Part shown: piece by piece, positions 1-38,865 of the stretch
Layout: each line of letters begins with the position of its first letter
Position numbering within the stretch: position 1 is the stretch's first letter
From: Desertimonas flava
GTDB lineage: Bacteria; Actinomycetota; Acidimicrobiia; Acidimicrobiales; Ilumatobacteraceae
Direction: 5' to 3'
Assembly: GCF_003426815.1 (NCBI RefSeq)
Contig: NZ_QKYK01000043.1
Coordinates: forward strand, 1-38,865
Length of the DNA: 38,865 nucleotides
Notes under the pieces: model-generated
The model's input: the letters and a program-made list of their open reading frames with translations, nothing else
Database searches by the model: none
What the model was told of the DNA's origin: nothing
Position numbers and translations under genes: made by a program

Positions 1-180
1 GGCACGGCGCCGCGACACCAAGCTCCAGAGCCATGGCAACGCCAGTGACGATGGCCTACCCGACCGATCAGGCCGACCGGCCGGCAACCACCATTATGAA
101 CACCCAGCAAGCTCCGCTCGTCGCCGCATCGGGGGGCTACCGCCCCCCGAGCCCCCCGAGCCCCCCGACGGAGTCGGATC
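1..180. other. Upstream stretch without a confident gene
   Basis: No convincing gene lies before livF. On the minus strand an ATG at 34 would open a frame running off the left edge (MALELGVAAP...), so a divergent gene may begin here, but ten codons are too few to judge. The plus-strand frame from 33 to 239 is Pro/Arg-rich and has no family look. The right half is a C-rich repeat, listed separately. The remaining liv genes would be expected to the left if the operon were intact, but nothing visible shows them. Confidence 0.4.
104..160. repeat. GC-rich dispersed repeat, copy 1
   Basis: The stretch starts with CAGCAAGCT, continues with CGCTC.TCGCCGCATCGG, then forms a small G-run/C-run hairpin (GGGGGG..CCCCCC), and ends in three tandem CCCCCCGAG units. 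The same order of elements recurs at 17758-17816 after polA, with matching flanks and a different hairpin stem. This is a dispersed non-coding repeat whose function is unknown. Confidence 0.6.
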
Positions 181-231
181 GTGGCATGGGGGCCGACCGG
201 ATCCGACCGCCGCGCCGCCGATGGGGCTGGC

Positions 232-1038
232 GTGGCTGACGTCGCGACGGCGCTGGAGGTGACGAACCTCGAGGTGTTCTACCACCGGCTCTCGCAGGTG
301 CTGCGGGGCGTGAGCCTGGCCGTTCCCGACGGTGGCGTCGTCGCCCTGCTCGGTCCCAACGGCGCCGGCAAGACGACGGTGCTGCGGGCCATCAGCGGGC
401 TGCTCGAGTTGCACGACGGCGACCTGCGCAAGGGCCACGTGTTGCTGCACGGCCGCGACGTCACCAGGGCGGCGGCGGCCGAGATGGTGCGCGGCGGACT
501 CGCCCAGGTGCTCGAGGGACGCCAGGTGTTCCCAACGTTGAGCGTCGACGAGAACCTCCGGACGGGCGGCCATACCCAACGCCGTCACCGCAACATCGGC
601 GACGACCTCGACCGGGTGTACACGAGGTTCCCCCGGCTGGCCGAACGGCGCACCCAGGCGGCCGGTTACCTGTCGGGCGGCGAGCAGCAGATGTTGGCCA
701 TCGGTCGAGCCCTGATGGCGGCGCCGCGGATCCTGCTGCTCGACGAGCCGAGTCTCGGCCTGGCGCCGAAGCTCGTGGAGGAGATCGGCGCGGTGATCCG
801 CTCGATCAACGAGGACGGCACGTCGGTGCTGCTCGTCGAGCAGAACGCGGGCATGGCCCTCGAGATCGCCGACCACGGGTACGTCCTCGAGAACGGGAGG
901 GTGGTCATGGACGCTCCGGCCGAGAAGCTCCTGCGTGACGAGGACATTCGCGAGTTCTACCTCGGGGTCCATGGCAGCACGCACACCAACTACCGCGAGA
1001 TCAAGCACTACCGGCGCAAGAAGCGGTGGTTGTCGTGA
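232..1038 (+). CDS. livF: Branched-chain amino-acid-type ABC transporter ATPase LivF
   Basis: ATP-binding subunit of a LivFGHM-type importer, acting on the inner face of the membrane to power uptake of branched-chain amino acids or a related amide or urea-like substrate. Numbered from this start (268 aa), it shows Walker A GPNGAGKT near residue 41, the signature LSGGEQQ near 148, and Walker B ILLLDEPSLGLAP followed by LLVEQN, the LivF form of the switch region. The basic tail ending HYRRKKRWLS is seen in LivF proteins of this type. The start is uncertain: GTG 232 fits the family N-terminus (8 residues before the first strand), while an in-frame GTG at 181 has GGAG at 170-173 and would add 17 residues. 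livG follows with a 4-bp overlap, so the two are one operon. Permease and binding-protein genes are not in the window, so the substrate cannot be assigned. Confidence 0.92.
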   Translation: MADVATALEVTNLEVFYHRLSQVLRGVSLAVPDGGVVALLGPNGAGKTTVLRAISGLLELHDGDLRKGHVLLHGRDVTRAAAAEMVRGGLAQVLEGRQVFPTLSVDENLRTGGHTQRRHRNIGDDLDRVYTRFPRLAERRTQAAGYLSGGEQQMLAIGRALMAAPRILLLDEPSLGLAPKLVEEIGAVIRSINEDGTSVLLVEQNAGMALEIADHGYVLENGRVVMDAPAEKLLRDEDIREFYLGVHGSTHTNYREIKHYRRKKRWLS

Positions 1039-1826
1039 CCGGTCCGGGAACCCAGCCGCTGTTGAGCGTCGACGGGCTGTCGCTGCGGTTCAAGGGCGTC
1101 ACGGCCGTCGACGACGTCAGCTTCGACGTGCACGCGGGCGAGATCTTCGCCGTGATCGGACCCAACGGCGCCGGCAAGACGTCCGTGTTCAACTGCATCA
1201 GCGGCGTGTACCGGCCGACGTTCGGCGCCGTGCGGTTCGACGGCCGCGACATCACCGGGATGCGTCCCCACAAGGTCGCCGCGTCGGGCGTGGTGCGCAC
1301 GTTCCAGAACGTCGAGGTGTTCCCCACGATGACCGTGGTCGAGAACCTGCTGCTCGGTCGCTACCACCAGATGCGGTCGGGACTGATCAGCGGGGCGATC
1401 TGGATGGGGCGCGCGGTGAACGAGGAGATCGCCCACCGCCGCCGCGTCGAGGAGATCATCGACTTCCTCGAGATCCAGCCGATCCGCTCGCACCAGGTCG
1501 GTTCGCTCCCGCACGGGCTGCAGAAGCGCGTCGAGTTGGGCCGGGCGCTGGCGATGGAGCCGCGCATCCTCCTGCTCGACGAGCCGGTGGCGGGCATGAA
1601 CCAGGAAGAGACCGAGGACATGGTGCGCTTCGTGCTCGACGTCAACGCCGAGCTCGGCGTGACCGTGGTGATCGTCGAGCACGACATGGGCGTGGTGATG
1701 GACATCTCGAGCCGCATCTGCGTGCTCGACTTCGGCCGGGTTGTGTCCATCGGAGAGCCGTCGGTGGTGGCCAACGACCCCGCCGTGATCGAGGCCTACC
1801 TCAGCAGCGCGGCCGACCGCTCGTGA
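1035..1826 (+). CDS. livG: Branched-chain amino-acid-type ABC transporter ATPase LivG
   Basis: Second ATPase of the same importer and partner of LivF in the nucleotide-binding heterodimer. It has Walker A GPNGAGKT, the degenerate LivG signature (LPHGLQKRVELGRAL), Walker B ILLLDEPVAGMN with the LivG-specific AGMN, and the switch region VIVEHDMGVVM. I chose GTG 1035 because its GTGA overlaps the livF stop; GTG 1026 in the same frame is possible and would overlap livF by 13 nt. Length is about 263 aa, normal for the family. The stop codon lies inside the left arm of the perfect hairpin 1823-1867, so the transcript folds directly at the end of the gene. Both ATPases are confidently of the Liv family; substrate is unknown. 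Confidence 0.93.
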   Translation: MTGPGTQPLLSVDGLSLRFKGVTAVDDVSFDVHAGEIFAVIGPNGAGKTSVFNCISGVYRPTFGAVRFDGRDITGMRPHKVAASGVVRTFQNVEVFPTMTVVENLLLGRYHQMRSGLISGAIWMGRAVNEEIAHRRRVEEIIDFLEIQPIRSHQVGSLPHGLQKRVELGRALAMEPRILLLDEPVAGMNQEETEDMVRFVLDVNAELGVTVVIVEHDMGVVMDISSRICVLDFGRVVSIGEPSVVANDPAVIEAYLSSAADRS

Positions 1827-1867
1827 TCGCCCCGAGATAGTGCCTGGCACTATCTCGGGGCGATCAC
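1823..1867. terminator. Perfect 21-bp hairpin at livG 3' end
   Basis: Arms 1823-1843 and 1847-1867 are exact reverse complements around the three-base loop CTG. The centre reads GTGCCTGGCAC. The left arm includes the livG stop codon. There is no T-run after it, so an intrinsic terminator is a guess; it belongs to the hairpin family at 5880, 17810 and 37721. The livG and polA copies share the same arm sequence but have opposite central bases, that is, opposite orientation. Confidence 0.75.
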
Positions 1868-1884
1868 ATGCGACACTCGACGGA

Positions 1885-2994
1885 GTGGAGGTCCTGAGCA
1901 AGCAGCAGGCGCGGCGGATCGCCGTGCGGGCGCAGTTGCTCGACGCCCGCCGGCCAGGCGGACTGATCGAGGCGGTGCAGCGCCTCGGCGTGTTGCAGAA
2001 CGATCCGACCAACGCTGTCGCCCGCAGTGCCCAGCTCGTCCTGTGGAGCCGGCTCGGCTCGGGGTACGCGCCTGAGGAGCTCCAGGCGGCGCTCGATGGC
2101 CGGGCGCTGATCGAGATCGGCCTGATGATCCGCCCGGCCGAGGACGTCGCCCTGCTGCGGGCCGAGATGAACGCCCGCCGGGAGGGGGTCGACATCCCCG
2201 ACTGGCAGCGCGGAGCCAACAGGTGGGTCGAGGCCAACGACGCCTGTCGTCGCGACATCCTCCGGCGTCTCGCCGACGAGGGGCCACTCGTCGCGGGCGA
2301 GCTCCCCGACACGTGCGTCGTACCGTGGCGGTCGACGGGCTGGACGAACGACCGCAACGTCAACCAGATGCTCGAGATCCTCGCGGCGCGGGGCGAGGTG
2401 GCCACGCCGGGCCGCCGCGGCAACGAGCGTTTGTGGGACCTCGCCGAGCGTGTGTACCCCGACGACCCGGTGCCGTCGCGCGAGGACGCGGCCCGGATGC
2501 GCAACGAGCTCCGGCTGCGGGCCCTCGGCATCGCCCGTGAGAAGGCGCCGGCGACCCCCACGATCCCCAACCACGTGGGTCCCGTCGGGACGCTCGTCAC
2601 GGTCGAGGGGGTCCGCGGCAAGTGGCGGGTCGACGCCGACCAGCTGGCGGCGGTCGACGAGCCGTTCGAAGGCCGCACCGCGTTGCTGTCGCCGCTCGAT
2701 CACCTCGTGTTCGACCGCAAGCGGGTCGCCGAGCTGTTCGACTATGAGTACCTCCTCGAGATGTACAAGCCGAAGGCGAAACGGCGGTGGGGCTACTGGG
2801 CGATGCCGATCCTCCACGGCGACGAACTGGTGGGCAAGCTCGACGCCACCGCCGACCGCAAGCAGGGCGTGCTGCGGGTCGACGCCGTGCATCCCGACAC
2901 CGAACTGACGCCCGCGATGGAGGCCTCGATCGACGCCGAGATCGCCGATCTGGCCAGCTGGCTCGACCTCGCCCTCGAGCGACCGGAAGCCTGA
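1885..2994 (+). CDS. AlkZ/YcaQ-like winged-helix DNA glycosylase family protein
   Basis: Member of the HTH_42 (AlkZ/YcaQ) winged-helix family, whose studied members are DNA glycosylases that remove bulky alkylated bases or unhook interstrand crosslinks. The N-terminus LSKQQARRIAVRAQLLD and the segment LGVLQNDPTNAV are typical. In the latter, Q38-x-D40 (numbered from GTG 1885) sits where characterised members carry their catalytic QxQ or QxD motif. The central region holds repeated winged-helix-like segments, and the C-terminal part (LSPLDHLVFDRKRVAELFDYEY) is strongly family-like. Length is about 369 aa. The frame stays open upstream into the hairpin, but GTG 1885 (after CGGA) or CTG 1894 (after GGAG) are better starts than anything inside the stem. 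It stands between liv and suf genes with no obvious partner. A DNA-repair role is inferred from family and motif, not shown. Confidence 0.8.
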   Translation: MEVLSKQQARRIAVRAQLLDARRPGGLIEAVQRLGVLQNDPTNAVARSAQLVLWSRLGSGYAPEELQAALDGRALIEIGLMIRPAEDVALLRAEMNARREGVDIPDWQRGANRWVEANDACRRDILRRLADEGPLVAGELPDTCVVPWRSTGWTNDRNVNQMLEILAARGEVATPGRRGNERLWDLAERVYPDDPVPSREDAARMRNELRLRALGIAREKAPATPTIPNHVGPVGTLVTVEGVRGKWRVDADQLAAVDEPFEGRTALLSPLDHLVFDRKRVAELFDYEYLLEMYKPKAKRRWGYWAMPILHGDELVGKLDATADRKQGVLRVDAVHPDTELTPAMEASIDAEIADLASWLDLALERPEA

Positions 2995-3012
2995 TCCGGC
3001 CGTTCCTGCTCG

Positions 3013-3018
3013 TAGCCT
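3013..3018 (+). promoter_or_regulatory. Leaderless -10 (TAGCCT) of sufD
   Basis: TAGCCT ends 7 nt before GTG 3026. The GGAGG at 3019-3023 is only 2 nt from the start codon, too close for a normal Shine-Dalgarno, so leaderless transcription is the better reading. Confidence 0.5.
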
Positions 3019-3025
3019 GGAGGTC

Positions 3026-4204
3026 GTGCACGCGTTCACCCCCGAGTCCGCACGCGCCCTCGATGCGCCGTTCGGCGACGCCCGAGTCGCCGCCGCCGAA
3101 CGGGCCGCTGCGCAGCCCTGGCCCACGACGACCGAAGAGATCTGGCGGTACAGCCGCATCGGCGAGCTCGACCTCGGCGCGTTCGAGGCCGGGCCGTTGG
3201 AGACATCGGTCACCGGGGCGACCGACGGCATCGTGGTCGACGCCGCCTCGCTGGCGAGCTTCCCCTCCGTCCTCGACGGAGCCGTCGACGACGTCGCCCC
3301 CGACCTCTTCGCCGAGCTGAACACGGCGTTCGCCACGCCGACCGTCGTGCAGGTGCCGGCCGGCCGGACCGTGGCCGAGCCGATCGTGATCACCCACAAC
3401 GTGCCGGTGGCGAAGTCGGCCGTGTTCCCCCGTCTCGTCATCGACGTCGGCGAGGATGCCGACGTCACGGTCGTCGAGCGGTTCACGTCGAACGACGACG
3501 TCTTGGTGGTCCCGGTGGTCCACATTCGTGCCGCCCGAGCCGCCCGCGTGCGCTACCTGTCGGTGAACCAGCTGTCCGAGCGGGCCTGGCAGATCGGCCA
3601 CCAGCAGGCGGTCGGCGACGCCGACTCGACCATCCTGCTGTCCACGGTGGCTCTCGGAGGTCACTACGCACGCACGCGCACGGAGGCCAGAGCATCCGGG
3701 CGCGGCGCCAGCACGAAGCAGGTGGCCCTGTACTTCGCCGGCGGTGAGCAGATGCACGACTTCCGCACGATCCAAGATCACGACGCCCCCCATACGTCGA
3801 GCGACCTCCTGTTCAAGGGCGCCGTGCAGAACGACGCGGCGAGTGTGTACACCGGCCTCATCAAGATCCGCCCCCACGCTCGGGGCACCGCGGCGTTCCA
3901 GACGAACCGCAACCTCACGCTCGGGCAGGGCGCGTGGGCCGAGAGCGTCCCCAACCTCGACATCCAGACGAACGACGTGCGCTGCAGCCACGCCTCGACC
4001 GTCGGCCCGATCGACCCCGAACATCGCTTCTACCTCGAGAGCCGCGGCATCCCGACCAACGTCGCCGACCGGCTGATCGTGCTCGGCTTCTTCGACGAGG
4101 TGCTGTCGCAGCTGCCCGTCCCGGCGCTCGCCGCCGAGCTGCGCGCCAGCGTGGCCGCCAAGCTCGACGTGGCCTCCATCGAGGCCACGAGGGAGGCGTC
4201 GTGA
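3026..4204 (+). CDS. sufD: Fe-S cluster assembly scaffold protein SufD
   Basis: SufD is the partner of SufB in the SufBC2D scaffold, which builds [Fe-S] clusters in the cytosol from SufS-derived sulfur and delivers them to apoproteins. The 392-aa protein has the variable N-terminus with the PTTTEEIWRYSRI element, a long right-handed beta-helix core, and the diagnostic C-terminal stretch around RCSHASTVGPIDPEHRFY, where the conserved His equivalent to the SufB/D interface histidine lies, followed by a short helical tail. It looks like SufD rather than SufB: it is shorter, and the N-terminal WRYS element is a SufD trait. The Rieske gene follows with a GTGA overlap. It is striking that sufB, normally the neighbour upstream, is absent; the upstream gene is the AlkZ-like one. 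Confidence 0.93.
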   Translation: MHAFTPESARALDAPFGDARVAAAERAAAQPWPTTTEEIWRYSRIGELDLGAFEAGPLETSVTGATDGIVVDAASLASFPSVLDGAVDDVAPDLFAELNTAFATPTVVQVPAGRTVAEPIVITHNVPVAKSAVFPRLVIDVGEDADVTVVERFTSNDDVLVVPVVHIRAARAARVRYLSVNQLSERAWQIGHQQAVGDADSTILLSTVALGGHYARTRTEARASGRGASTKQVALYFAGGEQMHDFRTIQDHDAPHTSSDLLFKGAVQNDAASVYTGLIKIRPHARGTAAFQTNRNLTLGQGAWAESVPNLDIQTNDVRCSHASTVGPIDPEHRFYLESRGIPTNVADRLIVLGFFDEVLSQLPVPALAAELRASVAAKLDVASIEATREAS

Positions 4205-4545
4205 CGTCGGTCAGCCTTCCCCTGGCCGAGATCGTGGAAGGCACGGCGACCCGCGTCATGGTGGGCGACCACGCCGTCTGCCTGGTGCGCATCGACGACG
4301 ACGTGTACGCGATCGGCGACGTGTGCAGCCATGCCGACGTGTCGCTCTCCGACGGCGAGGTGTACCGCGACGACCTCGAGATCGAGTGCCCGCAGCACGG
4401 CAGCGTCTTCAGCCTCGTCGACGGCACCCCGGGCACGTTGCCGGCCACGCAGCCGGTGCCCGTGTTCGACGTGGTCGTCGCCGACGGGACCGTCACCGTG
4501 TCCAGCAGCATCCGTTCCGACCAGCGACTGGAGAATGATCGATGA
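4201..4545 (+). CDS. Rieske [2Fe-2S] ferredoxin of the suf operon
   Basis: Small 114-aa protein with one Rieske domain. The ligands are visible as C-S-H near residue 42 and C-P-Q-H near residue 64, the Cys-x-His / Cys-x2-His arrangement of NDO-type ferredoxins. Actinobacterial suf operons commonly carry such a gene between sufD and sufC, where it is thought to supply electrons for, or receive, a nascent cluster; the exact role is not settled. GTG 4201 overlaps the sufD stop (GTGA) and the stop overlaps the sufC ATG (ATGA), so all three genes are translationally coupled. The frame is open further upstream, but that part is antisense-like shadow of sufD. Confidence 0.9.
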   Translation: MTSVSLPLAEIVEGTATRVMVGDHAVCLVRIDDDVYAIGDVCSHADVSLSDGEVYRDDLEIECPQHGSVFSLVDGTPGTLPATQPVPVFDVVVADGTVTVSSSIRSDQRLENDR

Positions 4546-5360
4546 CCGCGCCCGCCCCTCAATCCGTGCTCGAGATCAAGGGCCTGCGCGTCGCCGTCGG
4601 TGGCAAGGAGATCCTCCGCGGGATCGACCTCACGGTCGCCAGTGGTCAGGTGCACGCGGTCATGGGTCCCAACGGCGCCGGCAAGAGCACGCTGTCGGCC
4701 GCGGTGATGGGCAAGCCGGGCTACGACATCCTCGGCGGCTCGGTCACGCTCGACGGCGCCGACGTGCTGTCGATGTCCGTGTGGGAACGGGCCGTCGCCG
4801 GTCTCCACCTCGTGATGCAGTACCCGACCGAGGTGCCCGGTGTGGCGCTCGACGACGTGATGAGCGAGGCGCTGTCGGCACGGGGCCGGGGCGGCTCCGA
4901 CATCGACGCCGTTCTCGCCGCCGAGGCCGAGCGCATCGGCCTGCCGACGGCGCTGTTGCACCGCGCCCTGAACGTCGACCTGTCGGGGGGCGAGAAGAAG
5001 CGCAACGAGACGCTGCAGTTGGCCGTCCTCGGCCCGCGCATCGCCATCCTCGACGAGCTCGACTCCGGGCTCGACGTCGACGCCCTGCGCGCCTGCGCGC
5101 AGCGCGTCGAGGCCCTGACGCAGCCCGACGACGTGTCGCCGGGGCTCGGTGTGCTCGTGATCACCCACTACAACCGGCTGCTCACCGAGTTGCACCCCGA
5201 CACGATCCACATCCTCGTCAAGGGTCGGATCGTCGCCGAGGGTGGTCCCGAGCTGGCCGACGTGCTCGAGGCCGACGGCTACGCCGCGTTCAGCGACGAG
5301 GTCGACGAGCCGGCGCCGTCGGCGGGCGGGCTCGACGATCTCTTCGCCCCGCCGCGCTGA
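4542..5360 (+). CDS. sufC: SUF ABC-type ATPase SufC (copy 1)
   Basis: Cytosolic ATPase that drives conformational change in the SufBC2D scaffold. The 272-aa protein shows Walker A GPNGAGKS, signature LSGGEKKRNE, Walker B with the SufC hallmark DELDSGLDVDAL, and VLVITHYNRLL. The start is clear: GGAG at 4530-4533 lies 8 nt before ATG 4542, which overlaps the Rieske stop. The C-terminus ends in a short acidic extension (LDDLFAPP) beyond the usual SufC end. A second, clearly different SufC is encoded at 8416-9225 on the other strand. This one is physically linked to sufD and is the likelier canonical partner. Confidence 0.93.
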   Translation: MTAPAPQSVLEIKGLRVAVGGKEILRGIDLTVASGQVHAVMGPNGAGKSTLSAAVMGKPGYDILGGSVTLDGADVLSMSVWERAVAGLHLVMQYPTEVPGVALDDVMSEALSARGRGGSDIDAVLAAEAERIGLPTALLHRALNVDLSGGEKKRNETLQLAVLGPRIAILDELDSGLDVDALRACAQRVEALTQPDDVSPGLGVLVITHYNRLLTELHPDTIHILVKGRIVAEGGPELADVLEADGYAAFSDEVDEPAPSAGGLDDLFAPPR

Positions 5361-5401
5361 CTCGTTCGTCACCCGGCGGGCGGTGATGGCATCGTGGGCG
5401 C

Positions 5402-5872
5402 ATGCATCCCAACGTCGCCAAGGTCGTCGCCGCTGCCCGCGAACGGGGTCTCGAGATCGAGACGTTCCACTTTCCCGACGGCACCAAGACGGCGGCCGAC
5501 GCGGCGGCGGCGATCGGGGTCGAGGTCGGCCAGATCGTCAAGAGCCTGATCTTCGGCGTCGACGGCAAGATCGTTCTCGCCTACGTCAGCGGGGCCAATC
5601 AGCTGGCCGAGAAGAAGCTGGCGGTCGCCGCCGGCGGGACGAAGTGCGCCCGCGTCGACGCCGACGCCGTGCGCGAGGCGACCGGGTTCCCGATCGGCGG
5701 GGTCCCGCCGTTCGGCCACGCCACCGAGCTGCCCGTCTTCATCGACCCCGACCTGCTGCAGTACGACGAGGTCTGGGCGGCCGCCGGGACCTGGAACGAC
5801 GTGTTCCGCATCGCCCCGGCCGATCTGGTTGCGGCGAGCGGCGGCACCGTGACCGACCTGCGGAAGGACTGA
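5402..5872 (+). CDS. YbaK/EbsC-type aminoacyl-tRNA deacylase
   Basis: 156-aa YbaK/ProXp-family protein. The family hydrolyses mischarged tRNAs such as Cys- or Ala-tRNAPro, in trans, as quality control in the cytosol. Seen here: the conserved lysine in VKSLIF (K47), the loop GFPIGGVPPFGH near residue 100, and the usual single-domain length. The exact tRNA specificity cannot be told from sequence. ATG 5402 starts 41 bp after sufC1; no Shine-Dalgarno or TANNNT is obvious, so it may be co-transcribed with the suf genes. It ends just before a 17-bp perfect hairpin that separates it from the convergent thioesterase gene. Confidence 0.88.
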   Translation: MHPNVAKVVAAARERGLEIETFHFPDGTKTAADAAAAIGVEVGQIVKSLIFGVDGKIVLAYVSGANQLAEKKLAVAAGGTKCARVDADAVREATGFPIGGVPPFGHATELPVFIDPDLLQYDEVWAAAGTWNDVFRIAPADLVAASGGTVTDLRKD

Positions 5873-5879
5873 GCAGCTG

Positions 5880-5916
5880 GCGGTAACAGATGGTGCCTGG
5901 CACCATCTGTTACCGC
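5880..5916. terminator. Perfect 17-bp hairpin between convergent genes
   Basis: Arms 5880-5896 and 5900-5916 pair perfectly around loop CTG; the centre is GTGCCTGGCAC as at livG, but the outer arms are unrelated. It lies between the stops of the YbaK gene and the thioesterase gene, so a bidirectional terminator is plausible; there is no T-run. Confidence 0.7.
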
Positions 5917-5917
5917 G

Positions 5918-6604
5918 CTACTCGGAGGGCGCGGGGAGCTGCTGCGTCTTCGCTGCGAACAGCGTCGGGTCGACGGTGATGAACAGCCCGGTGCCGCGGG
6001 CGACGACCGGCTCGCCCGGAGCGGTCACGTCGATCAGCTCGCCGGTGATCCACACCTTGCGGCCGTCCTCCCGATCGACCCGGCCCCGGCACAGCAGCGG
6101 CCGGTGCAGCGGGGTGGGGGCGGCGTAGCGGATCGAGAGCTCCCCGGTGAACGCCGGCTTGCCGATGATGCCGAGGGCGAACCCGAAGACGTCGTCGAAC
6201 AGCCCGGCGACGATGCCGCCGTGGGCGCGGCCCGGAGCGCCCTCGTGGGCGGCCCGCAACGTCAGCTCGGCCTCGACGACGTCGCCGCGGCGGTGGACCC
6301 GCAGGTCGACGCCCCACGGACTGGCGCTGCCCGAGAACGGGCGGTCGTCGTACGACTCGACGTGGGCCTCCGTCGGGGTCGGCGTGTACGTGCGGTCGGC
6401 GAACTCGGACTCGCTGCGCTGGCGCGGCGCACCCTGCTCGAGGCGGGCCACGAGGGCGTTCAGCGTGGCGGTCACCTCGTCGAGCAGTTCGACGTCGGCG
6501 ACGTGACCGACGATCGCGTGGCCGATGTCGCGCACGGCCCGACCGGCGGCCCGGCGAGCCGCGGCGTCCGGCGACAGCTCGTCGCCGGCCTCCCAGAGAC
6601 TCAC
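5918..6604 (-). CDS. PaaI-type hotdog thioesterase
   Basis: About 228 aa. The C-terminal half is a hotdog fold: HGGIVAGLFDDVFGFAL is the PaaI-like active-site helix, where the Asp after the HGG helix turn is the usual catalytic acid, and it is followed by the strands carrying ELSIRYAAPTPLHRPL. Such enzymes hydrolyse acyl-CoA thioesters; the substrate here is unknown. The first 80 residues are an extra helical region rich in Ala/Arg. GTG 6604 overlaps the sufU stop (GTGA), so it is translationally coupled to sufU and is the last gene of the minus-strand suf block. That linkage to Fe-S assembly is unusual for a thioesterase and may only reflect operon packing. Confidence 0.85.
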   Translation of the reverse strand: MSLWEAGDELSPDAAARRAAGRAVRDIGHAIVGHVADVELLDEVTATLNALVARLEQGAPRQRSESEFADRTYTPTPTEAHVESYDDRPFSGSASPWGVDLRVHRRGDVVEAELTLRAAHEGAPGRAHGGIVAGLFDDVFGFALGIIGKPAFTGELSIRYAAPTPLHRPLLCRGRVDREDGRKVWITGELIDVTAPGEPVVARGTGLFITVDPTLFAAKTQQLPAPSE

Positions 6605-7080
6605 GCGCTGATGGGGTTGTCGATCGCGTCGAGCAGCGTGTTCCACGCCAGGGTGGCGCACTTGATGCGCACCGGGAACTTCACGACGCCCTGCAATGCG
6701 GCGAGATCGCCGAGATCGGAGACGTCGTCGGCGGTGGGCTCGTCGGCCCGATCGATCGTGTCGCCCTGCTCGTCGCTGTCGATCGACATCATGCCCTTGA
6801 AGCGGCGCACGAGCGCCCGCACCTCGTCGATCGAGCGGCCCTTGATCGCCTGGGTCATCATCGACGCCGAGCTCTGCGAGATCGAGCAGCCCTGACCGCC
6901 GACCTTCACGTCGGTCACGGTGTCGCCGTCGACCTGCAGGTAGACCGTGATCTCGTCACCACAGAGCGGGTTGTGTCCACGGGCGACGTTCGCCGGAGGG
7001 GTGGGCAGCTCGCCGCGGTTGCGGGGCGTCCGGTAGTGATCGAGGATGATCTCGCGGTAGAGGTCTTCGAGACCGGGCAT
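6601..7080 (-). CDS. sufU: Zinc-dependent sulfurtransferase SufU
   Basis: 159-aa SufU, which takes persulfide sulfur from SufS and passes it to the SufBCD scaffold. The three cysteines and aspartate that bind zinc are present: C40 and D42 in NPLCGDEI, C65 in GGQGCSIS, and C141 in RIKCATLAW. The insert between C65 and C141 that separates SufU from IscU is present. ATG 7080 is preceded by AGGAG with a 5-nt gap. The gene follows sufS after 29 bp and is coupled to the thioesterase by a GTGA overlap. Confidence 0.95.
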   Translation of the reverse strand: MPGLEDLYREIILDHYRTPRNRGELPTPPANVARGHNPLCGDEITVYLQVDGDTVTDVKVGGQGCSISQSSASMMTQAIKGRSIDEVRALVRRFKGMMSIDSDEQGDTIDRADEPTADDVSDLGDLAALQGVVKFPVRIKCATLAWNTLLDAIDNPISA

Positions 7081-7109
7081 CGTGGCTCCTGGGGTCGGGG
7101 GAGAAGCGG

Positions 7110-8360
7110 CTAAATCGGGAGTCCGAAGATGTCGGACGCGCCGTCGAGGGCATCGGCGAGGGCGTCGATGTCGTGGCGATCGTTGTAGAGGTACCAGCTT
7201 GCCCGCACCGTTGCGGCGACGTCGAGTACGCGCATCAGCGGTTTGGCGCAGTGATGCCCGGCCCGCACGCAGACGTTGCGCTGGTCGAGCACCTGCGACA
7301 CGTCGTGGGGGTGGAGGTCCCGGAACGCGAAGCTGAGCACACCGCCCCGGACGCTCGCGTCCCGGGGACCGTGCAGGACGATGTCGTCGCCGAACCGCTC
7401 GGGCAGCATCTGGAGGGCGTACTCGGTGAGTGCCTGCTCGTGGGCGTGCACCCGATCCATGCCGATGTCCCGGAGGAAGTCGACGGCGGCGCCGAAGCCG
7501 ATCGCCTCGATGATCGGGGGTGTGCCGGCCTCGAACTTGGCCGGGACGGGCGCCGGTGTGAACCCGTCGGTGCGCACGTCGGCGATCATGTTGCCGCCGC
7601 CCTGGAACGGGGGAGTGGCATCGAGCATCTCGGCCTTGCCCCACAGGGCGCCGATGCCCGAGGGGCCGCACATCTTGTGACTGGAGAACCCGACGAAGTC
7701 GGCATCCCAGGCCTGCACGTCGGTGGCGTTGTGGGGCACGTACTGGCAGGCGTCGACCACGGCCAGCGCCCCGTGGGCGTGGGCGGCGGCACACAGCTCG
7801 GTCACGGGGGTGAGCGTGCCGAGGACGTTGCTCATCGCCGTGAAGGCGAAGACCTTGGCGCCGTCGAGGAGCCGATCGAGGTCGGTCAGGTCGAGTCGAC
7901 CGTCGGCGGTGAGCCGCACCCAGCGCAGCTCGATGCCGTTGCGCGCGGCCAGCATGTGCCACGGCACGATGTTGGCGTGGTGCTCCATCTCGGTGAGCAC
8001 GACGATGTCGCCGGCGCCGAGGTGGGCGCCGCCCCACGACGAGGCGACGATGTTCATCGCTTCGGTGGCGTTCTTGGTGAACACGATCTCGTCGGCGTGC
8101 CGGGCGTTGACGAAGCGGGCAACGTTGCGGCGGGCCGCCTCGAAGGCGTCGGTGGCCTCGGCGGCGAGCCGGTAGGCGCTGCGGTTGATGGGCGCGTAGC
8201 TCGTCTCGGTGAAGTGCCGCATCGCCTCGATCACCTCGACGGGCTTCTGCGACGTGTTGGCCGAGTCCAGGTAGTGCAGCGGCTGCCCGTCGATCTCGCG
8301 GCCGAGCACCGGGAAGCGCTGTTTGAGCGCGGCCAGGTCGACGCCGGCGACGCTGCTCAC
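7110..8360 (-). CDS. sufS: Cysteine desulfurase SufS
   Basis: PLP-dependent class V aminotransferase-fold enzyme that removes sulfur from L-cysteine, leaving alanine and an enzyme persulfide for SufU. The 416-aa protein has the PLP lysine K229 in SSHKMCGPSGIG, the conserved TEMEHHAN segment near residue 123, D203 in VVDACQ, and the catalytic cysteine C371 in RAGHHCAKPL, the group II (SufS/CsdA) type. GTG 8360 is the likely start. It lies between sufC2 and sufU in a minus-strand operon. The 55 bp between sufC2 and sufS hold tandem CGCTCGCTGCGC repeats. Confidence 0.96.
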   Translation of the reverse strand: MSSVAGVDLAALKQRFPVLGREIDGQPLHYLDSANTSQKPVEVIEAMRHFTETSYAPINRSAYRLAAEATDAFEAARRNVARFVNARHADEIVFTKNATEAMNIVASSWGGAHLGAGDIVVLTEMEHHANIVPWHMLAARNGIELRWVRLTADGRLDLTDLDRLLDGAKVFAFTAMSNVLGTLTPVTELCAAAHAHGALAVVDACQYVPHNATDVQAWDADFVGFSSHKMCGPSGIGALWGKAEMLDATPPFQGGGNMIADVRTDGFTPAPVPAKFEAGTPPIIEAIGFGAAVDFLRDIGMDRVHAHEQALTEYALQMLPERFGDDIVLHGPRDASVRGGVLSFAFRDLHPHDVSQVLDQRNVCVRAGHHCAKPLMRVLDVAATVRASWYLYNDRHDIDALADALDGASDIFGLPI

Positions 8361-8383
8361 ACGATCACCCGGGGGCTGCGGCC

Positions 8384-8419
8384 CCGCTCGCTGCGCCCCC
8401 GCTCGCTGCGCTCGCTCAC
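8384..8419. repeat. CGCTCGCTGCGC-type repeat, locus 1
   Basis: Three near-copies of CGCTCGCTGCGC in tandem between sufS and sufC2, running into the 3' end of sufC2. The same motif recurs at 17673-17732, 31531-31580 and 34515-34651. Confidence 0.6.
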
Positions 8420-9225
8420 ACCAACTCCTTGAACGCCTCGTAGCCGGCGGTCTCGAGCTGGTGGGCGAGCTCCATGCCGCCCGAGGTGACGATCCGTCCG
8501 TCGACCATGATGTGCACGACGTCGGGTGTCACCTCGTCGAGGAGGCGTTGGTAGTGGGTGATGAGGACGACCCCCATGTCGGGGCGGTCCTCCTTGACGG
8601 CGCGCAAACCCCTGGCGACGATGCGGAGGGCGTCGATGTCGAGCCCGGAGTCGGTCTCGTCGAGGATCGCCAGGCGGGGCTCGAGGATCGCCAGCTGCAT
8701 GATCTCGTTGCGCTTCTTCTCGCCGCCGGAGAAGCCCTCGTTGAGGTAGCGGTCGACGAACGACGAGTCCATGCCGAGCCGCTGCATCCACTCCATCGCG
8801 CTGAGCCGCAGCTCGAGGACCGACAGGTCGATGCCCTTGCGGGCCGACAGAGCCTGGCGGAGGAACTGGATGACCGAGACGCCGGGAATCTCCTGCGGGT
8901 ACTGGAAGGCGAGGAACATGCCCGCTTTGGCCCGCTCGTCGGTGGGCCAGTCGGTGATGTCGTCGTCGCCGAGGGTGATCGTGCCGGCGCTCACCTGATA
9001 CTCGGGCGAGCCCATCAGCGTGGAGGCCAGCGTGCTCTTGCCCGATCCGTTGGGGCCCATGATGGCGTGGACCTCGCCGGCCTGGACGGTGAGGTCGAGA
9101 CCCTTGAGGATGTCGCCGGAGACCGGGGTGCCGTCGCCGGCGGTCCCGGCACCGTCACCCGACTGGGCCGGGGTCGCCTCGGATGGGGCAGCCCGCAGGC
9201 CATCGACACGGAACAGCTGCGTCAC
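8416..9225 (-). CDS. sufC: SUF ABC-type ATPase SufC (copy 2)
   Basis: 269-aa SufC with Walker A GPNGSGKS, signature FSGGEKKRNE, Walker B DETDSGLDIDAL and LITHYQRLL, closer to the widespread bacterial SufC than copy 1, which has DELDSGLD. It carries an unusual Ser/Gly/Ala-rich insert of about 25 residues (9-33) within the first beta-strand region. GTG 9225 is preceded by TAGGAT at a 7-nt gap, which indicates leaderless transcription. It leads the sufC2-sufS-sufU-thioesterase block. Two SufC subunits are needed per SufBC2D complex, so a mixed pair or two alternative complexes are possible. Confidence 0.93.
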   Translation of the reverse strand: MTQLFRVDGLRAAPSEATPAQSGDGAGTAGDGTPVSGDILKGLDLTVQAGEVHAIMGPNGSGKSTLASTLMGSPEYQVSAGTITLGDDDITDWPTDERAKAGMFLAFQYPQEIPGVSVIQFLRQALSARKGIDLSVLELRLSAMEWMQRLGMDSSFVDRYLNEGFSGGEKKRNEIMQLAILEPRLAILDETDSGLDIDALRIVARGLRAVKEDRPDMGVVLITHYQRLLDEVTPDVVHIMVDGRIVTSGGMELAHQLETAGYEAFKELV

Positions 9226-9232
9226 GGGGATA

Positions 9233-9238
9233 ATCCTA
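9233..9238 (-). promoter_or_regulatory. Leaderless -10 (TAGGAT) of sufC2
   Basis: On the minus strand TAGGAT is followed by 7 nt and then the GTG at 9225, with no Shine-Dalgarno. Confidence 0.5.
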
Positions 9239-9278
9239 CGCGGATGTTGCTAATTCCCGGCCAGGCCGACGGAGCGCG

Positions 9279-9896
9279 TCACCAGCCGCGGGCCACCCAC
9301 TCACCGAGATGCGGTCGCTCGGCACCGATGGTCGTGTCGACGCCGTGGCCGGGCAGCACGATCGTCTCGGGCGGGAACGTGAACAGGCGGTTGTCGATCG
9401 AGCGGATGATCGTGTCGAAGTCGGCGTCGTCGAAGCTCGTGTTGCCGGGACCCCCGGGGAAGAGCGTGTCGCCGGTGAACAGGAGCGGGGTGCCGGCGAC
9501 GTGGAACGACACCGACCCTGGTGTGTGCCCCGGGTTGTGGATCGCGTGGAGCCGCAGGCGTCCGACCTCGATCGTCTCGTCGTCGTCGATGAACACGTCG
9601 TACCCGACGTCGCGGAGCTTCGGGGCGTCGGCACTGGTGACACCGACCTCGATCCCCGCCTCGCGGATGGCCGGCACCGCCTGGATGTGGTCCCAATGGC
9701 CGTGCGTCTCGAGGACCTTGCGGACGCCGAGGCCCCGGCACAGCTCGAGGAGGCGTTCGTGCTCGTTGGCGGCGTCGATCAGGGCGGCGTCGCCGGTGGC
9801 CCGGCAGCGCACGACGAAGACGTTGTTCTCGTAGGGTCCGACCACGACGCGGTGGACCACCACGTCGGCGTTCGACCAGTGCAGCGTGGTGTGCAC
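9279..9896 (-). CDS. MBL-fold (glyoxalase II-like) metallohydrolase
   Basis: 205-aa metallo-beta-lactamase-fold protein. The metal motif is ETHGHWDH (H65, H67, D69, H70), followed by GHTPGS (third His), GDTLFPGG (bridging Asp) and LPGHG (last His), so both metal sites are complete. The order and length match glyoxalase II-like or persulfide-dioxygenase-like single-domain hydrolases; it lacks the long C-terminal domain of true glyoxalase II. Substrate unknown. GTG 9896 is the first start in frame; the codons before it form a short Asp/Thr repeat. It sits between the minus-strand suf block and the flavin reductase gene. A sulfur or thioester role would fit the neighbourhood, but this is inference. 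Confidence 0.85.
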   Translation of the reverse strand: MHTTLHWSNADVVVHRVVVGPYENNVFVVRCRATGDAALIDAANEHERLLELCRGLGVRKVLETHGHWDHIQAVPAIREAGIEVGVTSADAPKLRDVGYDVFIDDDETIEVGRLRLHAIHNPGHTPGSVSFHVAGTPLLFTGDTLFPGGPGNTSFDDADFDTIIRSIDNRLFTFPPETIVLPGHGVDTTIGAERPHLGEWVARGW

Positions 9897-10034
9897 CGTG
9901 TCGAGGTCGGTGTCGAGGTCGGTGTCGGAAGTGTCCGGTGCCGGGCCGGCGCCGGACGTGGTCGTCGAGGCATCGCTGATGCCCTCACCGTACCCGCGAG
10001 CGCCGCCACGGCGGGTGCCCAGCGGCCCGGCTGG

Positions 10035-10739
10035 TCAGGACGGACCGAAGCGCTCGATGCGCACCGTCGCCGCGTCGGTTCCCAACTCCACGAGCAGGGC
10101 CGACGTGGCCTCGACGAATCCCGACGACCCGCAGAGGTAGGTGGTCGCCCCGGGGGCGAGCAGGGCCGCGACGTCGTCCCGACCGATGCGACCGGCCGGT
10201 CGCATCGACCCCGGCGGGGTCACCCTCGAATAGACGACGGTGGTGTCGGGTCGCTCGCGCAGCTCGGAGGCGTAGAGCAGGTCGGCCGGCGTGCGTACGG
10301 ACACGAGGAGGCGGGCGTCGCCTCCGGTCGCGCGGGCGTGGCGCAGCATCGACATGAGTGGCACCACGCCGGTGCCGCCGCCGATCAGGAGGGCCGGCGT
10401 CTCGCCGGTCCAGGTGAACCATCCGCCGATCGGCCCGCGCACCTCGAGCGAGTCGCCCACCTCGACACCGTCGTGGAGGAACCCCGACACCTCACCGTCG
10501 TCCAACCGTTCGACGGCGAGGTCGAGCTCGTCGCCGCCGTCGGGGGCCGACGCGATGGAGTACGACCGTTGCGCCCGGTACCCGTCGGGCGCCGTGAGCC
10601 GGACCACGACGTGTTGCCCGGGCAGGAAGTCGACGGGTGTGGCGAAGCGGAGCCGGAACGTGGCGACCCGAGCGGTCTCGGGTTCGATCGAGACGACCGT
10701 CGCGTGCTCCCACGGACGCGTCGGTGGGGCGCCGTTCAC
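10035..10739 (-). CDS. FAD/NAD(P)-binding reductase (FNR family)
   Basis: 234-aa ferredoxin-reductase-type flavoprotein without an iron-sulfur domain. The FAD-binding RSYSIAS motif is at residues 58-64, the following loop is GPIGGWFTW, the NAD(P)-binding GGGTGVVPLMSML at 120-132, and CGSSGF near the C-terminus. GTG 10739 overlaps the stop of the upstream molybdopterin gene (GTGA), so the two are co-translated. The likely job is to pass electrons between NAD(P)H and the molybdenum protein, directly or through a carrier. That partnership is inferred from the gene order. Confidence 0.9.
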   Translation of the reverse strand: MNGAPPTRPWEHATVVSIEPETARVATFRLRFATPVDFLPGQHVVVRLTAPDGYRAQRSYSIASAPDGGDELDLAVERLDDGEVSGFLHDGVEVGDSLEVRGPIGGWFTWTGETPALLIGGGTGVVPLMSMLRHARATGGDARLLVSVRTPADLLYASELRERPDTTVVYSRVTPPGSMRPAGRIGRDDVAALLAPGATTYLCGSSGFVEATSALLVELGTDAATVRIERFGPS

Positions 10740-11362
10740 TCGTCGCCCTGGTAGCGCTGCTCGCGCCAGGGGTCTCCGCGATCGTGATATCCGTTGCGCT
10801 CCCAGAAGCCGGGCTCGTCGAACTGCATGAGCCGCAGCCCGCTGACCCACTTGGCGCTCTTCCAGAAGTAGAGGTGGGGGACGAGCAGCCGCGCCGGCCC
10901 ACCGTGGTCGGCCGGGAGGGGCTTGTCGTCGGCCTCCCAGACCACCCACGCCTTGCCGCCGGTGAGGTCGTCGAGCGGCAGGTTGGTGGTGTAGCCCGTG
11001 TGCGACGTGGCCATCGCGAAGGCCGCCTCCGGCCGCGGGGAGGCGATGTCGAGCAGCGTGTCGACCGAGACCCCGGCGAACGTCACGCCGAGGCGCGACC
11101 ACGTGGTGACGCAGTGGATGTCGCCCTCGTAGCGCGAGGGCGGCAGGGCCTGCATCTCGCTCCACGTCCACGTGGTGGGGTGTTCGACGAATCCGTCGAC
11201 GCGGAACGTCCACGTGTCGGTGTCGATCGTCGGGGTGATCTCGACCGACAACACCGGCCACTCGTCCCCTCCCGATCTTGCGGTGTCGTATTGACCAGGG
11301 GGAAGACGGCGGTCGCGCCCGCCCCATCCGCGTCCGGTGAACCCTCGTGTGGAGTCGGCCAT
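10736..11362 (-). CDS. Sulfite-oxidase-like molybdopterin oxidoreductase
   Basis: 208-aa protein of the oxidoreductase molybdopterin-binding (sulfite oxidase/MsrP-like) fold. The molybdenum-binding cysteine is C84 in DIHCVTTWSRLGVTF, the family hallmark, and the segment SHTGYTTNLPLDDL is also typical. There is no Tat or Sec signal and no dimerisation domain, so it is a short cytosolic member, unlike periplasmic MsrP. ATG 11362 is only 21 bp from the divergent flippase start. With the coupled flavin reductase it makes a compact two-gene redox pair. Substrate unknown (sulfite, sulfoxide or other). Confidence 0.88.
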   Translation of the reverse strand: MADSTRGFTGRGWGGRDRRLPPGQYDTARSGGDEWPVLSVEITPTIDTDTWTFRVDGFVEHPTTWTWSEMQALPPSRYEGDIHCVTTWSRLGVTFAGVSVDTLLDIASPRPEAAFAMATSHTGYTTNLPLDDLTGGKAWVVWEADDKPLPADHGGPARLLVPHLYFWKSAKWVSGLRLMQFDEPGFWERNGYHDRGDPWREQRYQGDE

Positions 11363-11383
11363 CGCCCTATCGTTCCAGACGCC

Positions 11384-12451
11384 ATGCCGTCCCGCTCGAA
11401 GTCCGTCGCCCGTTTCGCGCGTCCTGCCCTCGTCGCCCTGCTTTTGGCCGCCTGCGTCTGGGCCCTGATCGCCAGCTGGGACGACGTCACCGACGCGCTT
11501 CCGCGTGTCGGTGCCGTGCGCTTCGTCTTGTCCACCCTCGCGGCGATCGGCGCCGGGATCGCTCTCGCCATCGGCTGGCGCATCCTGCTGGTCGACATCG
11601 CCGGCGACGATCTCGAGGTCGCCCGCGGCCGTCTGGGGTACACGGAGGCGACCGCCGTGTTCTCGGCGAGCCAGCTCGGCAAGTACATCCCGGGCAGCGT
11701 CTGGCCCGTCGTCGCCCAGATGTCGCTCGCTCGCCGACACGGGATCTCGCGGATCACCATCGTCGCCGCCTTCGTCACGCAGATGCTGTTGCTCGTCGTC
11801 ACCGCCGTGGTGACGGCTGCCCTCACGCTGCCCTGGGTCGACGCCGAGGAGTTGCGCACTCGATGGTGGCTGCTCGTGATCGCTCCGGCGGTCTGTCTCG
11901 TGCTCGTTCCATCGGTACAGCGACGCCTGCTCGCCCTCGCGTCACGAGCGCTCAAGCGACCGCTCGCCGTGGCGTTTCCCGGGCCGCGGGCCATGGCTGG
12001 CGCCGTGCTCGCCTCGGTCCTCACGTACGTCCTGTTCGGCGTCCACCTGGCGGTGCTCGCCTCGCCGATGTCCCCCGACGGCGACGTCAGGGTGCTCGTT
12101 CAGTCGATCGGCGCCTTCGCGCTGGCGTGGGCGGCGGGCTTCGTGGTCATCTTCGCCCCGGCCGGCCTGGGTGTCCGGGAGGTCGTCCTCAAGCTGACGA
12201 TGGGGTCGGTGCTGGTGTCGGCGGACGCCACCGCCGTCGCCGTGCTGTCACGCACTTCGCTCGTGATCGCCGATCTGGCGCTCGGCGTCTTCGGCATCGC
12301 CGTCGTGGCCCTTGGGCGTCGCCGGGGAGACGGGGCCGGTGCCGAACTCGCGGCGACGGAGCATCACGAGCACGTCGGACGTGGTCTTGCGGTGGGCCGC
12401 CTGGATGTCGGCGATGAACCCGAGGGCGAGGATCTGGCCCGCCATCAGTAG
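11384..12451 (+). CDS. Flippase-like integral membrane protein (LPG synthase TM family)
   Basis: 355 aa with about seven to eight hydrophobic helices. The pattern matches the lysylphosphatidylglycerol synthase transmembrane (UPF0104/AglD-like) family: GWRILLVDIAG early, FSASQLGKYIPGSVWPVVAQM near residue 95, and FAPAGLGVREVVL near residue 260. Relatives are proposed to move lipid-linked sugars or are the membrane half of phospholipid aminoacylases; the aminoacyl-transfer domain is absent. ATG 11384 is preceded by TATCGT at 10 nt. The last helix ends near 12314; the remaining 45 residues are a hydrophilic tail read antisense to the 3' end of the convergent glycosyltransferase. Next to a polyprenyl-phosphate-type GT2 enzyme, a role in lipid-linked sugar export is a fair inference. 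Confidence 0.82.
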   Translation: MPSRSKSVARFARPALVALLLAACVWALIASWDDVTDALPRVGAVRFVLSTLAAIGAGIALAIGWRILLVDIAGDDLEVARGRLGYTEATAVFSASQLGKYIPGSVWPVVAQMSLARRHGISRITIVAAFVTQMLLLVVTAVVTAALTLPWVDAEELRTRWWLLVIAPAVCLVLVPSVQRRLLALASRALKRPLAVAFPGPRAMAGAVLASVLTYVLFGVHLAVLASPMSPDGDVRVLVQSIGAFALAWAAGFVVIFAPAGLGVREVVLKLTMGSVLVSADATAVAVLSRTSLVIADLALGVFGIAVVALGRRRGDGAGAELAATEHHEHVGRGLAVGRLDVGDEPEGEDLARHQ

Positions 12452-13297
12452 GCAGACGGCGGCGCCGACGAGGCTCGGCACGCGGCTGGCGTCGTTGTCG
12501 CTGACGAAGCGCAGGATGAACCAGCGCACCACGAGCACGAGGCCGATGACGCCGGGGATCGCCGACAGCCAGCCGAAGAAGCCGAGCGGCCGGTACCGGG
12601 CGTAGCTGCGAACGATGGTCGGGATCGACCGGCGAACGTACGCGAACGAGCTCTTGAAGAGGCGCGACGGGCGGGTCTGAGGGTTGACACCGATCGGCAC
12701 GGCCTTGAGCTTGAGCCCCTCCGCGCCGGCCTGGATGATCGTCTCGAGGGTGTAGGTGAACCGGCCGTGCACCTGGAGGCGCAGCGCCGCTTCCCGGGAG
12801 AAGGCCCGGAACCCGCTGGTGGCGTCGCGCACGTCGGTGCCGGACAGCACGCGGACGGCATGCGTGCCGATGTGCTGCAACGCCTTCTTGATGGGCGAGA
12901 AGGTCTCGATGTTGCTCAGTGGACGGGTCCCCACCACGAGGTCGGCCTGGCCGTCGAGGACGGGGGCGACGAGCTTGGGGATGTCGCTGCCCTGGTACTG
13001 GTTGTCGGCATCGGTGTTGACGATGATGTCGGCGCCAGCCCGGAGGCTCGCCTCGAGGCCGGTCATGAAGCCGCGGGCGAGGCCCCGGTTGACGTCGTGG
13101 CTGACGATGTGGTGGACGCCCAGCTCACGGGCGACCTGCGCCGTCCGGTCGGTCGACCCGTCGTCGATGACGAGCAACTCGATGACGTCGACGCCCTCGA
13201 TCTCGGTCGGCAGGTCGGCGATCGTGCCGGGCAGCGTCGCCTCCTCGTTGAAGCACGGGATCTGGATGATCAGCTTGATCGGGCGCCGGGGAGACAC
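12248..13297 (-). CDS. GT2 family glycosyltransferase, polyprenyl-phosphate type
   Basis: 349 aa. GT-A core with IPCFNEEATL (13-22), the VIDDGSTD nucleotide-sugar motif (43-50), the metal-binding NTDADNQY (94-101), and DATSGFRAFSREAA near residue 160. Two C-terminal membrane helices follow (about 237-265 and 275-300). This resembles dolichol/undecaprenyl-phosphate mannose or glucose synthases with a membrane anchor, so the product is probably a polyprenyl-phosphate sugar on the inner leaflet. GTG 13297 has TAGCCT 8 nt upstream (leaderless). The conserved end of the fold is around RRREFG; a further 38-residue Asp/Glu-rich tail runs into the convergent flippase gene, giving a 204-bp tail-to-tail overlap. 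Confidence 0.88.
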   Translation of the reverse strand: MSPRRPIKLIIQIPCFNEEATLPGTIADLPTEIEGVDVIELLVIDDGSTDRTAQVARELGVHHIVSHDVNRGLARGFMTGLEASLRAGADIIVNTDADNQYQGSDIPKLVAPVLDGQADLVVGTRPLSNIETFSPIKKALQHIGTHAVRVLSGTDVRDATSGFRAFSREAALRLQVHGRFTYTLETIIQAGAEGLKLKAVPIGVNPQTRPSRLFKSSFAYVRRSIPTIVRSYARYRPLGFFGWLSAIPGVIGLVLVVRWFILRFVSDNDASRVPSLVGAAVCLLMAGQILALGFIADIQAAHRKTTSDVLVMLRRREFGTGPVSPATPKGHDGDAEDAERQIGDHERSA

Positions 13298-13381
13298 GAG
13301 CCGCGAGGCTACCGAGATCGCCCGGCCCCGTGCCGCCGCCGGTCCGCGGCGCCGCCGACATCACGTGCCACGATCTACGCC

Positions 13382-13930
13382 ATGGCCCAGCCGATGAGTC
13401 GATCTCCCGGGGTTGAACGGACGCCCTGGCAGCGCCGCATCGTCACCGCGCTGCTGTTCGGCGGCGCGATCGTGCTGCTCGGGCTGATCGGCGCGGCGAT
13501 CATCCCGAGGTGGTGGGCGCACCGCATCACCGATGTCACCGATGGACGGCTCACGGTCGGCGGCCTCTTCGGATTCTTCATCGGCTTCGTCTTCACCGTC
13601 CTGCCCTTGCTGGCGATCTGGGTCGGCTTCCGGTTCCGGTCCGCCCGCCGCACGTGGAAGGGCTGGGTGGCCTGGCTGACGGTGGCGGCGATCCTGGCCC
13701 TGCCGAACCTGATGACCCTCGGCATCGTGTGGGGGACGGGGGACGCGGCCAGCGACGGTCGCCAGGAGCTCAACACCGACGGCAACGGATTCCGGATGTG
13801 GAGCCTCATCGGCGCCGTCGTCGGCGCCGTCGCCGTGCTGGCGCTTCTCTACCTGGTACGCACTCGTGGCTGGTTCCGCGACGACAACCGACGCCTTCGC
13901 AACGCGGCCGTCGATCGCGGCTCAGAGTGA
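13382..13930 (+). CDS. Small membrane protein of unknown function
   Basis: 182 aa. Four hydrophobic segments are visible, around residues 18-40 (TALLFGGAIVLLGLIGAAII), 55-78, 92-112 and 139-158, with an Arg-rich loop FRFRSARRTWKGW between the second and third and a basic/acidic C-terminal tail. I do not recognise a family. ATG 13382 lies in a short divergent space with the glycosyltransferase start at 13297; no TANNNT at the right distance and no Shine-Dalgarno are obvious. Nothing nearby fixes its job. Confidence 0.75.
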   Translation: MAQPMSRSPGVERTPWQRRIVTALLFGGAIVLLGLIGAAIIPRWWAHRITDVTDGRLTVGGLFGFFIGFVFTVLPLLAIWVGFRFRSARRTWKGWVAWLTVAAILALPNLMTLGIVWGTGDAASDGRQELNTDGNGFRMWSLIGAVVGAVAVLALLYLVRTRGWFRDDNRRLRNAAVDRGSE

Positions 13931-13990
13931 ACCCGCGGCGCGCCGCTACTCGGAAGCTTGCACGGCCCCGCTTGTAGGGTGGTTGGCTCT

Positions 13991-14308
13991 ATGGGCACCT
14001 GGATGACCGAGCGGCGTCTGTCCCAGACCGCGGCGCGTCTGCGCGGCTTGCGTGAGGAACTGGCGATGATCGACGAACAGCTCACGCAGTTCGCTGACGA
14101 CGCCGACGAGCTGTCGCTGCGGGCGTTGGTCTCGGAGACGCCGATGGCGTCCCACGAGTCGAACGAAGCGCGCAAACACCTCGATGCGATGCGCAAGCAC
14201 CGGATGCACGTCGTCGACGAGATCGCCGAGCTCGAGCAGCGCCAGGACCAACTTCTCGATCGGATGACGACCGGCCAGGGGCCGAAGCTGACTGGAGACC
14301 GCGAATGA
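13991..14308 (+). CDS. Small coiled-coil protein upstream of ANTAR regulator
   Basis: 105 aa, almost wholly alpha-helical with heptad patterns: one helix over residues 6-40 (RLSQTAARLRGLREELAMIDEQ) and another over 62-95 (DAMRKHRMHVVDEIAELEQRQDQ). No cysteines and no membrane segment. TAGGGT lies 10 nt before ATG 13991. It precedes the micro-ORF and the ANTAR response regulator in one apparent operon, its stop overlapping the ATG of the micro-ORF. A partner or accessory role to the regulator is possible but unproven. Confidence 0.8.
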   Translation: MGTWMTERRLSQTAARLRGLREELAMIDEQLTQFADDADELSLRALVSETPMASHESNEARKHLDAMRKHRMHVVDEIAELEQRQDQLLDRMTTGQGPKLTGDRE

Positions 14309-14382
14309 CCGTTCGCACAGGAGACGACGTGACAGCGCACAGCGACGACGCGGTGGCGATCAGCGGCGGAGACGGCCGATGA
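14305..14382 (+). CDS. Micro-ORF coupling coiled-coil gene to ANTAR regulator
   Basis: A 25-codon frame begins at ATG 14305, overlapping the previous stop (ATGA), and ends in a TGA that overlaps the ATG of the response regulator (ATGA). Inside it, GTG 14329 has AGGAG 5 nt upstream and would give 17 residues. The peptide starts MTVRTGDD and ends ISGGDGR: no hydrophobic segment and no known motif. It could be a real small peptide or just a translational coupler that carries ribosomes to the regulator. Conservation of its codons has not been tested. Confidence 0.4.
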   Translation: MTVRTGDDVTAHSDDAVAISGGDGR

Positions 14383-14954
14383 CGATACGCGTCGTGATCG
14401 CCGAGGACGAGGCGATCATCCGTATGGACCTCCGCGAGACCCTCGAGGAAGAGGGCTACGAGGTGGTTGGCGAGACGGGCAACGGTGACGAGGCCATCGA
14501 GCTCGTCCGTGATCTGCTCCCCGATCTCGCCATCCTCGACGTCAAGATGCCGGGCAAAGACGGTCTCGAGGTCGCACGACTCATCAACAACGAGAAGCTC
14601 TGCGGCGTGCTGATCCTCACCGCGTTCAGCCAGCGCGAGGTGGTGGAGGACGCCCGCGACGCCGGTGCGCTGGCCTACCTGGTCAAGCCGTTCCAGAAGA
14701 GCGACCTCGTCCCGGCGATCGAGGTGGCGATCGGTCGGTTCCGCGAGCTGCGCGCTCTCACCGGCGAGATCGACGCCCTGGGCGAACAGCTCGAGGCGCG
14801 CAAGGCCATCGAGCGGGCCAAGGGCATCTTGATGACCGAGTTGGGCATCAGCGAGCAGGATGCCTTCGCCTTCATCCAGCGTCGGGCCATGAGCGAGCGG
14901 TCGAAGATGCGCGCCATCGCCGACCGGGTCGTGGACGGCAGCCTGCGCCCCTGA
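14379..14954 (+). CDS. ANTAR-domain response regulator (PdtaR-like)
   Basis: 191-aa response regulator with a receiver domain (1-120) and an ANTAR RNA-binding domain (about 125-188). Phospho-acceptor D54 is in AILDVKMPGK, with the acidic pair E9/D10, the switch Thr in LILTAFS and the Lys of VKPFQ. The ANTAR part has the typical IERAKGILM, the SEQDAFAFIQRRAM segment, and conserved alanines. Family members bind paired hairpins in mRNA leaders to prevent termination; the mycobacterial homologue is PdtaR (Rv1626). ATG 14379 has GGAG 8 nt upstream, unlike the leaderless genes, so it is translated from a polycistronic message. Its sensor kinase is not in the window. Confidence 0.94.
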   Translation: MTIRVVIAEDEAIIRMDLRETLEEEGYEVVGETGNGDEAIELVRDLLPDLAILDVKMPGKDGLEVARLINNEKLCGVLILTAFSQREVVEDARDAGALAYLVKPFQKSDLVPAIEVAIGRFRELRALTGEIDALGEQLEARKAIERAKGILMTELGISEQDAFAFIQRRAMSERSKMRAIADRVVDGSLRP

Positions 14955-14972
14955 GCATCCGCAGCATGCGGG

Positions 14973-14978
14973 TACGGT
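14973..14978 (+). promoter_or_regulatory. Leaderless -10 (TACGGT) of polA
   Basis: TACGGT is followed by 7 nt and GTG 14986. This supports 14986 over the in-frame GTG 14977, which would lie within the hexamer spacer. Confidence 0.55.
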
Positions 14979-14985
14979 GGTCGCC

Positions 14986-17652
14986 GTGCCGAAGCTGCTG
15001 CTGCTCGACGGGAACTCACTCACCTACCGGGCGTTCTTCGCCCTGCCCGCCGACATGTCGACGGCGAGTGGACAGCTGACGAACGCCGTCTTCGGCTTCA
15101 CGTCGATGTTCATCTACGTGATCAAGGATCAGCGGCCGGACCAGGTGCTCATCGCGTTCGATCGCCCCGAGCCGACGTTCCGTCACGAGGCCGATCCCGA
15201 CTACAAGGGCAACCGCGAGAAGGCGCCCGATCCGCTGCGCCAGCAGATGGAGCTCGTGCGGCAGGTGCTCAACGCCCTCGGTGTCGCCACCATCGAGTTG
15301 GCGGGGTACGAGGCCGACGACCTCATCGCCACGGCCGCCGAGCAGGCCGTCGCCCGCGGCGACGAGGTGGTCATCGTCACCGGTGACCGCGACTCGTACC
15401 AGCTCGTGCGTGACCCCCACATCAAGGTGCTGTACAACAAGCGCGGCGTGAGCGACTACGCGCTCTACGACGAGGCGGGGATCTTCGAGCGCACCGGCGT
15501 GACGCCGGCGCAGTATCCCGAGTACGCCGCCCTCCGTGGCGACCCGAGCGACAACCTCCCCGGGGTCCCGGGGGTGGGCGAGAAGACGGCCGCCAAGCTG
15601 ATCTCGACCTACGGCGGGCTCGACGGGATCTTCGCCAACCTCGACAAGCAGACGCCGAAGTTGCGGGCCTCACTGGCCGAGAGCGAGGCGCGCGTGCGCA
15701 AGAACCTCGAGGTGTCCGTGCTCGTGCGCGACGTGCCGATCGAGATCCCCGCCGACCTCACGGTGCGTCCCGACGCCGACGAGGTGAAGCGCCTGTTCAA
15801 CTTCCTCGAGTTCCGGACGTTCGAGGAGCGTCTCGCCGAGGCCCTCGGCCCTGGCGCGCCGATCCGGCCGAGCAGCTCGGAGCGCAACGAGCTCGTCGCC
15901 GAGGTCACCGTGAGCGAGTCGCCGGCCGCCTCGGCGGCGACCATCGCCGGGCTCGCCGCCCTCGACGTGTCCGCTGCCTTCGCCGGCGAGCCGGGACGCT
16001 CACCGGTCACCGGCCTCGCCGTCGTCACCGACGCCGACACCGCCGCCGTGACGTGGATCCCGGCCGACCATCTGGGCGATCCGGCCGTGGCGGCGGCGCT
16101 GCGATCGGCGCCGCTGCGCGGCCACGACGTCAAGCCGCTGATGCGATCGTTGCTCGCCCAGGGCGTGGAAGTGGTCGGCCTCGAGCTCGACACTGCCATC
16201 GCCGCCTACCTGCTGAAGCCGGCCGAGGCGCGTTACGACCTCGGCTCGGTAGTGGAGGACTACACCTCGTTCGCCGCGCCGGCCAACGACCCGACGGCCG
16301 CCGGGCAGCTCGACCTCGGCGGTGAGCAGATCGGCGACGAGGCCAAGGCCGGCCGCGAAGCGCTCGCCGTCGCCGCCCTCGTCGATCCGCTCATGGCCGG
16401 CCTCGAGGCCCAGGGCATGGCCGACCTCTACCGCGACATCGAGAACCCGCTCGTGGTCGTGCTGGCCCGCATGGAACACGTGGGAATCGCCGTCGATCGC
16501 GACGAGCTCCGCCGTCTCAACGACCACCTGACGGGCGAGGTGGCACGCCTCGGTGCCGAGCTCCGCGCCCTGGCGGGCCGCGACGACCTCAACGTCAACT
16601 CCACCCTGCAGCTGCGCGAGATCCTCTTCGCCGCGCCGCCGGCCGGCCGTGGCCTCACCCCGGTGAAGAAGACGAAGACCGGCGCGTCCACCGATGCCGC
16701 GTCGCTCGAGAAGCTGCAGGAGCAGTGGCCCGAGTTCATCGGACCGCTGCTGCAGTACCGTGAGCTGGAGAAGCTGCGCGGCACGTACGGCGAGGGACTG
16801 CTCGCCGAGGTCGCCCCCGACGGGCGGATCCACGCCACGTTCAACCAGACCGTGGCGCGGACGGGCCGGCTCAGTTCGGACCGCCCCAACCTGCACAACA
16901 TCCCGGTTCGCCGGGACGAGGGACGGCAGTTCCGCAAGGCGTTCGTCCCTGCCGGCGGGTACGCCCTGCTCGTGGCCGACTACAACCAGATCGAACTGCG
17001 CTGCATCGCCCACCTCGCCGCCGACCCAGGCCTGATCGCCGCCTTCACGCAGGGGCAGGACATCCACAACGCCACGGCGTCACGGGTGTTCGGTGTCGAA
17101 CCGTCGGCCGTCACGCTCGACCAGCGGTCGAAGGCGAAGATGGTCTCGTACGGGCTGGCGTACGGGATGGAGGCCTACGGTCTCGGCCAGCGGTTGAACA
17201 TCCCGACCGAGGAGGCAGCGGTGATCCTCGACGCCTACTTCGAGGCCTTCCCGAACGTCAAGGAGTACATGGACCGCACGGTGGTCGAGGCCCGCAAGGT
17301 GGGCTACACCGAGACCTTGTTCGGCCGGCGCCGGCCGATCCCCGAACTGCTCGACGGCAACTGGCGGGTTCGTCAGGCGGGGGAGCGGCAGGCGATGAAC
17401 GCCGGAATCCAGGGTCTGGCCGCCGACATCTTCAAGGTCGCCCTGGTCCGCATCGACGCCCGCCTGCGGGACCTCGACAGCGGCGCCCGCCTCGTCCTGC
17501 AGGTGCACGACGAGGTGTTGCTCGAGGTGCCCGACGCCGAGCGCGACGAGATCGGTCCGGTCGTGGTCGACCTGATGCGCCACTCCGCCGAGCTCAACGT
17601 GCCGCTCGAGGTGAACGTCGCCTGGGGCGCCACCTGGGCCGACACGAAATAG
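14986..17652 (+). CDS. polA: DNA polymerase I (proofreading-deficient)
   Basis: 888-aa Pol I for Okazaki-fragment maturation and repair synthesis. The N-terminal 5' nuclease (about 1-290) is intact: LLLDGNSLTYRAFFAL, GYEADDLIAT, TGDRDSYQLV and the H3TH GDPSDNLPGVPGVGEKTA. The middle 3'-5' exonuclease domain lacks the DxE pair (reads AALDVSAAF), so it should not proofread, as in other actinobacterial Pol I. In the polymerase domain, motif A is ADYNQIELR (D665, with Asn where Ser is usual). Motif B is R714-x3-K718-x3-Y722-x3-Y726, with Tyr at the position that is Phe in E. coli. Motif C is QVHDEVL (H841, D842). It follows the ANTAR gene by 31 bp but has its own leaderless -10. Confidence 0.97.
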   Translation: MPKLLLLDGNSLTYRAFFALPADMSTASGQLTNAVFGFTSMFIYVIKDQRPDQVLIAFDRPEPTFRHEADPDYKGNREKAPDPLRQQMELVRQVLNALGVATIELAGYEADDLIATAAEQAVARGDEVVIVTGDRDSYQLVRDPHIKVLYNKRGVSDYALYDEAGIFERTGVTPAQYPEYAALRGDPSDNLPGVPGVGEKTAAKLISTYGGLDGIFANLDKQTPKLRASLAESEARVRKNLEVSVLVRDVPIEIPADLTVRPDADEVKRLFNFLEFRTFEERLAEALGPGAPIRPSSSERNELVAEVTVSESPAASAATIAGLAALDVSAAFAGEPGRSPVTGLAVVTDADTAAVTWIPADHLGDPAVAAALRSAPLRGHDVKPLMRSLLAQGVEVVGLELDTAIAAYLLKPAEARYDLGSVVEDYTSFAAPANDPTAAGQLDLGGEQIGDEAKAGREALAVAALVDPLMAGLEAQGMADLYRDIENPLVVVLARMEHVGIAVDRDELRRLNDHLTGEVARLGAELRALAGRDDLNVNSTLQLREILFAAPPAGRGLTPVKKTKTGASTDAASLEKLQEQWPEFIGPLLQYRELEKLRGTYGEGLLAEVAPDGRIHATFNQTVARTGRLSSDRPNLHNIPVRRDEGRQFRKAFVPAGGYALLVADYNQIELRCIAHLAADPGLIAAFTQGQDIHNATASRVFGVEPSAVTLDQRSKAKMVSYGLAYGMEAYGLGQRLNIPTEEAAVILDAYFEAFPNVKEYMDRTVVEARKVGYTETLFGRRRPIPELLDGNWRVRQAGERQAMNAGIQGLAADIFKVALVRIDARLRDLDSGARLVLQVHDEVLLEVPDAERDEIGPVVVDLMRHSAELNVPLEVNVAWGATWADTK

Positions 17653-17672
17653 TTTGGTCCTCACTCCGCATC

Positions 17673-17732
17673 GCTCGCTGCGCTCGCTCGCTTCGTTGCG
17701 GCGAGTTTGTTATGAGCTCGCTTCGCTCGCAC
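17673..17732. repeat. CGCTCGCTGCGC-type repeat, locus 2
   Basis: CGCTCGCTGCGCTCGCTCGC followed, after a short insert, by GAGCTCGCTTCGCTCGC. Same family as the repeats at 8384, 31531 and 34515. Confidence 0.65.
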
Positions 17733-17757
17733 TGAAGAGTTGAAAGAGGCGGCGGCG

Positions 17758-17816
17758 CAGCAAGCTGCGCTCATCGCCGCATCGGAGGGGGAATCCCCCT
17801 CCGAGCCTCCCCCGAG
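17758..17816. repeat. GC-rich dispersed repeat, copy 2
   Basis: Matches copy 1 at 104-160: CAGCAAGCT, CGCTC.TCGCCGCATCGG, then a perfect 8-bp hairpin GGAGGGGG-AAT-CCCCCTCC and a C-rich CCGAG tail. The stem differs from copy 1 while the pairing is kept. Confidence 0.6.
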
Positions 17817-17840
17817 ATAGTGCCAGGCACTATCTCGGGG
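17810..17840. terminator. Perfect 14-bp hairpin after polA
   Basis: Arms 17810-17823 and 17827-17840 pair around loop CAG. The arms match the inner 14 bp of the livG hairpin, but the centre is GTGCCAGGCAC, that is, the inverted orientation. It lies between convergent polA and the PPOX gene; probable bidirectional terminator. Confidence 0.7.
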
Positions 17841-17846
17841 CCCCCG

Positions 17847-18362
17847 TCAGACGTCGGTCATCTCGGCCATGGGGTCGGCGAGGCGTCGCTCGCGGAGGCC
17901 GTCGGTCGGGTTCCAGCTCGTCGTCGTCCACACCTCGCCGTCGACCCGCTGCCACGCCGCGGCGGTGATGAGCAGCTCGAACATCGGCGATCCGACGATC
18001 GTCTCCGGGTCGAAGTCTCCGTCGGCCGCGTGGTGGCGCAGGATCCGTTCGGCGCGAGCGGCGTCGGTCACCTGCTCGAGCACGCCGAACAACTTGCCCT
18101 CTCCGCCGACATCGGTGTGATCGGCGACCGGGGTGAGGAGGCACACACGCGGGTCGCGTGCCACGTCGCGGCGCTTGTGCGAGTGCGGCATCATGCCCAC
18201 GAACAGCCCGCCCTCGAACAGGCCCACCTCGATCGGGCTGACGCGTGGCGAGCCGTCGGCCCGGATCGTGCCGAGCAGCCCGAGGCGGGCGGCGACGAAG
18301 CGTTCGGTGATCGGTGCGGTCAGGGTGGGGGCGCGGTCGGCGAGTTCGGCAAACGTGAGCAT
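17847..18362 (-). CDS. Pyridoxamine 5'-phosphate oxidase-fold protein
   Basis: 171-aa split-barrel protein. The diagnostic segment is RLGLLGTIRADGSPRVSPIEVGLFEGGLFVGMMPHSHKRRDVARDPRV-like, spanning residues 27-72: the first strands, the RVSPI turn and the KRRDVARDPRV cofactor-binding loop. Such proteins bind FMN, F420 or haem and often act as small reductases. Which cofactor is used cannot be told. I chose ATG 18362; an in-frame GTG at 18392 would sit inside the palindrome. CATCCT lies 6 nt upstream and may be the -10. The gene is divergent from the WYL regulator with the palindrome between them, so it is the likely regulatory target. Confidence 0.85.
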   Translation of the reverse strand: MLTFAELADRAPTLTAPITERFVAARLGLLGTIRADGSPRVSPIEVGLFEGGLFVGMMPHSHKRRDVARDPRVCLLTPVADHTDVGGEGKLFGVLEQVTDAARAERILRHHAADGDFDPETIVGSPMFELLITAAAWQRVDGEVWTTTSWNPTDGLRERRLADPMAEMTDV

Positions 18363-18379
18363 GCACCGAGGATGCCACC

Positions 18380-18408
18380 GTCTACCTGACATCTTCTGTC
18401 AGGTAGAC
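18380..18408. promoter_or_regulatory. Palindromic operator between PPOX and WYL genes
   Basis: GTCTACCTGACA (18380-18391) and TGTCAGGTAGAC (18397-18408) are perfect 12-bp inverted repeats 5 bp apart, in the 64-bp space between two divergent starts. TACGAT at 18413-18418 lies 8 nt before ATG 18427 and is the likely -10 of the regulator. The placement suggests that the WYL protein represses or activates both genes from here. Confidence 0.7.
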
Positions 18409-18426
18409 GACCTACGATCGGACGCG

Positions 18427-19398
18427 ATGAAGGCGAGCCGACTCGTCCAGCTGCTGCTCGTCCTCCAGCGACGAGGGCGCACCACGGCCGAGGAGCTCGC
18501 CGCCGAGCTCGAGGTGTCGGTCCGCACGGTGTACCGCGACGTCGAAGCCCTCGGGATGGCCGGCGTACCGATCTACGGGGCACGCGGGCTCGGCGGCGGC
18601 ATCTCGCTCGCCGGGGGCTACGAGACGCGCCTGACCGGGCTGACCGAGCCGGAGGCGGCCGCCCTGACACTGGCCGGCCTGCCCGACGCCGCGGCCCAGC
18701 TCGGCCTCGGCTCGGTGCTCATGGCCGCACAGGCGAAGGTGGATGCCGCCCTCCCCGCCGAGCTGCGGGCCCGGTCGGCCCGCCTGCGTGAGCGGTTCCA
18801 CGTCGACATGCCCGGCTGGTTCCGTCGGCCCGACGATGTCCCCCTGCTCGGCGCGTTGGCGACGGCGGTGTGGGACGGCCGCCGCGTCGACGTCCGGTAC
18901 CGCCGGGGTGGCGGCAGGGTGCGGCGGCGCATCGACCCGCTCGGCATCGTGCTCAAGAACGGCACGTGGTACCTCCTCGGCGGAGTGCGCCGGCCGGACG
19001 GCGTGCGGACCTACCGGATCAGCCGGATCGAGTCCGTCGTGGCCCGGGATGAGGCGGCGGTGCGCCCGCCCGGCTTCGATCTCGTCGCCGCCTGGGGTCG
19101 GGCGATGGAGAGCTTCGAGCGCGAGCTGCGGTCCTACGTGGTCCACGTCCTCGTGCGGACCGACCAGCTGGGCCGGCTGCGTCACGCCCTGTCGGAGCCG
19201 GCGGCGACGTGGGCGTTCGAGAGCGCCGCGCCGTCGGACGAGCCGGGCTGGTCGGCTGTGACCGTGCACTCGGAATCACCCGAGGTGGCTGCCGACGAGC
19301 TGATCCGGCTCGGCTCGGCGCTGCGGGTGCTCGATCCGGTCGAGGTCGGCGAGCGAATCGCAGCCGAGGCCCGGGCGCTCGTGCGGCACCACGGCTGA
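18427..19398 (+). CDS. YafY/DeoR-type HTH regulator with WYL domain
   Basis: 323 aa. The N-terminal winged HTH (about 3-60) reads RLVQLLLVLQRRGRTTAEELAAELEVSVRTVYRDVEAL, a typical HTH_11. The middle WYL domain is about 140-205 (DVRYRR, GIVLKNGTWYLLGGVR, RTYRISRIESV), and a C-terminal WCX extension follows. WYL proteins bind small ligands or single-stranded nucleic acid and are common local regulators. ATG 18427 is supported by TACGAT 8 nt upstream. The gene is divergent from the PPOX gene across a perfect palindrome, which points to autoregulation and control of that neighbour. Confidence 0.9.
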   Translation: MKASRLVQLLLVLQRRGRTTAEELAAELEVSVRTVYRDVEALGMAGVPIYGARGLGGGISLAGGYETRLTGLTEPEAAALTLAGLPDAAAQLGLGSVLMAAQAKVDAALPAELRARSARLRERFHVDMPGWFRRPDDVPLLGALATAVWDGRRVDVRYRRGGGRVRRRIDPLGIVLKNGTWYLLGGVRRPDGVRTYRISRIESVVARDEAAVRPPGFDLVAAWGRAMESFERELRSYVVHVLVRTDQLGRLRHALSEPAATWAFESAAPSDEPGWSAVTVHSESPEVAADELIRLGSALRVLDPVEVGERIAAEARALVRHHG

Positions 19399-19416
19399 CC
19401 GTCCCGGCGTCGCCGG

Positions 19417-19692
19417 TCAGCGGCGGTGATGGCGTACCTGGCTGCCTCGGGCGGCGCAGGCGATGCCGAGCCCGGCGGACATGAACATGGCGGCGAGCAG
19501 GGCGATCGTCATCGATGGGCCACCCGTCGACGGGAGCTGGGCGAGGTCGGGCCCGCCCGGGACCACGTGGGGCCGGTCGGCCGCTCCGGCGGAGGCGACC
19601 GCCGCACCGGCGACGAGGGGGACGAGGCCGAGGCCCATCGCCACGGCGAGGCGGCGGGCGACCCGGCTGCTGCGGTGGGGTCGGTCGTTCAT
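19417..19692 (-). CDS. Small LPXTG-anchored surface protein
   Basis: 91 aa with the full sortase-substrate layout. It has a basic N-terminus and signal peptide (about 1-38, RRLAVAMGLGLVPLVAGAAV), a spacer of some 15 residues, the sorting motif LPSTG at 53-57 followed by GP, a hydrophobic segment (60-80) and a basic tail ending RHHRR. The mature part between signal peptide and LPSTG is very short and has no domain. ATG 19692 has AGGAG 5 nt upstream; the longer reading from 19761 lacks a signal-peptide start. It lies 94 bp downstream of the sigma-factor fusion gene on the same strand, so it may share its transcript. No sortase gene is in the window. Confidence 0.75.
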   Translation of the reverse strand: MNDRPHRSSRVARRLAVAMGLGLVPLVAGAAVASAGAADRPHVVPGGPDLAQLPSTGGPSMTIALLAAMFMSAGLGIACAARGSQVRHHRR

Positions 19693-19786
19693 GGCGTGCT
19701 CCTGAGCTCGGGAGCGCCCGGCGGGCGCCTCATCCGTCCAGAGCTCGAGGGCGGCTCCCACTCGCGCATTTTCGCCTGGCGAGCGG

Positions 19787-21505
19787 TCAGTGGGGCGGTT
19801 CGTACGTCGTGGTGGTGAAGATCGGGACGAACGGCGGGATGATGATGATCACCGGCGTCGTCGGCGACGTGGGGGTCACGAAGACGAGCGGAGTCGTCGT
19901 GGTCGTGGTCGTCGTGCGGCCGGGACGGTCGTTGCCCGGCGGTCTGGTGGTGGTGGTCGTCGCCGCGGTGGTCGTCGTCGTGTCCGGCGTGGCCGGCGCC
20001 GTCGTCGTGGTGCGGCGCGGCGGCCGCGTCGTGCCCGTCGTCCCCGTGGTTCCCGTGGGAGCGACGAAGACGCTGATGTAGGTGGTCGGCGGCGCCGTGA
20101 CGGTCGTCGGCGTCGTCGACGACGTCGTGGTCGACGATGTCGTGGTCGACGATGTCGTGGTCGACGTCGTCGTGGTCGACGTCGTCGTGGTCGACGTCGA
20201 GGTGCTCGTCGTCGAGGTGCTGGTCGTGGACGTGGACGTCGAGGTGGAGGTGGACGTGGACGTGGAGGTGGGCGTGGACGGCGAGGTCGAGGTCGTGGTC
20301 GTGGTGCTGCTGGAGACGGGCGGGGGGAGCGGCGGAGCGAGGGCCTCGCCGACGGAGCCGTTCACCCCGCCGATCCGGACGCTCCACAGCGACGTGGCCA
20401 GCACGATCGCGAAGGCGGCCGTCAGGGTGGCCGTGATCGGCCCGACGAGCGAGCGGTGCCTGGTGAAGCCGATGGGAAAGCCCTCGTCGTCGAAGCGGTA
20501 CCGGCGGGCGGTCCGTTGCTCGCGTCGGCTGGTCCGGCTCCGCCGGCGCAACCGGCCGTGGGACCCCGACCCCGGCCCGGGGTCCGAGCCGGGCGTCGAC
20601 CCCGACATCGAGCCGGAGTCCTGGCCCGATCCGGACATGGCCGACCCGTCGGGGGTGGTCGAGCCCGCCCCGGAGCCTCCCGCGGCGGCCGCGGCGTCGG
20701 CCGCCGCATGGGCCGCTTCGAGCGTGCGGGCCCGCAGGGCGAGCGGGGCGGCGAACGCCGGCGCCGCACTGGCCAGCGAGAGGACGGCCGCGCCGCGCCG
20801 GGTCTCCTGGCACGTCGAGCAGGCGTCGATGTGGCGGGCGATGCGCTTGCGCCAGAGGATGTTGAAGGTGCCGTCCCAGCCCGTCAGGACCTTGGCGAGG
20901 TCAGCGCATCGGCGGCGTCCACCGCGCGCGACGACGACGGCGCCGACCGCCCGTTCCAGCCGTTCGCGCATCCGGAAGAGCATCGAGTGCGCTTGCCCCG
21001 CCGGGATCCCCATGGCGGCGGCCAGCTCGGCGCCGACGAGTCCCTGGCGGGCGGAGAGCTCGAGCAGCAACTGGTCGGACTCGTCGAGGCCGGCCGCGGC
21101 GTCGCGGACCAGTTCGGCGAGATCCGACTCGATCGCCGCGCCGCCGTCGGCATGAGGATCGGGGGGCGCCATCGGGTCGTCACCCCGCTCGGCCACGATG
21201 GCATCGAGCGACGTGCCCTCGCGGGCCCGGCGTTTGCTGCGCCGGTAGATCTCGTGCCGGGCGATCGCGTAGAGCCACGGCTTCACCCGTGAGGGGTCGC
21301 GCAGCTGGGAGAGCTTCACCGCGGCCACACAGAAGACGTCCTGGACCACGTCGGACGCCCCGTCGGGATCGCGGAGCATCGCCCGCGCCGTGTCGTACAG
21401 CCCAGGCGCGAAGCGGTCGTACAGCGCGGCGAGCGCGTTGCGATCGCCGGCCAGATACGCCTGCACGATCGCCGCGTCGGTACCCGCCACGCCTGGTTGT
21501 CTCAT
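19787..21505 (-). CDS. Membrane-tethered ECF sigma factor with zinc-finger and Thr/Ser-rich outer domain
   Basis: 572 aa. Residues 15-95 are sigma region 2 (GDRNALAALYDRFAPGLYDTA, VVQDVF) and 130-190 region 4 (ELSARQGLVGAELAAAMGIPAGQAHSML), an ECF-type sigma-70 factor. A zinc-binding element follows: C200, then RKRIARHIDACSTC with H225-x3-C229-x2-C232, like the ZAS motif of anti-sigma factors. After a Gly/Ser-rich linker and an Arg-rich patch (320-336) comes one membrane helix (about 352-374). From 395 to the end there is a low-complexity Thr/Ser/Pro region, presumably outside the cell and probably glycosylated. AGGAG lies 9 nt before ATG 21505. ECF factors with C-terminal extensions of this kind are known in actinobacteria; what this one senses is unknown. 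Confidence 0.88.
   Translation of the reverse strand: MRQPGVAGTDAAIVQAYLAGDRNALAALYDRFAPGLYDTARAMLRDPDGASDVVQDVFCVAAVKLSQLRDPSRVKPWLYAIARHEIYRRSKRRAREGTSLDAIVAERGDDPMAPPDPHADGGAAIESDLAELVRDAAAGLDESDQLLLELSARQGLVGAELAAAMGIPAGQAHSMLFRMRERLERAVGAVVVARGGRRRCADLAKVLTGWDGTFNILWRKRIARHIDACSTCQETRRGAAVLSLASAAPAFAAPLALRARTLEAAHAAADAAAAAGGSGAGSTTPDGSAMSGSGQDSGSMSGSTPGSDPGPGSGSHGRLRRRSRTSRREQRTARRYRFDDEGFPIGFTRHRSLVGPITATLTAAFAIVLATSLWSVRIGGVNGSVGEALAPPLPPPVSSSTTTTTSTSPSTPTSTSTSTSTSTSTSTTSTSTTSTSTSTTTTSTTTTSTTTSSTTTSSTTTSSTTPTTVTAPPTTYISVFVAPTGTTGTTGTTRPPRRTTTTAPATPDTTTTTAATTTTTRPPGNDRPGRTTTTTTTTPLVFVTPTSPTTPVIIIIPPFVPIFTTTTYEPPH
20095..20310. repeat. Degenerate short repeats coding the Thr/Ser tract
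   Basis: Repeats of GTCGTGGTCGACGATGTC-type units (plus-strand view), 9-18 bp, encode the TTTTS/TSTST tract of the sigma fusion. The array could change length by slippage. Confidence 0.6.
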
Positions 21506-21626
21506 CGAGCATCGCTCCTGGTCCTTCTCGCGTCGTCAGACGTCCAGAGCCTCCACCGGCCGGGCGCTCGCGAGAACCTGCGAATTCTTCCATCCTCGGG
21601 CGACGCCGCCAGATGATTTCCGCCCG

Positions 21627-21632
21627 TAGCGT
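21627..21632 (+). promoter_or_regulatory. Leaderless -10 (TAGCGT) of YczE-like gene
   Basis: TAGCGT is followed by 7 nt and GTG 21640, which supports that start over ATG 21613. Confidence 0.5.
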
Positions 21633-21639
21633 CGGGGCG

Positions 21640-22260
21640 GTGTCGGGACTGTCCACCAAGACGAGGCTCGGACGGTTCCTCGCATCCTCCGTGCTCGTCG
21701 CGATCGGGGTCGCCCTGGTGATCAGGGCCGAGGTGGGCGTGGCCCCCTACGACGTCTTGACCACCGGCCTCGCCGAGGCGCTCGGGATCCGCATCAGCGT
21801 GTCGTTCCTGGTCACCGCGGCCACCGTGTACGCCATCGGGATGGCCCTCGGCGGGCGGGCCGGTTGGGCGAGCGTCGTCGGAACGTTCGCCATCACCCCG
21901 CTGCTCGACCTCACCCTCGATCTCACGCCGTCGCCCGACGCTCTGGCCGCCCGGATCCCGATGTTCGTCGCCGGAGTGCTCATCCTCGTCGTGGCGGTCA
22001 GCCTGATCGTTTCGACCGAGCTCGGTCCCGGTCCGTCGGAGGTGTTCATGCTCGGGATCATCGCCCGTGGCGTCCCCGTCGCCGCGGCCCGGTGGGTGGT
22101 CGACGCCCTCGTCATCGCCGTCGGCGCGGCGCTCGGCGGTGACCTCGGCGTGGGCACCATCGTGTTCGCCTTCGCCTTCGGCCCGCTGCTCGCCGTCGGC
22201 TTCCGCGTCCTGCGCTACCAGCCACCGCTCCTCGTCAGGGAGACGGTGGTCGCCCCGTGA
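21640..22260 (+). CDS. YczE/YitT-like integral membrane protein
   Basis: 206 aa with five to six hydrophobic helices and a pattern typical of YczE/YyaS-type proteins: LVIRAEVGVAPYDVLTTGLAEALGI near the first loop and the related STELGPGPSEVFMLGI in the second half, suggesting an internal duplication. Function of the family is not established. GTG 21640 is chosen from the TAGCGT hexamer 7 nt upstream; ATG 21613 in the same frame is the alternative. The stop overlaps the GTG of the methyltransferase (GTGA), so they are one operon. It is divergent from the sigma fusion. Confidence 0.82.
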   Translation: MSGLSTKTRLGRFLASSVLVAIGVALVIRAEVGVAPYDVLTTGLAEALGIRISVSFLVTAATVYAIGMALGGRAGWASVVGTFAITPLLDLTLDLTPSPDALAARIPMFVAGVLILVVAVSLIVSTELGPGPSEVFMLGIIARGVPVAAARWVVDALVIAVGAALGGDLGVGTIVFAFAFGPLLAVGFRVLRYQPPLLVRETVVAP

Positions 22261-23057
22261 CCGGTCGCGGCGGGTCGACCGGCGCGCCGGACAAGGGCGA
22301 GCGGGCGCACTGGTTCGAGGACGTCGCCGATCACCTCGGCGCCGCCTACCTGCGGTACTCGCACACGATGGGCACCCGCCAGGAGATCGACCATCTCGTC
22401 GCGGCGCTCGGACTGGGCCCGGGAAAGAGGGTTCTCGACGTCGGCTGCGGGCCCGGGCGGCACACGATCGAGCTGGCGCGCCGGGGGATCGAAGCGCACG
22501 GCGTCGACATCTCGCAGCGCTTCGTCGACGTCGCCACCGAGCTCGCCGCCGACGCCTCCACCGGGGGCCGGGCCACGTTCGAGCGCCTCGACGCCCGGCA
22601 CCTCACGTTCGTCCACGAGTTCGACGTGGCGATCTGCCTCTGCCAGGGCGCCTTCGGGATGATGCGGGCCAACGGTGACGACGACGCCGTCCTGGCCGGC
22701 ATCGCCCGGGCTCTGCGACCTGGGGGCCGGCTGGCCCTGACCGCCTTCAACGCCTACTTCGCCGTGCGCTATCACACCGATGCCCAGTTCGACGCCGGGA
22801 CCGGTGTCAGCCACGAGCGCACCGAGGTCCGCGACGAGTCGGGCGCCGCCGCGGAGGCCGATCTGTGGACGGGGTGCTACACGCCGCGAGAGCTGCGCCT
22901 GATGGCCGCCGCCCACGGTTTCACCGTCGACCGCATCGCGGGAGTGGAGCCGGGCGCTTACGGTGAGGGCCCGCCAACGATCGAGCTGCCCGAGTTCCTC
23001 CTGCTCGCCACGCTCGACGCGGCGGGCGGGGGAGACGTTTCCGCCGCGGTGCGCTAA
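22257..23057 (+). CDS. Class I SAM-dependent methyltransferase
   Basis: 266 aa. Rossmann-fold motif I is VLDVGCGPGRHT (near residue 60), with the acidic end of strand 2 in HGVDIS, DVAICLCQGAFGMM as motif IV, and RALRPGGRLALTAFNAYF as motif VI. It is closest in look to small-molecule methyltransferases of the ubiE/type-11/25 group; substrate unknown. GTG 22257 overlaps the YczE-like stop. The stop TAA is part of TAACCT (23055-23060), a good -10 for rpsA. Confidence 0.88.
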   Translation: MTGRGGSTGAPDKGERAHWFEDVADHLGAAYLRYSHTMGTRQEIDHLVAALGLGPGKRVLDVGCGPGRHTIELARRGIEAHGVDISQRFVDVATELAADASTGGRATFERLDARHLTFVHEFDVAICLCQGAFGMMRANGDDDAVLAGIARALRPGGRLALTAFNAYFAVRYHTDAQFDAGTGVSHERTEVRDESGAAAEADLWTGCYTPRELRLMAAAHGFTVDRIAGVEPGAYGEGPPTIELPEFLLLATLDAAGGGDVSAAVR

Positions 23058-23060
23058 CCT
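23055..23060 (+). promoter_or_regulatory. Candidate -10 (TAACCT) of rpsA
   Basis: TAACCT, overlapping the methyltransferase stop, would give a leader of about 125 nt before TTG 23194. A G/C-rich leader with GGCC repeats follows, so this gene, unlike many neighbours, has a 5' UTR. Confidence 0.4.
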
Positions 23061-23193
23061 GTGCGGCCGGATCGCGGCCATCGTGCGCGCCGTCCGGCCG
23101 AGCAGACAGGCCCGGCCGACCGGGGCCTCGTCAACGACCGTCGGCCCACACCGTATCCACCGATTCCTGTCCGTCCGAAAGCAGCACCAACCC

Positions 23194-24534
23194 TTGTCCG
23201 ACACCACCACTTCGCCGTCCACCAGCTCGACGTCGCCCGCCATGGGCACCTTCGACGACGAAGGCAATTACACCCCACGCGAGATCTCCGTCGACGATCT
23301 CGGCATGTCCTTCGCCGACGCGATCGACGGCACGCTCGTCGAGGTCGACGATGGCCAGTTGGTCACCGGCACGATCGTCAAGATCGACAAGGACGAAGTG
23401 CTGCTCGACATCGGCTACAAGTCCGAGGGCGTCATCCCGTCGCGTGAGCTCAGCATCCGCAACGACGTCGACCCCAACGAGATCGTCTCGCTCGGCGAGA
23501 AGGTCGAAGCCCTCGTCCTCACCAAGGAGGACAAGGAAGGACGCCTCGTCCTCTCCAAGAAGCGCGCTCAGTACGAGCGGGCGTGGGGCACCATCGAGAA
23601 GCTCAAGGAAGAGGACGGCATCGTCGAGGGTCCGGTGATCGAGGTCGTCAAGGGTGGCCTCATCGTCGACATCGGCCTGCGCGGCTTCCTCCCGGCGTCG
23701 CTCGTCGAGCTGCGCCGTGTGCGCGACCTTCAGCCGTACGTCGGCCAGCGCATCCAGGCCAAGATCATCGAGCTCGACAAGAACCGCAACAACGTGGTGC
23801 TCAGCCGCCGGGCGTACCTCGAGGAGACGCAGAAGGAGTCGCGCGACAACTTCCTCAACAACCTCAAGGTCGGCGAGGTGCGCGAGGGGACGGTGTCGTC
23901 GGTCGTCAGCTTCGGCGCCTTCGTCGATCTCGGCGGCATGGACGGTCTCATCCACGTCAGCGAGCTGTCGTGGAAGCACGTCGACCACCCGGGTTCCGTG
24001 GTGGCCGTCGGCGACCACGTCACGGTCCAGGTGCTCGACGTCGACATGAGCCGCGAGCGCATCAGCCTGTCGCTCAAGGCGACGCAGCAGGATCCGTGGC
24101 AGGAGTTCGCCGAGAGCCACGAGGTCGGTCAGCTCGTCTACGGCCGGGTCACCAAGCTCGTCCAGTTCGGGGCGTTCGTCCAGGTCGGCGACGGCATCGA
24201 GGGTCTCGTGCACATCTCCGAGATGTCCACGCACCACGTCGACGCTCCCGATCAGGTCGTCACGCCGGGTGAGGAGCTGTGGGTCAAGATCATCGATCTC
24301 GACCTGGCCCGCCGCCGCATCAGCCTGTCGATCAAGCAGGCCGCCGAGGGTGGCGAGCTGGCCGAGGAGTACCGCGAGCACTTCGAGGTCGACGAGCACG
24401 GCAACTGGGCGTCGGGCGATTCCGACGCCGAGCGCGAAGCCGCATGGTCGGAGTACTACGGCGAGGACGGCCCCCCTGCCGACGAGGCACCTGCTGACGC
24501 GGCGCCCGCAGACGAGGCCCCCGCGGCCGAGTAG
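23194..24534 (+). CDS. rpsA: 30S ribosomal protein S1
   Basis: Four S1 (OB-fold) repeats, the actinobacterial form: starting at VTGTIVKIDKDEVLLDIGYK, IVEGPVIEVVKGGLIVDI, VREGTVSSVVSFGAFVDLGG and LVYGRVTKLVQFGAFVQVGD. The C-terminus is an acidic Ala/Pro/Glu/Asp tail (DEAPADAAPADEAPAAE). The start is uncertain: TTG 23194 gives the Ser/Thr-rich N-terminus seen in actinobacterial S1 (MSDTTTSPSTSS), while ATG 23242 gives a shorter one beginning MGTFDDEG. Neither has a clear Shine-Dalgarno, which is common for S1. Its job is mRNA binding on the small subunit and initiation. coaE follows after two hairpins, as it often does in actinobacteria. Confidence 0.95.
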   Translation: MSDTTTSPSTSSTSPAMGTFDDEGNYTPREISVDDLGMSFADAIDGTLVEVDDGQLVTGTIVKIDKDEVLLDIGYKSEGVIPSRELSIRNDVDPNEIVSLGEKVEALVLTKEDKEGRLVLSKKRAQYERAWGTIEKLKEEDGIVEGPVIEVVKGGLIVDIGLRGFLPASLVELRRVRDLQPYVGQRIQAKIIELDKNRNNVVLSRRAYLEETQKESRDNFLNNLKVGEVREGTVSSVVSFGAFVDLGGMDGLIHVSELSWKHVDHPGSVVAVGDHVTVQVLDVDMSRERISLSLKATQQDPWQEFAESHEVGQLVYGRVTKLVQFGAFVQVGDGIEGLVHISEMSTHHVDAPDQVVTPGEELWVKIIDLDLARRRISLSIKQAAEGGELAEEYREHFEVDEHGNWASGDSDAEREAAWSEYYGEDGPPADEAPADAAPADEAPAAE

Positions 24535-24556
24535 TCCCCACCGCAGACGAACGGCG

Positions 24557-24589
24557 ACGGCCCGGGTGCGTTCCGACGCCCCGGGCCGT
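24557..24589 (+). terminator. GC-rich hairpin after rpsA
   Basis: ACGGCCCGGG (24557-24566) pairs with CCCGGGCCGT (24580-24589), with an inner GCG/CGC and loop TTCCGA. It is 23 bp after the stop. There is no T-run; a terminator of the actinobacterial type without a U-tract is likely. Confidence 0.7.
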
Positions 24590-24608
24590 TGCGCGTGCCG
24601 GCCCGAAG

Positions 24609-24648
24609 TGTGAGCCCACAGCGCAGAGATCCGCGCTGTGGACTCACA
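24609..24648. terminator. Second hairpin in rpsA-coaE gap
   Basis: Arms 24609-24624 and 24633-24648 pair over 16 bp with one C/A mismatch; loop of 8 nt. It contains CCACAGCGC/GCGCTGTGG. It could be a second terminator or a leader structure for coaE, which starts 41 bp later. Confidence 0.55.
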
Positions 24649-24688
24649 GCTCTCGGGGCCGTCGGGGCACGCGTGCCATGATCGGCGG

Positions 24689-25333
24689 GTGATCGTCGTG
24701 GGGTTGACCGGGGGAATCGGATCGGGGAAGTCGACCGTGTCGAAGCTGCTCGCCGAGCGGGGCGCGGTGATCGTCGATGCCGACGCCATCGTCCACGAGT
24801 TGCAGCAGCCGGGGACACCGGTCCTGGCCGCCATCGCCGAACGGTTCGGCGCCGACGTCATCGCCGCCGACGGCTCGCTCGACCGGGGCAAGCTCGCCGA
24901 GGTGGCGTTCGCCGACGCCGAGTCGTTGCAGGCCCTCAACAAGATCGTCCACCCGGCGGTGCAGGCCGAGATGGCCGCCCGCGTTCTCGCCGAGGCAGAC
25001 ACCGACCACGTCGTCGTGCTCGACATCCCGCTGTTGCGCGCTGAACATCGTGAGCGCAACGGCATGGTCGCCGTGCTCGTCGTCGACGTGCCCGTCGACG
25101 TCGCCGTCGAGCGGCTGGTGGCCCAGCGCGGCTTCTCCGAAGCCGATGCCAGGGCGCGGATCGCCAATCAGATCTCGCGCGAGGAGCGGCGGGAGCTCGC
25201 CGATCGTGTGCTCGACAACTCCGGTGACCTGGCGTCGCTCGAGCGCCAGGTCGACGAGGCCTGGGAGTGGTTGCAGACGCTTCCGCCGACCGCGGTGCCC
25301 GCCGCGGCCGACGCCGCCTCGAGCCCGGAGTGA
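24689..25333 (+). CDS. coaE: Dephospho-CoA kinase
   Basis: 214-aa P-loop kinase making CoA from dephospho-CoA, last step of the pathway. Walker A GGIGSGKS is at residues 8-15, followed by the family stretch VIVDADAIVHELQQPG, a lid with Arg residues (QRGFSEADARARIANQIS), and VLDNSGDLASLERQV. GTG 24689 is the natural start; CATGAT 6 nt upstream resembles the leaderless -10. No C-terminal DUF fusion as found in some actinobacteria. Its stop overlaps the GTG of the YhhN gene (GTGA). Confidence 0.95.
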   Translation: MIVVGLTGGIGSGKSTVSKLLAERGAVIVDADAIVHELQQPGTPVLAAIAERFGADVIAADGSLDRGKLAEVAFADAESLQALNKIVHPAVQAEMAARVLAEADTDHVVVLDIPLLRAEHRERNGMVAVLVVDVPVDVAVERLVAQRGFSEADARARIANQISREERRELADRVLDNSGDLASLERQVDEAWEWLQTLPPTAVPAAADAASSPE

Positions 25334-25986
25334 ACCCCGTCGAGGTCGGTCTCGTCGCCGCCTTCGCCATCTGCGCCGTCGCCAACTGGATCGCCGTCGC
25401 CCCCGGCCGCGACGACCGGAGGCAGGTCGCCGTCACCAAGACGGCGGCCACCGTGGTGCTCATCGCCATCGCCGCCCTCGCTGGTGACATGGAGAGCGGC
25501 GCTCGCACCGCCCTCGTCGTCGCCGTGGTGCTCTGCCTGGTCGGCGACGTCGCCCTGCTCGGCGACACCGAGGAACGCTTCATCGCCGGTCTCGGGTCGT
25601 TCGCCCTCGGTCACATCGCCTACGTCGTCACGTCCCTGATGGTCGGCGTGGAGTGGCCGCGCCTGGCGATCGCCTTCCCGTTCCTCGCCCTGCTCTTCGG
25701 GTTCCGGTTCGTCGGCCAGACGATCCCGGGCGCCAGGGCCGATGGCGGACCGATCCTGATGGGGGCGGTGACGTTCTACGCCCTCGTGATCGCCACGATG
25801 GTGACGACGGCGACGGGCACGCCGGTCTGGGCGGCCGCGGCAGGGGCGATGCTGTTCGCCGTCAGCGACTGGATGATCGGCTACGACCGGTTCGTGCAGC
25901 CGTTCCGCTGGTCCCGCGTCGGCGTGATGTCCACGTACCACATGGGACAGCTGCTGCTCATCGCCGGCCTGATCGCCGGCGGCTGA
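25330..25986 (+). CDS. YhhN family membrane protein (lysoplasmalogenase-like)
   Basis: 218 aa, about eight hydrophobic segments. The YhhN/TMEM86 landmarks are LVGDVALLGD, the FALGHIAYVV helix, FAVSDWMIGYDRFVQPF, and YHMGQLLLIAGL at the end. Studied homologues cleave the vinyl-ether bond of lysoplasmalogens; whether this bacterium makes plasmalogens is unknown, so the substrate remains open. GTG 25330 overlaps the coaE stop, so the genes are coupled. It converges on the secreted protein gene with only 12 bp between stops. Confidence 0.87.
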   Translation: MNPVEVGLVAAFAICAVANWIAVAPGRDDRRQVAVTKTAATVVLIAIAALAGDMESGARTALVVAVVLCLVGDVALLGDTEERFIAGLGSFALGHIAYVVTSLMVGVEWPRLAIAFPFLALLFGFRFVGQTIPGARADGGPILMGAVTFYALVIATMVTTATGTPVWAAAAGAMLFAVSDWMIGYDRFVQPFRWSRVGVMSTYHMGQLLLIAGLIAGG

Positions 25987-25998
25987 CCGCAGGTACGC

Positions 25999-27018
25999 CT
26001 ACAGCTGGGCCTCGTACACCAGCAGCTCGGTCACGGCGTCGGGATCGTCGTCGCTGGGCCCGTCGTCGGGCGCGGCGAACAGGCGGAGCACGTCGCCGTC
26101 CACTTCGACCGCAACCGGGTTGCGGGTGACGACGTGGCCCGCGGACGAGAACAGCGGGAGCGGGACGGCGTTCAGCGTGTCGCCCGTCTCGAGGTCGATC
26201 AGCGCCATCCCGCCGAGCTCGTAGTCGGCGCCCGCCTCGGCGGTGGCCAGGCCCGTCACACCCGAGCACAGCTGCATGCCGTCGCCGACGAATTGGCAGT
26301 CCTGCCAGTCGATGAGGTGGCTCGGGTTGGCGACAGCCGCCAACGGTGCGCCTGACGTCGTCCACGTGACGAACCGCCGCGAGCCCCACGTCACGCCGTA
26401 GAGGAGCTCCGACTCCGGGTCGCGCACGACGCCACCGACGTGGTCCCGGTACCGGAACTCCTCCGTGACGGTGAGCGTGTCCGGATCGAGGCGGTACACG
26501 ATCGCCGCGCTGTCGGGCCGGTACTCGGCGACCGGCACCCAGACGTCGGTGCCGTCGAAGTCGATCCCGCCCGGGTGGTAGGCGTCGCCTTCGCCGACCG
26601 CGACGTCATCGAGCAGTTCCCCGTCGCGCGTCATCGCGAACACGTGACCGGCACCGGCGCCAGGTGTGCGGTCGTAGCCGTCGACCGGTTCGTCGAACCG
26701 CTCGGTCGGCTCGATGATCTCGACGCTCGACATGAACAGGCGGTCCTCGACGATGGCCAGGCCCTGTGGGTGGTGGGTCGGGAACTCGAGTGGGATCGTG
26801 GCGACCAGTTCCCACGCCGTCGATCGATCGAGCGACCGGAGCGCGTCGACGAGCGTGACGGTGCCGTCTGCCGTGGTCTCGGCTGGAGGGTCCGTCGGCG
26901 CCGACGCGATGGCTGCGCCACCCAGACCGGCGAACACGGTGAACGCCGCTGCTGTGGCGGCGATCGAGCGGAGGCCGCGCGTGGAACTGGCTGCCGATAC
27001 CGGATTCGTTGGCTGCAT
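25999..27018 (-). CDS. Secreted beta-propeller-like protein of unknown function
   Basis: 339 aa. Signal peptide at 1-41 (LRSIAATAAAFTVFAGLGGAAIASA), then a chain of short strand repeats: THHPQGLAIVEDRLFMSSVEIIEP, HVFAMTRDGELLDD, YHPGGIDFDGTDVWVPVAEYRP, IVYRLDP, GVTWGSRRFVTW. This looks like a secreted propeller similar to DUF6454-type proteins; I am fairly sure of the fold type, less of the family number. No catalytic residues are recognisable. The two cysteines (in WQDCQFVGDGMQLCSG) may form a disulfide. ATG 27018 begins the signal peptide. It is divergent from the FmdB gene across about 210 bp. Confidence 0.8.
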   Translation of the reverse strand: MQPTNPVSAASSTRGLRSIAATAAAFTVFAGLGGAAIASAPTDPPAETTADGTVTLVDALRSLDRSTAWELVATIPLEFPTHHPQGLAIVEDRLFMSSVEIIEPTERFDEPVDGYDRTPGAGAGHVFAMTRDGELLDDVAVGEGDAYHPGGIDFDGTDVWVPVAEYRPDSAAIVYRLDPDTLTVTEEFRYRDHVGGVVRDPESELLYGVTWGSRRFVTWTTSGAPLAAVANPSHLIDWQDCQFVGDGMQLCSGVTGLATAEAGADYELGGMALIDLETGDTLNAVPLPLFSSAGHVVTRNPVAVEVDGDVLRLFAAPDDGPSDDDPDAVTELLVYEAQL

Positions 27019-27227
27019 CGGTCCATTGTCGATCGTGCTGCGCCGTCGCGGCCTCGCCGTACGCGATGTTTGCCGACTGTTGGTCGGCCGATCTGCTGCC
27101 GGTTGCCCGGCTCGCTGGCCACCCAGCGGGGCCGGCAGACCGGTCCGCATCGGTGATCGGTCTCCAGCCGTCGTCGCCCGCCGGGCGGAGGTGGTGCCGA
27201 GCATGAACCGTTCGCTAGCGTTCGGTC
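27019..27227. other. Divergent intergenic region
   Basis: No gene is supported between the secreted protein and FmdB. TAGCGT at 27216-27221 lies 6 nt before GTG 27228 and is the likely -10 of FmdB; promoters of the secreted protein must lie in the left half, where I see no clear hexamer. Confidence 0.5.
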
Positions 27228-27452
27228 GTGGCCTTGTACGAGTACCGCTGCCGGACCTGTGACGAGCGTTTCGAGGTCCGTCGTCCGATGGCCGAGGCCA
27301 ACGACCCGGCGCCGTGCCCCCGGGGTCACACCCGCACCGTCCGCCTCCTGTCCAGCTTCGCGTCGGTGTCGGCCGGCGCGGCGCCCGCACCAGCGATGGC
27401 CGGTGGCGGTGGGGGCGGCTGCTGCGGCGGCGCCTGCGGCTGCGGCCACTGA
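27228..27452 (+). CDS. FmdB-type zinc ribbon protein
   Basis: 74 aa. The zinc ribbon has C8-x2-C11 (YRCRTCDERF) and a second knuckle CPRGH near residue 30, where the usual CPxCG is replaced by CP-x2-H, so the fourth ligand may be His. A flexible Ala/Gly middle leads to a striking tail of six glycines then CCGGACGCGH, with four more cysteines and a His, which could bind a second metal. FmdB family proteins are putative regulators or chaperones of unknown function. Leaderless TAGCGT upstream. Confidence 0.85.
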   Translation: MALYEYRCRTCDERFEVRRPMAEANDPAPCPRGHTRTVRLLSSFASVSAGAAPAPAMAGGGGGGCCGGACGCGH

Positions 27453-27492
27453 CTCCGACGCCTTCGCTCAGTGGGCCGCCTACGGTGGACCA

Positions 27493-28023
27493 ATGAGCGC
27501 AGTGGAGCAGTGCGACAGTTGTGGGTTCGCATGGGATGCCGTTCCTTTCGAGATGATCGAGCTGGGCATCCCGGTGACGATGGATCGGATCACCGAGATC
27601 GTCGAAGAAGCCGACGATGAAGGGCATGCGTACGACCGCCCCGACGCGGACACTTGGTCGATCGTCGAGTACGCGGCACACATCCGCGACGTGCTGCTGG
27701 TGATGAGGGACCGCTTGGTGGTGGGGCTGGTCGAGCAGGGCCCAGCGTTCTCACCGATGTATCGCGACGAGCGCGTCCGAGGCGGGCTGTATCGGTTCGA
27801 GAACGCCGATGATCTCGGGCACAAGGAACTGCCCGTGGCCGCAGACTTGTTCCTCCGGCTGCTGCGCTCCATCGACCGTCCCGACCTGGCGCGACCCGTT
27901 CGGTACAACTACCCGGTGCCGAGCGACCGCACCCTTCTGTGGGTGGCGCAGCAGACGTTGCACGAGGTGATGCACCACCGCCAGGACCTCGAGCGAATCC
28001 ACCGGTGCTTCAGGGATCGGTGA
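27493..28023 (+). CDS. DinB-like metal-binding four-helix protein
   Basis: 176 aa. The DinB pattern is visible in [23 protein letters not shown] (first His near residue 63) and [15 protein letters not shown] (two His in HHRQD near 160), which together form the three-His metal site of the family. DinB-fold enzymes include thiol-dependent transferases and damage-induced proteins; the activity here is unknown. An N-terminal CDSCGFAWD segment adds two cysteines. TACGGT ends 6 nt before ATG 27493 (leaderless). It lies 49 bp before uvrB, which carries an SOS-like box. Confidence 0.87.
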
Positions 28024-28041
28024 GGAGAAACCTGCCGGCGC

Positions 28042-28065
28042 GAGAACAGTTGTTCGGGGTAGACT
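28042..28065 (+). promoter_or_regulatory. LexA-like box and -10 of uvrB
   Basis: GAAC-AGTT-GTTC at 28044-28055 is a complete core of the actinobacterial SOS box (CGAAC-N4-GTTCG), with the right flank G intact. TAGACT (28060-28065) follows at once and lies 7 nt before GTG 28073, so LexA bound here would cover the promoter. Confidence 0.75.
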
Positions 28066-28072
28066 CGATCGG

Positions 28073-30211
<2,139 letters not shown>

Positions 30212-31452
30212 GCCCGCGGCCGGCGAGGTCCTCGACCACCTCGACCGCCGCGGCGACGTCCGCGAGCGCAGCAGCGTCGGCGGCCATCGTTGCTGCCGTG
30301 TCGGAGTAGGACGGCTCGCCCAGCAACGTGTCGAGCGCGGCTGGGAGGTCGTCGACGCCGTCGAGCCCGCTGCCGATCCGCAGGCCGACCCCAGTCTCGG
30401 CAACACGGGCGGCATTGAGGAACTGGTCCGACGAGAACAGTGGGACGACGAGCTGCGGGACGCCGGCCGTCAAGGCGCCGAGGGTCGTACCGAAGCCCCC
30501 GTGGCCGATCACCGCCGCCGCGGCCGGCAACACGTCTCGCTGGGGCCACCACGACACGGCCCGAACGTTCCTCGGCAAAGGTTCGAGGGACGCCGGGTCG
30601 AGCGCCTTACCACACGTGAGCAGCACCTGCTCGGCCCGGCCCGCCAGAGCCTCCACGACGGCCGGATAGATCGCGGCGAACGGTCCGAGGCCGCCCGCCA
30701 CCGACCCGAACGTCACGTACACCAGCGGCGCGTCGCTGTCGGCCATGCCGTCGGGCAGAACGGCGGCCGCGGCCGGCGACCCGTCGCGATGGCGGTGCAC
30801 GGTCGGTGAACCGGGAGGAGCACCCGCCGCCGGGCCGTTGTCGAAGGCCGGCGGGACCAGGCTGAGTGTCAGATCGCCCTGCGTCGGTGGGGGACCGGCG
30901 CCGGGGTCGATCCCCGCCAGCGCCCGGAGCTCGTCCAGCGGATCGAGCCACGCGGCGGTCATCTCGACGTCCATCGCGGCGATGCCGATGCGCACAACCA
31001 CCTGGGGGATCCCGGCCGCGACGGCGGCCGCCCACGACGCCAACTCGCACGGCTCGCGGAGGATCACGTCAGGCGCCCATGCCGCCACCGTCTCGGACAC
31101 CCCGACGAGCGCAGCCTGGGCGTCGAGGCGCCCGAAGACCTCGCCGAGCACGATCGAGTTCGCCTCGTGGCGGGGCAGACCAGGGAGCCGTCCGAACACG
31201 GCTCCCATCACCTCCTCGGGCACGTCGTCGAATGGTGCATGCGTGAACCCTGCGGACCCGACGGTGTCCGAGAACGAGCGAGGTGCGGCGACCAGCACGT
31301 CGTGGCCCGCCTCGAGGCACGCTCGGGCGAAGGGAACCACCGGGCCGAAGTGTCCAGGTCCAGCCGTCGTCGACACGAGGATCCGCATCGGCGAAGCGTG
31401 TCGTCGGAGACCGCCGCTGTCACGAGAATTCGGGACGACCACCCGCGGCGAC

Positions 31453-31496
31453 CGAACATCTGATCCGGGTACGGATGTTCGTGATCGTGGTATCCT
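31453..31496 (+). promoter_or_regulatory. Paired LexA-like half-matching boxes and -10 of uvrA
   Basis: CGAAC-ATCT-GATC (31453-31465) and GTAC-GGAT-GTTCG (31469-31481) each differ from the SOS core GAAC-N4-GTTC by one base. Together their outer halves form a perfect inverted repeat, CGAACATC/GATGTTCG, 13 bp apart. TATCCT (31491-31496) is a good -10, 8 nt before ATG 31505 of the leader ORF. Confidence 0.6.
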
Positions 31497-31504
31497 CGAC
31501 GGCG

Positions 31505-31608
31505 ATGTACGGCCCTCATGCCCGTGTCCGGAGTGAGCGAAGCGAGCTCGTCGACCGGAGCGAAGCGAGCTCATCGACCAGCACGTCCGTCGGTAGCGTG
31601 GTCCGCTG

Positions 31609-31609
<1 letters not shown>
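31505..31609 (+). CDS. Leader micro-ORF of uvrA
   Basis: 34 codons from ATG 31505, starting 8 nt after TATCCT and ending in TGA that overlaps the uvrA ATG (TGATG). The peptide begins [10 protein letters not shown] and is Ser/Arg/Glu-rich, as its middle is made of the GAGCGAAGCGAGC repeat. It may couple uvrA translation to a leaderless transcript or be incidental; TAGCGT at 31594-31599, 9 nt before ATG 31609, could give uvrA its own short transcript. Confidence 0.4.
31531..31580. repeat. CGCTCGCTGCGC-type repeat, locus 3
   Basis: Two GAGCGAAGCGAGCTC units, the reverse complement of the GAGCTCGCTTCGCTC form at locus 2, lie between the uvrA promoter and its start codon. Confidence 0.6.
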
Positions 31610-34488
<2,879 letters not shown>

Positions 34489-34499
34489 CGTTCCCCGGC

Positions 34500-34676
34500 C
34501 ACGCAGGCCGCGTGAACGCTCGCTCCGCTCGCTTCACCGCTCGGACTCCGGGACGCTCGCTGCGCTCGCTGAAAAGTCACGCAGGCCGCGTGAACGCTCG
34601 CTCCGCTCGCTTCACCGCTCGGACTCCGGGACGCTCGCTGCGCTCGCTGAAAAGTCACGCAGGCCGCGTGAACGCT
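34500..34676. repeat. 78-bp exact tandem repeat after uvrA, locus 4
   Basis: 34500-34577 and 34578-34655 are identical 78-bp units starting CACGCAGG and ending GAAAAGT; a third copy keeps its first 21 bp (34656-34676) and then meets the 3' end of the rhomboid-like gene. Each unit has CGCTCGCTCCGCTCGCTTC and CGCTCGCTGCGCTCGCT. The period is 26 codons, so frames stay open through the array, but no gene is supported. Confidence 0.9.
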
Positions 34677-34680
34677 GCTC

Positions 34681-35652
34681 TCAGCGACGGTTGCGCATGC
34701 GCTTGGACAGCTCGTTGAGGCGCTGCTTCTCGGCGCTGCTCAGGCCGTCCATGCCCAGGTCGGAGATCTTGTCGAGGAGGGCGTCGAGCTCGGCCTGATC
34801 GGCGGCCGCCTCCGCCGCCGACACGGGAGGCGGGGGGAGCGGTGCCGACCCCGTCGGTCCCGATCGCGGGGCGGTCCACGGCCCTTCCACGACGTCACCG
34901 CCCGAACGGCGCCCGGGCGAGCGTGATCCGCCCCCGGCGGCGCGCGGCCGCTTGGGGCGTGACCGGCGCGACGACCCGCCACCACCGAATCGGCCGAGCG
35001 GCACCGCCGGCATCCACGGCAGGCTCGACAGCAGACCCATCGACTTGGCCGTGATGCCGGCGACCGCCAGCGTGACGAACAGGAAGATCAGGTGTCGTTC
35101 CGAATCCGGATCGGCGAGGATCTGCAGGATCTCGATCACCAGCAGGACGGCACCGACGACCCACCCGGGGATGTTGAAGAAGAAGCGGGCGAACGGGTAC
35201 TCGGCAACGAAGACGAGGAACACGCCGAACTCGATCGGGCGGATGCCGAACTGCACCGTGTCGATGAGCGTTCCGACGATGCCCGGGATCACCGTGAGCA
35301 GCAGGAGGAAGACCGTGAAGCGAACACGGCCCATCAGGCGCTCGATCTCGCGTCCGAAGAGCCAGAAGATGGCGATAGTGATGACCGTCCAGAGCAGGCG
35401 CCCGCCGTCGGGGAAGTTGGCGAGCGGCCACGTGAAGAGCCGCCACACCTGCCCCGACGTCACGTCGTCGGGGATGAGGGCGAGCTTCTCGAGCACGGGG
35501 TGCCGGTCGCCCTCGAAGGCATAGACGAAGAGGCTGAGCACGCACAGCGCGGTCACCAGCACGGTGGTGGTGACGTCGACGGTGCCGACTCGGAACCACG
35601 GGTCGCTCGGTCCCCGGCGGCCGGGCACGGAGAAGGAGAAGCGGCTGGCCAT
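34681..35652 (-). CDS. Rhomboid-like membrane protein, probably inactive
   Basis: 323 aa. About five to six helices in the first 220 residues, with rhomboid-like features: QVWRLFTWPLANFP followed by a helix and FGREIERLMGRVRFTVF. However, the GxSG serine motif expected in helix 4 is missing (the stretch reads FGIRPIEFGVFLVFVAEYP), and no catalytic His is obvious. The Arg/Ser/Gly-rich linker leads to a C-terminal helix-turn element (LDALLDKISDLGMDGLSSAEKQRLNELSKRM) that is common in rhomboid-family proteins of bacteria. So it looks like a derlin/iRhom-type pseudoprotease. ATG 35652 is preceded by TACCGT at 10 nt; a GTG at 35664 is less likely. Divergent from uvrC. Confidence 0.8.
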   Translation of the reverse strand: MASRFSFSVPGRRGPSDPWFRVGTVDVTTTVLVTALCVLSLFVYAFEGDRHPVLEKLALIPDDVTSGQVWRLFTWPLANFPDGGRLLWTVITIAIFWLFGREIERLMGRVRFTVFLLLLTVIPGIVGTLIDTVQFGIRPIEFGVFLVFVAEYPFARFFFNIPGWVVGAVLLVIEILQILADPDSERHLIFLFVTLAVAGITAKSMGLLSSLPWMPAVPLGRFGGGGSSRRSRPKRPRAAGGGSRSPGRRSGGDVVEGPWTAPRSGPTGSAPLPPPPVSAAEAAADQAELDALLDKISDLGMDGLSSAEKQRLNELSKRMRNRR

Positions 35653-35743
35653 ACGGCCAGCCACGGTATCCGAGGACCGGCCGATCGCCGCGGCACGACA
35701 CGCCCTCGGCCGGCCCCCGTCACGCGCGTTCGCTCGGCGGTCC

Positions 35744-35778
35744 CGAACGTGTGATCGGCCGGGTGCCGCTCGTATCCT
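35744..35778 (+). promoter_or_regulatory. LexA-like box and -10 of uvrC
   Basis: CGAAC-GTGT-GATCG (35744-35757) differs from the SOS consensus CGAAC-N4-GTTCG at one base, the same T-to-A change as uvrA box 1. TATCCT (35773-35778) lies 8 nt before ATG 35787, identical to the uvrA -10. Confidence 0.6.
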
Positions 35779-35786
35779 CGACTGCG

Positions 35787-37709
35787 ATGAAGCGTCCCCC
35801 CGCCGGAACGATCCCCGAGGCGCCGGGGTCGTACCAGTTCAAGGATGCCCACGGTCGGGTCATCTACGTCGGCAAGGCCGCCAACCTCCGTCAACGGCTG
35901 TCGAACTACTTCGCCGACCCCCGCACCCTGCACACGCGCACCGCCGACATGGTCGCGACGGCGGAGTCGGTGGAGTGGATCATCGTGCGCAACGAGGTCG
36001 AGGCGCTCATGCTCGAGCACTCGCTCATCAAGGAGCACGATCCCCGGTTCAACGTCCGCCTGCGCGACGACAAGAGCTATCCCTTCCTGGCCGTGACGGT
36101 CGACGAGCAGTGGCCACGGGCGCTGGTGATGCGGGGGCGCAAGCGCAGAGGCACCCGTTACTTCGGCCCGTACGCGCATGCCTACGCGATCCGCGACACG
36201 CTCGACGAACTGCTGCGCTCGTTCCCGATCCGCACGTGCAGCCCGGCGAAATTCAACCAGCACCACCGGCTCGGCCGGCCGTGCCTGCTGTTCCACATCG
36301 AGAAGTGCTCGGGGCCCTGCGTCGGCGAGATCGACGAGGCCGCCCACCGCCAGCTGGTCGAGGAGCTGTGCGAGTTCCTCGACGGCGACACCGAGCCGAT
36401 CGTCAAGCAGCTCGATAGCGAGATGCGGGCTGCCGCCGCCAATCTCGAGTTCGAGAAGGCGGCCCGCTTGCGCGACCGCCTGAGCACCGTGCGGCGGGCG
36501 ATCGAGCGGCAGCAGATGGTCGCCGACAAGAGCGAGGACGTCGACGTGATCGGCCTCGCCGACGACGACCTCGAAGCGTCGGTGCAGGTGTTCTACGTGC
36601 GGCGTGGACGGGTCGTCGGCCGCAAGGGCTTCGTGCTCGACAAGGTCGAGGCGCTGACGCCCGCCGGCCTCATCGACCGGGTGCTCGACCACCTGTACAG
36701 CGACGACCCTCCGCAGGGGGTGCCCAAGCTCGTTCTCGTGCCCACCGAGCCGGAGGACCTCGACCTCTACCAACAGTGGCTGACCCTCGCGCGCGGATCG
36801 CGCGTCGAGATCCGCGTCCCTCAGCGCGGCGACCGCCGCGTCCTCCTCGAGACGGTCACGGCCAACGCCAAGGAGGAGTTCGTCCGCCACCGGCTCCGCC
36901 GCGCCGGCGACCACAACTCGCGCTCCAAGGCGCTCAACGAGCTGCAGAAGGCGCTCGACCTTCCCGAGGCGCCGCTGCGCATCGAGTGCTACGACATGGC
37001 TCACCTCCAGGGCACCGACTACGTCGGCTCGATGGTGGTGATGGAGGACGGGCTGCCGAACAAGCGCGAGTACCGGCGGTTCAAGGTGCACGTCCCGGGC
37101 AACGACGACTACGGCGCGATGGAAGAGGTGCTCACCCGTCGCCTCAAGGCCTACATCGCGGCGCGCGACGCCACCCCGGCCGAGCGGCTCGCCGGCGGGC
37201 TCGACGCCGACGGGCAGCCCACCGAGGAGGTCGGTCGGCGGCGCCCGGCGAAGTTCGCCTACCCGCCGCAGCTGCTCCTCGTCGACGGCGGCAAGGGGCA
37301 GCTCGGTGTCGCCGAGCGGGTGGTCAACGAGCTCGGCCTCGCCGACGAGATCCCCGTTGCCGGCCTCGCCAAGCGCTACGAGCAGGTCTACGTGCCGGGT
37401 CGGCCCGATCCGGTCGACCTGCCGCGGGGGAGCGAGGCCCTGTTCATGCTCCAGCGCATCCGCGACGAGGCCCACCGGTTCGCCAACACGTTCCACGGCG
37501 AGCGGCGCAGCAAGCGCATGACGCGCAGCTCACTCGACGGCATCCCAGGGCTCGGCGACGTGCGTCAGAAGAAGCTGGTCAAAGAGCTCGGCGGTGTGAA
37601 CGCCGTCAAGCAGGCCTCGCTCGAGGAGCTCAAGGCGGTGAAGGGCCTCCCCGACGCGGTGGCCGAGGCCGTCTTCGCCCACTTCCACCCGCCGGCCGAC
37701 AGCGCCTGA
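35787..37709 (+). CDS. uvrC: Excinuclease ABC subunit C
   Basis: 640-aa UvrC, the dual nuclease of nucleotide excision repair. The N-terminal GIY-YIG nuclease (about 10-95) shows PGSYQFKDAHGRVIYVGKAANLRQRLSNYF-like features (Tyr, Arg and the VGKA Lys). A UVR domain near 210-245 (ANLEFEKAARLRDRLSTVRRA) contacts UvrB. The RNase H-like nuclease has RIECYDMAHLQGTDYVGSMVVMEDG near 395, and two C-terminal helix-hairpin-helix motifs include IPGLGDVRQKKLVKELGG and VKGLPDAVAEAV. ATG 35787 is chosen over the upstream GTG at 35751, which would put the SOS box inside the gene. Confidence 0.97.
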   Translation: MKRPPAGTIPEAPGSYQFKDAHGRVIYVGKAANLRQRLSNYFADPRTLHTRTADMVATAESVEWIIVRNEVEALMLEHSLIKEHDPRFNVRLRDDKSYPFLAVTVDEQWPRALVMRGRKRRGTRYFGPYAHAYAIRDTLDELLRSFPIRTCSPAKFNQHHRLGRPCLLFHIEKCSGPCVGEIDEAAHRQLVEELCEFLDGDTEPIVKQLDSEMRAAAANLEFEKAARLRDRLSTVRRAIERQQMVADKSEDVDVIGLADDDLEASVQVFYVRRGRVVGRKGFVLDKVEALTPAGLIDRVLDHLYSDDPPQGVPKLVLVPTEPEDLDLYQQWLTLARGSRVEIRVPQRGDRRVLLETVTANAKEEFVRHRLRRAGDHNSRSKALNELQKALDLPEAPLRIECYDMAHLQGTDYVGSMVVMEDGLPNKREYRRFKVHVPGNDDYGAMEEVLTRRLKAYIAARDATPAERLAGGLDADGQPTEEVGRRRPAKFAYPPQLLLVDGGKGQLGVAERVVNELGLADEIPVAGLAKRYEQVYVPGRPDPVDLPRGSEALFMLQRIRDEAHRFANTFHGERRSKRMTRSSLDGIPGLGDVRQKKLVKELGGVNAVKQASLEELKAVKGLPDAVAEAVFAHFHPPADSA

Positions 37710-37720
37710 CTCGACTCGCG

Positions 37721-37759
37721 CGACCTGACGGTTGGGGCCAGGCCCCAATCGTCAGGTCG
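37721..37759. terminator. 18-bp hairpin between convergent uvrC and ligD-like gene
   Basis: Arms 37721-37738 and 37742-37759 pair with one G-T wobble around loop CAG; the centre is GGGGCCAGGCCCC, keeping the GCC(A/T)GGC core of the family with new arms. It sits between two convergent stops. Confidence 0.7.
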
Positions 37760-37769
37760 GCGCCGGCCG

Positions 37770-38729
37770 TCACTTGTCGCCCGACTTCGCCGCCCGGCGG
37801 CGCCGTTTGCCTTCGTGCATCGCCTGGACCCGCGCCACCGGGATCGTGTGGCCCTCGGCGATGAGCTCGGCGGGGAGTGACTGCGTCGGCGGCATCGAGC
37901 GCTCCCACGGGTCGTCGTCGCCCAGCCGCTCGAGCACGGTGCGCATGGTCAGCTCCGACGGCACCACGCCGGCGAGGTCCTCCCACGCCACGGGGTACGA
38001 GACGGGTACGCCGGGACGGATCCGTGGGCTGTAGGCGGCGACCACCGTTCCCCAGCCGACCCGCGTGGAGTCGACGAACAGCTTGCCCTCGCGGTCGTCC
38101 TTGAGGAACGCCGTCGTCGCCACGTCGGGGACGAGCGCCGCCGCGTGCGCGGCCAGGGCGCGTGTGGCCGCCGCCGCGTCGTCCATCCCCAGTCCGGGCT
38201 CGACCGGCACGAAGATGTGAATCCCCTTCGACCCGCTGGTCTTGACGGCGCCGTCGAGATCGTTGGCGGCGAGCGCCTCACGCACGGCGAGGGCGACCTC
38301 GACCGCCATGTCGAACGCATCAGCCCCCGGTGGGTCGAGGTCGAGCACGAGATGCGTCGGCTCGTCGAACGCCGACGTGGGGGCGAGCGTCGGGTGGTAC
38401 TCGACGGCTCGCTGGTTGGCGAACCAGATCAACGTTCGGCGATCGTTGGCGACCGCGTACGACACGGTGCGCTTCGACGTCTCGGCCCACAGGTCGACGC
38501 GGTCGATCCAGTCGGGCGCGTACTTCGGCGTGTTCTTCTGCATGAACGGCTTCTGGCCGGGGCGCACGCGGACGACCGAGAGCGGCCGGTCGGCGAGGAC
38601 CTTGATCATCCGCTCGGCGACCGCGTCGATGTACTCGACGAGGTCGCGCTTGGCGGCGTCCGCGCCGTCGAACAGCGGCTGATCGAGATTGGTCAGCTCC
38701 ACCCCGTCGCGCGTCTCGTCGGTCCCCAC
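37770..38729 (-). CDS. LigD-type polymerase/primase domain protein
   Basis: 319-aa stand-alone polymerase domain of the LigD (NHEJ) family, an archaeo-eukaryotic primase fold that adds nucleotides at double-strand breaks. The metal-binding DLD is D130/D132 in VLDLDPPG, SGSKGIH is at 165-171, and the third Asp is D220 in LFVDSTRVGWGT; the spacing matches active PolDoms. The usual RN after this Asp reads RVG. No ligase or phosphoesterase domain is fused, and no ku gene is in the window. GTG 38729 has TAGGGT 7 nt upstream (leaderless). The C-terminus is a basic tail (GKRRRRAAK). Confidence 0.9.
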   Translation of the reverse strand: MGTDETRDGVELTNLDQPLFDGADAAKRDLVEYIDAVAERMIKVLADRPLSVVRVRPGQKPFMQKNTPKYAPDWIDRVDLWAETSKRTVSYAVANDRRTLIWFANQRAVEYHPTLAPTSAFDEPTHLVLDLDPPGADAFDMAVEVALAVREALAANDLDGAVKTSGSKGIHIFVPVEPGLGMDDAAAATRALAAHAAALVPDVATTAFLKDDREGKLFVDSTRVGWGTVVAAYSPRIRPGVPVSYPVAWEDLAGVVPSELTMRTVLERLGDDDPWERSMPPTQSLPAELIAEGHTIPVARVQAMHEGKRRRRAAKSGDK

Positions 38730-38736
38730 TCCAACG

Positions 38737-38742
38737 ACCCTA
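38737..38742 (-). promoter_or_regulatory. Leaderless -10 (TAGGGT) of the LigD-Pol gene
   Basis: On the minus strand TAGGGT is followed by 7 nt and GTG 38729. Confidence 0.5.
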
Positions 38743-38756
38743 ACGGTTGGTGCCTG
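38739..38756. repeat. Half of a GCC(T/A)GGC hairpin
   Basis: CCTAACGGTTGGTGCCTG has the form of a left arm plus loop of the hairpin family, but the pairing arm does not follow; the sequence changes after 38756. It may be an interrupted element. Confidence 0.35.
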
Positions 38757-38782
38757 CCTGCCCGCCAGCGGTGAGTGCAACA

Positions 38783-38800
38783 CCTTGAGCCTTGGAGGTG
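38783..38800. other. Start region of the next gene, with Shine-Dalgarno
   Basis: GGAGG at 38794-38798 is the only consensus-length Shine-Dalgarno at proper spacing in this part of the window, 8 nt before ATG 38807. Confidence 0.4.
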
Positions 38801-38806
38801 TTGGTG

Positions 38807-38865
38807 ATGGCACGGAGTCGTGTTCCTGATCGGGTTCGCCGGTTGATGGTGCTGACGTGGATGGC
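38807..38865 (+). CDS. Start of an unknown gene running off the window
   Basis: ATG 38807, 8 nt after GGAGG, opens a frame that continues to the edge; the visible residues begin MARSRVPDRVRRLMVLT. The length is too short for family assignment. Its strong Shine-Dalgarno is unlike the leaderless genes around it, and it follows the broken hairpin at 38739, so a mobile element is possible. Confidence 0.4.
   Translation, partial: MARSRVPDRVRRLMVLTWM

Follow-up and report, generated by a model that had tools for sequence, protein, structure and literature searches.

A 572-aa protein encoded in a 38,865-nucleotide stretch of the Desertimonas flava genome (hereafter, the window) appears, with support from sequence comparison and a structural model, to be a one-piece, membrane-tethered sigma/anti-sigma factor. 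It probably controls its own gene and the gene of an adjacent LPXTG protein, because both bear the same rare promoter-like element, GCGAG-N17-CTCTGGAC. Taken as a whole, it is considered likely that this sigma factor inhibits itself, is held at the membrane and drives transcription of both its own gene and the LPXTG gene.

The sigma gene occupies 19787..21505 on the minus strand, on which all features given below also lie, and is preceded by AGGAG (21515..21519), a probable ribosome-binding site. Its product, which has orthologues in the family, carries sigma region 2 at residues 28-95 (21221..21424; Pfam PF04542, Sigma70_r2, E 4.4e-11 to 1.5e-10) and sigma region 4 at residues 132-183 (20957..21112), the latter assigned by Pfam PF08281 and a fold match to SigW. 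The Pfam match of region 4 is weak, with E 0.011 in the whole protein and 0.0036 in a 275-aa piece, both short of the curated cut-off; among 40 aligned family members, 33 match it at E <= 0.05. TIGR02937 gives 56 bits against a cut-off of 42.9, and the presence of regions 2 and 4 without region 3 is the arrangement of ECF sigma factors. The anti-sigma-like domain follows at residues 190-266 (20708..20938) with C200, H225, C229 and C232; the only other Cys of the protein is at residue 59. A membrane helix is predicted at residues 353-371 (20393..20449; hydropathy 1.88), the most hydrophobic 19-mer starting at residue 352/353 and ending at 371, and the segment directly ahead of it (residues 311-352) holds 13 K/R against four D/E. 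By composition, residues 375-572 (19790..20383) form an outer stalk, 71% of which is Thr, Ser and Pro, with zero Cys and without an Ig-like domain. The sequence-only reading had placed ECF regions 2 and 4, C200 plus H225-x3-C229-x2-C232, a single helix and a Thr/Ser/Pro stalk in one frame, and translation, Pfam and hydropathy confirm this layout. No separate anti-sigma gene is present, the window and the complete orthologues having a single open frame. A scan with the sigma-70 consensus gave no promoter, and the one terminator-like site lies within the sigma gene.

A profile of the cluster region has a sole match in the PDB, the anti-sigma factor RsiW (E 0.0074), and the window protein shows the class I (ZAS-type) pattern of H-x3-C-x2-C with an upstream Cys/His ligand. 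Pfam zf-HC2 is matched at E <= 0.05 by three of 40 family members (best 0.0098) and not by the window protein. A model of residues 1-275 (pLDDT 86.2, pTM 0.72) resembles SigW in the SigW:RsiW complex (Z 15.9, 3.3 A over 157 residues, the match spanning residues 7-190) and CnrH in CnrH:CnrY (Z 15.0, 3.1 A over 154), whereas ECFs bound to RNA polymerase, where both of their sigma domains could be aligned, deviate from it by about 22-28 A; in this comparison, the closed form may have been learned by the predictor. Fits to SigK:RskA (6.6 A over 125 residues) and to E. coli sigmaE, AlgU and SigE:ChrR (83-90 residues only) are poorer. Because the helix and the C/H residues are conserved, the cluster matches RsiW and the model is of the closed type, a one-piece tethered sigma/anti-sigma factor is supported, in agreement with the earlier proposal of a membrane-held sensor.

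Of 221 genomes from the family to which the host belongs, 63 (the host among them) carry the fusion gene. That proposal had made the tether depend on relatives keeping the helix and the C/H residues, and they do: the helix is kept in 51 of 55 complete orthologues, and C200, H225 and C229 are found in all 69 covered rows of an alignment of 71 (window included, two rows not reaching the region), C232 in 68 of them. Given this near-invariance across the covered rows, the tethered fusion is more than chance. A tail with two Cys lies outside in 44 of the 51 helix-bearing orthologues, and in four complete frames besides that of the window (L051, L127, L132 and L133) the tail, as assembled, has no Cys. 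Retention of the helix and the two-Cys outer tail suggests that sensing takes place outside. An alternative is a cytoplasmic switch, in which the sigma part is freed when the C/H/C/C cluster is oxidised or loses its metal, instead of by an external signal and proteolysis, and the helix and stalk merely position the protein. Four relatives (L075-L078) retain the cluster without the helix, and RsiW has been crystallised in both oxidised and zinc forms, as far as the entries describe them (5wur, 5wuq); however, in those four the conserved segment downstream of the cluster is gone as well, and with helix and tail so widely kept in the others, we regard a purely cytoplasmic switch as unlikely, if far from negligible.

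Most relatives have an outer Ig-like domain, which is missing from the window protein. A frame-shift that would explain its loss was looked for without success, the sigma gene being followed directly by the LPXTG element and gene. A Foldseek search with the outer part of the relatives gave domain-level matches only, with TM to the query of at most 0.48 among the matches listed. Furthermore, a plasmid collection yielded nine records, five of them covering most of the query at 29-34% identity, and a scan of genome contigs yielded one good relative, L051.

The promoter-like element is present as an exact copy ahead of the sigma gene (21542..21571), where it is common to the sigma genes of relatives, and as another ahead of the LPXTG gene (19736..19765), and these two are the only exact N17 copies in the 6.2-Mb host genome. 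The sequence-only reading did not mention either of them. The LPXTG copy is preceded by an AAAA tract (19769..19772), as in relatives, and the sigma copy has no A/T tract. In the upstream regions of 64 of the 71 rows (leaving out L022, L130, L131, L136, L137, L138 and rows short of upstream DNA), the exact form GCGAG-N17-CTCT occurs in 22, compared with four to five for the best dyad in shuffles, and a matrix finds the element in 36. When the matrix was built without the host genome, the LPXTG site ranked first and the sigma site second among 77,632 positions, and the two sites again took ranks one and two when only sigma upstreams went into the matrix. By an order-0 estimate, about 4e-6 exact matches would be expected by chance in the gap between the two genes.

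Across the family, exact N17 sites number 30 in the 63 sigma-bearing genomes and seven in the 158 genomes without the sigma gene, while N16/N18 sites number 14 and 17 in these two sets (Fisher p 0.003; 0.017 after dropping the sites at sigma genes). An A/T tract accompanies 24 of the 30 N17 sites in sigma-bearing genomes as against four of 38 other sites, and still 19 of 23 once sites at sigma genes are left out, under a tract rule chosen after the sites had been inspected. The family-wide number of sites is by itself no evidence for the element: exact N16-N18 sites total 68 against about 101 in a reversed control, so true sites are told apart only by spacing, tract and presence of the sigma gene. 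Likewise, matches with up to three mismatches within the window number 17 against 36 by chance, the host genome has eight matches with up to one mismatch (two of them exact) against nine in a control, and no further element was found in the 39 other host loci listed, which cover 160 kb with the two loci of the window excluded and reach a score of 0.2 at best. In relatives, the element also stands ahead of other LPXTG genes, genes for exported proteins and WhiB genes. Since the host genome holds 17 other ECF-like matches and WhiB genes of relatives themselves bear the element, it may be asked whether a WhiB protein or another ECF factor reads it, the sigma and LPXTG genes being just co-regulated. 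The -35 and -10 boxes of promoters are likewise spaced by 17 bases, and the fixed spacer of the element, together with the N17 excess in genomes that have this sigma gene, makes such a regulator rather improbable.

The LPXTG gene (19417..19692) starts 94 bp after the sigma stop, has AGGAG (19699..19703), a probable ribosome-binding site, 6 nt before its ATG, and shows a GC of 0.78/0.62/0.90 by codon position. Translation bears out what had been read there, a 91-aa LPXTG (here LPSTG) protein that has hardly any mature domain; a signal peptide, the LPXTG motif, a hydrophobic stretch and a basic tail are all present when read by eye. The LPXTG anchor model scores 16.6 bits against a cut-off of 15.9 in a genome search, which nine of 14 control genomes pass too, and 15.0 bits in a single-protein scan, below that cut-off and the Pfam one. 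Homologue searches with the peptide gave weak matches at E <= 1 in 146 of 221 genomes, and the best one outside the host (G143, E 4e-5) was discarded as merely the LPDTG end of another protein.

Conserved synteny of the fusion with an LPXTG gene, which the earlier reading had looked to, failed to appear: an LPXTG frame lies beside the sigma gene at none of 34 orthologue loci, whose flanks are varied and in several cases short, and where odd motifs such as MPHTG can escape the pattern. The one automatic flag, at L065, proved to be a VADTA string from the opposite strand. Synteny is thus rejected as the link between the two genes, and by that reading's own test the pairing would be accidental. 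Even so, the two genes are probably not paired by accident, since the promoter-like element of the sigma family stands ahead of the LPXTG gene. The opposite position, that the fusion is a degenerate anti-sigma domain and the element a chance or duplicated promoter ahead of an unrelated gene, could draw on the missing synteny, the lost outer domain and the long branch of the window protein (0.81), but it is very improbable in view of the near-invariant ligand residues, the minute number of exact matches expected in the gap and the recurrence of LPXTG and exported targets in relatives. Instead, at 23 of the 34 loci the sigma gene is followed by a glycosyltransferase-like gene (label by eye) within a shared block, and the sortase of this block falls in the examined flank at 11 of 34. 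The block comprises the sortase and acyltransferase-, deacylase-, glycosyltransferase-, methyltransferase- and prenyltransferase-like genes, labelled by eye except for the sortase. The host copy is on another contig (C20), without the sigma gene and without an epimerase-like gene. In a tree computed without L022, L131, L136, L137 and L138, the sigma factor of the window joins the clade whose members have the block (support 98/96), but its position just outside that clade is supported at only 86/91. Given this support and the long branch, a simple relocation of the sigma gene out of the block was set aside, and no direction of movement is claimed.

As for the mechanism, zinc binding, inhibition, the external trigger and proteolysis are inferred, as is the reading of the element by this sigma factor. 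The sigma2-sigma4 unit would be kept shut in cis by the C-H-C-C (zinc-type) anti-sigma domain and tethered by the single helix on the cytoplasmic side of the membrane, with the Thr/Ser/Pro stalk outside. An external signal would free it, most likely through stepwise proteolysis including a site-2 protease, and the freed sigma part may then read the element at its own promoter, as positive feedback, and at the promoter of the neighbouring LPXTG gene; the LPXTG protein would then be attached to the wall by a sortase. The host genome has two PF04203 sortase matches and one M50 protease above cut-off. In relatives, the sigma family would read the element before the other LPXTG, exported-protein and WhiB genes. 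The LPXTG peptide had been suggested as target, ligand or cell-wall partner. The shared element favors the gene as a target; no evidence, of binding or otherwise, was found for a ligand or wall partner gating the outer stalk. Adjacency, co-regulation and loss of the Ig-like domain would suit such a role, yet the 34 loci of relatives lack an LPXTG gene beside the sigma gene and their element-bearing LPXTG genes are located elsewhere in the genome, so that it is very doubtful. A long shot is that the window represents a two-gene circuit, in which a sigma factor stripped of the Ig-like sensor and most of the regulon senses wall or sortase status by its bare stalk, and sorting of the LPXTG protein feeds back on release.

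The element links the two genes of the window by sequence, beyond their position, and its 13 bases with their fixed spacing allow a promoter, control of the sigma gene by its own product and a regulon of surface-protein genes (LPXTG, exported and WhiB genes) to be predicted in several genera. Some relatives have naturally lost the outer domain or the helix and offer variants for studying the release trigger. One-piece factors of this sort are known: ECF48, ECF52 and ECF53 are already described as one-piece sigma/anti-sigma groups of Actinobacteria in the consulted parts of PMC5826349 and PMC8999054, and within these, a motif and targets are proposed only for SCO4117. This ECF52 protein of Streptomyces coelicolor likewise fuses an ECF sigma factor, a zinc finger, a transmembrane part and a low-complexity outer part; autoregulation and release by protease have been proposed for it, and in its knockout, chaplins, rodlins and secreted proteins are reduced (PMC5826349). 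ECF52 has a Pro-rich stalk and ends in a carbohydrate-binding module, whereas the window protein has a low-complexity Thr-rich tail in which no such module was matched, and the motif reported for ECF52 is CSGYN-17-SRHA in place of GCGAG-N17-CTCTGGAC (PMC5826349). ECF48 and ECF53, with C-terminal zinc fingers, one or two helices, extensions of up to 400 residues and expected proteolytic activation, are similar to the window protein, and the sections at hand of the review give no promoter or regulon for them (PMC8999054). SigW and RsiW (5wuq, 5wur) show the same sigma arrangement and H-x3-C-x2-C domain in two separate proteins. BldN resembles the window factor in controlling surface proteins, of which the long chaplins are substrates of sortase, and its anti-sigma factor RsbN, unlike the fusion, is encoded by a separate adjacent gene, according to the available text of PMC4255298. 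Finally, IutY of Pseudomonas putida (ECF243) likewise holds sigma and membrane anti-sigma parts in one protein and is released by proteolysis, and the consulted portion of the review describes it as the sole case whose mechanism has been demonstrated experimentally (PMC8999054); it differs from the window factor in serving cell-surface signalling for iron uptake in a Gram-negative bacterium.

The sigma-fusion gene is located at 19787–21505 (−), and its 572-aa translation has a Pfam match for sigma region 2 at residues 28–95, a weak match for region 4 at residues 132–183, and 56 bits, over the cut-off, with the general ECF model TIGR02937. Cys residues are at positions 59, 200, 229, and 232, and a His is at position 225 (H225). 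A single hydrophobic segment (residues 353–371), preceded by a basic stretch, is followed by an outer part of 198 residues, 71% of which are Thr/Ser/Pro and none Cys. The downstream LPXTG gene at 19417–19692 (−), preceded by AGGAG, encodes a 91-aa protein that begins, judged by eye, like a signal peptide and further contains LPSTG and then a hydrophobic segment, with basic residues at its C-terminus. Re-reading of the sequence thus recovered both proteins as the sequence-only reading had described them.

The fused architecture is conserved in relatives. A query of residues 1–275 matches 63 of the 221 genomes in the host's family (E ≤ 1e-25) and 10 of 41 relatives (E ≤ 1e-15), the host being included in both counts. 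In an orthologue set of 70 frames with differing cores, out of 91 found, C200, H225, and C229 are kept in all 69 rows covering the region and C232 in 68 of them (window among the rows). Among the 55 frames that are complete and span the region, a hydrophobic helix follows this cluster in 51, of which 44 have a tail with exactly two Cys. The remaining four (L075:1404–2156, L076:5330–6079, L077:919–1671, and L078:3511–4260, from four genomes) stop after the cluster and represent a short natural form without helix or stalk, found in the usual neighbourhood. A profile of the anti-sigma region detects it in 70 of the 395 genomes sampled from the class (E ≤ 1e-6). For the phylum, the figure is 56 of 396 genomes (E ≤ 1e-4), and the weakest of these matches include shorter frames, possibly separate anti-sigma proteins. 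All 29 re-read loci of L154–L182, one of them the window, have a sigma-domain match in the same locus.

A profile of residues 190–266, built from 38 rows, gave one match in a PDB search (177,635 sequences, E ≤ 10): the anti-sigma factor RsiW (E 0.0074), in an alignment running through H-x3-C-x2-C. An AF2 model of residues 1–275 (40-row alignment, no templates; pLDDT 86.2, pTM 0.72) has its best fits with SigW from SigW:RsiW (Z 15.9, 3.3 Å over 157 residues) and CnrH from CnrH:CnrY (Z 15.0, 3.1 Å over 154), whereas polymerase-bound ECFs aligning over both domains (6dv9, 5zx2, 6koo, 9m98, and others) are at about 22–28 Å, so that the model shows a closed sigma arrangement like those of the two complexes. 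Against this closed reading, SigK:RskA fits at 6.6 Å over 125 residues, E. coli sigmaE, AlgU, and SigE:ChrR fit over 83–90 residues only, and free SigG1 fits fairly (Z 13.4, 4.5 Å); moreover, the structure predictor may already know such sigma:anti-sigma complexes. From profile and model, residues 190–266 look like an anti-sigma domain in cis, which would bind zinc through the cluster and inhibit the sigma part.

The outer part of the window protein is a stalk only; many relatives end in two Ig-like domains that make up their final ~200 residues. Among 22 chosen members, a HYDIN-type Ig model matches 20 and BACON_2 matches 19 (E ≤ 0.05), and the outer-part model of one relative (L065; pLDDT 93.5) has Ig-type folds as structural matches. 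In large actinobacterial genomes, fused ECFs L176 and L178 have a CAP/SCP-like outer end (by eye), and the outer domain therefore differs between lineages.

The pairing with the LPXTG gene proposed earlier is not reflected in synteny: no LPXTG frame adjoins sigma in 34 orthologue loci. A common gene block is found at 23 of the 34, with a glycosyltransferase after sigma and epimerase-like and acyltransferase-like genes before it (labels by eye), and its sortase lies within the examined flank at 11. The host genome has the block and its sortase (PF04203) on contig C20, without sigma. In the tree, the window sigma groups with the clade holding all block-bearing rows (support 98/96), just outside the block-bearing clade (86/91). 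The second sortase of the host has another ECF-like gene about 2 kb away, on contig C11 (L120, about 6784–7650 and 8944–10827).

Upstream regions of the sigma orthologues have a common promoter-like element. Exact GCGAG-N17-CTCT occurs in 22 of 64 regions, while the best dyad of any kind reaches 4–5 of 64 in five shuffles. Matrix-passing sites, 14–46 bases before the start codon, are found in 36 of 64 (window included; near relatives counted repeatedly), from genera g1, g10, g12, g13, g19, and g22, and among 28 additional loci, looser forms precede sigma in 8 (raw count, window not counted). The extended form, GCGAG-N17-CTCTGGAC, has exactly two copies in the window, both exact: 21542–21571 (−) before sigma and 19736–19765 (−) before the LPXTG gene, inside the 94-bp gap, where about 4e-6 exact same-strand copies are expected (order-0 estimate). 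The 6.2-Mb host genome has no further exact N17 copy, the mini LPXTG gene being the only host gene besides sigma to carry one; an N16 copy is on contig C3. Matches with up to one mismatch number 8 versus 9 in the reversed control, and single ones therefore carry little weight. When 77,632 positions were scored with a matrix of 25 sites from other genomes, the LPXTG site ranked first (35.8, inside the training range of 27.5–49.3) and the window's sigma site second (19.1, under that range), the third being −3.7. A second matrix, from 32 sigma upstreams excluding the window, placed the same two sites on top (28.5 and 18.2; third 8.8), and maxima in 20 resampled windows were 8.1–15.2. When the motif was discovered, the sigma site of the window was among the sequences under inspection; no training set contained the LPXTG site. 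A palindromic stretch, CCGAGATAGTGCC..GGCACTATCTCGG, is also present twice in the window (1829–1861 and 17812–17841).

Across the family, exact N16–N18 sites total 68, all of which were classified, with no excess over the reversed control (about 101 by our tally). The 63 sigma-bearing genomes have 30 N17 sites and the 158 others 7; for N16/N18 sites, the corresponding counts are 14 and 17 (Fisher p 0.003; 0.017 without sites at sigma genes). An A/T tract, defined as AAA or TTT no more than 14 bases upstream of GCGAG by a criterion chosen once the sites were known, accompanies 24 of the 30 N17 sites in sigma-bearing genomes versus 4 of the 38 remaining sites (p 8e-9). With sites at sigma genes removed, the figure is 19 of 23 (p 2e-8). 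In the window, the LPXTG site has a tract and the sigma site none. By these sequence counts, the element appears to go with the fused sigma. With gene starts picked by our own RBS rule, five of the 24 tract-bearing sites are at sigma genes and 19 at others: five at WhiB genes (two by PF02467, three by likeness), five at LPXTG-type genes, and nine at other genes whose products, judged by eye, look exported or anchored in the membrane, a subtilase domain being present in one. The LPXTG-type genes are the window's and L231 (LPRTG), L232 (LPTTG), L233 (LPETG), and L234 (MPHTG); TIGR01167 exceeds its cut-off in L231 and L234, falls short of it in L233, and has no match in L232, and the Pfam anchor is under cut-off in three. 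Among the N17 sites lacking a tract are those of L193 and L194, which fall within frames, that of L228, which precedes an M23-domain protein, and that of L201, located about 130 bases upstream of a lipoprotein-like gene. One locus, L203 (genome G138), has element and tract before an exported protein; no sigma orthologue was detected in this 83% complete assembly.

The likely circuit consists of signal, release, positive autoregulation, and surface-protein expression: an outside signal would lead to release of the sigma part, freed by proteolysis, which would recognize the element at its own promoter and at surface-protein genes. An M50 gene is present in the host genome, as in all 14 control genomes.

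A title- and abstract-level search, with subscription literature mostly outside, found no published account of the GCGAG-N17 element or of an LPXTG regulon of fused ECFs. ECF48, ECF52, and ECF53 are groups of one-piece architecture, and that of the window protein is of this kind (PMC8999054, PMC5826349). Unlike the window protein, SCO4117 (ECF52) bears a carbohydrate module, and its reported motif differs from the GCGAG-N17 element (PMC5826349). BldN with the chaplins is a precedent for ECF control of sortase-anchored proteins (PMC4255298). One-piece ECFs are known in kind; what this case adds is a recognizable promoter-like element together with a predicted regulon of surface-protein genes, among them the adjacent LPXTG gene.
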